A stretch of DNA of 49,572 nt from Ruminococcus sp. (GTDB lineage Bacteria; Bacillota; Clostridia; Oscillospirales; Acutalibacteraceae), in contig JAFTHZ010000021.1 of the NCBI GenBank assembly GCA_017457155.1, positions 1 through 49,572 of the forward strand, in the 5' to 3' direction. Both the position numbers and the translations under genes were made by a program. Shown here one piece after another: positions 1 through 49,572 of the stretch. The notes below the pieces were generated by a model. The model did no database searches. It saw nothing but the letters and a program-made list of their open reading frames with translations, and was not told the origin of the DNA. Within the stretch, counting starts at the first letter, position 1, and every line of letters starts with the position of its first letter.

Positions 1-135
1 CCCACGGGACCCATTTATGGGTAGTAAGTAATAGTTGCATGGCTGGCAGGCCAATAAAAAGCGCACTTGTGCGCAGCCAGTAATATTAGGGCTATGCCCG
101 AAAATGAAATACCCCCCGTTTTACGGGGGGATATT
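1..135. repeat. Hairpin-rich intergenic tract with terminator
   Basis: No gene is seen. Five short perfect or near-perfect hairpins follow one another: CCCAT/ATGGG near 10-21, TGGC/GGCCA near 40-54, GCGCAC/GTGCGC at 61-74, GGGC/GCCC near 89-99, and CCCCCCG/CGGGGGG at 112-130. TGGCTG near 40 can also pair with CAGCCA near 75. The last hairpin lies just after the minus-strand hydrolase gene and probably terminates it. The rest resembles a small dispersed structured repeat, but only one copy is visible here, so that is inference. Confidence 0.5.
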
Positions 136-162
136 TATTGTTGATTATTAATTACTGAGAAT

Positions 163-918
163 TTATCTGCCGAAAAAATCCTCAACTACCTTTGCCCAGT
201 CAACAGGCTCGTATATGGCACCTTGGCAGTGACTGTCACCCTTGAAGCTGACAACACAGGCGGTAGGGTAGTATTTTGCAATCAGTCGAGCAGTTTTCTT
301 TGACAGCATTTCGTTCATAGTTGTGCCGTGCAGATATAGTATCTTTGTGTTTTCTGTGGGAAGAATAGGGGATATATGTGAGGCTTTCAGGGAACTGATT
401 ATGTTTCTGATGCTTTCATCGGAAGTGTAGTCTATGAAGGAGAGAAAATCATTCAGGTACTTTTCAGGAAGAAAAACTTTGCTGAAGTTTTTGAGAGTCT
501 TCTTATGACGTTTCCTGGATTTCTCTGCGATAGAGAGGTACTGCTTGGTCATAACATAGGACATAAACTTGCCGTATCCCAGCAGAGGAGCCCCATCCAT
601 AATCAGATTCTTAATCCTGAGGTTGTTTCTCAGTAATAATCTGTATGCGATCACGCCACCCATAGATAGGCCGCAGACAGCAAAAACCTCCTGAGAGAAA
701 TTTTTCAGAACGTATTCTTCTATTATCTTTGCTTCTTCATCAATGGAGCTGAAGGTGCTCTCGCATCCTTGAGTGTGTCCATCAAGCTCAGGTATCAATA
801 CACAGTAATTCTTACAGAAGAAGTCAGCAGCAGGTCTGAGAATCTGCCAGGGTGTCATCATCCCGTGAATGAGGATGATGAGAGGACAGTTTTTGTCTCC
901 AAAAATATGAAATTTCAT
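163..918 (-). CDS. Alpha/beta-fold hydrolase
   Basis: A 251-residue cytosolic alpha/beta hydrolase; no signal peptide. The oxyanion-side HG motif (LIHGMMTP) follows the first core strand, the nucleophile elbow is GLSMGG with Ser as nucleophile, and a C-terminal DSHCQG region supplies the likely catalytic His. The start chosen (MKFHIFGD) has an AAAGGAG ribosome site about 9 bases upstream; an upstream in-frame start would add 16 residues without such a site. Substrate cannot be told from sequence: esterase, lipase-like or C-C hydrolase are all possible. It stands alone, transcribed away from the ABC exporter genes, and ends before a GC-rich hairpin at 112-130. Confidence 0.8.
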   Translation of the reverse strand: MKFHIFGDKNCPLIILIHGMMTPWQILRPAADFFCKNYCVLIPELDGHTQGCESTFSSIDEEAKIIEEYVLKNFSQEVFAVCGLSMGGVIAYRLLLRNNLRIKNLIMDGAPLLGYGKFMSYVMTKQYLSIAEKSRKRHKKTLKNFSKVFLPEKYLNDFLSFIDYTSDESIRNIISSLKASHISPILPTENTKILYLHGTTMNEMLSKKTARLIAKYYPTACVVSFKGDSHCQGAIYEPVDWAKVVEDFFGR

Positions 919-1022
919 TGTGTATGGTCTCCTTTTGATAAAAAACAGATGAGTTAATTTTATCATACAAATTCAGAAAAGCAACATTATGGTTATAGGT
1001 GATTACATTAATATAACATTCA

Positions 1023-1050
1023 TTGACAAATCTGAAAAATATTATATAAT
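1023..1050 (+). promoter_or_regulatory. Sigma-A promoter of exporter operon
   Basis: TTGACA at 1023-1028 and TATAAT at 1045-1050, both perfect consensus, spaced by 16 bases. It precedes the ABC exporter permease, whose TTG start is at 1117. Confidence 0.85.
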
Positions 1051-1116
1051 GTTAGTGTATATCGTGGCGTGGTATGTACATGGTTAGGTAAGCCACTTTC
1101 AAGGAGGCTATTAAGC

Positions 1117-1926
1117 TTGTTTACTATATTCAAGGAACATCGTCATTTTGGCAAACAGATCTTTCTGCTTGCTGTCAATGACCTGAAAAAAACATACAAG
1201 GGTGCGGCTATCGGTCCTCTTTGGGCGGTTATTAAGCCTGCATTCACACTTTTTGTTTATTGGTTTGCTTTTACTATCGGACTTAAATCCGGCAGCGGTA
1301 TTGAATGGGCAGGCAGAGAGTTTCCTCGTTTCATATTCCTGCTTGTTGGATTTGTTCCCTGGTTTTTTATTACAGACAGCATAACCCTGGGTGCAAAGTC
1401 CATCAATATGAATAGACAGTTTGTTACCAAGGTCTCTTTCCCTGTTTCTACAATTATGACCTTCACTGCACTGGCAAGACTCTTTGTTCATATCTTCCTT
1501 GCGCTGATTATGTATGCTATTCTTTTGGGCAACGGATATATGCCTACTGTGTATAACCTGCAGTTTTTCCTGTATTGTCCGCTTATGTTTGCGTTTTTCG
1601 TATCGCTTACCTGGTCAACCGCACCTATGTCATCCTTCTCAAAGGACTTCGAGAATATGATCGTATCCATTATGTCAGGTGTATTCTGGCTGTCAGGTAT
1701 TATCTACAACAGCTATGACCTGGGTATTCCCTGGCTTGAGAAGGTTATGCTCTTCAATCCCATCAACTTCTTTGCCAACGGATATCGCAACGCTTTCCTG
1801 TATGATAAGTGGTTTTTTGAGAATCCCCTGGAGCTTTCAATCTTCCTCGGTGAGTTTGTGGTAGTTTTTGCGCTGGGTATATTTAACTACAACCGTCTGC
1901 GCAAGACTCTGCCCGATGTACTTTAA
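1117..1926 (+). CDS. ABC-2 polysaccharide/teichoic acid exporter permease
   Basis: Membrane permease of an ABC-2 exporter of the Wzm/TagG type that moves undecaprenyl-linked polysaccharide or teichoic acid across the membrane. About six hydrophobic segments are visible, and the N-terminal amphipathic region LAVNDLKKTYKGAAIGPLW is typical of the family. A TTG start at 1117 is preferred because AAGGAGG lies at 1101-1107; the longer GTG reading from 1069 has no ribosome site. The protein is then 269 residues, the normal family size. The ATPase gene follows after 13 bases, so both are made together. The polymer exported is unknown. Confidence 0.88.
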   Translation: MFTIFKEHRHFGKQIFLLAVNDLKKTYKGAAIGPLWAVIKPAFTLFVYWFAFTIGLKSGSGIEWAGREFPRFIFLLVGFVPWFFITDSITLGAKSINMNRQFVTKVSFPVSTIMTFTALARLFVHIFLALIMYAILLGNGYMPTVYNLQFFLYCPLMFAFFVSLTWSTAPMSSFSKDFENMIVSIMSGVFWLSGIIYNSYDLGIPWLEKVMLFNPINFFANGYRNAFLYDKWFFENPLELSIFLGEFVVVFALGIFNYNRLRKTLPDVL

Positions 1927-1939
1927 GGAGGTAATTGCA

Positions 1940-2680
1940 GTGGATAAGCCTATTATTTCCTTTGACAATGTCAGCAAGGAGTACACACTATATAAAAGTG
2001 ACAGGGAGCGCTTTAAGGCTCTGTTCTATAAAAGCAAGAAGCTGAAGAAGAACAAGGCTCTGAAGAACGTTTCCTTCAGCATAAATCCCGGAGAATCTGT
2101 TGGACTTATCGGTGACAATGGTGCAGGTAAGTCAACTATTCTCAAGCATATAACAGGTGTAGCCTTCCCGTCTGAGGGTGAGGTCAAGGTCCGCGGCAAG
2201 GTTGCCGCACTGCTGGAGCTGACTGCCGGATTCTCTATGGAGATGACAGGCAGAGAGAATATTTATCTCAAGGGATACATTCTCGGTCTCACAGACAAGT
2301 ATATCAAACATATCGAGGAGCGTATCGTAGAGTTTGCTGAGCTTGGTGATTATATCGACCAGCCTGTGCGCACTTACTCCAGTGGTATGAAAATGAGACT
2401 TGGATTTGCAATCAATGTAAATATCGAGCCCGATGTGCTTGTAATTGATGAAGCTTTGTCTGTTGGTGACGCTACCTTCAAAAAGAAGTGTAAGAAGAAA
2501 ATAGCAGACACTATCAAGAGCGGAGTCACAGTTCTGTATGTAAGCCATAGTGCAGAGTCCGTGAGAGAGTTGTGTACACGTGCTTTGTACCTTAAGAAGG
2601 GACAGCTTGTGTATGACGGCCCTGTTGACGAAGCACTGAAGATTTATCAGGAAGACAAGGCTAAGAAAGCCAAGAAATAA
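1940..2680 (+). CDS. ABC exporter ATPase (Wzt/TagH type)
   Basis: ATP-binding subunit partnering the permease just upstream; 246 residues. Walker A is GDNGAGKST, the signature region is YSSGMKMRLGFA, and Walker B is VLVIDEALSVGD, followed by a switch His in YVSHSAESV. This is the short TagH/RfbE form without a C-terminal carbohydrate-binding domain, so cargo recognition may lie elsewhere. The GTG start at 1940 has AAGGAGG 8-9 bases upstream; the reading from 1868 would overlap the permease and lacks a ribosome site. Confidence 0.9.
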   Translation: MDKPIISFDNVSKEYTLYKSDRERFKALFYKSKKLKKNKALKNVSFSINPGESVGLIGDNGAGKSTILKHITGVAFPSEGEVKVRGKVAALLELTAGFSMEMTGRENIYLKGYILGLTDKYIKHIEERIVEFAELGDYIDQPVRTYSSGMKMRLGFAINVNIEPDVLVIDEALSVGDATFKKKCKKKIADTIKSGVTVLYVSHSAESVRELCTRALYLKKGQLVYDGPVDEALKIYQEDKAKKAKK

Positions 2681-2719
2681 ACACTCGAAACTATCTCTGA
2701 AGGAGAAAGGATAAGGATT

Positions 2720-3457
2720 ATGGTTCATGCAATGATATTTGCCGGCGGAATCGGCGCAAGAATGAAATCTCTGGATATTCCAAAGCAGTTTATCGATGTT
2801 GACGGAAAGCCCATTATTATTCGTACTCTTGAGCATTTTTCAAATCACGATGAGGTTGACACTATTGTTATCTCCTGCATTCCTGACAAGATCGACTACC
2901 TGTACGGATTGATTGAGCAGCATCGCATCAATAAGGTTGTCAAGATCGTTCCCGGTGGTGCTAATGGTCACCAGAGTATCCACAATGGTCTTGTAGAGGT
3001 TGAGAAACACTCTTCTCCTGAGGATGTTGTGCTTATTTGTGACGGCGTTCGTCCCATGCTCAGCGCAAAGCTTATCAGTGACTGTATCGAGACTGCCAGA
3101 CAGTACGAGACAGCAGTTCCTGTTACTCCCAGCATCGACTCTGTTCTGGAGTCTGTGGACGGAGAGACCTGCTCCAAGAGCCTGCCCAGAAAGCAGATGT
3201 TCATTACTCAGGCACCTCAGGGCTACACAATGAAGAAGATTATGTGGGCTCATGACGAAGCAGAGAAGAGAGGCATCACCAATCCTATCTCTTCCTCAGA
3301 GCTTCTTATTGAGCTGGGAGAGACAGTTCATATCTTCCAGGGTATCCGCGAGAATATCAAGGTTACTACCCCCGAGGATCTTCAGACTTTGCGTTCCTAC
3401 TTCTACTATGAGAGCTTCAAGAACTTTGCTAAGGAAGAGCTAAAATACGATCTTTGA
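2720..3457 (+). CDS. IspD/TarI-family cytidylyltransferase
   Basis: A 245-residue nucleotidyltransferase transferring CMP from CTP to a sugar- or polyol-phosphate. The N-terminal CTP-binding motif GGIGARM...IPKQF, the central CDGVRP and the ITQAPQGY segment are those of the IspD/TarI family. Position after an ABC exporter makes a TarI-like role (CDP-ribitol or a related CDP-polyol for a teichoic-acid-like polymer) more likely than IspD of isoprenoid synthesis, but sequence alone does not decide. No TarJ reductase or CDP-polyol transferase gene lies next to it. It is probably cotranscribed with the exporter (39-base gap). Confidence 0.8.
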   Translation: MVHAMIFAGGIGARMKSLDIPKQFIDVDGKPIIIRTLEHFSNHDEVDTIVISCIPDKIDYLYGLIEQHRINKVVKIVPGGANGHQSIHNGLVEVEKHSSPEDVVLICDGVRPMLSAKLISDCIETARQYETAVPVTPSIDSVLESVDGETCSKSLPRKQMFITQAPQGYTMKKIMWAHDEAEKRGITNPISSSELLIELGETVHIFQGIRENIKVTTPEDLQTLRSYFYYESFKNFAKEELKYDL

Positions 3458-3472
3458 TTTTGATTTTTGAAT

Positions 3473-3516
3473 AAAAGCGGACACGAAATAGATTGTTTCT
3501 GTGTTCGCTTTTTTGT
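3473..3516 (+). terminator. Intrinsic terminator after exporter/cytidylyltransferase operon
   Basis: Stem AAAAGCGGACAC (3473-3484) pairs with GTGTTCGCTTTT (3501-3512) with one G-T pair, followed by a T-rich run. Confidence 0.85.
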
Positions 3517-3587
3517 TTGCAAAAAGAAGTTTTTGCGAGAAATAAGCTGATTTAATAAATATATCTGCAAAATAATGTCAGTCTCTG

Positions 3588-3616
3588 TTGATTTGATTTC
3601 ACCTATATTGTATAAT
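3588..3616 (+). promoter_or_regulatory. Promoter of UbiA/GT-C operon
   Basis: TTGATT at 3588-3593 and TATAAT at 3611-3616 with a 17-base spacer, upstream of the TTG-started UbiA-family gene. Confidence 0.7.
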
Positions 3617-3688
3617 ATTTATGTATATGTATTTATTTAATAATCAAAATTTTTGGATCTCTCTATCGTTATTAGGAGGAGTGGAGTT

Positions 3689-4615
3689 TTGAAGAAATAT
3701 ATAAGAATTATGAGACTTGATCATTGGATCAAACAGTTTTTTATTGTGCCCGGATTTGTCTTTGCATATATGATTGTCAGACCTGAGTTCAATATGAATG
3801 TTTTTTTGCGGTTTATTATCGGGTTTTTTGCAACTTGTTTTATTGCATCAGCCAATTATGTTATCAACGAATGGCTTGATGCAGAATTTGACAAGTATCA
3901 TCCTACGAAGAAATACAGAAGTGTTGTTACTGAGGATGTGAAAGGCTCCGTTGTCTGGATGTTGTGGGGTGTCCTGACCATAGTTGGTCTGGGACTTGGA
4001 TTCCTTGTTAGTGTGTCATTCCTTGTAATGGAAGTCTTTCTATGGGTTATGGGCATTCTCTATAATGTCAAACCAATCAGAACAAAGGATGTCCCTTTCC
4101 TCGATGTTCTCAGCGAATCCGTCAATAATGCAATCCGATTGCTGATGGGGTGGTTCATTTTTGTTCCGGGGATTATTCCTCCCTGTAGTGTTATTTTCGG
4201 ATACTGGACTGCAGGGGCATTCCTTATGGCAACCAAAAGATATGCAGAATACAGAATGATAGGGGACCCCTCCCTGGCAGGCAAGTACAGAAAATCCTTT
4301 GAGTATTACACAGAGCGCTCACTACTTATCAGTTCTTTCTTTTATGCTATGTGCTCTGTATTCTTCATTGGGATATTCCTGATCAAGTACAGGGTGGAGT
4401 TGGTTCTGTTTATTCCGTTTTTGATGGTGCTTTATTGCTACTATCTGTATCTTGTTTTCAAGCCTGACTCAGCTGTTCAGAAGCCCGAGAAGCTCTATAA
4501 AGAGAAATGGTTGATGCTGTACTGTGTATTTCTGATTGCTCTGTTTATAGTTCTTATGTATGTTGATATTCCATTTATGCAGATGTTTGTGGATAATCAG
4601 CTTATCAATATCTGA
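3689..4615 (+). CDS. UbiA-family membrane prenyltransferase
   Basis: Integral membrane protein of 308 residues with about eight to nine hydrophobic segments and both Asp-rich UbiA motifs: NEWLDAEFDKYHPTKK and, after an YNVKPIRTKD loop, DVLSESVNNAIR. The HPTKKYRSV and second motifs resemble the decaprenyl-phosphate phosphoribosyltransferase branch rather than quinone enzymes. The TTG start at 3689 is chosen because AGGAGGA lies at 3674-3680. It is followed 24 bases later by a GT-C glycosyltransferase, which fits a pair in which a polyprenyl-phosphate pentose donor is made and then used outside the membrane. That pathway is inference; the DprE-type epimerase partners are not here. Confidence 0.8.
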   Translation: MKKYIRIMRLDHWIKQFFIVPGFVFAYMIVRPEFNMNVFLRFIIGFFATCFIASANYVINEWLDAEFDKYHPTKKYRSVVTEDVKGSVVWMLWGVLTIVGLGLGFLVSVSFLVMEVFLWVMGILYNVKPIRTKDVPFLDVLSESVNNAIRLLMGWFIFVPGIIPPCSVIFGYWTAGAFLMATKRYAEYRMIGDPSLAGKYRKSFEYYTERSLLISSFFYAMCSVFFIGIFLIKYRVELVLFIPFLMVLYCYYLYLVFKPDSAVQKPEKLYKEKWLMLYCVFLIALFIVLMYVDIPFMQMFVDNQLINI

Positions 4616-4639
4616 TTCAGATAACAACGAGGTTACGAT

Positions 4640-6235
4640 ATGGATTTATTTGTTCTGTTCTTTGTGCAGATCACGGTGATTTTTCTGTTGATATGGTTAT
4701 TCAGGAAGAAGGATCTTGATTTCTGCTTGTTTGTTGAGAAGATTAACGAGAAGCTTTTTGTTGGTATCATTGTGTTGCTGACTATAGCACTGCCTTTTCT
4801 GTACATATCCCGTGGTCATAACTGGGGTGGAGACTTCAGCTGTTATATAGCTCAGGCTCAGTCTATTCTGTCTGGAACTATGAAAGAGCAGGTAGAGGCT
4901 AATACCTATCTTATGAGTAACTCGGATTTTATGCATGGTCCGGGTTCATATCCCTGGGGATTTCCTCTGATTCTGGCCCCTGTAATCCTGGTTTTCGGAG
5001 TGAACTATATTGCGCTCAAATGCGTTAACGTGTTGTTTTTGATGCTCAGTATGCTTGTGCTGTACAAGCTGTTGAAAGTAAAGCTCTCATTGGCTTATGC
5101 CAGGGTTGGCACTCTGTTTTTTGCAACGAATTCAGTTTTGCTGAGCTACTGTGACGACGTGCTGTCTGACATCCCCTTCCTGTTTTTCTCTCTTTTGTCT
5201 GTGTATTTTATAGACAGACTTTTCCTTTCTCAGGAAAAACAGGTGTTTTACGGTGCTATGACAGGTCTGAGTTGTTTCTGCGCATATTTTGTCAGGACCA
5301 ATGGTATTGTTTCTATCCTCACTGTGGTAGCTGTAGAATTTATGCTTCTTGTTATGAATCTTGGACCCCTGAAGAAGCTTAGACAGAAGATGGAGTATCC
5401 TCGTCAGAAGCCTCTTGCACATATTGTGGCATACGCAGTGTTTGGTTGCGGAGCTGTTATTGATAAGCTTATTTTCCCTGTGGGCGGTACAAGCTACGGA
5501 TATTATTTTGGCTTCTTTTCCAAAAACACTCTTGTGGATAACTTTATGCAGTATTTCACAAGTTCCTTCAACTTCTTTATAACAGACCTGGGCAATGCTC
5601 TGCCTGTGATATTCCCTTTGGCACTGCTCCTTGTTTATGCTGTGAAGAAGGAACTGCACAGAGAATTGGTATCATTTGTATACATAGCAGGAATGTTTGC
5701 TCTGGTGGTTATTTTCCCTGCATATCAGGGCATCAGGTATTTGTTCCCGATTCTCCCTCTGATGCTTATGCTTGGGCTGAAAGCTCTGCTTGATTTTGAG
5801 AAAAACCATGTCAAGGGAAAGAAATTTAAGTCAGTTTTCCGCCTTGCTGTGGGAGTGTTTATTTGTGTTGTTATTGTTTCTGTTGCATATAATACCGCTT
5901 TGGATGCAAGACGGGTCGTACTTTATGATGAGAAAAAGGATAATAATAAATCCTATACGACGGACGCCATAGAGGTTTATGACTATATAAAGGAAAATAC
6001 AGACGAAGATTCTATTATTTCCTTCTATAAGCCCAGAGTCTTGTGGCTCAATACTCAGCGAAAAGGGTTCTCCATAAGTTCCTCTAATATAGATCGTGCG
6101 GAAGAAGTGGACTATGTTCTGTTTTCTTTGTCCTCAGCAGATCCTTCGTTGATGGAATACTGTACCAACAGCGAGAGTGCTCAGGTTGTATTTACAAACG
6201 ATGAGTTTGTTCTCTATAGTATGGGGAACCGGTAG
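4640..6235 (+). CDS. GT-C (GT39-like) membrane glycosyltransferase
   Basis: A 531-residue multi-pass membrane protein, with roughly ten to eleven hydrophobic segments and a C-terminal hydrophilic domain of about 120 residues. The first external loop carries an acidic motif (GGDFSCYIAQAQSI), the position of the catalytic Asp in PMT/ArnT-type GT-C enzymes that use polyprenyl-phosphate sugars. This is the second gene of the UbiA operon, so its donor may be the lipid-linked sugar made by that neighbour. The acceptor (protein or wall polymer) is unknown. The extracellular C-terminal part resembles that of other clostridial GT39-like proteins. Confidence 0.75.
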   Translation: MDLFVLFFVQITVIFLLIWLFRKKDLDFCLFVEKINEKLFVGIIVLLTIALPFLYISRGHNWGGDFSCYIAQAQSILSGTMKEQVEANTYLMSNSDFMHGPGSYPWGFPLILAPVILVFGVNYIALKCVNVLFLMLSMLVLYKLLKVKLSLAYARVGTLFFATNSVLLSYCDDVLSDIPFLFFSLLSVYFIDRLFLSQEKQVFYGAMTGLSCFCAYFVRTNGIVSILTVVAVEFMLLVMNLGPLKKLRQKMEYPRQKPLAHIVAYAVFGCGAVIDKLIFPVGGTSYGYYFGFFSKNTLVDNFMQYFTSSFNFFITDLGNALPVIFPLALLLVYAVKKELHRELVSFVYIAGMFALVVIFPAYQGIRYLFPILPLMLMLGLKALLDFEKNHVKGKKFKSVFRLAVGVFICVVIVSVAYNTALDARRVVLYDEKKDNNKSYTTDAIEVYDYIKENTDEDSIISFYKPRVLWLNTQRKGFSISSSNIDRAEEVDYVLFSLSSADPSLMEYCTNSESAQVVFTNDEFVLYSMGNR

Positions 6236-6267
6236 CTCTCAGAAGATAAAGGTCAAGGAGTGGTAAT

Positions 6268-7263
6268 ATGAAGAAATCAGCAATTTCATTTATGCTTATG
6301 ATCTGTCTTGTAATTATGTCAGTGATGACCTGCTGTGTATCAGATGAAAAGGTGATTACAGATAGAGATATCTCTGAGCCTGCCACAGAAGAATCTGTTC
6401 CTGCACAGACAACTACATCTGAAGCTTCTGTGCGAACTCCCTACGATCAACAGTGGATTGATAAAGATGAGATATCTGTCAGTGATGATAGGGTGTTTGA
6501 TGATATCCGTATCACAGAGATTTATTCAGATTGTTTTTTCGCACGTACAGTTATTCCGATGCCCTATGAGATAAAGCTCAATGGTGAATTGTCAGATGAC
6601 TGGTGTGTAGGGGATCAGGTTATCTGTACATATGAGAATGTATACTATGACATTGATTCCCAGCGCATAGAAGCTGATATGCTGACAATTGAGGAATCTG
6701 ATTTTGAGTTGGAAGAGGGAGTTGCCTACAAGCCTGTTATTTATCTCTATCCTCAGGAGGAGACCCAGGTCAGTGTCAAGCTTGATCTGGACGGAGAGTT
6801 TTTGTGTACATATCCCGAGTATAACGAGGGATGGACTGTGACAGCCTCTCCCGATGGAACTCTCACAGACGGAGAGCTTTCCTATAATTATCTTTTCTGG
6901 GAGGGCAAGCTTAACATAGCTTATGATTTCTCAGAGGGCTTTTGTGTGAAGGGTAGCGATACAGCAGAATTTCTGGAGACTTCTCTTGAAAAACTGGGAC
7001 TTAACAGAAAAGAAGCAAATGAGTTCATTGTGTTCTGGCTTGAGAGAATGCAGTCAAATCCTTATAATGTGGTTTCTTTCCGGACCGATGCTTATACAGA
7101 GGCCGCAAAGCTTCAGGTTTCACCCGAGCCTGATACGATGATACGTGTCTTTATGACCTGGTATCCATCGGATGTGGAGATTGATATTCCTGAGCAGGTA
7201 CTGACCTCTCCTGATAGATCAGGTTTTACTGTTGTGGAATGGGGCGGTCAGGAAGTCCGCTGA
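6268..7263 (+). CDS. Secreted protein with KPVIYLYP domain
   Basis: A 331-residue exported protein of unknown function. Residues 1-25 form a signal sequence ending in VMTCC, which could be a weak lipobox. A Thr/Ser/Glu-rich linker follows (about 30-55). The main domain begins with KPVIYLYPQEE, continues through GWTVTASPDGTL and YLFWEG, and ends near the C terminus. This KPVIYLYP...YLFWEG pattern recurs in many bacterial and some eukaryotic secreted proteins, but I know no assigned activity. It has an AAGGAG ribosome site and closes the UbiA/GT-C operon, so it could be a surface protein modified by or assisting that pathway (inference). Confidence 0.7.
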   Translation: MKKSAISFMLMICLVIMSVMTCCVSDEKVITDRDISEPATEESVPAQTTTSEASVRTPYDQQWIDKDEISVSDDRVFDDIRITEIYSDCFFARTVIPMPYEIKLNGELSDDWCVGDQVICTYENVYYDIDSQRIEADMLTIEESDFELEEGVAYKPVIYLYPQEETQVSVKLDLDGEFLCTYPEYNEGWTVTASPDGTLTDGELSYNYLFWEGKLNIAYDFSEGFCVKGSDTAEFLETSLEKLGLNRKEANEFIVFWLERMQSNPYNVVSFRTDAYTEAAKLQVSPEPDTMIRVFMTWYPSDVEIDIPEQVLTSPDRSGFTVVEWGGQEVR

Positions 7264-7288
7264 GTTTTACAAATAACAAATAAGAATC

Positions 7289-7318
7289 AAAAAGGGATAC
7301 CCCATCGGGTATCCCTTA
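7289..7318 (-). terminator. Terminator of distal repeat unit
   Basis: AAGGGATACCC pairs with GGGTATCCCTT around a short loop. On the minus strand a T-rich run follows the stem. The same stem, with different loops, recurs at 7514-7541, 7739-7765 and 46321-46346. Confidence 0.8.
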
Positions 7319-7326
7319 ATTCTTAT

Positions 7327-7503
7327 GGTGCAGGTAACAGTGAATTTATTATGTGAAAGCTTACACCTCGCTTGTTGCGGCGTGTGTAATTCAGAGATTC
7401 ATCAGCGCAGCGGCTAAAAAACAGTCCACAGGACTGTTTTTACCTGCAGTTTTCGCTAACGCTTAAACTTTGGCACAGCCTGTTCAAATCCTGTATCCTG
7501 CAC
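7327..7503 (-). repeat. tRNA-3'-end-bounded structured repeat, copy 1
   Basis: A 177-bp element. Its left end GGTGCAGGTAACAG equals the 3' end of the nearby tRNA-Leu read on the minus strand. Its right end, ATCCTGCAC, is an inverted, slightly diverged copy, so the two ends can pair as a 7-bp acceptor-like stem (GTGCAGG/CCTGCAC). Internally there is a strong hairpin AACAGTCC/GGACTGTT flanked by A and T runs. It lies in a tandem array with period 224 bp together with a terminator stem. No reading frame is conserved. Confidence 0.85.
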
Positions 7504-7513
7504 TGAAATAAAG

Positions 7514-7541
7514 AAAAGGGATACCCAACTGGGTATCCCTT
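7514..7541 (-). terminator. Terminator between repeat units
   Basis: AAGGGATACCC/GGGTATCCCTT stem with an AACT loop; on the minus strand it is followed by TTTTC and further T residues. It is the same stem as after the real tRNA-Leu gene. Confidence 0.8.
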
Positions 7542-7550
7542 AATTCTTAT

Positions 7551-7727
7551 GGTGCAGGTAACAGTGAATTTATTATGCGAAAGCTTACACCTCGCTTGTT
7601 GCGGCGTGTGTAATTCAAAGATTCATCAGCGCAGCGGCTTAAAAACAGTCCACAGGACTGTTTTTGCCTGCAGTTTTCGCTAACGCTTAAACTTTGGCAC
7701 AGCCTGTTCAAATCCTGTATCCTGCAC
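7551..7727 (-). repeat. tRNA-3'-end-bounded structured repeat, copy 2
   Basis: Nearly identical to copy 1 (a few substitutions, same 177-bp length, exact 224-bp offset). It therefore arose by recent tandem duplication or repeated insertion. It has the same inverted tRNA-like ends and AACAGTCC/GGACTGTT hairpin. It sits directly beyond the terminator of tRNA-Leu on that gene's strand. Confidence 0.85.
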
Positions 7728-7738
7728 TGAAATAAAGA

Positions 7739-7765
7739 AAAGGGATACCCAACTGGGTATCCCTT
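7739..7765 (-). terminator. Intrinsic terminator of tRNA-Leu
   Basis: Stem AGGGATACCC/GGGTATCCCT 8-10 bases past the encoded CCA, followed on the minus strand by TTTTCTTTATTT. Confidence 0.85.
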
Positions 7766-7773
7766 AATTCTTA

Positions 7774-7860
7774 TGGTGCAGGTAACAGGACTTGAACCTG
7801 CATGAAATTGCTTTCACATGGACCTGAACCATGCGCGTCTGCCAATTCCGCCATACCTGC
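7774..7860 (-). tRNA. tRNA-Leu (anticodon CAG)
   Basis: An 87-base class II tRNA read on the minus strand. Acceptor 5' GCAGGTA pairs with 3' TACCTGC, then discriminator A and encoded CCA. The D arm has GGCGGAATTGGCAGACGC. The anticodon stem CATGG/CCATG encloses loop TTCAGGT, giving CAG (plus-strand 7824-7826). A long variable arm (TGAAAGC...TTTCA) and T loop TTCAAGT follow. It has its own consensus promoter and terminator. Confidence 0.97.
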
Positions 7861-7891
7861 ATATACAGCGATGTCTCAATCGCTGTTTGCT

Positions 7892-7920
7892 ATTATATCA
7901 AATCAGGTCTGAATTGTCAA
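7892..7920 (-). promoter_or_regulatory. Promoter of tRNA-Leu
   Basis: On the minus strand, perfect TTGACA (7915-7920) and perfect TATAAT (7892-7897) are separated by 17 bases, about 30 bases before the tRNA 5' end. Confidence 0.93.
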
Positions 7921-7979
7921 TGATATTTTGCAAAAATATTGACTTTTTTTATTGCTTGATTTTTTGTCGATAATCTCCA

Positions 7980-8816
7980 TCAGGCTTTTTCAAATCCGAC
8001 AAGCATACCGCCTTTTTCTGCATAGAAAGAACACAGGCCTCTGCATTTGTTGATTTCAATTTTTGCCCCTTTGATTTTCTCCTGAATCATCTGCTTGAAT
8101 TTCTGTGCAGCAGTTTCATTTTCGCAGTGGTCAATAAATACCTTGCCTCCTGAAAATCCCATCTCTATCATTCGCTTTATCATAGCATTGAGGGATTTCT
8201 CCTGTCCTCTGCATTTGTCCAGAGGCTCCAGATCTCCTTGGTCGCTGGCCTTGCCCACAACTCTGATGCCCAGCAGTCCTGCAGCCTTCGCAACCAAGGG
8301 GCTGACTCTGCCGTTGTTGGCCAGATTGTTCATGGATTCAAGCATAAACACAAGTCCTGTCCTGTGATAGTATGCAGCGGTTTCTTTGCATACTGTCACA
8401 AAGTCCCTGCTTTCCTTGATAAGCTCGTGAGCCTTCTCTATGAGCAGTCGCATATGAGGTCCTGCGGTTAGGGAGTTTAGCACAAATACCTTTCGGTCGG
8501 GGTGTTCCTTCTCGTATGTATCCTTAGCAGCCATAGCAGCGTTATAGCAGCCGGAGAGTGTGGCTGTGATAGTAATGCAAATTATGTATTTTGCATCCCC
8601 GAATGCTCTGAGCCAGTCAGATGTATTGGGACAGGATGTTGAGGACTTTCCTCTGTATCCGTTGAGGTACTCAACCATAGATGCCACATCCAGATTGTTA
8701 TCGTCAGTGAATTCTTTATCTTTTGTAATAATTCTCAGGGGAGAGTAGTCAAACTCGCCGCCCTCAAGTCTTGTCAGGTCTGCTGATGAATCAGTTACGA
8801 TTTTAATTTTTTCCAT
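7980..8816 (-). CDS. DegV family fatty-acid-binding protein
   Basis: A 278-residue cytosolic DegV/FakB-like protein that binds a fatty acid, in FakB proteins for phosphorylation by FakA. The N-terminal VTDSSADL strand, the SSTSCPNTSDW loop contacting the ligand carboxylate, and a conserved NSLTAGPH segment are present. The start MEKIKIVTD has AGGGAG upstream; the longer reading to 8891 has none. No FakA/Dak-domain kinase lies next to it. It is single, with a repeat-like operator 110 bases upstream (8928-8959). Confidence 0.9.
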   Translation of the reverse strand: MEKIKIVTDSSADLTRLEGGEFDYSPLRIITKDKEFTDDNNLDVASMVEYLNGYRGKSSTSCPNTSDWLRAFGDAKYIICITITATLSGCYNAAMAAKDTYEKEHPDRKVFVLNSLTAGPHMRLLIEKAHELIKESRDFVTVCKETAAYYHRTGLVFMLESMNNLANNGRVSPLVAKAAGLLGIRVVGKASDQGDLEPLDKCRGQEKSLNAMIKRMIEMGFSGGKVFIDHCENETAAQKFKQMIQEKIKGAKIEINKCRGLCSFYAEKGGMLVGFEKA

Positions 8817-8927
8817 TGTGTATCTCCCTGATAGTATAGTCTTCTTTTGAAAGCGCAATTTCATTATATTTGTCCTTCGGATTAAGTGCAATCTACTGGT
8901 GGTTTTCAGACTATAATATGGAATTCA

Positions 8928-8959
8928 CCTTGGTAGAGGGGTTCTGATCCTGTTCTACC
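8928..8959. promoter_or_regulatory. Shared 32-bp operator-like motif, copy A
   Basis: It begins CCTTGGTAGAGGG and ends GTTCTACC; GGTAGA and TTCTACC are inverted halves. A copy with the same ends and the same total length lies at 19282-19313. A further GGTAGG half-site follows at 8962. It lies between divergent degV (minus) and the BlaI/BlaR1 operon (plus). The regulator is unknown. Confidence 0.55.
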
Positions 8960-9043
8960 AATGGTAGGATTGGCTTGAATACTGGCTTTTTGGGAACTAA
9001 ATAGGCATAGGGGAATCGGATATGCTTGAGAGCATATTATTTG

Positions 9044-9072
9044 TTGACATGAGCTGACTAATGTGTTAGACT
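9044..9072 (+). promoter_or_regulatory. Promoter of BlaI/BlaR1-like operon with internal dyad
   Basis: TTGACA at 9044-9049 and TAGACT at 9067-9072 with a 17-base spacer. The dyad CTAA-TGTG-TTAG (9058-9069) fills the spacer and enters the -10. That is where a BlaI/MecI-family repressor would block RNA polymerase. Operator assignment is inference from position, since the operon encodes such a repressor. Confidence 0.6.
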
Positions 9073-9121
9073 AAAATTGTAAATAAACTCAGAAACAAAA
9101 TAATCAATAGGAGGGGCCTAT

Positions 9122-9640
9122 ATGGAGTTTTCTGTCGTAACAGAATATAACTACAAACGTAGGGTCAGATTCACTGACTACTATTCAACTCACCGGGTTA
9201 TACTCTGGGTGCTCATAGGCATTTTCGCATTGTATGGTATATACTGGATTCGTGATATGATTCTTAATGGGGTATGGTTATATTATAACCTTTTTCCTTT
9301 GATCTACTGTTTGTTCTTCATCATTTTGCTTGTGTTTTCTTATTTCATTCTCCCCAGAATCAGACTCAGAAAGTCAGACGCCAACAACCTTACTTGCACT
9401 CTGACCTTCAATGAAGATGCTTTTGTAATGGTCACAGATTCACCTCTTGTTCAGGAGAACAGCAGAATAAGCTATGAACAGATATATAAGGTTGCCGAAG
9501 GCAAGGAGGATATGTACATCTTCCTCACAAAGCGTAACGCTTTGATTGTCGACAAAAGCGGATTTGTTCAGGGGGATGAGTCTAAGCTGAAAGCCTTCCT
9601 TTCAACAAAGCTTGATAAGAAGAAAATAAGATTCAAATGA
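9122..9640 (+). CDS. YcxB-like membrane protein
   Basis: A 172-residue membrane protein with two hydrophobic segments near the N terminus (about 29-47 and 59-80). A soluble C-terminal domain (about 85-172) includes TLTFNEDAFVMVTDS, ISYEQIYKVAEGKEDMYIFLTKRNALIVDK, the pattern of YcxB/PH-like domains. It has an AGGAGG ribosome site and is the first gene of the operon with the BlaI-like repressor and BlaR1-like protease. It is therefore probably a regulated target, perhaps envelope-stress related (inference). Confidence 0.7.
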   Translation: MEFSVVTEYNYKRRVRFTDYYSTHRVILWVLIGIFALYGIYWIRDMILNGVWLYYNLFPLIYCLFFIILLVFSYFILPRIRLRKSDANNLTCTLTFNEDAFVMVTDSPLVQENSRISYEQIYKVAEGKEDMYIFLTKRNALIVDKSGFVQGDESKLKAFLSTKLDKKKIRFK

Positions 9641-9659
9641 AATATAGAGGGTTCGGATT

Positions 9660-10022
9660 ATGAATGTACCAAAGATTTTTGAGAGCGAATACAGGTTCTG
9701 CCTTGTGTTGTGGGAGTGTGAGCCCATCAGAAGCGCCGACCTTGCAAGGATCTGCAAGGATAAGCTTGGATGGTCACGAACAACTACATATACCGTTATC
9801 AAGAGACTTTGTGACAGGGGAGTACTGGAGAATAACGACAGCACAATCACCTCCCTTGTGTCTAAGGAAGAGGCTCAGATATCGGAGATAGACGAACTTG
9901 TTGAGAAGAAATTTGAGGGTTCCTTGCCTGCTTTTATCGCGGCATTCTCCAAGGGAAGAAAGTTGTGCGACGAGGATATAGATGCCCTGCGCAAGCTTAT
10001 TGAAGGAGCAGAAAAGCCATGA
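9660..10022 (+). CDS. BlaI/MecI/CopY-family transcriptional repressor
   Basis: A 120-residue winged-helix repressor. Family marks are the N-terminal ESEYRFCLVLWECEPI and the recognition region KLGWSRTTTYTVIKRLCDRG. A linker with acidic residues is where BlaR1-type proteases cleave relatives, and a C-terminal helical dimerisation region follows. It overlaps the BlaR1-like gene by four bases (ATGA), so the two are translationally coupled. It probably binds the CTAA-TGTG-TTAG dyad upstream of the operon. Confidence 0.9.
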   Translation: MNVPKIFESEYRFCLVLWECEPIRSADLARICKDKLGWSRTTTYTVIKRLCDRGVLENNDSTITSLVSKEEAQISEIDELVEKKFEGSLPAFIAAFSKGRKLCDEDIDALRKLIEGAEKP

Positions 10023-11374
10023 CGAAGCTGTTTCTTTCTGTTGCAGATATAAGCGTTACCGCGGGATTTGTGGTGATAGCTGTTGTTATCCTGAGATTTT
10101 TGCTCAGGAGAGCTCCTCGCTGGATAACCTGCGGAATGTGGGGAATGGTGGGGCTCAGGCTGTTGATGCCATTCTCTGTTGAGAGTCCCTTGTCTTTGAT
10201 TCCTAAGAATTCCGTGGATATGACTGAGATTGCAGCAGGTTCCGAAAGTATAGTTCATTCTGCCTCGTCTGTTGTCAGTGGTGCACCCACTGTTACGACA
10301 CAATCACTGTTTTCTGAGGAGCCTTTGAATATACTATCAATTATTTCTCTGGTATGGATTACGGGTGCAGTTATTTTTATCCTTTATGGTATAGTCAGCT
10401 ATCTTGTCCTGTGTCTTCGTGTGAGAGATGCGGTTGTCTTCAAGGATAATATATATCAGAGCGAGAAGGTTACATCTCCTTTTGTAAAGGGTATTTTCAG
10501 ACCACGGATATATATTCCCTACAATTTAAGACCCGGAGTACGCAATCTTGTGGTTGCTCACGAGAAGGTCCATATCAGCCGACTGGACCATCTGGTCAAA
10601 CCCTTAGGATTTTTTCTTTTGGGGGTTCACTGGTTCAATCCTTTGGTATGGATTGCCTATGTTCTGTTGAGCAGAGATATTGAGGTCGCCTGTGACGAGA
10701 GGGTGATAAGAAAATCAAAGCTCAGTTTTCGCAAGAGATATGCTATGGCACTTCTGGAATGTACAGTGCCGCACCATAGATTTTCTGTGTGCCCTGTGGC
10801 ATTTGGCGAGGTAGGGGTAAAGGATAGAATAAAAAACACCCTGAACTACAGAAATCCCGCTACCTGCGCGGTTGTCTTTGCTTTGGTATTTGTAATCTGT
10901 ATTTCTGTTGGATTTCTGACAGATCCCATATCCGCTGAAGCGGTGATTTCTATGACTTCTCCTATGTCAGGTGCAAGGCATATTTATGGTGATGTATCAT
11001 CAGCACAGGTGGTGTGCACACAGCCTTCTACTGCGGTTGAGACTGATCCCTCAAAAAACATGTCCACTCAGGCTGCGACAGAACAGTCCTATGACGAAGA
11101 ATATGTATACTATGAATACTACGAGGAAGATACGGAGGATTATCTTGCCGATCTGGAGATTGAAGAGATCACGCTTCCTCCGTTTGAGTCTCATGTTAAG
11201 TACAGAGAGCGTTCGTATACGTCCGTCATTGATGGCATCGCTACATTCCCTGATACGGTCAGCTCGCCATGGGATAGTGTGAACAAGGGACTTCCCGATA
11301 TTAATAACAAAAATCTGGGAACAAACGTGAGTCTCCACTATGATGCTACGCCTATTGTTATCTTCCCTGATTGA
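10019..11374 (+). CDS. BlaR1-like M56 membrane metallopeptidase
   Basis: A 451-residue transmembrane zinc protease of family M56. Zinc motif HEKVH (residues 181-185) and the downstream glutamate in DIEVACDERV are intact, between membrane segments at about 5-25, 35-52, 107-130 and 290-310. Family role: on sensing a signal it cleaves the partner BlaI repressor. The extracellular C-terminal part (about 315-451) is short, Thr- and acid-rich (runs of Glu/Tyr/Asp) and lacks the SxxK penicillin-binding sensor domain of true BlaR1, so the signal is not evidently a beta-lactam. Translation is coupled to the repressor gene. Confidence 0.88.
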   Translation: MTKLFLSVADISVTAGFVVIAVVILRFLLRRAPRWITCGMWGMVGLRLLMPFSVESPLSLIPKNSVDMTEIAAGSESIVHSASSVVSGAPTVTTQSLFSEEPLNILSIISLVWITGAVIFILYGIVSYLVLCLRVRDAVVFKDNIYQSEKVTSPFVKGIFRPRIYIPYNLRPGVRNLVVAHEKVHISRLDHLVKPLGFFLLGVHWFNPLVWIAYVLLSRDIEVACDERVIRKSKLSFRKRYAMALLECTVPHHRFSVCPVAFGEVGVKDRIKNTLNYRNPATCAVVFALVFVICISVGFLTDPISAEAVISMTSPMSGARHIYGDVSSAQVVCTQPSTAVETDPSKNMSTQAATEQSYDEEYVYYEYYEEDTEDYLADLEIEEITLPPFESHVKYRERSYTSVIDGIATFPDTVSSPWDSVNKGLPDINNKNLGTNVSLHYDATPIVIFPD

Positions 11375-11396
11375 TTAGCTTTAGAATATATATAAA

Positions 11397-11432
11397 AACA
11401 CCCTGTCATTTGTTTTGATGACAGGGTGTTCT
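11397..11432. terminator. Bidirectional terminator
   Basis: AACACCCTGTCAT (11397-11409) pairs perfectly with ATGACAGGGTGTT (11418-11430), with A runs before and T-rich sequence after. It serves the convergent BlaR1-like gene (+) and the HAD/cyclophilin operon (-). Confidence 0.92.
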
Positions 11433-11435
11433 TTG

Positions 11436-12284
11436 TTATTTTGTGATAGATCTTAACTGGTTCTGATTGATTTCGGTGAGTGTATCGCAGATTGCGATTT
11501 TGCGGATGATGCTTTTCATAGCGCTGTCAAGCTCTCCTGCCTCTCTGTAATCAGCAGGGAAGATGAAGTTTACTCTGTCCTTTATGAGCAACTCCTCAAC
11601 CTTGTGCCTGTCTCCTGTGGGATAGACTGCGATTGACTGTCCGCCATAGGATTGCATCATCTTCATACATGGAACGTCCGAAAGTCCGTCTCCGATGTAT
11701 ATCATATTGCTGAAGGGAACTCGCTTGGAATCATCGGGCATTGAGCGGTTCAGGTCCACATCGTTGGAGACATCAAGCACACCCTTGTTGATTCTGTATA
11801 CAAACTGGGTCTTGTTTGTGTAGTTAACGGCCGTCTTGGGCCATGCGGCGTTGCCTTCTTCGTCATAGTAGAACTCACAGGCGAATATCTCCTTGAACTT
11901 TTTGGCGATGTCTGTGCCCTCGATAATCTCCTTCATACCCGAGGAGATTATGTAGTGCTCTATCTGTACTCCCTGAGAGTTGCCGTACTCGTTTATTCTG
12001 TCAAACCATTCCTCAACACCGGGAAAGAATTCTACTGACTGGCCATGTGCCATAAGCTCCTTGCGTTTGAGAGGTTTGCCGTGGAGACGACTCTGCCTGA
12101 CGGAAGTGTACATATATGCAAGGATTCCGTCCATTTTCTGTTCTCTGCCAAAGTCGTTGGCCTCCTGCCAGAACTCAGAGCTTTTCATACCCAGACTGGG
12201 AATGAACGCAAAGTCCTGCATATCCTTTGTGCTGAGAGTTTTGTCAAAGTCGTACATTATTGCGATTATAGGTTTTTCGCTCAT
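11436..12284 (-). CDS. HAD-superfamily phosphatase
   Basis: A 282-residue HAD hydrolase of the phosphoserine-phosphatase-like type. Motif I is DFDKTLST, motif II Ser lies in YIISSGMKEI, motif III Lys in the middle, and motif IV is IYIGDGLSDVPCM. A helical cap insert follows motif I. Substrate unknown. The start MSEKPIIAI is chosen because AGGAG lies about 9 bases upstream; the extended reading overlaps the upstream cyclophilin gene. It is the last gene of a five-gene minus-strand operon, 28 bases after a cyclophilin. Confidence 0.85.
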   Translation of the reverse strand: MSEKPIIAIMYDFDKTLSTKDMQDFAFIPSLGMKSSEFWQEANDFGREQKMDGILAYMYTSVRQSRLHGKPLKRKELMAHGQSVEFFPGVEEWFDRINEYGNSQGVQIEHYIISSGMKEIIEGTDIAKKFKEIFACEFYYDEEGNAAWPKTAVNYTNKTQFVYRINKGVLDVSNDVDLNRSMPDDSKRVPFSNMIYIGDGLSDVPCMKMMQSYGGQSIAVYPTGDRHKVEELLIKDRVNFIFPADYREAGELDSAMKSIIRKIAICDTLTEINQNQLRSITK

Positions 12285-12312
12285 ACTAACCACTCCTCTT
12301 GCTTGTGGAGAT

Positions 12313-13197
12313 TTACTGTCCGCTGAACTGTTCAATAGTAACAGATTGCAGGATAATATCGGTGACGGGTGTGTTTCTTTCATCTACCTCGGCAGCTGCG
12401 ATGGCATCTACAACCTCCATACCGCTGATTACCTGTCCGAATACGGTGTTGCCTCCTGCGGTGCGACAGGCTCCGTCCAGATGGATGTTTCCGCCGTAGG
12501 TCTCATATAGTGACCACACCTCTTCGGGAATGGCAGTGGCAAGGGGAACACCTCCGCAGTAGTTGTTGACAAAGGATTCCATGTCAGGGTACTCCTTGAC
12601 AAATTTGTTTCCGTATTCATCACAGTACTTTTCGTACTGGCTGGTGTAGTTGTAGTACATCTGCTCGATGTACTCTCTGTCTACAGCTGCGGGGGTAGCT
12701 TGATTTATATAGAACTGGCTGCCGTTGGTGTTTATTCCCGAGTTTGCCATAGCAACTGCACCGCGGATGTTATAGAGTGTGTCGCAGAATTCATCCTCAA
12801 AGTTCTCGCCGAAGGAACTGGTGCCTCCTGTGCCGTCTCCGTTTTCGTAGTCGCCTGTCTGTATAGCAAAGTCGTTGATTGCTCTGTGAAAGGGTACATT
12901 GTTGTACTTGCCGTCGTTTGCAAGAGCAATGAAGTTTTCTACTGCCTTGGGAGCATTTTCGGGGAAGAGTCTCATCGTTATTGTGCCGTAGTTGGTGGTC
13001 AGTACTGCGACAGGCTCGCCAATCTCAGGCAGTTCCAACTGATATCCGATGTAATTCTCCTTGTCGTGTTTGACCAACGGATTGATGACAGGATTATATT
13101 CGGTTATGGGCTCTCTCTTGCATCCCGAAAGGGTAAAGATACAGCTTATGGTGATAAGTAATGTAAGTGCACCGCAAAAATATCTTTTTAGTTTCAT
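12313..13197 (-). CDS. Cyclophilin-type peptidyl-prolyl isomerase lipoprotein (third)
   Basis: A 294-residue lipoprotein catalysing proline cis-trans isomerisation outside the membrane. It has a signal peptide with lipobox LSGC. The cyclophilin domain covers about 60-294 with IQTGDYENGDGTG, VAMANSGINTNGSQFYIN and HLDGACRTAGGNTVFGQV. An insert of about 70 residues (near 175-245) splits the canonical fold. Compared with its two neighbours the substrate-site Phe of the FHR motif (FHRAIND) is kept, but the FFIN motif is FYIN. It is the least conserved of three tandem paralogues. Confidence 0.9.
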   Translation of the reverse strand: MKLKRYFCGALTLLITISCIFTLSGCKREPITEYNPVINPLVKHDKENYIGYQLELPEIGEPVAVLTTNYGTITMRLFPENAPKAVENFIALANDGKYNNVPFHRAINDFAIQTGDYENGDGTGGTSSFGENFEDEFCDTLYNIRGAVAMANSGINTNGSQFYINQATPAAVDREYIEQMYYNYTSQYEKYCDEYGNKFVKEYPDMESFVNNYCGGVPLATAIPEEVWSLYETYGGNIHLDGACRTAGGNTVFGQVISGMEVVDAIAAAEVDERNTPVTDIILQSVTIEQFSGQ

Positions 13198-13215
13198 TGG
13201 TTTTATGTTTTTTGA

Positions 13216-14082
13216 TTATTTTGCTTTATAGGTGGTTATTTCTACTGACTCAAGGATAACGTCCTCGTTGGGTTTGCTGTTCTCATCAACCTCAACACCT
13301 GCGATTGCATCCACAACATCCATGCCCTCGATAACCTGAGCAAATACAGTGTGGCCGCCGCTGGCTCTCAGTGCGCCGTCAAGATGAATGTTGCCGCCGT
13401 TTTTCTCGTACAGAGCCCATACCTCGTCAGAAACCTCGTAGCTGAGGGGAGCGATTCCGCCTGATGCCTCGATGTAAGACTCTACATCAGGATACTGGGA
13501 TTTTACCTGGGCGCCATAAGCGTTGAACATCTGAACATAGCTGTCCTCGAAGGATTTGTACATTGTATCGTAATCATAGCTTGCCTTGTCAAAGCTGTCG
13601 GGACCTGCCTGATTGATGAAGAACTGGCTGCCGTTAGTGTTTACACCAGAGTTAGCCATAGCAACTGAGCCGCGGATATTGTAGAGTGTGTTGCAGAACT
13701 CATCCTCAAATGCTTTGCCATAGGAGCTCTCGCCGCCCGTACCATCGCCCTTCTCATAGTCGCCTGCCTGAATCATAAAGTCGTTGATAACACGATGGAA
13801 GATAGTGTTGTCATACTTGCCGTCCTTTGCAAGTGCGATGAAATTCTCTACTGCCTTGGGAGCGTTCTCGGGGAAGAATCTCCATGTGATATCACCCATG
13901 GATGTGTGCAGGATTGCAATCTCCTCGCCTTCCTTTGGCATTTCCAGCTGATATCCAATTTTGTGTTCGGTGTCGTTTTTGATGTTGGGGTTAAGCTCGG
14001 GCTTGCTGCTGCATCCGCCAAGGGTGAACATACAGCCGATTGCCATAATAAGTACGAGTGAAAGTGCGATTATCTTTTTCAT
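13216..14082 (-). CDS. Cyclophilin-type peptidyl-prolyl isomerase lipoprotein (second)
   Basis: A 288-residue paralogue with lipobox LGGC. Active-site motifs FHRVINDFMIQAGD, SVAMANSGVNTNGSQFFIN and HLDGALRASGGHTVFAQV match active cyclophilins (Arg of FHR, Phe/Gln of SQFF). The same roughly 70-residue insert between SQFF and the HLDG segment is present but differs in sequence. It lies 27 bases after the first paralogue and 18 before the third, in one operon. Likely role: folding of secreted proteins at the outer face of the membrane (inference). Confidence 0.92.
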   Translation of the reverse strand: MKKIIALSLVLIMAIGCMFTLGGCSSKPELNPNIKNDTEHKIGYQLEMPKEGEEIAILHTSMGDITWRFFPENAPKAVENFIALAKDGKYDNTIFHRVINDFMIQAGDYEKGDGTGGESSYGKAFEDEFCNTLYNIRGSVAMANSGVNTNGSQFFINQAGPDSFDKASYDYDTMYKSFEDSYVQMFNAYGAQVKSQYPDVESYIEASGGIAPLSYEVSDEVWALYEKNGGNIHLDGALRASGGHTVFAQVIEGMDVVDAIAGVEVDENSKPNEDVILESVEITTYKAK

Positions 14083-14109
14083 TTTGATTTATCCTTTCTG
14101 TATATGTGA

Positions 14110-15081
14110 TTACTGTGCTGTGTATGTTGTGATCTCTACTGATTCCAGAATTACATCTGTGAGGGGCTTGTCGCTGTCGTTAGTCTCAACGGCTGCGATT
14201 GCATCCACGACATCCATACCTTCAATGACCTGAGCGAATACAGTGTGGCCGCCGCTTGCTCTCAGAGGACCATCAAGGTGGATGTTACCGCCGTTTTCCT
14301 CGTACAGAGCGTATACATCCTCAGAGATTGCATAGTTGAGGGGATAGATACCGCCCATATATCCGGTGATGAAGCTGTCAACATCTGGATAATAGGTAAC
14401 AAACTCCTCGCCATACATTGAAGCATACTGATAATAATAGTTGCCGTAGGTAACGTATGTGCTGTCATACTCAGGTATTGTGGTTCTGTCAAATTTTTCG
14501 GGGCCTGCCTGATTGATGAAGAACTGGCTGCCGTTGGTGTTTACACCGGAGTTAGCCATAGCAACTGAGCCGCGGATGTTGTAGAGTGTGTCACAGAACT
14601 CATCCTCAAAAGCCTCGCCAAAAGCGCTTGTGCCGCCGGTGCCGTCGCTGTTCTCGTAGTCACCTGCCTGAAGCATAAAGTCCTTAATAACACGGTGGAA
14701 GATAGTGTTGTTATACTTGCCGTCCTTTGCAAGTGTGATGAAGTTTTCAACAGCCTTGGGAGCATTCTCGGGGAAGAATCTCCATGTGATGTCGCCCATA
14801 GATGTGTGGAGGATTGCAATCTCCTCGCCATCTTGTGGCATCTCCAGCTGATATCCGATCTTGTGCTCGGTGTCGTGCTTGGTTGTGGGGTTTACCTCAG
14901 GTCTGACAACATCCTCAACAGTGAGTGTGGTGATGCTGGTTGCAGGCTGGGTTGCTGTTGTGGGAGCAGGGGTAGTTGATGTGGGAGCGTCCTCCTTGTT
15001 GTCACAGCCTGTGAGTCCAAGGGCACATCCTGCCACCATGAGAATTGTCATGATAAGACAAAGGTTTCTTCTGAGTTTCAT
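14110..15081 (-). CDS. Cyclophilin-type peptidyl-prolyl isomerase lipoprotein (first)
   Basis: A 323-residue lipoprotein with lipobox LTGC, then a Thr/Pro-rich linker (about 27-60) and a cyclophilin domain with FHRVIKDFMLQAGD, SVAMANSGVNTNGSQFFIN and HLDGPLRASGGHTVFAQV. The start MKLRRNLC has AAAGGA upstream; a TTG six codons earlier is less likely. Close similarity over the catalytic core to the next gene indicates local duplication. Confidence 0.92.
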   Translation of the reverse strand: MKLRRNLCLIMTILMVAGCALGLTGCDNKEDAPTSTTPAPTTATQPATSITTLTVEDVVRPEVNPTTKHDTEHKIGYQLEMPQDGEEIAILHTSMGDITWRFFPENAPKAVENFITLAKDGKYNNTIFHRVIKDFMLQAGDYENSDGTGGTSAFGEAFEDEFCDTLYNIRGSVAMANSGVNTNGSQFFINQAGPEKFDRTTIPEYDSTYVTYGNYYYQYASMYGEEFVTYYPDVDSFITGYMGGIYPLNYAISEDVYALYEENGGNIHLDGPLRASGGHTVFAQVIEGMDVVDAIAAVETNDSDKPLTDVILESVEITTYTAQ

Positions 15082-15117
15082 ATTCTGATTTCCTTTCAAT
15101 TTATCCTTAGAGGAGTT

Positions 15118-15900
15118 TTACTCCAATGTTTCTGTGTGCGTGACTCGGCTGTCAAAGACATAGTCAGTAACGTACTCTGCTCCGCCGACTTCGTCCATTA
15201 TCTCAACTGCTGTGGCAATACTGCAGCCACCTGTGCCGATAACCTCAAATTCAAGGGTGATAAGGGCGGATTCCTTTGTGAAGTCAAATCCGCTGATTGC
15301 AGAAGCGTTGAATTTGATGGTGTTGGAGATGGCGGTGTTGTATACGGTTGAGTAGCCAAGAACAGGGAAGGTATCAGTTGCTTCTGCTTCCTTCAGCTTC
15401 AGCATTGAGCCGTCATAGGTAAGCACCGCCTGAACATTCTCAATACTTTTGGGGGTTTTGAGAAGATATGTGTATGTTACTGTGTCTCCCACGTCCTTGG
15501 GATAACCTGTGTCGCCTACGGTTATGGTGCATCGTTTTGCAGACGAAGAGCCGGGAGCGCCGTTGACGTTATCAACAAGATAATCCTCTCTGGTAGTGGG
15601 GGCTGTTTTATCAGGCAGTCCGTGTGAGCCTCCTTGCTGGCCGGATGTGTTCTTGTCTGTTTTGTCGTAGCCGGAGGTGGGTTTGACTGACGAATCTGAA
15701 TTGCTGTTTTGGGATGCAGCCTCAGTAACAGCATCGTTGGTTTTGGTGTTGATGTTATCTCCCTGTCCCTGTGATTTTGTCGAGAGCGTTACTGCGGCCT
15801 CATCGGGGGTGGCTCCGTTCTGGCCTCCACATCCCGCAAAGGTTGCAGTGCACAAAGCCGCTGCACAGAGTAGGATAGCAATTGTTTTTTTGGCGTTCAT
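15118..15900 (-). CDS. Lipoprotein with cohesin-like domain
   Basis: A 260-residue lipoprotein (lipobox FAGC, around residue 22). A disordered Ser/Thr/Asn/Gly-rich linker (about 25-110) leads to a C-terminal beta-rich domain (about 120-255). That domain begins TITVGDTGYPKDVGDTVTYT and carries ENVQAVLTYDGSMLKLKEAE, IKFNASAISGFDF and ALITLEFEVIG. This ordering is that of cohesin modules, which bind dockerins in cellulosome-like complexes of Ruminococcus and Clostridium. The match is by pattern only. The start chosen (MNAKK) has AAGGAG 7 bases upstream. It is first in the operon with three cyclophilins. Confidence 0.7.
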   Translation of the reverse strand: MNAKKTIAILLCAAALCTATFAGCGGQNGATPDEAAVTLSTKSQGQGDNINTKTNDAVTEAASQNSNSDSSVKPTSGYDKTDKNTSGQQGGSHGLPDKTAPTTREDYLVDNVNGAPGSSSAKRCTITVGDTGYPKDVGDTVTYTYLLKTPKSIENVQAVLTYDGSMLKLKEAEATDTFPVLGYSTVYNTAISNTIKFNASAISGFDFTKESALITLEFEVIGTGGCSIATAVEIMDEVGGAEYVTDYVFDSRVTHTETLE

Positions 15901-16063
15901 TACCATACTCCTTATACTTATTATATATACAAAAACTATTGTACTCTATTTCACATTCATTTTCAATATATATTTTGTAAACGATACTACAGCTTGTGGT
16001 TATATAACCTCTTTCTTTTTCATAAAAATACTTATGAAAGAAAATATAGCGGAGGAAATAAAC

Positions 16064-16987
16064 ATGACGGATTTTTTACCGGAAGGTTGTCTGATGGACA
16101 ATCAGGAAAACATTATGTATATGGAGAGCATCACAGCCTTGACGGAGGCATATCGGGAACAGAGAATACTGGAAGCAAGAGCTACGGTCTGTGACTCAGC
16201 TCACAACCTGACCGTTGATCTGGGGTGTGTTCGGGGTGTGATTCCGCGCAAGGAGGGTGCCATCGGTATCAAGGATGGTACGGTGCGTGATATTGCGGTT
16301 ATCTCTCGGGTGAATCGTCCCGTGTGCTTTGTTATAACGGGTTTTGACAGGGACGAGAGCGGAGCTACGGTGGCAGTTTTGTCCAGAGAGATTGCCCAGC
16401 GAAGGTGCCTTGATAATTATGTCAGTAAACTCAGGATAGGGGATGTGGTGGATGCCAGGGTTACTCACCTTGAGACCTTCGGCGCATTTGCCGATATCGG
16501 ATGCGGAATTGTGGCACTGATGCCTATAGATGCAATATCTGTGTCAAGAATAGAACATCCCAGAGAGAGATTCACAGTGGGTATGGATATAAAGGCTGTG
16601 ATAAAATCCATGGAAAACGGCAGAATCAGTCTGAGCCACAAAGAGCTTCTCGGCACATGGCAGGAGAATGCCGACAACTTCTGTGCAGGAGAGACAGTGG
16701 CAGGGGTTATACGATCAATTGAAAACTACGGTGCCTTTGTAGAGCTTGCCCCCAATCTGGCAGGACTTGCTGAGACTAAAGAGGGAATCAGGGTAGGGCA
16801 GCAGGCAAGTGTATACATAAAGAGTATCATTCCTGACAAGATGAAGGTCAAGTTGATTATTGTTGAGACTTTTGATTATAAGTATGGTCCTTGTCGGCCT
16901 AAGTATTATTTCAAGGGAGACCATATTGATGAATTCCTGTATTCTCCCGTAGATTGCGAGAAAGTAATTATGTCTGCATTCTCGTGA
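16064..16987 (+). CDS. S1 RNA-binding domain protein
   Basis: A 307-residue cytosolic protein with S1-type OB folds. One S1 repeat spans about 120-190 (LRIGDVVDARVTHLETFGAFADI...RISLSHKELLG) and a second about 205-265 (FCAGETVAGVIRSIENYGAFVEL). An N-terminal portion (about 35-110) looks like a diverged third S1 fold. It resembles short ribosomal protein S1-like proteins of Clostridia, which bind mRNA. The ATG at 16064 follows CGGAGGA; the open frame extends further upstream only through antisense of the lipoprotein gene. Confidence 0.85.
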   Translation: MTDFLPEGCLMDNQENIMYMESITALTEAYREQRILEARATVCDSAHNLTVDLGCVRGVIPRKEGAIGIKDGTVRDIAVISRVNRPVCFVITGFDRDESGATVAVLSREIAQRRCLDNYVSKLRIGDVVDARVTHLETFGAFADIGCGIVALMPIDAISVSRIEHPRERFTVGMDIKAVIKSMENGRISLSHKELLGTWQENADNFCAGETVAGVIRSIENYGAFVELAPNLAGLAETKEGIRVGQQASVYIKSIIPDKMKVKLIIVETFDYKYGPCRPKYYFKGDHIDEFLYSPVDCEKVIMSAFS

Positions 16988-16989
16988 TT

Positions 16990-17022
16990 CAGTGTCCCAT
17001 AAACGGGATGTCTGGTTTTTTG
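16990..17022 (+). terminator. Weak terminator
   Basis: GTGTCCC and GGGATGT pair with several G-T pairs, followed by GGTTTTTTG. It lies just after the S1-domain gene. Confidence 0.5.
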
Positions 17023-17095
17023 TGTGGGTATTTTAGTTGACATGCTGCCATTTCCGATGATATGATTATTACAGAATTCAATGGGAGGCAGATAT

Positions 17096-18379
17096 ATGTT
17101 TGAAAATACACAGTTTGTGATTCTGCTTGTGTTGGTGGCTTTGGTGGGATTGGCCGTTGTTGTTGTCCTCATTAGGTCCCTGTCAGGCAGAAAAGACGAG
17201 GACAGAATTGTGAGACAGATTCGGGAGGAGTCCCGTCAGGATGCAGCTGCACTGCGTCAGGAGCTCACAGCTACTGTCCAGCAGTCAGTAAAGAATATGG
17301 GTGACATGATAGCCCTCAATCAGCAGAATGCGGCCACAAGTCAGTCAGAGAAGATGGCTCAGCTTGAAACCCGTTTCTCTACTTTTTCACTTGAGAACGA
17401 GCAGAAGCTGGATATCATACGCACTACAGTTGAGAAACGACTGACATATATGCAGGAGGACAATAACCGCAAGCTGGATGAGATGCGCCAGACTGTGGAT
17501 GATAAGCTCCAGAAAACACTTGAGGATAAGATGAACCAGTCCTTTGCTCTGGTCAATGAGCGACTTGAACAGGTTTACAAGGGTCTGGGTGAAATGCGAA
17601 CTCTTGCAGTGGGTGTAGGCGACCTGAAGAAGGTGCTGTCCAATGTTAAGACACGAGGTATACTGGGAGAGATTCAGCTGGGCTCAATTCTCAAAGAGAT
17701 TCTGGCACCTGAGCAGTACGAAGAGAATGTTGCTACAAAGCACAGGGGCACGGAGCGAGTAGAATTTGCTGTGAAGCTTCCCGCTGAGGATGACGGTTTC
17801 ATCTATCTTCCTATCGATTCTAAATTCCCCGGCGATACTTATGCTGCCCTTCAGGATGCTTACGAATCAGGCTCCAAGGAGATGATTGATGCTCAGGCGA
17901 AGCTGCTGATTACAACGCTGAAGAAGGAAGCAAAGGATATCAGAGACAAATACATTGATCCCCCTGCAACCACAGAGTTTGCAATTATGTTCCTTCCCAC
18001 AGAGGGCCTGTACGCAGAGGCAGTCAACCGCGGTATGGTTGAGCTTCTTCAGCGAGAGTACAAGGTGAACCTTGCCGGTCCCAGCACTATGGCGGCGCTG
18101 CTTAACTCCCTTCAGATGGGATTCAAGACTCTGGCTGTACAGAAGCGTTCCGCAGAGGTATGGCAGATTCTGGGCTCTGTTAAGAATGAGTTCGATAAGT
18201 TCAACGATGTACTTCTTATGACACAGCAGAGACTGGATCAGGCAAACAATGAGCTTGATAAGCTGGTTGGTGTTCGTACCAGACAGATAAGAAAGAAGCT
18301 TTCGTCGGTTCAGGCAAATACAACTCCTCTGGAGGCTCTCCCTGCAGGAATGATTGCGGAGGACTTCTCTGAGGAATAA
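17096..18379 (+). CDS. rmuC: DNA recombination protein RmuC
   Basis: A 427-residue RmuC-family protein, associated with limiting inversion or recombination at repeats. One N-terminal membrane segment (about 5-25), a long coiled coil (about 30-160) and the nuclease-fold RmuC domain (about 165-390) are seen. The domain contains VKTRGILGEIQLGSILKEIL, YLPIDSKFPGDTY and MFLPTEGLYAEAV. The ATG at 17096 has GGGAGG 9 bases upstream and is preferred over the earlier ATG at 17081, which overlaps that ribosome site. Confidence 0.93.
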   Translation: MFENTQFVILLVLVALVGLAVVVVLIRSLSGRKDEDRIVRQIREESRQDAAALRQELTATVQQSVKNMGDMIALNQQNAATSQSEKMAQLETRFSTFSLENEQKLDIIRTTVEKRLTYMQEDNNRKLDEMRQTVDDKLQKTLEDKMNQSFALVNERLEQVYKGLGEMRTLAVGVGDLKKVLSNVKTRGILGEIQLGSILKEILAPEQYEENVATKHRGTERVEFAVKLPAEDDGFIYLPIDSKFPGDTYAALQDAYESGSKEMIDAQAKLLITTLKKEAKDIRDKYIDPPATTEFAIMFLPTEGLYAEAVNRGMVELLQREYKVNLAGPSTMAALLNSLQMGFKTLAVQKRSAEVWQILGSVKNEFDKFNDVLLMTQQRLDQANNELDKLVGVRTRQIRKKLSSVQANTTPLEALPAGMIAEDFSEE

Positions 18380-18394
18380 ATACAAGAAAAAAAT

Positions 18395-18431
18395 AAATGC
18401 AGCAGGAGAATTACTCTTGCTGCATTTTTTT
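18395..18431. terminator. Bidirectional terminator
   Basis: AAATGCAGCAGGAG (from 18395) pairs with CTCTTGCTGCATTT (to about 18427), flanked by A and T runs. It separates convergent rmuC (+) and the XRE regulator (-). Confidence 0.88.
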
Positions 18432-19083
18432 ATTTGCTATCGCTTTTGGTGTTTTTGCGGATGTACTTGAAGTTGTGCTTCTGTTTGGGATACTTCAGCC
18501 TTGACCAAAGGAGGATGATAATCTGGCCCGGAATGCCCAGAAGGTAGATAAGCCAGATGTTGTATCCGACCGCAAGGAAGGTCAGGTGAAGCGACGCCAA
18601 GGAAGTCCACATTATTGAAGAGATGATAAGATAATTTCTTCTTCTATTAAACCATACTGCGTTGAAGGTCAGCCATACTACGCAGGAGATAGGCACAGCA
18701 TACACAAATGCTAACCAGTGAAGATTCAGAAAATCCACGGGGATAAGATCCAGGATTACAAAGATTGTGGTTGCGATGAGCCACACAAGAAGGATGCACA
18801 TACTGGTAATGAATGCGTGATTCTTCTTGCGATATGCGTCCCTGAGCTTCATTCCTGTTTCGTCTGCATCCTTGTGGGGATGAACCAGGTAGTCCAGGGT
18901 AACACTGAATATATCGGAAATATGCATCAGCACAGAGATGTCAGGGAGGGATTCTGCGCGTTCCCATTTGGATACTGCTTTGTCAGAGTAGTTGAGCAGT
19001 TCAGCAAGCTCAAGCTGTGTCATACCCTTTGCTTGTCTGAGTTGTGTTATATTCTTAGCGATGACGGATTTGATTTCCTGCAT
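18430..19083 (-). CDS. XRE-family regulator with membrane-spanning C terminus
   Basis: A 217-residue protein. An N-terminal HTH_3 domain (about 5-60: ITQLRQAKGMTQLELAELLNYSDKAVSKWERAE) is followed by a linker and four to five hydrophobic segments (from about 85 on), so the repressor is probably tethered to the membrane. Start ATG 19083 has GAGGTG 8 bases upstream. Such fusions are common in Clostridia; their signals are mostly unknown. A dyad GTAGA...TTCTAC lies around its transcription start and related motifs lie just beyond, which suggests autoregulation (inference). Confidence 0.85.
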   Translation of the reverse strand: MQEIKSVIAKNITQLRQAKGMTQLELAELLNYSDKAVSKWERAESLPDISVLMHISDIFSVTLDYLVHPHKDADETGMKLRDAYRKKNHAFITSMCILLVWLIATTIFVILDLIPVDFLNLHWLAFVYAVPISCVVWLTFNAVWFNRRRNYLIISSIMWTSLASLHLTFLAVGYNIWLIYLLGIPGQIIILLWSRLKYPKQKHNFKYIRKNTKSDSK

Positions 19084-19183
19084 TGATGTCACCTCGGAAT
19101 CAGATAAATATCAGCGATGAAAGAGTCTCTTCGAAGAGGGAAAACAGGGTGGATGAACTGTGTGTTTACCTGTATCCCCGGGT

Positions 19184-19201
19184 AGAATACCCACTCTACT
19201 G
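19184..19201. promoter_or_regulatory. GTAGA/TTCTAC dyad near XRE gene start site
   Basis: GTAGAATACCCACTCTAC, an inverted repeat of GTAGAA and CTCTAC halves, lies 13-30 bases past the minus-strand -10 of the XRE gene. The halves match those in the 32-bp motifs at 8928 and 19282. Confidence 0.5.
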
Positions 19202-19213
19202 ATTGGATTTACG

Positions 19214-19242
19214 ATTATATCATATCATATCGTTAATGTCAA
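19214..19242 (-). promoter_or_regulatory. Promoter of XRE regulator gene
   Basis: Minus strand: TTGACA (19237-19242) and TATAAT (19214-19219), both perfect, with a 17-base spacer. Confidence 0.9.
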
Positions 19243-19281
19243 ATCAATGGCTGAAAATGTGATAAATACTGCATATTCTAC

Positions 19282-19313
19282 CCTTGGTAGAGGGTGTTTT
19301 CGGCTGTTCTACC
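19282..19313. promoter_or_regulatory. Shared 32-bp operator-like motif, copy B
   Basis: Starts CCTTGGTAGAGGG and ends GTTCTACC, as at 8928-8959, with the same 32-bp length but a different middle. An extra TTCTACC half-site directly precedes it (19277), and an ACCGAC/GTCGGT hairpin follows. It lies between the divergent XRE (-) and hemolysin III (+) genes. Confidence 0.55.
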
Positions 19314-19431
19314 GACTGAAACAGGTCGGTATAGCCGGGTGGGGAAGGTGTATAATCTTGCCATGCAGGAGTAGGTTGAGAAGTGATATATGCAAATCTA
19401 TAATATTAATGTAATGCACCCCTGAGAATAT

Positions 19432-19459
19432 TTGACAATGATTGAGAATGTGATATAAT
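19432..19459 (+). promoter_or_regulatory. Promoter of hemolysin III gene
   Basis: TTGACA (19432-19437) and TATAAT (19454-19459), perfect boxes with a 16-base spacer, 47 bases before the ATG. Confidence 0.88.
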
Positions 19460-19505
19460 TGTCTCGTATTGTCAGGTAGGTAATGAAAAAGGATGGTAAT
19501 GAAAT

Positions 19506-20177
19506 ATGACCAGAACAAAACTTAGAGACAGAATCCTTCCGGACTATACCCGTGGAGAAGAAATCTTCAATATGGTGTCCCATATTGTGGGAGGAGCTTT
19601 CGGCATAGTTGCACTTGTACTGTGTGTTGTTGCCTCAGCTCTGAAAGGTGATGTATGGGCTGTTGTCAGCAGTGCCATATACGGTGGTTCAATGATAATT
19701 CTTTATTCGATGTCCAGTATATATCATGGTCTTGTTCACGACACAGCTAAGAAGGTTATGCAGGTGCTGGATCACTGCACCATATATTTCCTTATCGGAG
19801 GCACATACACTCCTATTGTGTTATGTTCTATCCGACGTGTGTCAGCTCCTTGGGCTTGGACTATTTTTGGAATAGTATGGGGACTTGCAGCAATCGGAAT
19901 TGTCTTTGCCGCTATTGACCATAAGAAATTTTCAAAGTTTTCTATGGTTTGCTATATAGGCATGGGATGGTGTATTCTCATTGCAGCTAAGGTAACCCTT
20001 GAGGCTGTGCCTGTTCGTGGACTTATGTGGCTTCTTTTTGGCGGTATCGCATATACCATCGGCGCAATTATTTATGGTGTCGGTAAGAAGCACAGATATT
20101 TTCACTCTGTGTTCCACATCTTTTGCTTGATTGGCAGTATTATGCAGTTTGTGTGCATCTTCTTCTACGTTATCTGA
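19506..20177 (+). CDS. Hemolysin III family (PAQR-like) membrane protein
   Basis: A 223-residue membrane protein with seven hydrophobic segments. Conserved metal-site motifs of the hemolysin III/PAQR family are present: EEIFNMVSHIVGG near the N terminus, SSIYHG, LDHCTIYFLIGGTYTP and a C-terminal FHSVFHIFCLIGS. Some relatives are linked to lipid or hydrolase activity; a haemolytic role is not established for most. It is followed 29 bases later by the GT8 genes and may be cotranscribed with them. Confidence 0.9.
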   Translation: MTRTKLRDRILPDYTRGEEIFNMVSHIVGGAFGIVALVLCVVASALKGDVWAVVSSAIYGGSMIILYSMSSIYHGLVHDTAKKVMQVLDHCTIYFLIGGTYTPIVLCSIRRVSAPWAWTIFGIVWGLAAIGIVFAAIDHKKFSKFSMVCYIGMGWCILIAAKVTLEAVPVRGLMWLLFGGIAYTIGAIIYGVGKKHRYFHSVFHIFCLIGSIMQFVCIFFYVI

Positions 20178-20206
20178 CAAATACTAAACGACGGAGAGTA
20201 TAGAAT

Positions 20207-21061
20207 ATGAATGTCCTGTATTGCGGTGACAAAAATATAGAGGATGGACTGATTATTTCTGTTCTGTCTTTGCTTCGGAATACCACATCCCCACTCAATA
20301 TTTATGTTATGACTATGAGATGTGAAGCGCAGGGAAAACTCTACGAGCCACTTTGCAGCAGTTTTGCAGATTTTATGGACAGCCTTCTCAAGAAATATGA
20401 TCCTGAAAGTTCCTTTAGTCTCTTTGATATCACCGAGTTATTTGAGAAAGAAGTGCCTGTTGCAAACATGAGCACAAGATTCACTCCCGGATGTATGGTG
20501 AGGTTATTTGCTGATTGTATCGGGCAACTGCCTGACAGGATTCTGTATCTTGATAATGACGTTGTCTGTCGCCGTGATCCCGAGGAACTATACAACATCG
20601 GGATGGAAGACACAGAGATGGCAGGTGTTTTGGATCACTATGGAAAATGGTTCTTCAGAAGAAATATATTCAAAATGGATTATGTTAATTCTGGGGTGCT
20701 TATGCTTAACCTGAGGGAGATTCGTCGGACACGGCTTTTTGAACGTGCCCGTGCTATGTGCAGCAGTAAGGAGATGTTTATGCCTGACCAGTCTGCACTT
20801 AACAAACTCTCTCAATCCAAGAAACTTATGCCCCGCAGATTCAATGAACAGAGGAAACTTCATGAGGACACAGTGCTTCAGCATTTTACAACAAGCTTCA
20901 GATTCTTTCCTTGGATTCATACTGTCACAGTAAAGCCGTGGCAGACAGATAAGGTTCACAGCGTACTTAGACTCTACGAGTACGATTCACTGCTGGAAGA
21001 GTATCAGCAGATAAAGGATAGGTATATTGAAAAGTTGAAAGGAGAAACTCAAGATGAGTAA
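20207..21061 (+). CDS. GT8-family glycosyltransferase (first)
   Basis: A 284-residue retaining glycosyltransferase of family 8. Its metal-binding DxD lies in YLDNDVV (Asp116, Asp118), preceded by the typical FTPGCMVRLFADCIGQLPDRI segment. A C-terminal VKPW motif replaces the HxxGxxKPW signature. It is cytosolic; sugar and acceptor are unknown. It overlaps the next GT8 gene by 8 bases and belongs to a tight four-gene run of two GT8 and two acyltransferase genes, which suggests glycolipid synthesis (inference). Confidence 0.87.
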   Translation: MNVLYCGDKNIEDGLIISVLSLLRNTTSPLNIYVMTMRCEAQGKLYEPLCSSFADFMDSLLKKYDPESSFSLFDITELFEKEVPVANMSTRFTPGCMVRLFADCIGQLPDRILYLDNDVVCRRDPEELYNIGMEDTEMAGVLDHYGKWFFRRNIFKMDYVNSGVLMLNLREIRRTRLFERARAMCSSKEMFMPDQSALNKLSQSKKLMPRRFNEQRKLHEDTVLQHFTTSFRFFPWIHTVTVKPWQTDKVHSVLRLYEYDSLLEEYQQIKDRYIEKLKGETQDE

Positions 21062-22010
21062 CAATGTAATTCCAGTGTTTTTTTCTATTGATGACAGCTA
21101 TGCGCCTTTTCTCAGCGTAGCTTTGAGCTCAGCAATCAAAAACTCTTCCCCTGATAATAACTACAAGGCGATTATTCTTCACGAGAACCTCAGCGAAGAA
21201 CATAAGTCAAGAATATCTGCGCTCTCTAAAGACCATTTCAGCATTGAGTTTGTAGAGATGAAGTCAGGTATGGAGTCTATCACCGACCGTATGTCCAATC
21301 GTCTCCGTTGTGATTACTTTACTCTGACTATATACTTCAGACTCTTCATTCCTGCAATGTTCCCCCAGTATGATAAGGGTATTTACATCGACAGTGACGT
21401 TGTTGTTGTGGGTGATCTGGCAGAGCTGTTCAATACAGATATCGGAGATAATCTTATTGGTGCATGTGCAGACAGATCTGTGGTTGATGTTCCTCCTCTC
21501 GCTATGTATATGGAGGAGGCTGTGGGTGTTGACCGCCACAGCTACATAAACTCAGGAGTTCTGCTGATGAACCTCAAGGAGCTTCGCAACGCAGAGATAG
21601 ACACCAACTTCCTGCGTCTTCTCAACACATATCATTTTGACTGTATTGCTCCCGATCAGGATTATCTCAATGCAATGTGTAACGGCAGAATTTATTATCT
21701 GTCCGAGGCATGGGATGCAATGCCCACAGAGGATAAGCCTGAGGTAGAGGATGTCAAGCTAATCCACTATAATCTATTCTCAAAGCCTTGGTGTTATGAC
21801 GGCATACAGTATGGTGACTACTTCTGGGATTATGCTGCAGATAATGTGTATCTTCAGGATATCAGAGAATATAAGGATAATTATTCTCCCCAGCAGAAAG
21901 AGGCAGACTCCCAGTGTCTGGAACTGCTTGTGAGCAGAGGCGCATCCATTGCCAAGTCAGATGTAACATTCAAGAAGATCTATGAGAGCGGAGAGAAGGT
22001 AAGACTATGA
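21054..22010 (+). CDS. GT8-family glycosyltransferase (second)
   Basis: A 318-residue GT8 enzyme. DxD lies in YIDSDVVVVGDLAELFN (Asp113, Asp115), followed by YINSGVLLMNLKELR, DQDYLNAMCNGRIYYL and LIHYNLFSKPW, close to the classical GT8 pattern (LpsA/WaaJ-like). AAAGGAG precedes the ATG. It overlaps both neighbours (8 and 4 bases), so translation is coupled along the run. Confidence 0.92.
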   Translation: MSNNVIPVFFSIDDSYAPFLSVALSSAIKNSSPDNNYKAIILHENLSEEHKSRISALSKDHFSIEFVEMKSGMESITDRMSNRLRCDYFTLTIYFRLFIPAMFPQYDKGIYIDSDVVVVGDLAELFNTDIGDNLIGACADRSVVDVPPLAMYMEEAVGVDRHSYINSGVLLMNLKELRNAEIDTNFLRLLNTYHFDCIAPDQDYLNAMCNGRIYYLSEAWDAMPTEDKPEVEDVKLIHYNLFSKPWCYDGIQYGDYFWDYAADNVYLQDIREYKDNYSPQQKEADSQCLELLVSRGASIAKSDVTFKKIYESGEKVRL

Positions 22011-22885
22011 TAATTGGCGACAAGAGAGAGGTTGTCATCGAGAATATCAGCAAAGCAGCAGAGAACGGAGATTTTCATACCAAGGTTGAGGTAGGAGACC
22101 CGGTGCTGACTGCCGAGGAGAGCCGACAGATAATCAAAGGTTACCTTGATAACACAGGAAAAATGAGTTTCCGAACCAAATCTTATGTTGCCCGCAAGAT
22201 GGCAAATCTTCTCACTGCAAGCCTCAATAAGAATACAGAGATCGTAGGGCTTGAGAATGTTGAGAATCTTTCCGGTGGTGCTATCATAACCAGCAATCAC
22301 TTTAGCCCTCTTGATAACACAGCCGTCAGATTTCTGACCAGAAAGCTGAAGAAAAAGCGAATCAATATAGTCAGTCAGGAGACAAACCTTGCTATGGGTG
22401 GCATAATTGGTTTTTTGATGAATTATGCAGATATTATTCCCATCGCAGATGATAAGAAGTACCTGAAGAAGGATTTTTATATGATACTTCAGGAGCTTAT
22501 CGAGAAGGGAGAGTATATCCTCATTTATCCCGAGCAGGAGATGTGGTTTAATTATCGCAAGCCCAGACCCCTCAAGCGTGGTGCGTATTTTTATGCAGCA
22601 AAACTTGGAGTCCCTGTTATCTCTTGTTTTGTGGAGATGCAGGACTTGCCCGAGATGGACACAGAGGATTTTCATAAGGTGAAGTATACTGTCCATATCC
22701 TGCCTACCATTTACCCTGACAAGAACAAGACAATTAAAGATAACAGCATCGAGATGTGTCGTTTGGATTATGAGCAGAAAAAAGAAGCTTATGAGAGAAT
22801 ATACGGCAAGCCTTTGGACTATGGCTTCGAGGCTGAGGATATTGCAGGCTGGACAGGAAACAGCCACGGGAGCTACACAGCGTGA
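22007..22885 (+). CDS. PlsC-like acyltransferase (first)
   Basis: A 292-residue 1-acyl-glycerol-3-phosphate acyltransferase-like protein. Catalytic HX4D is His98...Asp103 in SNHFSPLD. The substrate motif YPEQEMW stands for the usual PEGTR, and VPVISCFVEM marks block IV. There is no clear membrane segment, and an N-terminal extension of about 75 residues is unusual for PlsC. It starts in an ATGA overlap with the GT8 gene. Acceptor unknown; a glycolipid rather than glycerol-phosphate is possible given the neighbours. Confidence 0.83.
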   Translation: MIIGDKREVVIENISKAAENGDFHTKVEVGDPVLTAEESRQIIKGYLDNTGKMSFRTKSYVARKMANLLTASLNKNTEIVGLENVENLSGGAIITSNHFSPLDNTAVRFLTRKLKKKRINIVSQETNLAMGGIIGFLMNYADIIPIADDKKYLKKDFYMILQELIEKGEYILIYPEQEMWFNYRKPRPLKRGAYFYAAKLGVPVISCFVEMQDLPEMDTEDFHKVKYTVHILPTIYPDKNKTIKDNSIEMCRLDYEQKKEAYERIYGKPLDYGFEAEDIAGWTGNSHGSYTA

Positions 22886-23673
22886 GAAAGGACAGGACAA
22901 GGTATTACAGAGAGTTCACAGATGATTTTGTGACTTCTAAGGATCAGAACACAAAGGTTCCCTCTGATTATGAGTATATCAGGGAGAGCTTTTCGGCGCG
23001 TTTTCGCTCGGGGTTGACCTATGGTCTGGCCATAGTGCTGGGGTATGTTTATTGCAAACTCATTCTTCGTGTCAGATTTGTCAACCGTAGGGCATTCTCT
23101 GCTACAAAGGGACAGGGTGCTTTTATTTATGCCAACCACACACAGCCTGTGGGGGATGTTGTACTGCCTGCATTTGCCTGTTTTCCGCGAAGGATTTATA
23201 CTGTGGTCAGTCCCGCAAACCTGGGCATACCATTTATCGGAAGGCAACTTCCGTATCTGGGGGCTTTGCCCATAGCGGACACTGCAGGAGGAATGAAACG
23301 TTTTACCTCTGCTATGGAACACAGACTGAGTCAGAAGAAGATTATCACAATCTATCCCGAGGCCCATGTGTGGGAATACCATAAGGACATAAGACCATAC
23401 TCCGACGCGTCGTTCAGATATCCCGTCAAATTCAACGCTCCTGCTTTTTGTTTGACGGTAACCTATCAGCAGAGCAGGTTTTTTCGCAGACCGCGCACTA
23501 CGGTGTATGTGGATGGCCCCTTCTATCCTGACACTACCCTGCCTTTGCGTGCTCGGGCAGCCAAGCTTCATAGCAGCATATATGAGTGTATGTGCCAAAG
23601 AAGCAAAAAAAGCACTTGTGAGTATATCAGATATCGCAGAGCAGAGGATGGGGAAGAGGCATCCGTATCATAA
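22882..23673 (+). CDS. PlsC-like acyltransferase (second, altered motif)
   Basis: A 263-residue protein with a membrane segment at about 43-62, then NHTQPVGD. His86 is followed by Asp92, an HX5D spacing instead of the family HX4D. Other blocks remain: PLPYLGALPIAD-like glycine-rich strand, IYPEAHVW and PAFCLTVTY. It starts with GTG in a GTGA overlap with the first acyltransferase and is its paralogue. Either the loop is shifted by one residue or the enzyme uses a different acid, so activity is uncertain. Confidence 0.75.
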   Translation: MRKDRTRYYREFTDDFVTSKDQNTKVPSDYEYIRESFSARFRSGLTYGLAIVLGYVYCKLILRVRFVNRRAFSATKGQGAFIYANHTQPVGDVVLPAFACFPRRIYTVVSPANLGIPFIGRQLPYLGALPIADTAGGMKRFTSAMEHRLSQKKIITIYPEAHVWEYHKDIRPYSDASFRYPVKFNAPAFCLTVTYQQSRFFRRPRTTVYVDGPFYPDTTLPLRARAAKLHSSIYECMCQRSKKSTCEYIRYRRAEDGEEASVS

Positions 23674-23691
23674 ATAAAAATTGCACCTGCT

Positions 23692-23714
23692 ATTGACAGG
23701 TGCATAATGTGGTG
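23692..23714. terminator. Hairpin after glycolipid-type operon
   Basis: TGCACCTG (23692-23699) pairs perfectly with CAGGTGCA (23707-23714). There is no T run on the plus side; an A-rich stretch before it would give a T run on the minus strand. It probably ends the operon inefficiently. Confidence 0.55.
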
Positions 23715-23744
23715 ATATAATATTTTCAAATTTGAATATAAACC

Positions 23745-24016
23745 GTTGACGCGGAGATAAAGGCGATTATGCCCATACAGAGAGTCTGTGTTGCTGAGAA
23801 TCAGGCAGGAAACAAATTGTCAAATGGACCGCTGAGGGTGCAGTCAAATGTGTCTTATGATGGCACAGAGTATTCTGCAACGTGATGACATACGTCAGTT
23901 GTCGGGGATATGATAGTATCCTGCTAAGTGCACGGCTTCCTGCCGTGAATTCAAGGTGGCACCGCGGATATAGTATTATTCGTCCTTGACAGATAACTAC
24001 CTGTCAAGGACTTTTT
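23745..24016 (+). promoter_or_regulatory. T-box leader (tRNA-Trp-type)
   Basis: A T-box riboswitch. The base of stem I pairs GCGG (23751-23754) with CCGC (23829-23832). Directly 5' of the latter lies UGGA, so the specifier codon is UGG (23825-23827, Trp). The T-box core AAGGTGGCACCGCGG lies at 23953-23967. The terminator GTCCTTGACAG/CTGTCAAGGAC (23982-24011) is followed by TTTTT. Uncharged tRNA-Trp would stabilise the antiterminator and turn on trpB 113 bases downstream. Confidence 0.93.
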
Positions 24017-24128
24017 ATTTCTGTATCGGAGGTTATAGTATGTTTCTTCTGACAAGACGATGGCGAAGTGTGAGCTTCCCATTTACAATGTAGACAACAA
24101 CTAAATTATATATACGGAGGAAATTGAT

Positions 24129-25349
24129 ATGAATTTTAACGGTGTGGATTTTGATACTTATTTTAGAAATTATCCTGATGATAATGGCTATTTCGGCAAG
24201 TATGGCGGAGTTTATATTGACGATAAACTCAAGAGCGCTATGGCAGAGATCACAGAGGCATATTTCTCTATCTGCCAGTCCAGAAAGTTTATTGCAGAAC
24301 TTCGTCGTATCCGCAAGGAGTTTCAGGGCAGACCTACTCCTGTTACACATCTGGAGAGACTGTCTGATGCGCTGGGCGGAAAAGTTCAGCTTTATGCTAA
24401 GCGTGAGGACCTGAACCACAGCGGAGCTCACAAGCTCAATCACTGTATGGGTGAGGCACTTCTGGCAAAGTACATGGGCAAAAGGAAGGTTATCGCTGAG
24501 ACAGGTGCAGGTCAGCATGGTGTTGCACTGGCAACTGCTGCTGCATACTTTGGCCTTGAGTGTGATATATATATGGGTTCTGTAGATATCAAGAAGCAGG
24601 CTCCCAACGTTGCCAGAATGAAGATTCTGGGCGCAAACGTCGTTGAGGTTACCCATGGCCTTCAGACCCTTAAAGAGGCTGTTGACGCAGCTTTTGATGC
24701 ATACAGCAAGGAGTACAACGACTGTATCTATTGTATCGGTTCTGTACTGGGTCCCCATCCTTTCCCTATGATGGTCAGAGATTTCCAGAGCGTTATCGGT
24801 ATTGAAGCAAGAGAGCAGTTTATTGATATGACAGGACATCTTCCCGATGCTGTTGTTGCTTGTGTGGGCGGTGGTTCCAATGCAGCTGGTCTGTTCTCAG
24901 GATTCCTCAATGATCCTGTGGATATCTATGGTATTGAGCCTCTTGGCAGAGGTCCTAAAATGGGCGACCACGCAGCAAGCCTCAAGTACGGCACAGAGGG
25001 TATTATGCATGGATTTAATTCCATCATGCTCAAGGACGAGAACGGTGAGCCTGCTCCCGTATATTCCGTTGCCAGTGGTCTGGACTATCCTTCTTCTGGC
25101 CCTGAGCATGCATTCCTTCAGGAGATCGGACGTGTCAAGTATGACGTTATCGATGACGAAGAGACCATCGACGCATTCTACAAGCTATCTCGTCTGGAGG
25201 GTATCATCCCTGCAATCGAGAGCTCTCATGCTGTGGCATACGGAATGAAGCTTGCCAAGACTCTAAGCAAAGGTTCCGTTCTTATCAACCTTTCAGGTAG
25301 AGGCGACAAGGATATGGACTATGTTATCGAGAAGTATGGTATCAGATAA
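24129..25349 (+). CDS. trpB: Tryptophan synthase beta chain
   Basis: A 406-residue PLP enzyme joining indole and serine to give tryptophan. The PLP lysine lies in HSGAHKLNH, the catalytic Glu in [11 protein letters not shown], the phosphate loop is [10 protein letters not shown], and [17 protein letters not shown] and [11 protein letters not shown] follow. Length and motifs fit TrpB1, the form that normally pairs with TrpA. trpA and the other trp genes are not next to it; a terminator follows directly, so trpB is a single-gene T-box unit. Alone it could salvage indole, which is plentiful in the gut (inference). Confidence 0.96.
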
Positions 25350-25363
25350 TAATTGTAATATAA

Positions 25364-25395
25364 GGAGCACAACATTTCTGTTGTGCTCTTTTTTC
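25364..25395 (+). terminator. Terminator of trpB
   Basis: GAGCACAACA (25365-25374) and TGTTGTGCTC (25379-25388) pair perfectly, followed by a T run. Confidence 0.93.
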
Positions 25396-25455
25396 TATTG
25401 CTCATGGGACTTGTTTGTGATATATTAATTATGTATTTTGATTGAGGAGATAATA

Positions 25456-25950
25456 ATGAGTATTCGCTACGCAGAAGAAAAAGATATAGAGTCCCTACTG
25501 AAAATATATAATTATGAGATTGAAAATGGTTTTGCGACCTTTGATTTGACCCCTAAGTCTGTTGAACAATGGGAGCAGTGGTTCCATTGTCACAACACAG
25601 GTAACCATCCTTTGATTGTGTGGGATGAGGATGGCACTGCGGTGGGCTATGCTTCTCTCTCGGGCTATCGTGAGAAAGAAGCCTACAAGAGCACCGTGGA
25701 GCTGTCTGTATATGTTGACAACGGCTTTCGTGGCAGAGGCATCGGCACTGCGCTTATGAAGGAAATAATCGATATCGCGCGCAAGGACGAGTCCATCCAT
25801 ACGGTAGTGTCTGTTATTACAAGCGACAACGAAGGTAGCATCAGACTCCACGAGAGACTGGGATTTGATTATTGCGGAACCATTCCTCAGGTGGGAGAAA
25901 AGTTCGGCAGGATGTTGGGAATCTGCAATTTTTGCTTGATTGTTAATTGA
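25456..25950 (+). CDS. GNAT N-acetyltransferase (Pat/phosphinothricin type)
   Basis: A 164-residue GNAT. N-terminal IRYAEEKDIESLLKIYNYEI, acetyl-CoA-binding motif A VYVDNGFRGRGIGTALMKEI and the LHERLGFDYCGTI segment match the phosphinothricin/methionine-sulfone acetyltransferase group. Typical substrates are amino-acid analogues; the real one is unknown. Start ATG 25456 has GAGGAG 6-7 bases upstream. It is followed 15 bases later by the cysteine hydrolase. Confidence 0.85.
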   Translation: MSIRYAEEKDIESLLKIYNYEIENGFATFDLTPKSVEQWEQWFHCHNTGNHPLIVWDEDGTAVGYASLSGYREKEAYKSTVELSVYVDNGFRGRGIGTALMKEIIDIARKDESIHTVVSVITSDNEGSIRLHERLGFDYCGTIPQVGEKFGRMLGICNFCLIVN

Positions 25951-25965
25951 TAAGGAGCTGACATT

Positions 25966-26496
25966 ATGAAAAATATTCTTGTTGTAGTTGATATGCAGAA
26001 GGATTTTGTGGATGGTTCTCTGGGCACGCAGGAGGCTGTCTCTATAAGAGAGAAGGTTGCCCATAAGATAGAGGAGTTTCAGGGACTTATTATTGTGACC
26101 TATGATACTCATTCCGAGGACTATCTGGATACTCCTGAAGGCAGAAAGCTCCCTGTAGAACATTGTGTAAAAGGAACAGACGGATGGAAGCTTGATGACC
26201 GTGTTGCAAAAGCATTGGAGGGCAAGAGCTATATCTCTGTCGAAAAGCCTACCTTCGGCTCTGTGGAACTTCCAAGTATCATTAGCGAGGCAGTAGGAGA
26301 CGAGGAATTCTCTCTTGAGCTTGTGGGTCTGTGCACAGATATCTGTGTTGTTTCCAACGCTCTCCTGCTTAAGGCGAACTTCCCTGAGAAAGCCATTATC
26401 GTGGATGCTGCCTGCTGTGCAGGTGTAACTGTGCAGACTCATAAGGATGCACTCAGTGTTATGAAGATGTGCCAGATAGATGTAATTAATGAATAA
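25966..26496 (+). CDS. Isochorismatase-fold cysteine hydrolase, probable nicotinamidase
   Basis: A 176-residue cysteine hydrolase. Catalytic Asp lies in VVDMQKDFVDG, Lys in the central VEKPTFG segment and Cys in GLCTDICVVSNALLLK; metal-type residues appear in TYDTHSEDY. Family members hydrolyse nicotinamide to nicotinate (PncA) or isochorismate. NadE follows 27 bases later, so nicotinamidase is favoured: together they cover the first and last steps of NAD salvage. It lacks the full DxHxxxH metal motif of classical PncA, so the assignment stays tentative. Confidence 0.8.
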   Translation: MKNILVVVDMQKDFVDGSLGTQEAVSIREKVAHKIEEFQGLIIVTYDTHSEDYLDTPEGRKLPVEHCVKGTDGWKLDDRVAKALEGKSYISVEKPTFGSVELPSIISEAVGDEEFSLELVGLCTDICVVSNALLLKANFPEKAIIVDAACCAGVTVQTHKDALSVMKMCQIDVINE

Positions 26497-26523
26497 TTCT
26501 ATATAAGAATAAAGGTGAAGAAT

Positions 26524-27258
26524 ATGTTTAATGCAGAAAAAATTAAGAATGAGTGTGTTCTCTGGATAAGAGAATTTTTTGAACAGAACGGAAAAGACTG
26601 CAACGCTGTTGTGGGTATATCAGGAGGCAAGGATTCCTCCGTTGCGGCAGCGCTGTGTGTTGAGGCGCTGGGCAAAGACAGAGTGGTAGGTGTGCTTATG
26701 CCCTGCGGTGAACAGCACGACGTTGATGCCGCTTACAGTCTTGTGGAGCATTTGGGGATCAAGTATTATGTTGTGAACATCAAAGATGCTGTGGAGGGCG
26801 TAAAAAACGCCATGCCTCAGGACCTTGAGCTCACATCCCAGAGTCTTACAAATCTTCCTGCACGAATTCGTATGACAACTCTCTACGCAGTTTCTCAGAG
26901 CGTGAATGGCAGAGTTGTCAATACCTGTAATCTGAGCGAGGATTGGGTGGGATACTCTACCCGTTATGGTGACGCTGCAGGAGATTTCAGTCCTATGTGT
27001 CACCTGACTGTTACAGAGGTTAAGGAGATAGGCAGACTTCTCGGACTTCCTGCTTTTCTTGTTGACAAAACTCCCATTGATGGTCTCTCGGGCAAGACCG
27101 ATGAAGAGAATCTGGGCTTTACTTATGATGTTCTTGACAGATATATCCGTACAGGCGAGATTGATGACGAGAAGACAAAGGAGCTTATTGACAGAAAGCA
27201 CAGAGTAAATCTTTTCAAGTTGCAGCTTATGCCTATGTTCAAGCCCAATTTTGAATGA
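26524..27258 (+). CDS. nadE: NH3-dependent NAD synthetase
   Basis: A 244-residue enzyme amidating deamido-NAD with ammonia and ATP, the last step of NAD synthesis. The ATP-pyrophosphatase P-loop is GISGGKDSS. NTCNLSEDWVGYSTRYGDAAGDFSP (substrate and dimer region) and the C-terminal RKHRVNLFKLQLMP match NadE. No glutaminase domain is present, hence ammonia-dependent. Start ATG 26524 lies after AAAGGTGA; a GTG three codons earlier overlaps that site. Confidence 0.95.
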   Translation: MFNAEKIKNECVLWIREFFEQNGKDCNAVVGISGGKDSSVAAALCVEALGKDRVVGVLMPCGEQHDVDAAYSLVEHLGIKYYVVNIKDAVEGVKNAMPQDLELTSQSLTNLPARIRMTTLYAVSQSVNGRVVNTCNLSEDWVGYSTRYGDAAGDFSPMCHLTVTEVKEIGRLLGLPAFLVDKTPIDGLSGKTDEENLGFTYDVLDRYIRTGEIDDEKTKELIDRKHRVNLFKLQLMPMFKPNFE

Positions 27259-27265
27259 TAATTCG

Positions 27266-27308
27266 AAACAGGTTTCAAATGACTTTTGGAACCTGTTTGC
27301 TTTTTACT
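27266..27308 (+). terminator. Terminator of nadE operon
   Basis: AAACAGGTTTC...GGAACCTGTTT stem followed by GCTTTTTACTTTT. Confidence 0.88.
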
Positions 27309-27321
27309 TTTAGAAAAGCAG

Positions 27322-28176
27322 GTGATTGTTATCGTCTATTTAGCCTTAGCTGTACTGAGCAGTGCTTTGATTTCTGTCATTATGCGGCTAAGCTCTGACA
27401 GAGTAAAGAACAACCTTAGTATGCTTGCTATGAATTACCTGACCTGTATGATTATGGCAGGCTTGTTTGTTGGGAGCTTTTGGAAACTGTTTCCTCAGTC
27501 CCCGCAGCTTCCTTCTGCTCTCGGGATGGGTGCAGTTCACGGAGTGCTGTATCTTCTTTCTTTTATGCTTTTTCAGTACAATGTAAAGAAAAACGGAGTT
27601 GTTTTGTCCTCTGTGTTTATGAAGCTTGGTCTGCTGGTTCCTATGGTTGTATCGATTCTGATATTTGGGGAGAAGCCGACTTTGCTGCAGATAGTGGGCT
27701 TTGTTGTAGCAGTGATTGCCATACTTATAATTAATTTTGAGCCCCAAAAAGATGAGGAGAAAGGCAAACAGGGCGTGGGTCTTGTGGTGCTTCTTCTGGC
27801 AGGTGGAGCCGCGGACGGAATGAGCAAGGTTTATGAGGAGACAGGCCAACGGGAATTGTCATCTCAGTTTCTTTTTTATACCTTTGTGGTGGCCTTTGTG
27901 CTCTGTGTGGTTCTTGTGATAATAAGAAAGCAGAGGATAGGGAAGAACGAGGTTTTGTACGGATGCCTCATAGGAATCCCCAACTTTTTTTCTGCAAAGT
28001 TCCTTCTTGCGTCTCTTGGCACAGTTCCTGCAGTTATAGCCTATCCTACCTTCAGTGTGGCCACCATACTGGTAGTGACATTGTCAGGCGTTGTTATTTT
28101 CAGGGAGAGACTCAGCCTTCGCCAGAGCATGGCATTAGCTATGATTCTGGGTGCTCTTGTTATGCTTAATATCTGA
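27322..28176 (+). CDS. DMT-superfamily (EamA) transporter
   Basis: About 284 residues in ten hydrophobic segments arranged as two five-helix halves, the EamA/drug-metabolite transporter pattern; the second half ends VVIFRERLSLRQSMALAMILGALVML. Substrate unknown. The start is uncertain: GTG 27322 is the only in-frame start after the upstream terminator, but it lies inside what looks like a ribosome site (AGCAGGTGATTG). The longer frame from 27286 starts inside the terminator loop and is rejected. Confidence 0.82.
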   Translation: MIVIVYLALAVLSSALISVIMRLSSDRVKNNLSMLAMNYLTCMIMAGLFVGSFWKLFPQSPQLPSALGMGAVHGVLYLLSFMLFQYNVKKNGVVLSSVFMKLGLLVPMVVSILIFGEKPTLLQIVGFVVAVIAILIINFEPQKDEEKGKQGVGLVVLLLAGGAADGMSKVYEETGQRELSSQFLFYTFVVAFVLCVVLVIIRKQRIGKNEVLYGCLIGIPNFFSAKFLLASLGTVPAVIAYPTFSVATILVVTLSGVVIFRERLSLRQSMALAMILGALVMLNI

Positions 28177-28205
28177 TGAAGTTTCAGCATAAGTCAATAA
28201 ATAAT

Positions 28206-28242
28206 AAAAACCGTGTGATAATAAGAATCACACGGTTTTTTT
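28206..28242. terminator. Bidirectional terminator
   Basis: AAAACCGTGTGAT (28207-28219) pairs perfectly with ATCACACGGTTTT (28227-28239), with T runs on both sides. Shared by the DMT gene (+) and trkH (-). Confidence 0.94.
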
Positions 28243-28259
28243 GTTTGAGAATTATCGTT

Positions 28260-29702
28260 TTATCTTTTCTTCCACACAACGGGGTTGAGTCCTAAAATCA
28301 GAGGATAAATCTCCAGTCTGCCCAAGAGCATTGCTATTGATAGAAGTATCTTGGAGAAATCGGAGTACTGTGCATAGCTTGATGTAGGGCCTACAGATCC
28401 CAGACCGGGTCCGATGTTATTGAAACAGGCAAGGGTTGCACTGAAGTTGGTTTCAATGCTGAAGGGTTCAAATCCAAGACACAGAAAAATCATAAGCACG
28501 CACATCATATAGACTGCAAAATATGTTGTTACGCTGCTTAGAGTGTTTTCTTCCACACTTTTTCCTTCCATCTTTACAACTCTGACAGAGCGAGGATGAA
28601 GCATTTTCTTAAACTCTCTGAAAACAGCCTTAACAAGTATTACAGCTCTGGATACCTTTAATCCTCCTGCGGTGGATCCTGCACAAGCACCCACAATCAT
28701 AATGATAAGTAATACTGTTTTTGAAAGCACTGGCCAGAGGTTAAAGTCGGTTGTAGCATATCCTGTTGTGGATATTATGGATGCAACCTGGAACACAGAG
28801 GCTCTCAGCGTTTCAGAGAATCCGTCATACATAGAATATATGTTGATACAGATGAGAGTGATACTTACAATTATTATTCCTAAGTAAGCCCACAGTTCTG
28901 TGCTCTTGAAAACGCTCTTGATCTTTCTGATGAGAATAAGATAATAGAGGTTGAAGTTGACTCCGAAAAATATCATAAATATCGCAATTACCCACTGAAG
29001 ATAGGGGCTGTAGGATGCAATACTGTCTGCTTTGACGCCGAATCCGCCTGTGCCGGCTGTTCCGAAAGTATGCACTAAGCTTTCGAAGAGTGGCATTCCA
29101 CCAAAAAGAAGCAAAACTATCTGAACCACTGTCATTACTATATATATGAGGTATAGGATCTTTGCAGTGTCGCCTGCCTTGGGGCGGAGCTTTCCTACCT
29201 CGGGTCCCGGCATCTCTGCTCTGAGAATATGAATGGAGCGGTCAGAAATGTTGGGGATAATTGCCATTACAAAAACCAGCACTCCCATACCGCCGATCCA
29301 GTGGGAGAAACTGCGCCAGAACAACAGTCCCTTGCTCATAGCCTCTACATCCGTCAGGATAGAAGCTCCTGTGGTGGTGAATCCGCTGACCATCTCAAAG
29401 AAAGCGTCAACATAGGAGGGGATCTCGCCACTGATAACAAAGGGCAAAGCACCTATTCCCGCCATAATCAGCCAGGCGTAGGATACTATGACAAAGCCTT
29501 CTTTGGCATAAATGACCTTTGTGCCCGGTCTGGATAACAGTATGAGCAGAAGTCCCATCAGAAGGGAGATTCCGATAGTAATCAGAAAAGCCCACAGACA
29601 GGCTTCTCTGTAAATAATAGACACAATAGTGGGCAACAGCATCAGAATTGCATTGGCAACAGAAATGTAACCCAGAGTGTTGAGTACCATTCTACGATTC
29701 AT
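28260..29702 (-). CDS. Trk/Ktr-type potassium uptake membrane subunit
   Basis: A 480-residue TrkH-family channel-like subunit with about ten to twelve membrane segments and four pore-loop regions: TTTGASIL, GTAGTGGFG, ISTTGYATTD and NNIGPGLGSVGP, each carrying the selectivity-filter Gly. It partners the TrkA protein encoded 15 bases upstream on the same strand to import K+. The N terminus MNRRMVLNTLGYISV and a GAGG ribosome site support the start. Confidence 0.95.
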   Translation of the reverse strand: MNRRMVLNTLGYISVANAILMLLPTIVSIIYREACLWAFLITIGISLLMGLLLILLSRPGTKVIYAKEGFVIVSYAWLIMAGIGALPFVISGEIPSYVDAFFEMVSGFTTTGASILTDVEAMSKGLLFWRSFSHWIGGMGVLVFVMAIIPNISDRSIHILRAEMPGPEVGKLRPKAGDTAKILYLIYIVMTVVQIVLLLFGGMPLFESLVHTFGTAGTGGFGVKADSIASYSPYLQWVIAIFMIFFGVNFNLYYLILIRKIKSVFKSTELWAYLGIIIVSITLICINIYSMYDGFSETLRASVFQVASIISTTGYATTDFNLWPVLSKTVLLIIMIVGACAGSTAGGLKVSRAVILVKAVFREFKKMLHPRSVRVVKMEGKSVEENTLSSVTTYFAVYMMCVLMIFLCLGFEPFSIETNFSATLACFNNIGPGLGSVGPTSSYAQYSDFSKILLSIAMLLGRLEIYPLILGLNPVVWKKR

Positions 29703-29717
29703 AACAGTACCTCTGTT

Positions 29718-31076
29718 TTATGCGATTATATCAGCAAGGTCATAGAGCGTGTGTCCTGTGCTGATAACAATAACCTTGTCTCCCAGTTGGATAGCATCAT
29801 CACCTGTGGGGATAAGCGCCTTGTTGTTTCTGATGATTCCTGCAATAAGAATGTTCTTCTTGAATTTAATTTCCTTCAGAGGAATGTTGGAGTATTTGAA
29901 ATCCGGACTGACATTAAACTTGAGAGCTTCGGCATTACCATCCATGATTTTGTAGAGCTTCTCAACGTTGCTTCCTACCGAGTTGTGCAGTGCTCTGGTG
30001 AGTCTGAGGATAACGTCGCAGATAGTTCTTCTGGGAGAAACTATTGTATCAAGTCCCAGATTAGATGCAAGAGGAATAAACTCGTTTCTGTTTACCTTAG
30101 TAACAATTTTGGGAACATTCATGCTGGATGCATAGTAGGAGATGAGGATATTTTCCTCGTCAATGTTTGTCAGTGTGACAAAGGCATCCACCTCTCTGAG
30201 TCCCTCTTCAAGCAGAAGTTCCTGGTTAGCACCGTCACCCAGAATGATGGTTGCTCCGGGGAGGGCATCACACAACTCCTGACAGCGGACGGGGTCCTTG
30301 TCAATGATTGTCACGGTGCTACCGCTGGCAAGGAGTCTCTTTGCCAGGTAATAAGAAGTACGGCTACCGCCCAGGATCATAACATTTTTTGCCTGCTTCT
30401 GTGTGAGCTTGAGTCCTCTCAAAAGTTTGAGTATCTCTGTGGGAGCAGCTGTCAGAGCGATCTTGTCGCCGCTGCGAAGCTCAAAGTTACCGTCGGGAAT
30501 ATATACCTGCTCTCCTCTCTGTACTGCGCAGATAAGGAATTTCGCAGGGTTAAGCTTTCTCAGATCAATAACCTTTACGCCTGAGAGAGGGGAGTTCTCC
30601 TTGAGAATAAGCTCGATGATCTCGAAGTTTCTGGTAGAGAAGGTCTCAACGTGAACTGCGGAAGGGAACTTCAGTACATGATAGATATCGTATGCCGCAA
30701 ATCTTTCGGGATTAATTGACATGGACAGACCCAGCTTTTGCTGAAGAAAATCCAGATTGTTCTCATTATAAGCTCTGTCTCTGATGCGTGCGATAGTGTG
30801 TTTTGCACCTAGAGTTTTAGCAATGTAACAGCTCAGCATATTCAGCTCGTCTGTACCTGTAACCGCTATGAACATATCAGCTTTGTCAGCTCCTGCTTCA
30901 GCCAGAACCTCACAGTCAGTGCTAATGCCGCACACGCCGATAACATCATAAATATTGATAATTTCAGACAAAGCCTCTGAATCTTTATCGATGGCGATTA
31001 CGTCATGTCCTTCTTTGACAAGGGCGCCAATGAGGGATTCGCCAATTTTACCGCAACCAGCAATTATAATTTTCAT
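29718..31076 (-). CDS. trkA: TrkA potassium channel regulatory subunit
   Basis: A 452-residue peripheral protein with two tandem RCK units. RCK_N at 1-120 starts KIIIAGCGKIGESLIGAL, with acidic DKDSEAL at the end of beta-2 for NAD binding. RCK_C covers about 140-225, a second RCK_N starts near 230 with VMILGGSRTSYYLAKRL, and a second RCK_C ends the protein. It gates TrkH according to NAD(H)/ATP. First gene of the pair, with AGGAG before the ATG. Confidence 0.95.
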   Translation of the reverse strand: MKIIIAGCGKIGESLIGALVKEGHDVIAIDKDSEALSEIINIYDVIGVCGISTDCEVLAEAGADKADMFIAVTGTDELNMLSCYIAKTLGAKHTIARIRDRAYNENNLDFLQQKLGLSMSINPERFAAYDIYHVLKFPSAVHVETFSTRNFEIIELILKENSPLSGVKVIDLRKLNPAKFLICAVQRGEQVYIPDGNFELRSGDKIALTAAPTEILKLLRGLKLTQKQAKNVMILGGSRTSYYLAKRLLASGSTVTIIDKDPVRCQELCDALPGATIILGDGANQELLLEEGLREVDAFVTLTNIDEENILISYYASSMNVPKIVTKVNRNEFIPLASNLGLDTIVSPRRTICDVILRLTRALHNSVGSNVEKLYKIMDGNAEALKFNVSPDFKYSNIPLKEIKFKKNILIAGIIRNNKALIPTGDDAIQLGDKVIVISTGHTLYDLADIIA

Positions 31077-31133
31077 ATCAATCTCCTAAAAATAAAAAAT
31101 TGATGGTTTGTTTGTAGAATATAAACTTAATTT

Positions 31134-31162
31134 ATATTACAACTTTTTTTAGGAAAATACAA
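31134..31162 (-). promoter_or_regulatory. Probable promoter of trkA-trkH
   Basis: Minus strand: TTGTAT (31157-31162) and TAATAT (31134-31139) with a 17-base spacer. The whole 31077-31323 intergenic region is very AT-rich. Confidence 0.6.
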
Positions 31163-31323
31163 TGATATTTTTGTTTTTTCTTAATTAATTATTAATATAG
31201 AAATCCGATAAGAATGAAAAACGGATATAATATTCTGAAATAGAAAAAAGAAACACTTTCCGTATATAATATTTGATTATATGCTTATAATAATATTACG
31301 ACAAAAGAAAGGTATGGTGAAAA

Positions 31324-31524
31324 ATGAACAAGGAGAATAGCAACCCTTCTGTTTTTCCTGACGAGATGCCCGCAGGGGAGGATAAGAAGTTCAGACATGG
31401 TGTGATAGTGGATGTTGTCACAAACGAGATTTATCCCAAGCCATCTGCAAATCCTGCTCAGCCTGCGGATACAGATTCACTCAATACAGAATTTGCAAAG
31501 CGTTCAGGAGAGTATAATCTTTGA
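31324..31524 (+). CDS. Small hypothetical protein
   Basis: A 66-residue hydrophilic protein, MNKENSNPSVFPDEMPAG..., with Pro/Asn/Asp-rich ends and a short central KFRHGVIVDVVTNEIYPK stretch that could be a beta hairpin. No recognised domain, membrane segment or cysteine. It is supported by AAAGG about 10 bases before the ATG, a TATAAT box near 31266, and a strong terminator just after the stop. Function unknown; it lies alone between trkA (-) and the hydrogenase operon (-). Confidence 0.6.
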   Translation: MNKENSNPSVFPDEMPAGEDKKFRHGVIVDVVTNEIYPKPSANPAQPADTDSLNTEFAKRSGEYNL

Positions 31525-31548
31525 GTCTGCGATGTTTTGCATTAAAAA

Positions 31549-31582
31549 AGGCTTCCCGAAGTAAATCGGGAAGCCTGATTTT
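31549..31582. terminator. Bidirectional terminator
   Basis: GGCTTCCCGA (31550-31559) pairs perfectly with TCGGGAAGCC (31566-31575); A run before, T-rich after. Ends the hydrogenase operon (-) and the small ORF (+). Confidence 0.93.
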
Positions 31583-31602
31583 ATTTATGACTTGTGGACA
31601 GA

Positions 31603-33345
31603 TCAGTTGATCTTGCGCTCTACATAAGTAGTGTGCAGGAGCTCGTGTGCCTTGTGGCCGCCGGGCTCGCCCAGATAATCCTCATACAGCTTCTTAACGA
31701 TGGGGCTCTCGTGAGACTTTCTCATGGGAAGGCCTGCATCCTCTGCATAGAGAACCTTTGCACGCTCTGCTTTGATGTCAACATAGTTTCTGACAGAAGC
31801 GGGCTGGATGGGCTGACCGCCGCCGTTTACGCAACCGCCGGGACAGCACATGATCTCAACAAACTGATAGTCTGCTTTGCCTGCGCGGATATCATCCAGA
31901 ATCTTTGCAGCGTTGGAGAGGCCGGAAGCAACAGCAACCTTAACCTCCATACCTGCTACATCGTAGGTGGCATACTTGATGTTCTCAGTGCCACGAACCT
32001 CTGTGTAGTCAATCTTCTTCAGGTCGTCGCCTGTGAGGATGTCAGCAACAGAACGCAGAGCAGCCTCCATAACACCACCGGTTGCACCGAAGATAACAGC
32101 TGCACCTGTGAAGATACCAAGAGCAGAATCATAATCCTCATCGGGCAGGTTAACAAAGTCAAGACCTGCTCTCTTGATCATTTCGCCGAGCTCTCTTGTG
32201 GTGATAACGATATCAACATCAGCGATACCATTTCTGCCTTCGTTGTTGCGCTTGTGCTCGAACTTCTTAGCAGTACAGGGCATAACAGATACAGAAACGA
32301 TCTTCTCAGGATCGATGCCCTCCTTCTCTGCGTAGTAGCTCTTGATGATAGCACCTGTCATCTGCTGAGGAGACTTACAGGTGGAGAGGTTGGGCAGAAG
32401 ATCAGGATAGTAGTGCTCACAGAACTTAACCCAGCCGGGTGAGCAGGATGTGATCATGGGCAGAGTGCCGCCGTTCTTAACACGATCAATGAACTCTGTG
32501 CCTTCCTCAAGAATTGTCAGGTCAGCACCGAAGTTGGTGTCGAATACTTTGTCAAAGCCCAGACGCTTGAGAGCAGCAACCATCTTGCCCTCTACGTTTG
32601 TGCCGATAGCCATGCCAAACTCCTCGCCGAGAGCAGCTCTGACAGCAGGAGCTGTCTGAACGATAACAACCTTCTCGGGGTCAGCGATAGCCTCAAATAC
32701 CTTTGTTGTCTCGTCCTTAACAACCAGAGCACCTGTGGGACATACTACAGTACACTGACCGCAGGATACACAAGCAACCTCAGAAAGGTTCTGGTCGAAA
32801 GCACAACCGATAGTAGAATCAAATCCTCTGTCATTTGCGCCGATAACGCCTACGTGCTGCTCCTTACATGCAGCAACACAACGACGACAAAGGATACACT
32901 TGTTATTGTTACGCACAAGATGTGCTGTGCTGGTGTCGATGGGAAGAACAGGGTTCTCACCTGCAAAGCGGTTCTCGTCCTCAATGCCATACTCCTTGCA
33001 GAGGTTCTGAAGCTCACAGTTGTTGCTTCTGGGGCAGGAGAGACACTTCTTGTCGTGGTTGGAGAGAATCAGCTCCAGAGTAGTCTTTCTTGCCTCCTGA
33101 ACTTTGGGAGTGTTTGTAAAGATCTCTGTGCCCTCTCTGTCAATGGGATATACACAAGCTGCAACCAGGGATCTTGCACCCTTAACCTCACATACGCACA
33201 TACGGCATGCGCCGATCTCATTCATATCACGGAGATAGCAGAGTGTGGGGATCTTGATGCCAAAGCTGCGGCATGCGTCCAGAATGGTTGTGTTCTTCTC
33301 AACAGAGAAAGGCATACCATTGATTTTAATGTTTATCATTTCCAT
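31603..33345 (-). CDS. hydA: [FeFe]-hydrogenase catalytic subunit (trimeric, HydA)
   Basis: A 580-residue iron-only hydrogenase. An N-terminal [2Fe-2S] plant-ferredoxin-like domain (MINIKINGMPFSVEK..., Cys near 35-65), a His/Cys cluster segment, two [4Fe-4S] motifs (about 140-205) and the H-cluster domain are in order. H-cluster motifs are TSCSPGW (299-305), MPCTAKKFE (from 355) and EIMCCPGGCVNGGGQP (from 497). With the NuoF- and NuoE-like partners it forms the complex that couples NADH and reduced ferredoxin oxidation to H2 production. Last gene of the operon. Confidence 0.96.
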   Translation of the reverse strand: MEMINIKINGMPFSVEKNTTILDACRSFGIKIPTLCYLRDMNEIGACRMCVCEVKGARSLVAACVYPIDREGTEIFTNTPKVQEARKTTLELILSNHDKKCLSCPRSNNCELQNLCKEYGIEDENRFAGENPVLPIDTSTAHLVRNNNKCILCRRCVAACKEQHVGVIGANDRGFDSTIGCAFDQNLSEVACVSCGQCTVVCPTGALVVKDETTKVFEAIADPEKVVIVQTAPAVRAALGEEFGMAIGTNVEGKMVAALKRLGFDKVFDTNFGADLTILEEGTEFIDRVKNGGTLPMITSCSPGWVKFCEHYYPDLLPNLSTCKSPQQMTGAIIKSYYAEKEGIDPEKIVSVSVMPCTAKKFEHKRNNEGRNGIADVDIVITTRELGEMIKRAGLDFVNLPDEDYDSALGIFTGAAVIFGATGGVMEAALRSVADILTGDDLKKIDYTEVRGTENIKYATYDVAGMEVKVAVASGLSNAAKILDDIRAGKADYQFVEIMCCPGGCVNGGGQPIQPASVRNYVDIKAERAKVLYAEDAGLPMRKSHESPIVKKLYEDYLGEPGGHKAHELLHTTYVERKIN

Positions 33346-33363
33346 AATAGCGTCTCCTTTCTC

Positions 33364-35166
33364 TTACTCTTTAATGATTGCGCCGAACTTACATTTTTCC
33401 ATACAAGCTCCGCACTTGATACACTTGGATGTGTCGATAACGTGTGCTTCCTTAACCTTACCGCTGATTGCGCCTACAGGACAAACTCTTGCACAAGCAG
33501 TACATCCCTTACACTTGTCAGCAACAACCTTGTAGTTGGTCAGTGCCTGGCATACACCTGCAGGACACTTCTTGTCTACAACGTGAGCAATATACTCATC
33601 ACGGAAGAAGTTGAGTGTGGAAAGAACAGGGTTGGGAGCTGTCTGACCAAGACCGCACAGTGCGTTGTCCTTGATGTAGTAGCACAGCTTCTCCATCTCG
33701 TCGATAAGCTCAAGTGTGCCATTGCCGGATGTGATCTGCTCCAGCATCTCGAGGAGTCTCTTTGTACCGATACGGCAGGGAGTACACTTACCACAAGACT
33801 CGTCAACTGTGAACTCAAGGAAGAACTTAGCCATATCTACCATACAGGTGTCCTCATCCATAACGATAAGTCCGCCTGAACCCATCATACAGCCGATAGC
33901 TGTCAGGTTATCGTAGTCAACAGGAGTGTCGATGAGTCTTGCGGGGATACATCCGCCGGAAGGACCACCGGTCTGAGCAGCCTTGAAGGCCTTGCCACCG
34001 GGAATACCGCCGCCAATTTCGTAAACGATATCACGAACAGTAGTACCCATGGGAATCTCAACCAGACCTGTGTGCTCAATCTTACCGCCCAGAGCGAATA
34101 CCTTTGTACCCTTGGACTTCTCAGTACCCATGGATGCAAACCACTCGGCACCATTGAGGATGATCTGGGGAATATTTGCGAAAGTCTCAACGTTGTTCTC
34201 AACTATGGGAGAATCATAGAGACCACGAACTGCAGGATAGGGGGGACGGGGACGGGGCTCACCGCGGTTACCCTCGATAGAGGTCATAAGAGCTGTCTCT
34301 TCACCGCAAACGAATGCGCCTGCACCCAGACGGATCTCAAGATCAAAATCAAATCCTGAGTCAAAAATATTCTTGCCCAGAAGACCCATCTCTTTTGCCT
34401 GATCGATAGCGATCTGAAGACGCTTAACAGCGATGGGGTACTCTGCACGAACGTATACATAACCCTTTGTTGCACCGATAGCATAACCTGCGATGGCCAT
34501 AGCCTCGATGATACAGTGGGGGTCACCCTCCAGAACAGAACGGTCCATGAATGCACCGGGGTCACCCTCGTCGGCGTTACAAACAACATACTTCTGAGGA
34601 GCCTTGTTGGGCGCTGTGAGTGCCCACTTGCGTCCTGTGGGGAATCCGCCGCCGCCACGGCCACGGAGACCGGAATCCAGAACAACCTGGATAACTTCAT
34701 CGGGAGTCATCTCTGTCAGTACCTTACCGAGAGCCTGGTAGCCGTCCATAGCAATGTACTCGTTGATGTCCTCGGGATCGATAACACCGCAGTTTCTGAG
34801 AACTACACGCTTCTGTGTTTTATAGAATGCAGTGTCGTTAAGAGAAACGTTAGCAATAGACTCTGCAACTTCCTCTTCGCCTATGTCAGCATATACAAGA
34901 CGCTCAACAACACGACCCTTGAGCAGGTGCTCAGTAACGATTTCTTCAACGTCCTTGGGCTCTACACGGCTGTAGAATGTTCCCTCGGGATGAATAATAA
35001 CAACGGGACCTAAGGCGCAAAGACCGAAACAACCGGTCTGTACCAGTTTTACTTCTTCAGAAAGGCCGTTTGCCTCCAGAGCTCTTGTGAACTCTTCCTG
35101 GATCTTAAGGCTTCCTGAAGAGGTACATCCGGTACCGCCGCAGATCAGAACATGTGAACGAATCAT
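33364..35166 (-). CDS. hydB: NuoF-like NADH-binding hydrogenase subunit (HydB)
   Basis: A 600-residue NADH/FMN subunit. An N-terminal thioredoxin-like [2Fe-2S] domain (VLICGGTGCTSSGSL, QTGCFGLC) comes first. The FMN/NAD core has GLRGRGGGGFPTGRKW and CNADEGDPGAFMDR, and the SLBB region follows. A [4Fe-4S] motif ESCGKCTPCRIGT and two C-terminal ferredoxin clusters (CKGCTACARVCP, CIKCGACMEKCK) complete it. The 2Fe-2S and 2x[4Fe-4S] additions mark hydrogenase HydB rather than complex I NuoF. A GGAGGT ribosome site precedes the ATG. Confidence 0.95.
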   Translation of the reverse strand: MIRSHVLICGGTGCTSSGSLKIQEEFTRALEANGLSEEVKLVQTGCFGLCALGPVVIIHPEGTFYSRVEPKDVEEIVTEHLLKGRVVERLVYADIGEEEVAESIANVSLNDTAFYKTQKRVVLRNCGVIDPEDINEYIAMDGYQALGKVLTEMTPDEVIQVVLDSGLRGRGGGGFPTGRKWALTAPNKAPQKYVVCNADEGDPGAFMDRSVLEGDPHCIIEAMAIAGYAIGATKGYVYVRAEYPIAVKRLQIAIDQAKEMGLLGKNIFDSGFDFDLEIRLGAGAFVCGEETALMTSIEGNRGEPRPRPPYPAVRGLYDSPIVENNVETFANIPQIILNGAEWFASMGTEKSKGTKVFALGGKIEHTGLVEIPMGTTVRDIVYEIGGGIPGGKAFKAAQTGGPSGGCIPARLIDTPVDYDNLTAIGCMMGSGGLIVMDEDTCMVDMAKFFLEFTVDESCGKCTPCRIGTKRLLEMLEQITSGNGTLELIDEMEKLCYYIKDNALCGLGQTAPNPVLSTLNFFRDEYIAHVVDKKCPAGVCQALTNYKVVADKCKGCTACARVCPVGAISGKVKEAHVIDTSKCIKCGACMEKCKFGAIIKE

Positions 35167-35183
35167 AATGTCATACCTCCGAA

Positions 35184-35555
35184 TTATGCGTTGTGAGCAG
35201 CAAATGTGTATTCAGCAACAACCTTGCCACCCTTTATATGTTCCTCGACTACCCTCTTTGCTTTTTCGGCAGTCATTTTTACATAAGTAACCTTCTCCTT
35301 GTCAGCTTCGTAAACCTCAACAACGGGCTCGAACTGGCAGATACCGATACATCCGGTCTGTGATACAGTAACCTTTCCTGCGAGGTTGTTGTTTGCAACC
35401 TCCTCAACAAAAGCACTCAGTACGGGACGAGCGCCTGCTGCGATACCGCAAGTAGCCATACCAACAACTACTCTCATCTCGCCGGAGCCCTCACGAAGAG
35501 CAACTTTGTTCTGCATCTTTTCTTTGATTGCCTGGAGTTCTGCTAAAGACTTCAT
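35184..35555 (-). CDS. Thioredoxin-fold [2Fe-2S] ferredoxin
   Basis: A 123-residue protein with cysteines in VVGMATCGIAAGA and SQTGCIGICQFEP, the two-part [2Fe-2S] site of thioredoxin-like ferredoxins; the first pair shows only one clear Cys, with further positions hydrophobic. It stands directly before the NuoF-like gene (17-base gap), whose own N-terminal domain is of the same fold. It may add an electron-transfer station or replace a missing domain (inference). Confidence 0.85.
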   Translation of the reverse strand: MKSLAELQAIKEKMQNKVALREGSGEMRVVVGMATCGIAAGARPVLSAFVEEVANNNLAGKVTVSQTGCIGICQFEPVVEVYEADKEKVTYVKMTAEKAKRVVEEHIKGGKVVAEYTFAAHNA

Positions 35556-35617
35556 ATTTATTTTCCTTTCTTAGATATAGAATATAAATTAATAAATTTC
35601 ATTAATTCCTATATTGA

Positions 35618-36172
35618 TCAAGCGTTGAGTTCAGCATACTGTTCCTTGAGATATTCGCTGATCCATGCGATTATCTCAAATTCAGCCAGAGAGATGTCTC
35701 CAAGCTGCGCTCTCAGCTCTCTTGTGTCAAGACTCACTGTGCCCTGGGGCATATTGTGTGTGTACAGAAAATCCACATCAGGGTCTCCCTGGATTAGAGT
35801 GACGATAGAGAAAACAACATCGCCCAGAGGGGTGAAGTCAATGTGGTTTTTGTAAAACACAGCGGTAACGGTTGTACCGTGATCATCGGGGAAATCCTCC
35901 TGAGATCTTGATATGATCTCAAAGCTGCCTCCTGTCTGTTCTGCAGAAAGCTTCAACAGCGGGATTCCCAGTCCGACCTTTCTGGTGGTCCTGGTGGTAT
36001 AGAAGGGGTCACAGACATTTTTGACTGTTTCCTCGCTCATTCCGCAACCATTGTCACCGATAATGAGAGTGAGGGTTTCCTCGGTTTCATTCAGGGTGAT
36101 GGTGGTGAGTGCAGCGCCTGCTTTCACGGAATTTTTTGCTACATCAAGTATATTAAGCGAGATTTCTTTCAT
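35618..36172 (-). CDS. Stand-alone GHKL (histidine-kinase-like) ATPase
   Basis: A 184-residue protein. The first ~105 residues are a HATPase_c fold: N box DVAKNSVKAGA, G1 GDNGCGMSEE, then FYTTRTTRKVGLGIPL as F/G2 box. There is no phosphoacceptor His domain. The last ~75 residues (IDFTPLGDVVFSIVTLIQGDPDVDF...) form an unassigned domain with no known name to me. It lies 3 bases after the PHP gene. It probably phosphorylates, or binds nucleotide to regulate, a protein encoded in this operon (inference). Confidence 0.83.
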   Translation of the reverse strand: MKEISLNILDVAKNSVKAGAALTTITLNETEETLTLIIGDNGCGMSEETVKNVCDPFYTTRTTRKVGLGIPLLKLSAEQTGGSFEIISRSQEDFPDDHGTTVTAVFYKNHIDFTPLGDVVFSIVTLIQGDPDVDFLYTHNMPQGTVSLDTRELRAQLGDISLAEFEIIAWISEYLKEQYAELNA

Positions 36173-36175
36173 AGT

Positions 36176-36904
36176 TCACCTCAAAGCCTCAAATATCCTG
36201 CGACGCACCAGTTCGGAGCTGTATGGTTCATCATCAATGAGGAAGAATTGATTTTCGTCCCTCATGTCCCACAGATAGTGGGCGTCAGAGCTGACGATGA
36301 TGTGTCTTTCTCCGATGGGGTAGTTCTCTTTGTATTCCCTGATCTTGTCAGCGTTGTGAAACTCACAACAATTAAAGCCTTTGATATAGTCAGGGAAAGT
36401 ACCCAGTGTGGCGATAACACCGTTGGCTTGTCTATCTACATGAGCGGGATAACATATTCCGCCGAACTTCTCTGCCAGCGCGGGACATTCTTCAATGGTG
36501 ACAGTGGTAGCATTGGGAAGAAAGTACTTTTCTGTATCTATGACAGAGTCGTTTTCGTCCATAATGTACTGTTCACCGAAAATATCAGGTCTGCTCTCAA
36601 CAAGAATGCGTCTTGTGCTGATTTCTTTGTCAAAGCGCATTGCATCCTCAAGCTTTTCAAACAGAAAGATAATGTGTATATCCTCGGCTGTTGTCAGTTC
36701 CATTCCTGCAATAGGGATGATTCCGTGTCGTTTTGCTGCTCCGAAGAATCCGGGACAGTTGCGACAGGTGTTGTGGTCGGTAAGCGCGACCACGTTCAGA
36801 CCGCACAGCGTAGCCATACCTGCTATGCTGTTTGGGGTGCTCTCGTCATCACCGCAGGGGGACAGACAGGAGTGAACATGAAAATCGTAGTAATACTTAT
36901 TCAT
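36176..36904 (-). CDS. PHP-domain phosphoesterase
   Basis: A 242-residue metal-dependent phosphoesterase. Metal motifs are FHVHSCLSPCGDD, ALTDHNTCRNCPGF, MELTTAEDIHI, YPAHVDRQANG and IVSSDAHYLWDM, the order of TrpH/YciV-like PHP proteins. The Cys residues in SPCGDD and CRNCPGF are unusual and could allow redox or iron binding. It overlaps the DRTGG gene by 8 bases. Substrate unknown; oligonucleotides or a nucleotide signal are typical of the family. Confidence 0.87.
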   Translation of the reverse strand: MNKYYYDFHVHSCLSPCGDDESTPNSIAGMATLCGLNVVALTDHNTCRNCPGFFGAAKRHGIIPIAGMELTTAEDIHIIFLFEKLEDAMRFDKEISTRRILVESRPDIFGEQYIMDENDSVIDTEKYFLPNATTVTIEECPALAEKFGGICYPAHVDRQANGVIATLGTFPDYIKGFNCCEFHNADKIREYKENYPIGERHIIVSSDAHYLWDMRDENQFFLIDDEPYSSELVRRRIFEALR

Positions 36905-37241
36905 TATTAATCATTGTGTTCAGTCTGAGGGCAATCTCATATGCCGACAGTTGACTTGATATCACATTGATACCCTTGCTTTGTGCTGCAGTCTTCACAT
37001 CATCCTCCAGGGTCACACCCTCGGCAAGGATAACGCAGGCGCAGTCGGTAAGTGATGCAACAGCCAGGATATTTATGTTGGACATAATGGTTATCCAGGA
37101 GTCTCCGCTTGTGGCTTTTCCCATAACCCAGCTGAGCAGGTCGCCTATGTATACGCCTGTGATCTCGCGATCACCTTCAGACAGGTTTACAGCCTCAAAG
37201 CCCTCGGCGTGACTCAGTTCAGTTACTGTCACAATCCTCAT
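36897..37241 (-). CDS. DRTGG-like domain protein
   Basis: A 114-residue protein with SLTD-type pattern: GVYIGDLLSWVMGKATSGD, ITIMSNINILAVASLTDCA and a C-terminal VISSQLSAYEIALRL. This resembles DRTGG domains (named from phosphotransacetylase and CBS proteins), which bind regulatory ligands. The ATG at 37241 overlaps the iron-sulfur gene end by 23 bases; the longer reading is only shadow. Paired with a second DRTGG-like protein in the same operon. Confidence 0.78.
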   Translation of the reverse strand: MRIVTVTELSHAEGFEAVNLSEGDREITGVYIGDLLSWVMGKATSGDSWITIMSNINILAVASLTDCACVILAEGVTLEDDVKTAAQSKGINVISSQLSAYEIALRLNTMINNE

Positions 37242-38508
37242 CCTTTGTTTTAAGATACTCAAGAAGCTCGCTGCGGTAGTTGATTGTACAGTCAGAGAGC
37301 TTGGCGGTTCCCTTGACCACATCCTCTGCAAAGGCTCTGCATGTGGGAGCACCGCAGGCTCCACAGTCGATGCCCGGGAGCTTGTCTCTCAGCTTCTGGA
37401 TTTCTGCCATCATCCTCATGGATTCGGACATACTCTCGCTCAGTCGGGAGATGGGATAGTAGGTGGGGATTTCTTCGAAGAAGTACTTTTCGGGAATAAT
37501 CTCATCATTCTTTACGAAGTTCTGAGAAACGGGAAGGTATCTTCGCAGTGTCTGCAGCTTTGCCTTCGCGATGAAGGGATTCTGCATTGTGAGAACTCCG
37601 CCTACGCAGCCGCCTGTGCAGGCATTGAGCTCAATATATTCCAGTGGGGGAATATTATCATTTTCTATCTGGTCCAGAACACGGTTGACGTTTTCGATTC
37701 CGTCGGCTGCAAGGTAGGCATCATTGAACAGTGCTGTAGCTTCGCCGCCTGAGGAAGCCCATCCAATACCGATCATTCCGGATTTTGATAGTGTTTCTAT
37801 GTCGTCAGAGTGTTCCATAGCATTGATAAGCTGGAAGTAAATGTCGCTGATGGGAATAACAACGTCGACCTGACTCTTGTAGCTGCCGAACCCGTTTTTT
37901 ACGTAACTTGCCTTGGCGGGACAAGGAGAGATGAAGCATACACCGATGTCGCTGTCAGTCAGCTCGGGGTGATTTTTCTTTGCTCTTTCTCTTGCCATCA
38001 TCGCAGCTATCTCCATGGGAGGGAGCATGGGAATGATGTTGTCCTTGAGGGAAGGATACCTCAGACAGATAAGTCTGAGTACAACGGGACAGGCAGAGCT
38101 GATAACAGGTTTGACCACATCGGGACGCTTGAGATACTGTCTGGTATATGCAGAGGCAAGCTCCGCAGCAGTTGATACCTCAAACACATCGTCAAAGCCG
38201 ATTTTCAGCAATCCGTTGAGGATGTAGTCCACATCGTCCATATTCTCAAACTGTCCGTACAGAGTGGGTGCGGGCAGAGCAATCTTCCATTTGAAAGAGT
38301 CAAGGTCCTTCAGCTTGTTGCATACAGGCTTCTTGGCTTTTTTGGGACAGATTTTGATGCATTCGCCGCAGTCTATACAGCGCTTTTCGTTAATGACAGC
38401 ATGTCCGTCTTTTATGCGGATGGCCTGTGTAGGACAATGCCTGAGACAGGTGGTGCATCCGATACATTTTTTTACATCAAGAAAAACTGAATGTTCATAA
38501 TTGTTCAA
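37219..38508 (-). CDS. H-cluster-like [FeFe]-hydrogenase homologue with ferredoxin and CGxCG cluster domains
   Basis: A 429-residue protein. The N terminus has two [4Fe-4S] motifs (CIGCTTCLRHCP, CIDCGECIKICP). The central hydrogenase-like domain has degenerate motifs: SSACPVV (Cys140), ISPCPAKA (Cys196) and NACTGGCVGG (Cys297, Cys301). The cubane-ligand cysteines are plausible, but the proton-relay Cys of TSC and the GGGxP end of motif 3 are missing. The C terminus (about 385-413) has an RnfB/Fes-type CGACGAPTC cluster. It resembles group C/D 'sensory' hydrogenases without a PAS domain. TTG start with GGTGG upstream. Confidence 0.85.
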   Translation of the reverse strand: MNNYEHSVFLDVKKCIGCTTCLRHCPTQAIRIKDGHAVINEKRCIDCGECIKICPKKAKKPVCNKLKDLDSFKWKIALPAPTLYGQFENMDDVDYILNGLLKIGFDDVFEVSTAAELASAYTRQYLKRPDVVKPVISSACPVVLRLICLRYPSLKDNIIPMLPPMEIAAMMARERAKKNHPELTDSDIGVCFISPCPAKASYVKNGFGSYKSQVDVVIPISDIYFQLINAMEHSDDIETLSKSGMIGIGWASSGGEATALFNDAYLAADGIENVNRVLDQIENDNIPPLEYIELNACTGGCVGGVLTMQNPFIAKAKLQTLRRYLPVSQNFVKNDEIIPEKYFFEEIPTYYPISRLSESMSESMRMMAEIQKLRDKLPGIDCGACGAPTCRAFAEDVVKGTAKLSDCTINYRSELLEYLKTKDEDCDSN

Positions 38509-38542
38509 ATTCTTCCACCCGCCTTTCTTCGAAAATTGGGAA

Positions 38543-38965
38543 TCAGAGATTGACTCTCATCGTGATGGTTGTTCCTTTGCCGACTTCTGAGTCAATGTTC
38601 ATATAGTCGGAGTAGCGTTTCATATTGGGCAGACCCATTCCTGCACCGAATCCCAGAGAGCGGATAGCATCGGGTGCAGTAGAGAAACCCTCTTGCATTG
38701 CTTGTTCGATGTTAGCGATACCGGGACCATGGTCGGTGAGGAGAATCTCAACATAGTCTTCAGTAACAGACACATCAGCTTCGCCGCCGCCTGCATGAAT
38801 TACCATGTTGATTTCACCTTCATACATTGCAATGGAAACGCGTCTGATCGTATCAGGGGAGATGCCAAGCTGCCTGAGGTTCTTCTTTATCTGGACAGAT
38901 GCCTGACCTGCCGAGGTAAAGTCGTCCCCGTCTACATCAAAATGAAAATTAAGTGCTTCACTCAT
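38543..38965 (-). CDS. RsbW/SpoIIAB-like ATPase (anti-sigma-type Ser/Thr kinase)
   Basis: A 140-residue GHKL protein. N-box YEGEINMVIHAGGGE, G1 DHGPGIANIEQAM and G2 GFGAGMGLPNMKRYSD are those of anti-sigma-factor serine kinases. No sigma or anti-anti-sigma gene lies nearby. It overlaps the preceding DRTGG-like gene (ATGA). Its partner may be another protein of the operon, such as the DRTGG-like or Fe-S protein (inference). Confidence 0.88.
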   Translation of the reverse strand: MSEALNFHFDVDGDDFTSAGQASVQIKKNLRQLGISPDTIRRVSIAMYEGEINMVIHAGGGEADVSVTEDYVEILLTDHGPGIANIEQAMQEGFSTAPDAIRSLGFGAGMGLPNMKRYSDYMNIDSEVGKGTTITMRVNL

Positions 38966-39315
38966 TTTTTGATTTTGTTTCCTACGAGACCGTTAGTGTA
39001 CAGTATGCCGCAGGCATCGTACATACGCTTCTCTGTGGTCATCAAAACGATACCACATTCCTTTGCTAGTTCTATCATCTCAGGGGTAGGCAGCTTTGCA
39101 CGGACAAAAACGATGCAAACCATATCCATCATTTCTGCGGTGCGAATAACCTGAGAGTTAACAAGACCTGTGAGCAGCACAGCCTGGTCCTTGACAAAGG
39201 CCAGTACGTCGCTCATCATATCACTGCCGCATGCAGAGAAAACATTGCTGTCAAGGTTTTCTTCTCCACAAACAACGTCTGCACACAGCAGTTCTTTAAT
39301 AGTAGTCATCTTCAT
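38962..39315 (-). CDS. DRTGG-like domain protein (second)
   Basis: A 117-residue protein: TIKELLCADVVCGEENLD, a central VLAFVKDQAVLLTGLVNSQVIRTAEMMD and CGIVLMTTEKRMYDACGILY. It is the same small fold as the protein at 36897, here with Cys residues near both ends. It is coupled to the RsbW-like gene by a 4-base overlap, which implies the two proteins act together. Confidence 0.78.
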   Translation of the reverse strand: MKMTTIKELLCADVVCGEENLDSNVFSACGSDMMSDVLAFVKDQAVLLTGLVNSQVIRTAEMMDMVCIVFVRAKLPTPEMIELAKECGIVLMTTEKRMYDACGILYTNGLVGNKIKK

Positions 39316-39378
39316 AGGTCTGTTCCTTCTTTATGAAAGATTCTCGTCCGAATCCTCAGTGTTGAGGGTCAAAAGAGT

Positions 39379-39873
39379 TTAGTTGTATTTTGCAAGAATG
39401 TCGTCTACATCATCTACTGTCAGACGGCCATATACTTCCTCATTAATTGTAAGAACAGGAGCAAGACCGCAAGCGCCGATACAACGGCATGCTGTGAGAG
39501 AGAACTTTCCGTCAGGAGTGCACTCCTCAGAACCGATACCAAGTCTCTCACTGAGCTTGTTGAAAATATCGCCGGAGCCCTTAACATAGCAAGCTGTGCC
39601 AAGGCAAACGGAGATTGTATACTCACCCTTGGGTGTGAGTGAGAACTGTGAGTAGAAGGTAGAAACGCCGTAAACTTCCTCCATAGGTACATTGAGACCT
39701 TCTGCGATCTTTGCCTGTACCTCGATGGGAAGGTAGCCGTAGATGTCCTGAGCTTTCTGAAGAACGGGCATAACTGCACCGGGATCATCTTTGTGCTCGG
39801 CGATTACTTCCATGAGCTTTGCCTCCTGCTCCGCTGTGCCGGAGAAGGGGATAGTGCTGAATTTCTTTTTCAT
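39379..39873 (-). CDS. hydC: NuoE-like [2Fe-2S] hydrogenase subunit (HydC)
   Basis: A 164-residue thioredoxin-fold [2Fe-2S] protein of the NuoE/HydC family. N-terminal helices end in GVSTFYSQFSLTP, and cluster cysteines lie in SVCLGTACYVKGS and TACRCIGACGLAP. It passes electrons between NuoF-like HydB and HydA in the trimeric hydrogenase. It is the first gene of the operon, about 6 kb away from its partner subunits, with the putative signalling genes in between. AGGGAGG precedes the ATG. Confidence 0.94.
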   Translation of the reverse strand: MKKKFSTIPFSGTAEQEAKLMEVIAEHKDDPGAVMPVLQKAQDIYGYLPIEVQAKIAEGLNVPMEEVYGVSTFYSQFSLTPKGEYTISVCLGTACYVKGSGDIFNKLSERLGIGSEECTPDGKFSLTACRCIGACGLAPVLTINEEVYGRLTVDDVDDILAKYN

Positions 39874-39948
39874 TATTGAATCCTCCCTGTAGATTGGATG
39901 AATTATGGAGTTAAAGCAGCTGTTGTTTGCTACTTTACATACGAGTTA

Positions 39949-39977
39949 ATAATAACATATATGATTAAAAATGTCTA
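39949..39977 (-). promoter_or_regulatory. Probable promoter of hydrogenase operon
   Basis: Minus strand: TAGACA (39972-39977) and TATTAT (39949-39954) with a 17-base spacer and a TG extension before the -10. Confidence 0.65.
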
Positions 39978-40006
39978 TATTAAAAAGGGATTTTTTGCAG
40001 ATAATT

Positions 40007-40024
40007 TGTCGGAAATTTCGGACA
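40007..40024. promoter_or_regulatory. 18-bp dyad in hydrogenase leader
   Basis: TGTCGGAAATTTCGGACA is palindromic except for one symmetric pair (positions 5 and 14). It is centred about 73 bases upstream of the predicted start site. Binding protein unknown. Confidence 0.6.
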
Positions 40025-40058
40025 TTCAGTTACCTTATGCTAACTTGTTTTTTATAGA

Positions 40059-40076
40059 TGGTTAATTTTTTAACAG
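40059..40076. promoter_or_regulatory. Rex-like operator
   Basis: TGGTTAATTTTTTAACAG matches the clostridial Rex site TTGTTAANNNNTTAACAA at 12 of 14 defined positions, including the full GTTAA/TTAAC core. Rex is the NADH/NAD+-sensing repressor, fitting an NADH-linked hydrogenase. A weak TATAAA (minus strand, 40051-40056) next to it could be a second promoter. Confidence 0.6.
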
Positions 40077-40098
40077 ATGGTTATAAATGTATATAATA

Positions 40099-40154
40099 CT
40101 CATAAAAACTGAAACAGTTCATATTTCACACAATGGCGGAATATGAACTGTTTT
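40099..40154 (-). terminator. Terminator of trmO
   Basis: AAACAGTTCATATT (40112-40125) pairs with AATATGAACTGTTT (40140-40153); on the minus strand CAGTTTTT follows. Confidence 0.88.
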
Positions 40155-40155
40155 A

Positions 40156-40824
40156 TTAATCGCTCTTATCTATTGATATAACAGTGAGTATATTCTCATT
40201 TACTGTGAACCTGACCTCGAATCCTGCATAGGGGAATCCGAATATTCGGGACGGGTCATCTATATACTGAGGTCTTGGATCTTGGGAGAGTATTTGGATG
40301 AGAGGTTCTCTCTTTTTTTGGGGGAGAACACTGAGTAACTCTGACGGACAGTTAACTTCTAGATGATACCTGAGTTTTTCGTGAGCAAACCCTCCATTTG
40401 CCTCCGGATGACAGTCGGAATAGGGGATATAGGGTTTGATGTCGTAGATAGGGGTACCATCCATCAGGTCGGCACCACATACCTTCAGAACCAATCCTTG
40501 GTCAGTTTTTTCTATTCCGCAAAGCTTTACGCTGGATAATCCTATGGGGTTTGGTCTGAAGGGAGAGCGGGTTGCGAACACGCCCATCCGCTTGTTGCCT
40601 CCAAGTCTTGGAGGGCGCACGGTGGGAGACCAGCTGTCGGCCGATACTTCTGAGAATTTCCATATGAGCCAAAGGTGACTGTATTGTTCAATTCCCCTAA
40701 GTGCTTCTTCCTGTCTGAATTCGGGTTCAAAGACTATTATGGCTTCTGTGTCAGCAAGTCCGCTTTGCCTTGGGATGCCGAATTTTGTGGGGAAGTCGCT
40801 TTGTATCCGTGCAATAATTTTCAT
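40156..40824 (-). CDS. trmO: tRNA m6t6A37 methyltransferase TrmO
   Basis: A 222-residue TrmO (TsaA/YaeB) protein that methylates N6-threonylcarbamoyl-A37 of tRNA-Thr using SAM. Diagnostic stretch VRPPRLGGNKRMGVFATRSP followed by FRPNPIGLS, then DLMDGTPIYDIKPYIPYSD, and a C-terminal domain ending FTVNENILTVISI. Single gene with its own promoter and terminator. Confidence 0.95.
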   Translation of the reverse strand: MKIIARIQSDFPTKFGIPRQSGLADTEAIIVFEPEFRQEEALRGIEQYSHLWLIWKFSEVSADSWSPTVRPPRLGGNKRMGVFATRSPFRPNPIGLSSVKLCGIEKTDQGLVLKVCGADLMDGTPIYDIKPYIPYSDCHPEANGGFAHEKLRYHLEVNCPSELLSVLPQKKREPLIQILSQDPRPQYIDDPSRIFGFPYAGFEVRFTVNENILTVISIDKSD

Positions 40825-40862
40825 AATTCGATGGCACCTGTCCTTCTTACAATCTACAGGAT

Positions 40863-40891
40863 ATTATACAAAAATAAACAGGCTATTTCAA
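40863..40891 (-). promoter_or_regulatory. Promoter of trmO
   Basis: Minus strand: TTGAAA (40886-40891) and TATAAT (40863-40868), 17-base spacer. Confidence 0.85.
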
Positions 40892-40906
40892 TATACAATT
40901 ATTGTG

Positions 40907-40935
40907 TTGTAGTAATGCTGTATTCGTGATATAAT
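40907..40935 (+). promoter_or_regulatory. Promoter of XRE regulator gene
   Basis: TTGTAG (40907-40912) and TATAAT (40930-40935), 17-base spacer, divergent from the trmO promoter. Confidence 0.78.
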
Positions 40936-40991
40936 TAAAAAAATAACAGTATGAAAATATTTAGTTCATTTTCAGAAAAGAGATGACCATT

Positions 40992-41816
40992 ATGGAAAAA
41001 ATGGGTAAAAAAATCAGAGAAAGAAGGCTTGCAAAAGGCTACACTCAGGAGCAGCTTGGAAAGCTTCTGAATGTATCGACTCAGGCTGTATCTAAATGGG
41101 AGAGAGGTGGTACACCTGATATTGAACTTTTGCCTGATATTGCAGATGTGCTGGATGTGAGTCTTGATGCGCTGTTTGGAAGAGAACCAGAGAGCGTGGA
41201 GCAGGCAATTGCACAGACACTTCGTCAGTTGCCTATCGAGGATGGTTACAGAAGAGCTTTTCAGATGTGTTGGGCAATTAACGCAGGTCTTGCTCATGAG
41301 GAGTCGCTGATTAATGATTCTCTTGAGGAAATTAAATATAAGGATGTTGACCATAAGTATTTTTCCAGAGCGGTTATGGATGCGGGTATTCTTGATATGA
41401 GACTTGCAGATGATTTCAGAACATTCTTCCTGATGCCTGAGCCTGTTGGAGGAATCCTGAACAAAATCGAAAGCATAGAGGAGCTCCGTAAGCTTTTCAG
41501 CGCATTTGCTGATAAAAATATTCTGAAGATACTTTTCTATATGTACTCTCGGTTGAACTATCCGCTTGATGCCTCGCTGATCAGCAAAAATACAGGTATA
41601 AAAGAGGAAGAGCTCAAGGAATATATGAAGATAATGGAAGAGAACAATCTTGTGAGAATAACCTATATCGAAACAGCAAAGGGCAAGGTAGCCTCCTATG
41701 TTTTCCATCAGGAGAGTGCGGTCATCCCCTTTCTGTGCTTTGCGGATGAAATTCATAAAAAGCTCATGATAGACTATTGGGTACAGTTCGAAAGAACGAA
41801 ACCTTTGTTTTATTAA
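40992..41816 (+). CDS. XRE-family transcriptional regulator
   Basis: A 274-residue regulator. An N-terminal HTH_3 domain (about 4-60: KIRERRLAKGYTQEQLGKLL, AVSKWERGGTPDIELLPDIA) is followed by a soluble helical C-terminal region. The latter contains a winged-helix-like stretch near 190-245 (YPLDASLISKNTGIKEEELKEYMKIMEENNLVRI). No membrane segment. Start ATG 40992 fits AAGAGATG as ribosome site better than ATG 40983. Ligand and targets unknown; the dockerin hydrolase follows about 100 bases later with its own promoter. Confidence 0.86.
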   Translation: MEKMGKKIRERRLAKGYTQEQLGKLLNVSTQAVSKWERGGTPDIELLPDIADVLDVSLDALFGREPESVEQAIAQTLRQLPIEDGYRRAFQMCWAINAGLAHEESLINDSLEEIKYKDVDHKYFSRAVMDAGILDMRLADDFRTFFLMPEPVGGILNKIESIEELRKLFSAFADKNILKILFYMYSRLNYPLDASLISKNTGIKEEELKEYMKIMEENNLVRITYIETAKGKVASYVFHQESAVIPFLCFADEIHKKLMIDYWVQFERTKPLFY

Positions 41817-41867
41817 TGTTATGTTTTTCTGTTAAACTCCTGGTTGATTTTTTCTATTTCGCGTTCA

Positions 41868-41896
41868 TTGAAAAACTTCTGGCATCGTGGTAATAT
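41868..41896 (+). promoter_or_regulatory. Promoter of dockerin hydrolase gene
   Basis: TTGAAA (41868-41873) and TAATAT (41891-41896), 17-base spacer, just before the ribosome site. Confidence 0.65.
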
Positions 41897-41918
41897 CATG
41901 GTGAAAGGAGTTTTGAAT

Positions 41919-43214
41919 ATGAAAATCAAAAATACAATCTGCGTTTTACTTGCTCTGTGTTTTTTGCTCAGTGTGAGTCTTGTTCCTTGCTCTGCCGTTG
42001 CAGGTGCAGATATAGATCCTCAGAGTTATCTTGAGGAACAGATGGAAGAATATGATATCAGCGGAGTTGCCTATATCACCAAAAACGGAAGGGTCCTTTG
42101 TCATAGCACAAGGGGAATGGCAAATACCGCTCAGTCAAAGGAAATGAGTTTAGAGACTCTTTTTCCCATAGGTTCAAACTCAAAACAGTTTTGTGCGGCA
42201 GCCATACTGATTCTGCAGGAGCAGGGGAAACTGAGTGTTGATGATACACTCTCGCAGTATTTTCCTGATTATACAGTTGCACAGGATGTTACAATAAAGA
42301 ATCTGCTGACCCATCGTTCAGGAATACGTGAACATCTGGAGGGCTTGTTCTCAGGGTACACAGTCTCGGAGGAGGCTACAGCACAGGAGAATACACAGGA
42401 GATTTTAGACTGGCTGTATACCAAAAAGCTTCTGTTCAATCCTGATAAAGGATACAGATACTCGAACGCTAATTATCTCTTGCTTTCATTGATAGTCGAA
42501 ATGGTATCAGGTCAGAGCTATGCTGAGTTTATTGAGGAGAACATCTTTGTGCCTCTTGGTATGAACAACTCCGGATTTTATGAGGAGCTGGTGGATCACA
42601 CCGACCTTGCAGAGCATACAGGTGATACTGATCAGTTAATTGATGCGCGTTACAAAGGTCTGACTCATGGCTGTGGCGATATTGTGTCCACAGCTCAGGA
42701 TATGGACAAATGGATGACATCTCTCAGGGAATATACTGTACTCTCAAAGGAAAGCGTTGCCGAAATGACCACTAATTATTCTAAGAGTGATGGCTATGGA
42801 TACGGCATAAGAGTTCAGGATGACGGCGGACTGTGTCATGATGGAGCAGTTGTCACTTACCTGAGCTTCACTCTTACATATCCTGAGGACGGTTTCAATA
42901 TATTTGCAGTTACTAATGATATAAATAATAGGGGTATGCAGCTGATGAATCTGGTTTTTGAGGCTGCTGAGGACCTTAAGGATCTGGAAATACCTGATTT
43001 GCTATGTGGAGATTCTGATGAGGACGGCAAGGTTAACATCAAAGATGCCACCGCTATTCAGAAACATATTGCAGATCTTATCAAGCTATCTAATTCGGGG
43101 CTTTTGATGGCAGATGTAGATGCATCGGGACTTGTCAATGTTAAGGATGCAACTGTCATTCAGAAGCATCTTGCGGGTATGGATACAGGATTTCCTGTAG
43201 GTGGTATTATGTAA
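41919..43214 (+). CDS. Secreted class C beta-lactamase-like serine hydrolase with C-terminal dockerin
   Basis: A 431-residue exported protein. Signal peptide at 1-28 (cleaved near CSAVAGA), then a serine beta-lactamase/D-alanyl carboxypeptidase-like domain (about 35-355) with SxxK in PIGSNSKQF, YxN in RYSNAN and the third motif region near HDGAVVTY. The type I dockerin (about 365-425) has two calcium loops, DSDEDGKVNIKDATAIQKHI and DVDASGLVNVKDATVIQKHL. The dockerin implies anchoring to a cohesin scaffold. The substrate may be an ester or peptide rather than a beta-lactam. AAAGGAG precedes the chosen ATG. Confidence 0.92.
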   Translation: MKIKNTICVLLALCFLLSVSLVPCSAVAGADIDPQSYLEEQMEEYDISGVAYITKNGRVLCHSTRGMANTAQSKEMSLETLFPIGSNSKQFCAAAILILQEQGKLSVDDTLSQYFPDYTVAQDVTIKNLLTHRSGIREHLEGLFSGYTVSEEATAQENTQEILDWLYTKKLLFNPDKGYRYSNANYLLLSLIVEMVSGQSYAEFIEENIFVPLGMNNSGFYEELVDHTDLAEHTGDTDQLIDARYKGLTHGCGDIVSTAQDMDKWMTSLREYTVLSKESVAEMTTNYSKSDGYGYGIRVQDDGGLCHDGAVVTYLSFTLTYPEDGFNIFAVTNDINNRGMQLMNLVFEAAEDLKDLEIPDLLCGDSDEDGKVNIKDATAIQKHIADLIKLSNSGLLMADVDASGLVNVKDATVIQKHLAGMDTGFPVGGIM

Positions 43215-43267
43215 ATTCGATTATAGATAAGAATAAAAGCATAAATATAGAGAATAACTCCAAGACG

Positions 43268-43304
43268 AATGCGGGCAGACTATATGCCTGCATTTGTTTT
43301 TTTA
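43268..43304 (+). terminator. Terminator of dockerin hydrolase gene
   Basis: AATGCGGGCA (43268-43277) pairs with TGCCTGCATT (43285-43294), one G-T pair, followed by TGTTTTTTT. Confidence 0.88.
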
Positions 43305-43358
43305 TGTAAAAAAGAAAAAGCCACCTTGCTGTGGACAGGGTGGAGAAATATAAAACTG

Positions 43359-43755
43359 TAAAAAAGAAATACCCTTGACTGTTCATCTTTTTCTGATGAT
43401 TTCAGTCAAGGGTTATTTCTGTTCACTCTTATTATCTAACATCTTTGGCTACCTCTCATTTCTACAGATTAGACTTTACATTCTGAATTACTTGTTTTTC
43501 CTGTCAACGGCATTTTTCTTCATTCTCATAAGTGAGATTTACTTGCGTGCGGAATTTTGTTAATTTAGGATGTAATGTCTTTTTCGGGTTCTTGCTGTCG
43601 GCTTTTGTTTTGTACTACTCTGTTTTCAGTGTTCTTTTGTTAGAGAGTTTGTATTTATATTCAGTGTTTAGTCTGGTTTTGCCTGGACTGTTTTGTTTGC
43701 CTTCAGCTTTTTTGAACCTTGGGTGCTTACCTCTTCATTGGTATCATCCTTTCTG
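43359..43755 (-). ncRNA. Candidate ~390-nt A-rich RNA
   Basis: Between the dockerin gene and the bile-salt-hydrolase-like gene about 700 bases lack a convincing gene. On the minus strand there is a promoter (TTGAAA 43784-43789, 17 bases, TATATT 43761-43766 with TG extension). At the other end the perfect stem ACCCTTGACTG/CAGTCAAGGGT (43371-43413) is followed by a run of T. The transcript would be A-rich with only short open frames. Plus-strand hydrophobic frames here are probably the complement of this A-rich strand. Could instead be a decayed lysine-rich gene. Confidence 0.45.
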
Positions 43756-43937
43756 TCTATAATATATCATAGGGTAGGGGTAATTTCAAGATGGTATTTT
43801 GTACAAAGTTAATAGTAGTTTTTAATATAAAACATAGAAATTGTATTCTATCACCTAAAGATTTCAACATAGAGGTTGACATTTCGTTTGTTTTGGTAGT
43901 ATACTAAAAATGTTGAGCGGTCGTTGACCGCTCTTTT

Positions 43938-44912
43938 TTAGTTCAGAAAAAGCACATCCTCTTCGTAAATAGGCGAAAAGGTACTCAGTTCGGAATCTTC
44001 TAGATTGACATTGTGGATATCCACTGCTGATATCCTGTGATTGTTGTAGGTTTTTACATAGTATATTCCTTTTTCAAGATTACAGCAGGATGAGTACACT
44101 GTGATAACGTTTATATTATCTTCTAATCGTACAGCTCCTCTTTGTTGCTCTACAGATGACAGTATATGAAAAAACTGATTAACGCTGTCTTTTTCTGTCT
44201 CAGGGGACACAGAATTTGTTTTTGTGAAAACAGCCCTGACAAACCTCGAGGAGGAGGACAGATCTCCGGGTAGTCCGATTCCTCCCAGTCCTCTGCTGTA
44301 GTCGGGGAGAGTTACGTTATCGCATATTCTGTTTATCGCGGGATAAGGGGATACTCCCGAAAAATTACTCAGATAGGTCATCTGATAGTCAAAAGGCGGA
44401 TTGTTTGTCAGTACTCCCACAGGGTTGTCATAGACTTTTAGTCCATCTCCTATAGGTTCAACGGTTATGGATTTGTCTTTGTCAGTTATCATAAAGTGCA
44501 GGGGAGTAACTTGCAGGGTCGGGCTGAAATTTTCTTTTATGAGAGAGGATCTCTCCAGGAGTCTTTTTGCTTCGTCGATAGTTTTGCATTGAGAGAGAAT
44601 CCATGGTATAAGCTCAAAGGGAGCGATATTGCTGCAGTTTTCTTTGTAATTGTTGTAAATGGCATTTGCGGGGAAGTTCAGCCCTGCCATAGCAAGTCCT
44701 TCTTCATTTATTGCATCATAGTATAACGGGTAATTATCTGAGATATGAGCCATACCTATGATTGCATAATGATTGAAAATGGATTTTTCATATCGGAACA
44801 TAAAGGGGAAACGTCTCGGGGTAATGGTGATTTTTTCATTATATGAGTATTCCAAATCCAGGTTTCTGCCGAAATAGTGATCTTTTGTAGCGAAAGCAAC
44901 AGCTGTGCACAT
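43938..44912 (-). CDS. Choloylglycine hydrolase family (bile salt hydrolase/penicillin V acylase)
   Basis: A 324-residue N-terminal-nucleophile amidase. ATG at 44912 gives MCTAVAF, so removal of Met exposes catalytic Cys2; GGAGTG lies about 9 bases upstream. Other family residues are GRNLDLE (Arg, Asp), LTNNPPF (Asn) and GLPGDLSSSSRFVRA (Arg). These last motifs are typical of conjugated-bile-acid hydrolases, which split glycine or taurine from bile salts. Penicillin V acylase cannot be excluded without substrate-pocket comparison. No signal peptide. Single gene. Confidence 0.92.
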   Translation of the reverse strand: MCTAVAFATKDHYFGRNLDLEYSYNEKITITPRRFPFMFRYEKSIFNHYAIIGMAHISDNYPLYYDAINEEGLAMAGLNFPANAIYNNYKENCSNIAPFELIPWILSQCKTIDEAKRLLERSSLIKENFSPTLQVTPLHFMITDKDKSITVEPIGDGLKVYDNPVGVLTNNPPFDYQMTYLSNFSGVSPYPAINRICDNVTLPDYSRGLGGIGLPGDLSSSSRFVRAVFTKTNSVSPETEKDSVNQFFHILSSVEQQRGAVRLEDNINVITVYSSCCNLEKGIYYVKTYNNHRISAVDIHNVNLEDSELSTFSPIYEEDVLFLN

Positions 44913-45122
44913 AATCTTCACTCCATTCAGGGTTTAGATTATTATGCGCAGTTTTTTCTTTATGATGTGATGTTTATCGTTTTTACTATGTGAGTTTCTT
45001 TATTGAGTTATGAGAATATTTGTCATGTTTTATCCTGAAAACCAGGTTGTGCATTTATTATCCATTAATATGTGTCATAAATATAGCATCATGAATAATA
45101 TGTATTATTCAATGATAAGGAG

Positions 45123-46061
45123 GTGAGATTAATAAAAACCTGGAATTGTAGTGATATTAATAATTCTGAGATTAATCCTTCTGATAATTGTAATAACAGA
45201 TGTGGTTGTGAGAATAGATTCTATTGTTCACCTGTATGCCCTCCGGGCCCCGCTGGTCCACAGGGTCCCGCTGGTGAGACAGGTCCCGCAGGCCCTCAGG
45301 GTCCTATTGGAGAAACAGGTCCCGCAGGCCCTCAGGGTCCCACAGGTGAGACAGGTCCCATAGGTCCTCAGGGTCCCGCTGGTGCGACAGGTCCCGCAGG
45401 ACCTCAGGGTCCCATAGGTGAGACAGGCCCCGCAGGTCCTCAGGGTCCCGCTGGTGAGACAGGACCCATAGGTCCTCAGGGCCCCGTTGGTGAGACAGGT
45501 CCCATAGGTCCTCAGGGTCCCGCTGGTGCGACAGGTCCCATAGGTCCTCAGGGTCCCATAGGTGAGACAGGTCCCGCAGGCCCTCAGGGTCCTATTGGTG
45601 AGACAGGTCCCGCAGGCCCTCAGGGTCCTGCAGGTACTGTGTTGAATTATGCGGATTTCTATGCTCTTATGCCTCCTGATAATGCTGCTACAGTTGCTCC
45701 GGGGGATGATGTCAGCTTCCCTCAGAATGGAGTTGTCAGCAGCGCTGATATCTCCAGAGTGGATGATTCTTCTTTCAATCTTGCTCAGATTGGTGTGTAT
45801 CAGATACTGTTTGAAGTAAGTGTGGACGAAGCAGGACAGTTGGCTTTGACTCTCAACGGAGATGAACTGGAGTATACAGTAGTAGGAAGAGCAACGGGAA
45901 CCTCACAGATTGTTGGTTTTGCATTGGTGGCAACAACCGTTGAAAATTCTGTCCTGACTGTGAGAAATCCTGCGGATAATACAACAGCTCTTACAATAAC
46001 TCCTCTTGCCGGAGGAACATATCCTGTTTCCGCACATCTTGTTATTCTTCAGTTAGCATAA
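45123..46061 (+). CDS. Collagen-like BclA-type surface protein
   Basis: About 310 residues. A Cys/Asn-rich N terminus ([19 protein letters not shown]) leads to about 44 Gly-X-Y triplets, mostly GPxGPQGPxGET/AT, and a C-terminal globular domain (about 172-312: [16 protein letters not shown]..., ending [13 protein letters not shown]) resembling the TNF-like exosporium BclA head. It likely forms trimeric filaments on the spore or cell surface. Start uncertain: AAGGAGG at 45117-45123 overlaps the only GTG in frame, and a well-spaced canonical start is lacking. A CATAAATA box near 45075 might be a sporulation-sigma -10. Confidence 0.85.
45246..45638 (+). repeat. 36-bp coding tandem repeat (collagen region)
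   Basis: About eleven 36-bp units encoding GPxGPQGPx followed by GET or GAT. Nucleotide units are nearly identical with third-base and single-residue variation, so copy number may vary between strains. Confidence 0.93.
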
Positions 46062-46129
46062 ATTGTGAACAGGGTATATCTGCTACCTCAGCAAAAAGAT
46101 GAGTGTCATATAGGTACTCAATGTTCCGT

Positions 46130-46310
46130 GGTGCGGGTGACAGTGGTTGTGTATAGATGAAAACACCTGCCTCGCATGTTGTGGCGTGTTCATAGTTATA
46201 AGTATCATCAACTCAGCGGCTTAAAAACAGTTCCCCGAACTGTTTTTGCCTGCGGTTTTCGCTGACTCTTAAACCTTGGCACAGCCTGTTCAAGTCCTGC
46301 CACCGCGCAC
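46130..46310 (-). repeat. tRNA-3'-end-bounded structured repeat, copy 3
   Basis: A 181-bp diverged relative of the elements at 7327 and 7551. The left end GGTGCGGGTGACAG looks like the 3' end of a different tRNA read on the minus strand (CTGTCACCCGCACC). The right end, CTGCCACCGCGCAC, can pair with it. The internal hairpin is AACAGTTC/GAACTGTT where copies 1-2 have AACAGTCC/GGACTGTT, a compensatory change. The TTGGCACAGCCTGTTCAA block is shared. Confidence 0.8.
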
Positions 46311-46320
46311 GAAAAATAAG

Positions 46321-46346
46321 AAAAGGGATACCCTCGGGTATCCCTT
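46321..46346 (-). terminator. tRNA-type terminator, orphan
   Basis: AAGGGATACCC/GGGTATCCCTT with loop TC, the same stem as after tRNA-Leu, followed on the minus strand by TTTTCTTATTTTT. It is flanked by TTATGGTGCGCCAGAG (46352-46367), which looks like a tRNA 3' end with CCA on the minus strand, but no complete tRNA can be folded beyond it. Confidence 0.65.
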
Positions 46347-46410
46347 AATTCTTATGGTGCGCCAGAGCATTCTATAATCGAACCATTTACCTCATCAAGA
46401 GTAACGGTAG

Positions 46411-46674
46411 TGCTTCAGTACTTATGAATTTGTTAAACAATATTGTGTGCCCAATATGCTGATTAAACTCAGACAGGGTGTGGGCAGACTCATCAGAAGC
46501 GAAACCGATACAGGAGTTGTTACAATTCTTGATGAACGAGTAGCTCGAGGAGGTAGATATCGCCACAGAGTTTTGCAAACACTAAATAAGTTCGGCAAAG
46601 TAGAAAATATGACTGATTTAAGAAGATTCTTTGAAAAAGTGAAGCCCACAGAGTATTGGGGCGCAGAACAATAA
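46411..46674 (+). pseudogene. DinG-type helicase C-terminal fragment
   Basis: The frame, open from just after a stop at 46408, reads ...YEFVKQYCVPNMLIKLRQG then VGRLIRSETDTGVVTILDERV and RYRHRVLQTL. This is motif VI and the C terminus of DinG/Rad3-type superfamily 2 helicases. About 80 residues remain of a protein usually over 600. No plausible start; the N-terminal parts are deleted. Confidence 0.8.
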
Positions 46675-46714
46675 AAAGGATGCTGTCAGCCTATATGACA
46701 GAGAAAGGATATCT

Positions 46715-46882
46715 ATGAATAAAACAAATGAAAGTTCAAGAATTAAATCCGTACAGTTTGAATATGTAGGAACAGACGAACAGTTTGTTAACTTTTTAAA
46801 ATACGTTTTTAGAGATTACATAACCGGAAGTAAAGTGACATCTGACGAACAGAGTGGATTTGTTCGGATAAGTTCGATTTAA
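46715..46882 (+). CDS. Small element protein upstream of recombinase
   Basis: A 55-residue frame, MNKTNESSRIKSVQFEYVGT..., with GAGAAAGGAT ribosome site. The pattern SVQFEYVGTDEQFVNFLKYVFRDYI resembles small proteins that precede large serine recombinases in Firmicutes conjugative elements. Function unknown. The C terminus may be altered by the local decay. Confidence 0.6.
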   Translation: MNKTNESSRIKSVQFEYVGTDEQFVNFLKYVFRDYITGSKVTSDEQSGFVRISSI

Positions 46883-46913
46883 AGCTGGATATTGCAGAAC
46901 TCTTGTGATATGT

Positions 46914-46942
46914 TGTTGTTGCACCAAGGTAGTGCGACAACA
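46914..46942 (+). promoter_or_regulatory. Hairpin before recombinase ribosome site
   Basis: TGTTGTTGCAC (46914-46924) pairs with GTGCGACAACA (46932-46942) with one G-T pair, ending 18 bases before the recombinase AAGGAG. It has no T run, so it is more likely a translational or RNA-stability element than a terminator. Confidence 0.6.
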
Positions 46943-46972
46943 ATATTCCAATTAGTCGGAAGGAGAATGTTT

Positions 46973-47503
46973 ATGGTAAATGAAATTCTGCATACAAAAA
47001 GATATTTACGTGTATGGTTATATTATAGATTATCAAGAGATGAAGATGTAGAACTTAATTCACTTAATAATCAGCGTGGAATTCTTGTAGACTTCGTTGA
47101 CAGTAAAGGATACGATATAGTAGGAGAATCCTTTGATGATAATGTAAGCGGTATGCATTTTGAAAGAGAGGGCATACATAAACTTTGCGAAGCTGTGGAT
47201 AAGGGTCTTATTGATGCCGTAATAGTTAAAGATTTATCACGACTTGGCAGACACAGAACTCAGACTGCAGTGTTCATTGATTACTTAAGACAACACAAAG
47301 TCAAGGTGTTATCAGTTACAGAGAACATAGATACAAATGATGAAAACGATGACTTGCTTGTAGGTTTCAAAGGTATCGTCAACGACTTATATGCAAAAGA
47401 TATATCAAAGAAGATAAGTGCAGGATACCTTCAAAAACAGAAAAATGGTATCATCATAACAACTCCTATGTCCCACCTTTTTCTCCGATATATATTGCGA
47501 TAA
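46973..47503 (+). pseudogene. Truncated serine recombinase
   Basis: Resolvase catalytic domain of a large serine recombinase: VWLYYRLSRDEDVE (with catalytic Ser), FDDNVSGMHFEREGI, VIVKDLSRLGRHR and GIVNDLYAKDISKKISAGYLQKQ. At residue ~165 it leaves the family pattern (where PFGYxK is expected) and runs into unrelated MSHLFLRYILR and a stop. The recombinase zinc-ribbon and coiled-coil DNA-binding parts (over 300 residues) are missing, so it should not be able to integrate. AAGGAG precedes ATG 46973. Confidence 0.87.
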
Positions 47504-47600
47504 CCTTTGATGAGTGATTTACCATCCATTCGTTTCTAATTTGGAAACAACGAGGTGAATCCTGAGATGAGATGTATCCGATTAAATCTGAATTAGATAG

Positions 47601-48139
47601 AACTGTCAGATTACCATTGCAGGCGGTTTCGCTCCCACATCAGAAACCGCAGAGATTATCTCAAGGGCTCTCGGTACACGCACAGTTATGACAGGTTCTG
47701 TATCAAGAAGCAAGAACGACCCGTCACAATCATTACAGATGACAGAACAACCTTTGATGACAGCAGATGAGCTTAAGTCAATGAATAAAGGTAGCTTCAT
47801 TGTTATGAAGACAGGTACCCATCCTTTTATTTCAAAGCTTAAACTCTTCTTTAAATGGGGCATTGATTTTGACTGTGAGCCATACTCTGTAGGTGACAAA
47901 GGTGCAAGAAAAGTTGAATATACCAACAGAGATATTATTGAGGATGAGATTCTAAAAAATTCCCACACTTTGTAGTCTCTCAAAAAGCGGCACCTAAAGT
48001 TACATCAAAGGTAGGTAATTCCAATGATATGGCACAGTCCCACACACCTATCCGCACAGAAGGTCAGATTGAGGAAGTTGTAGAGGATAAAGCTATCCCA
48101 AAAGAACCTCAACAGGCTATTTCTGTGAAAACAAATTAA
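47601..48139 (+). pseudogene. VirD4/TraG coupling protein C-terminal fragment, frameshifted
   Basis: The frame from 47601 reads AGGFAPTSETAEIISRALGT..., LQMTEQPLMTADELKSMNKG and HPFISKLKLFFKWGIDFDCEPY, the C-terminal part of type IV coupling ATPases. It stops at 47975, but the frame -1 to it continues from an A6 run (47951-47957) as FPHFVVSQKAAPKVTS... to a stop at 48139. The ATPase core is deleted; upstream DNA (47504-47600) shows only scraps. Confidence 0.8.
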
Positions 48140-48148
48140 GGTGATGAG

Positions 48149-48407
48149 ATGTCTTATTACAGAAAACTTTATGAATACGAAGACCTTCCTCACAGAGCAA
48201 AAGCGGTCTACATTTATCTCTATGACCGATGTAACAAAGAGAAAAAAGTGTTGGCCAAGCATCAAAACCATAGCAAGAGAACTGTCTATTTCCGACAGAA
48301 CAGTTCGCAGAGCAATTCAGGATTTGCAGAAAGCGAAACTCATCCGCAAAGAGTATGCATACAGGAGTAATGGTTCTAATACGAGTAACAGATATTACAT
48401 AGTATAA
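48149..48407 (+). pseudogene. Frameshifted helix-turn-helix protein
   Basis: The frame from ATG 48149 reads MSYYRKLYEYEDLPHRAKAV and YIYLYDRCNKEKK. A +1 shift in a run of six A (48240-48245) restores CWPSIKTIARELSISDRTVR and RAIQDLQKAKLIRKE up to the stop at 48407. Together they form an 85-residue helix-turn-helix protein as found near plasmid or element replication genes. GGTGATGAG serves as ribosome site. Confidence 0.75.
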
Positions 48408-48446
48408 TGAAAAACAGGTGTGGGTAACTTTAATGTTTTATTGCAA

Positions 48447-48503
48447 ACAGTGAAGGGAGTAGTGCGCCCTTTTGGTGTCAGTACCCTCCTTTCACTGTGC
48501 AAC
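48447..48503. repeat. Imperfect inverted repeat
   Basis: ACAGTGAAGGGAGTA pairs with TACCCTCCTTTCACTGT (one bulge and one mismatch), enclosing about 25 bases. The 48408-48742 stretch otherwise shows only tiny frames (for example 26 codons at 48630-48710) and no recognisable gene; the dyad could be an origin or element end. Confidence 0.55.
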
Positions 48504-48740
48504 CCCTAAGAAGTACCCACTTTAACTTTACCCAACAGAGTAGAAGACATATATAGCTATACTCTAAGACAGGATATTAACTATGGCGATACAGTCAGGA
48601 GAATGTTAATCGAGAGTTTTATATGAAAGATGATAGTGTCAATAGTATATCTTGCAATGGCTTATTCAGAAAATCCAACTGATGAAAGAGCAGAAAACGA
48701 ATCCTTCTAATGAACCCCGTACCGTTCTTCTCTGCCGGAA

Positions 48741-48777
48741 AATAAAAATGCTGTCTCACATAATGTGGACAGCATAG
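48741..48777 (-). terminator. Terminator of LacI-family gene
   Basis: ATGCTGTC (48748-48755) pairs with GACAGCAT (48768-48775); on the minus strand TTTTTATTTT follows. Confidence 0.88.
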
Positions 48778-48779
48778 TG

Positions 48780-49572
48780 CTATTTGCATGAGTTTCTTAT
48801 TTCCAACTTGCAAGGGAGCTTTATTCTCATTGCGGTGGGCAAAGCTTTTAAACCGTCAGAAATGAGGCTGTTTACTATTGACACTCCATAGAATCCCATA
48901 GCGTATACAGGAGCGCTCATAGTTGTAAGAGAAGGATTGGTATAGCTTGCAATTTCGATATTGTCAAAGCCTATTATTGAGATATCATAAGGAACATTAT
49001 ATCCCTTGTCCTGCAATGCTCTCATTGCCCCAATAGCGATAGGATCACTAGCGGCGAAAATCGCGGTGGGCAAATCGCCCTTCTCTATCATCTCTGCCAT
49101 TGCTTTGTAGCCTGCTGAGATGTTGAATTCGCACATACCAATATAGTTTTCGTATTCGATGTTATGAGCAATACAAAAGTCTTTGAAAATATCAAATCTC
49201 TCATCTCTCAAAGCAGAATTGTCCTGAGGCGTTTCAATTCCTCCTAAGAAGCCTACTTTTTTGTGACCGAGATTATAAAGATATTCCATAGCAGTATTCA
49301 CTGCCTGACTAAAGTCGAGTGTTATCGATGTGATGTCAGTATCTTCCACAGGCATATCAAGAAAAACAAGATTTGGAGTTAAGTCCTTTAAATCTGAAAT
49401 TTCCTGTTTGCTGAACTTACCTATACATATAATACCGTCAACATCATTAAGTGCGTCAAGATAATCAATGTCAGTTTTGAATTTGCGAATGATGTTGATT
49501 TTATTCTTTGCACAACAGTCTTCAATACCGTGTCGCATTAAAAGATAGTATTGGTCTTCCATCTCCTGAACC
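48780..49572 (-). CDS. LacI/GalR-family regulator, ligand domain (partial)
   Basis: Runs off the right edge; the frame stays open to the last base, so the N-terminal HTH is outside. About 263 residues of periplasmic-binding-fold domain remain: INIIRKFKTDIDYL, DGIICIGKFSKQEI, LGHKKVGFLGGIETPQ, IFAASDPIAIGAMRALQDKG and ISIIGFDNIEIASYTNPSLTT. These are GalR/LacI hallmarks for sugar-sensing. Sugar unknown. It is intact next to the decayed element and probably marks where normal chromosome resumes. Confidence 0.9.
   Translation of the reverse strand, partial: VQEMEDQYYLLMRHGIEDCCAKNKINIIRKFKTDIDYLDALNDVDGIICIGKFSKQEISDLKDLTPNLVFLDMPVEDTDITSITLDFSQAVNTAMEYLYNLGHKKVGFLGGIETPQDNSALRDERFDIFKDFCIAHNIEYENYIGMCEFNISAGYKAMAEMIEKGDLPTAIFAASDPIAIGAMRALQDKGYNVPYDISIIGFDNIEIASYTNPSLTTMSAPVYAMGFYGVSIVNSLISDGLKALPTAMRIKLPCKLEIRNSCK

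Follow-up and report, generated by a model that had tools for sequence, protein, structure and literature searches.

The window, by which we mean the whole stretch of DNA analysed here (49,572 nucleotides of a Ruminococcus sp. contig, JAFTHZ010000021.1), carries on its minus strand an array of two tandem 224-bp units behind the gene for tRNA-Leu(CAG). The array occupies positions 7290-7737 and the tRNA gene 7774-7860; the two units are 97% identical. Read on the minus strand, each core is opened by GTGCAGGATACAGGATTTGAAC, a diverged inverted copy of the tRNA 3' end that we call INV, and closed by CTGTTACCTGCACCA, the exact last 15 nt of tRNA-Leu(CAG), which we call DIR. An earlier note on this DNA, made from the letters alone, had described two tandem units on the strand of the tRNA whose cores are bounded by an exact and an inverted, diverged copy of its 3' end, and both points are seen here. 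The general order of a typical copy, in the orientation of the tRNA, is tRNA-CCA, terminator, INV (an inverted copy of tRNA positions 54-74), a covarying multi-hairpin body and DIR (which repeats the tRNA 3' end in direct orientation). The features of the array and of a third copy in the window are as follows.

7774..7860, minus strand: tRNA-Leu(CAG), the host gene (ARAGORN; Rfam RF00005)
7728..7773, minus strand: spacer and terminator hairpin, from the tRNA to the proximal unit
7706..7727, minus strand: INV of the proximal unit, diverged copy of the tRNA 3' end (+47..68 after the tRNA)
7565..7705, minus strand: body of the proximal unit, covarying hairpins; palindrome at 7640-7665
7550..7564, minus strand: DIR of the proximal unit, last 15 nt of the tRNA, CTGTTACCTGCACCA (+210..224 after the tRNA)
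7504..7549, minus strand: repeated spacer and terminator between the units
7482..7503, minus strand: INV of the distal unit (proximal coordinates minus 224)
7341..7481, minus strand: body of the distal unit; palindrome at 7417-7442
7326..7340, minus strand: DIR of the distal unit
7290..7325, minus strand: terminator past the last DIR, resembling those of the spacers as far as the T-tract; possibly the remnant of a further unit
46311..46357, minus strand: spacer/terminator of the third copy; the CCA that borders it on the tRNA side closes a reading frame (..SGAP stop) rather than a tRNA, and the same end occurs in locus L086
46129..46310, minus strand: third copy, with a DIR of the tRNA-Leu(TAG) type (covariance model R1, 177.8 bits)

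The third copy ends in CTGTCACCCGCACCA and GTGCGCGGTGGCAGGACTTGAAC, and CTGTCACCCGCACCA is identical to the end of tRNA-Leu(TAG) in sister genomes. The earlier proposal that this copy carries the ends of another tRNA agrees with that identity; no tRNA precedes the copy now, however, and its tRNA side (46355-47503) is instead occupied by the remnants of an integrated element. These comprise a Resolvase-domain fragment on the plus strand (46892-47503), about 0.5 kb from the copy, and, on the minus strand, the ..SGAP reading-frame end, which we take to be recombinase-like. The compensatory change that had been read in the internal hairpin is also present, from AACAGTCC/GGACTGTT in the tandem units to AACAGTTC/GAACTGTT in the third copy. 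Nearby, the window encodes a beta-lactamase-family protein with a dockerin domain (41844-43214), a choloylglycine hydrolase family protein (43938-44921) and a collagen-repeat protein (45123-46061) whose BclA C-terminal match lies under that model's cut-off. In an Rfam scan of the window at curated thresholds the tRNA was the sole match, leaving the units without a family, and a permissive scan gave weak matches only, far under family scores.

Body structure and folded strand

The covariance model R1 has 181 positions and was built from 16 units. In an alignment of 16 units made regardless of structure, a consensus of 33 pairs was obtained in which 95.8% of paired cells are standard, against 82.1% after shuffling (none of 500 shuffles as high), and 19 pairs change on both sides, against 12.0 in shuffles. 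The covariation score was 0.451 compared with 0.193 for shuffles and at most 0.086 when the structure was slid along the alignment, which lowered standard pairing to 35-43%; further pair types showed no excess over shuffles (479 of 500 as high). Part of the covariation of the closing stem arises because both ends copy the tRNA, and the inner helices are independent of that.

Which strand is folded? Over the model pairs in larger alignments, with one ambiguous pair left out, G-U outnumbers A-C by 154 to 38, but two pairs supply 99 of the 154 G-U, and the remainder stands at 55 G-U to 38 A-C. The main palindrome alone has 5 G-U and 11 A-C, and the two inner hairpins have 11 and 13. The scarcity of G-U in these two hairpins would be DNA-like; the sum over nearly all pairs leans to the tRNA strand but hangs on two of them. 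An 80-nt fold of each body revealed no bias towards the tRNA strand (G-U 225 on the tRNA strand versus 271 on the other), whereas terminators at the same loci favoured the tRNA strand, with 53 G-U against 13. Taken together, the counts give no more than a weak indication of which strand folds. The earlier note had suggested selection on RNA structure: selection on structure is backed by the covariation, while the strand, and with it RNA, is told weakly.

Ends and host tRNAs

Units were scanned for in 80 loci fetched from a ranked list, none of which had supplied units to R1, and in 39 others that included the sources of the model. Among 158 distinct units, a same-strand upstream ARAGORN tRNA lies within 120 nt in 77, within 400 nt in 24 more, farther away in 3 and is absent in 54, 11 of which sit within 150 nt of the end of their stretch. 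The spacing is 45-56 nt in 54 of the 77 close units. The 101 units within 400 nt of a tRNA span 25 anticodons. When the match of INV and DIR was summed and compared with that to every other-anticodon tRNA in the set, the own tRNA was better in 93 of the 101, tied in 5 and was worse in 3; the 80 fetched loci alone gave 60 of 65 units better, 4 ties and one worse, over 22 anticodons. Of the three losing units, L107 has no DIR left, one is the second of two at L082, and the ends of L074 suit a different allele of tRNA-Pro(TGG), present in L151 and L164. In 80 of the 101 units an exact inverted match to the own tRNA extends for at least 12 nt, which is true of 4 of 505 pairings with other-anticodon tRNAs, and the median exact match is 16 nt against 6.

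INV is complementary to the tRNA at 0.96-1.00 over positions 54-63 and at 0.71-0.82 over 69-74, with an abrupt stop at 53; in the tRNA tail, A76 is matched at 0.54 and C75 at 0.17. DIR matches at 0.83-0.96 over the last 14 nt, and in the 73 units that end in CCA the exact run is 14 nt in 39, 15 in 12, 16 in 10, 17 in one and shorter in 11. As the T-loop part of INV falls outside DIR in the genus, pairing between INV and DIR does not explain the T-loop match. Mismatches within INV are chiefly C>A (42) and G>T (25), wobble-type changes are not in excess (23 vs 27), and the outer acceptor half is the worst-kept part. Read by eye, some tRNA-Pro(GGG) copies, in the window's own genome and at L245 and L248 of genome G108, have an INV drawn from the anticodon-stem region starting TTCAAGAGG, and their longer DIR starts about 8-9 nt past TTC, as in the T-loop cases; other tRNA-Pro(GGG) copies (L083 and L103) use the T-loop. 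This shift of anchor points to a TTC-anchored sequence rule rather than to tRNA shape.

That the two ends pair in order to mimic an acceptor stem is not supported by these comparisons. INV spans the T-loop and C74, its outer acceptor half decays mostly by C>A and G>T rather than by wobble, and some tRNA-Pro(GGG) copies use the anticodon-stem region, so that the closing stem does not correspond to an acceptor stem in all copies, as it would in a family of tRNA-mimicking RNAs. Acceptor-stem mimicry as the sole cause of the matching is rejected in view of the anchor shift and the mismatch spectrum. A primer-binding site for tRNA-primed reverse transcription is disfavoured by the poor match to A76 and C75 and by the lack of the reverse transcriptase domain RVT_1 in several genomes. 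A fixed 14-bp target duplication would fit the genus but, by eye, not the loci read outside it.

Distribution and genomic settings

Of the 161 genomes available for the genus to which the window belongs, 146 gave R1 matches at E 0.001 or better in a search that scored at most 16 candidates per genome, and blastn with the core matched 124 of the 161, the own genome counted. The structured repeat with tRNA ends is real and far more extensive than first noted: copies are widespread in the genus, are often linked to tRNAs and typically have ends that match their own tRNA. In a family sample 20 of 150 genomes match, 2 of them in the genus itself, corresponding to 19 of 135 genera including the own; in an order sample at E 1e-4 there are 9 of 197, the own genome and 8 from other families. 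The elements are rarer in the family and order samples than in the genus. Nine loci from other families of the order, read by eye, are mostly tRNA-linked (Arg, Leu, Pro, Ala, Ser, Leu fragments; L233 ambiguous), and several of their direct copies measure about 18-22 nt. At L226, in genome G319 of another family, a tRNA-Ala is followed by three tandem repeats 171-172 bp apart, whose body differs and which show an INV-like GGTCAAATAAGGGATTTGA.

A pattern scan of named genomes returned 17 stretches, 15 of them with R1 matches and labelled Ruminococcus, Clostridiales, Clostridia or Oscillospiraceae; the remaining two (L054, L055) had no R1 match. Two element sequences used as queries found no match in phage and plasmid collections. 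In viral contigs two of three patterns gave no hits, and the third gave 5 stretches, none with a model match. At L029, L036, L059, L069, L070 and L076 another structured module (CACCAAAATATAGTCGTT...) takes the place of part of the body or comes after it; its exact form was found in 6 of 229 loci searched, which represent three distinct places.

Copies without an ARAGORN tRNA were surveyed at 32 loci, with one unit taken per locus and 200 nt of upstream sequence required. The host is tmRNA in five (L112 by Rfam; L113, L128, L135 and L136 by eye). Seven (L069, L084, L095, L098, L104, L106, L110) lie, by eye, behind a tRNA 3' fragment that starts near the anticodon loop, and we read these fragments as the putative far attachment site of an integrated element. 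Two (L003, which is the third copy of the window, and L086) share the recombinase-like reading-frame end upstream, and 18 are without explanation, some being later array members at contig ends. An upstream sequence of TCCGTTATNAACACTCGYACCA type that closes with CCA is common to orphans L139, L145, L250 and L252; it may mark the end of a different integrated element exploiting the tRNA end. In genome G108 the model identifies 38 elements, and the Rfam tRNA model gives 41 matches (39 over the cut-off), of which 40 were used; of 30 cluster-last tRNAs, 16 have an element directly after them, while another 7 elements extend arrays and the other 15, several of them at contig ends, lack a tRNA. Copies unlinked to tRNA ends had been named in advance as evidence against the original reading: many copies are in fact linked to a tRNA or tmRNA, but orphans remain.

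Bodies found at different tRNAs within a genome are more alike (0.559, n=58) than those of separate genomes, whether the latter share the tRNA (0.528, n=240) or not (0.477, n=4723). For 101 units, the nearest body outside the own locus belongs to a different tRNA in 70 cases and to the same tRNA in 31, the latter against about 5% expected from pair counts, which indicates that descent partly stays with one tRNA. The tmRNA-linked L112 and the tRNA-Gly-linked L137 share 87% body identity and have different ends, while the three most alike pairs in the list of similar bodies all belong to a single tRNA-Ala type, with a degenerate DIR as their only difference. By eye, several arrays close with a truncated unit. 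At an orthologous tRNA-Ala a unit is present in G142, and G068 has only a terminator and INV remnant; this is the sole ortholog pair, and no clean empty insertion site was found. A search for an empty ortholog through the gene beside the window tRNA led to 9 other loci, all of them lacking a tRNA. The stretch that follows the last DIR resembles the first spacer in some loci and is unrelated to it in others, so that the terminator may be either copied from the target or brought by the element. A terminator-like hairpin stands between tRNA and unit in most genus loci (by eye), short-spaced ones like L118 and L125 excepted.

Genes beside the arrays were compared at 19 loci of 9-19 kb. Two families, named by eye, recur in at least 3 loci, one ATPase-type (5) and one GTPase-type (3), and no mobile-type neighbour gene recurs among the 19. 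Behind one array (L039/L068) lies a gene that by eye encodes an integrase; searched for behind 89 arrays, it gave its own locus and one 24-residue match only. In 23 chosen genomes, 14 rich in elements and 9 with 0-2, RVT_1 occurs in 11 (8 and 3, respectively) and Cas1 in 12 (6 and 6). RVT_1 is missing from G000, G001, G004, G006, G112 and G117 and from four genomes with 1-2 elements, which sets the elements apart from retroelements served by a resident reverse transcriptase. A Cas1 match is missing from the element-bearing G000 (89% complete), G004, G022, G036, G074, G108, G113 and G117, and the near-complete, element-rich G004 and G117 have neither domain. Neither enzyme is therefore needed for the presence of the elements; a past or other enzyme is possible.

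Interpretation and comparison with known systems

What are these repeats? With moderate confidence, we propose that they are small non-autonomous mobile elements that spread among tRNA genes, adopt the 3' end of their target and multiply in tandem. Such an element would be short, non-coding and structured, residing right behind tRNA and tmRNA genes on their strand. It would target the 3' end of tRNA genes and probably supplies a terminator that would keep the tRNA functional. Its ends would be fitted to each new target, either during insertion or later, and recombination between direct copies could account for tandem growth. For the step that rewrites the ends, our leading guess is a folded or base-pairing intermediate in which INV pairs with the target. 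The reading as an element is supported by the matching of ends to the own tRNA, the 25 anticodons and tmRNA hosts, the patchy tandem copies, the truncated units and the bodies shared between copies with different ends. One of the two readings in the earlier note, a small mobile element that assumes the 3' end of the tRNA it targets, is well supported by the 25 anticodons, the tmRNA hosts and the better own-tRNA match in 93 of 101 units. Against it stand the facts that movement and a clean before-and-after site have not been seen, that part of the descent stays with one tRNA, that no mobile-type gene recurs beside the arrays, that G004 and G117 have neither RVT_1 nor Cas1, that the two query sequences met nothing in phages or plasmids, that 18 of 32 orphan loci are without explanation, and that covarying structure and the E. 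coli RttR RNA fit a functional RNA as well.

In that alternative the units are co-transcribed with the tRNA and processed at the CCA of DIR, and the ends are kept by selection for pairing with the host tRNA or for processing like it. The covarying body is in keeping with this, as are the T-tract hairpins that flank units in most loci read (by eye) and, in K-12, an RttR annotation that ends at the CCA of DIR beside a RefSeq note 'processed from tyrT transcript'. A terminator-like hairpin nevertheless separates tRNA from unit in most genus loci, as noted above, no strong promoter-like sequence motif lies ahead of the unit, presence is patchy with truncated units, the acceptor half of INV decays by disruptive changes, some tRNA-Pro(GGG) copies lack acceptor-stem mimicry and the strand bias is weak. 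We consider a functional tRNA-linked RNA rather unlikely and think it reasonably probable that the mobile element is the better account, although both may hold.

Two further explanations deserve consideration. The matching could be produced in place once an element has landed near any tRNA, with no guided targeting: template switching at imperfect palindromes, a known mutational process, would bring INV into line with the tRNA close by, and gene conversion would do so for DIR. The INV-tRNA distance of about 50 nt suits such rewriting, as does the fact that INV, DIR and tRNA remain matched though the tRNAs differ; the same place and orientation behind tRNA-like 3' ends and the sharp edges at positions 54 and 63 are left unaccounted for, and we regard rewriting alone as improbable. 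Slimmer still is the chance that the repeats are a by-product of integrative elements, either attachment-site scars from the integration and excision of islands or decoy attachment sites. Nine of the 32 orphans lie, by eye, behind tRNA 3' fragments (7) or a recombinase-like gene end (2), and an integrase gene follows the array at L039/L068, but that integrase does not recur behind other arrays beyond the single short match, and scars do not account for a conserved covarying body common to several genera. Decoy sites in particular find little support in the integrase search. Small mobile elements that adopt tRNA ends thus remain our preferred reading. The repeats would imply either a new route by which small elements gain a target sequence or a new class of tRNA-linked RNAs.

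Several known systems invite comparison. For casposons, an excerpt of one paper (PMC6614799) gives a 14-15-bp direct repeat at the tRNA 3' end and a target that includes the motif TCAAATC; to us this motif looks like a T-loop. The casposon duplication may be compared with direct copies of mostly 14 nt in the genus, longer in other families and in some tRNA-Pro(GGG) copies (by eye). Casposons differ in having a Cas1 integrase and terminal inverted repeats; the element-rich G108 is among the eight element-bearing genomes without a Cas1-family match. Genomic islands and ICEs that integrate at tRNA genes produce a direct repeat of the tRNA 3' end and keep the tRNA whole. Unlike them, the present elements have no integrase or cargo, contain an inverted copy and place one body at many tRNA targets. 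MITEs, REP/BIME and RU sequences, in partial accounts of them, are likewise short, non-coding, palindromic and interspersed. Their ends are fixed signals, whereas the ends described here copy the host tRNA. Integron attC sites, folded single-stranded recombination sites with an R-box consensus that are served by an integron-type integrase, offer an analogy only. In a literature search that took in few subscription journals and no preprints, and in which the known tyrT papers did not surface, no title or abstract opening pointed to such elements.

The closest known system is found in E. coli, where the end of the tyrT operon contains about three 178-bp repeats that include the last 19 bp of the tRNA gene, and where a 171-nt rtT RNA has been described. 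In K-12, Rfam (RF00391) gives three RtT copies behind tyrV, and the E. coli control scored 133.8-137.5 bits. DIR is exact over 19 nt in each tyrV repeat, an INV-like GGGGAAGGATGAGAA lies 60-74 nt past the tRNA (13 of 15 matching, equalled in one of 500 shuffles), and RttR (b4425) is annotated from +8 to +178 after tyrV, its last nucleotides being exactly the CCA of the first DIR. We read K-12 and eight further loci, chosen for diversity from 30 matching records of the plasmid and phage collections, testing the last tRNA per stretch. In 9 of 9, the RtT DIR is an exact 18-19-nt copy of the end of its own tRNA, the hosts being Tyr (L259, L261, L267), Pro (L260, L262, L263, L265), Lys (L264) and Arg (L266). 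By shuffling, INV reaches significance at Tyr only, in all three loci (1-2 of 500); the best Lys match (14 of 500) is away from the expected place, and at Pro and Arg none is significant, although the Pro loci still show GAGGATGAGAA where it is expected. The RefSeq family note on processing from tyrT stands beside a tRNA-Pro copy. K-12 proK also has an RtT-like unit (L268, NC_000913.3, about 3708448-3708615), unannotated in that record. Six E. coli proK loci were compared, three with the full unit and three without it; K-12 and L270 are exactly one 168-bp unit apart and align over 548 nt with 1 mismatch once the unit is left out. E. coli proK arrays also close with a truncated unit, and 4692 of the 5426 E. 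coli genomes searched contain the rtT body. Right behind the RtT array at a tRNA-Pro, one strain of the species has a transposase gene of IS621 (IS110 family) (L269, 969-1377).

The genus family shares with RtT the repetition of a tRNA 3' end in units that follow this tRNA: in both, same-strand units stand directly after the tRNA, often in tandem, with a hairpin body and a DIR that tracks the host. A truncated last unit and an inverted copy near the front are shared too, in RtT at tRNA-Pro and at tRNA-Tyr, respectively. The two differ in their bodies, which are unlike at the sensitivity used (R1 misses K-12, and RtT misses the genus loci), in the clear inverted copy, which RtT has only at tRNA-Tyr, and in host range, with four tRNA types in nine RtT loci against 25 anticodons in the genus family. 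The RtT covariance model gave no match at its gathering score in the window and 12 loci, where cmscan reported only tRNA and tmRNA families, and the possibility raised at the outset that the units belong to a known Rfam family was not borne out there. The genus family is best regarded as a large, tRNA-targeted one built on the same plan as RtT; its body is different, it uses more host tRNAs, and its ends track the host. The tyrT repeats and RttR would then cease to be an isolated curiosity and become a likely example of a rule, whereby repeats after tRNA genes carry a forward, and often also a reversed, copy of that tRNA. A bolder and doubtful extension is a widespread class of tiny elements that locate tRNA genes through base pairing and whose bodies are unrelated between Clostridia and Gammaproteobacteria, where they are seen; the 21-nt INV (at least 0.96 over positions 54-63) would serve as a reprogrammable targeting sequence for insertion at tRNA 3' ends, rewritten on moving, and the tyrT repeats would be one local case. 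As the arrangement occurs at tyrV and proK of K-12, it can be tested in a standard strain.
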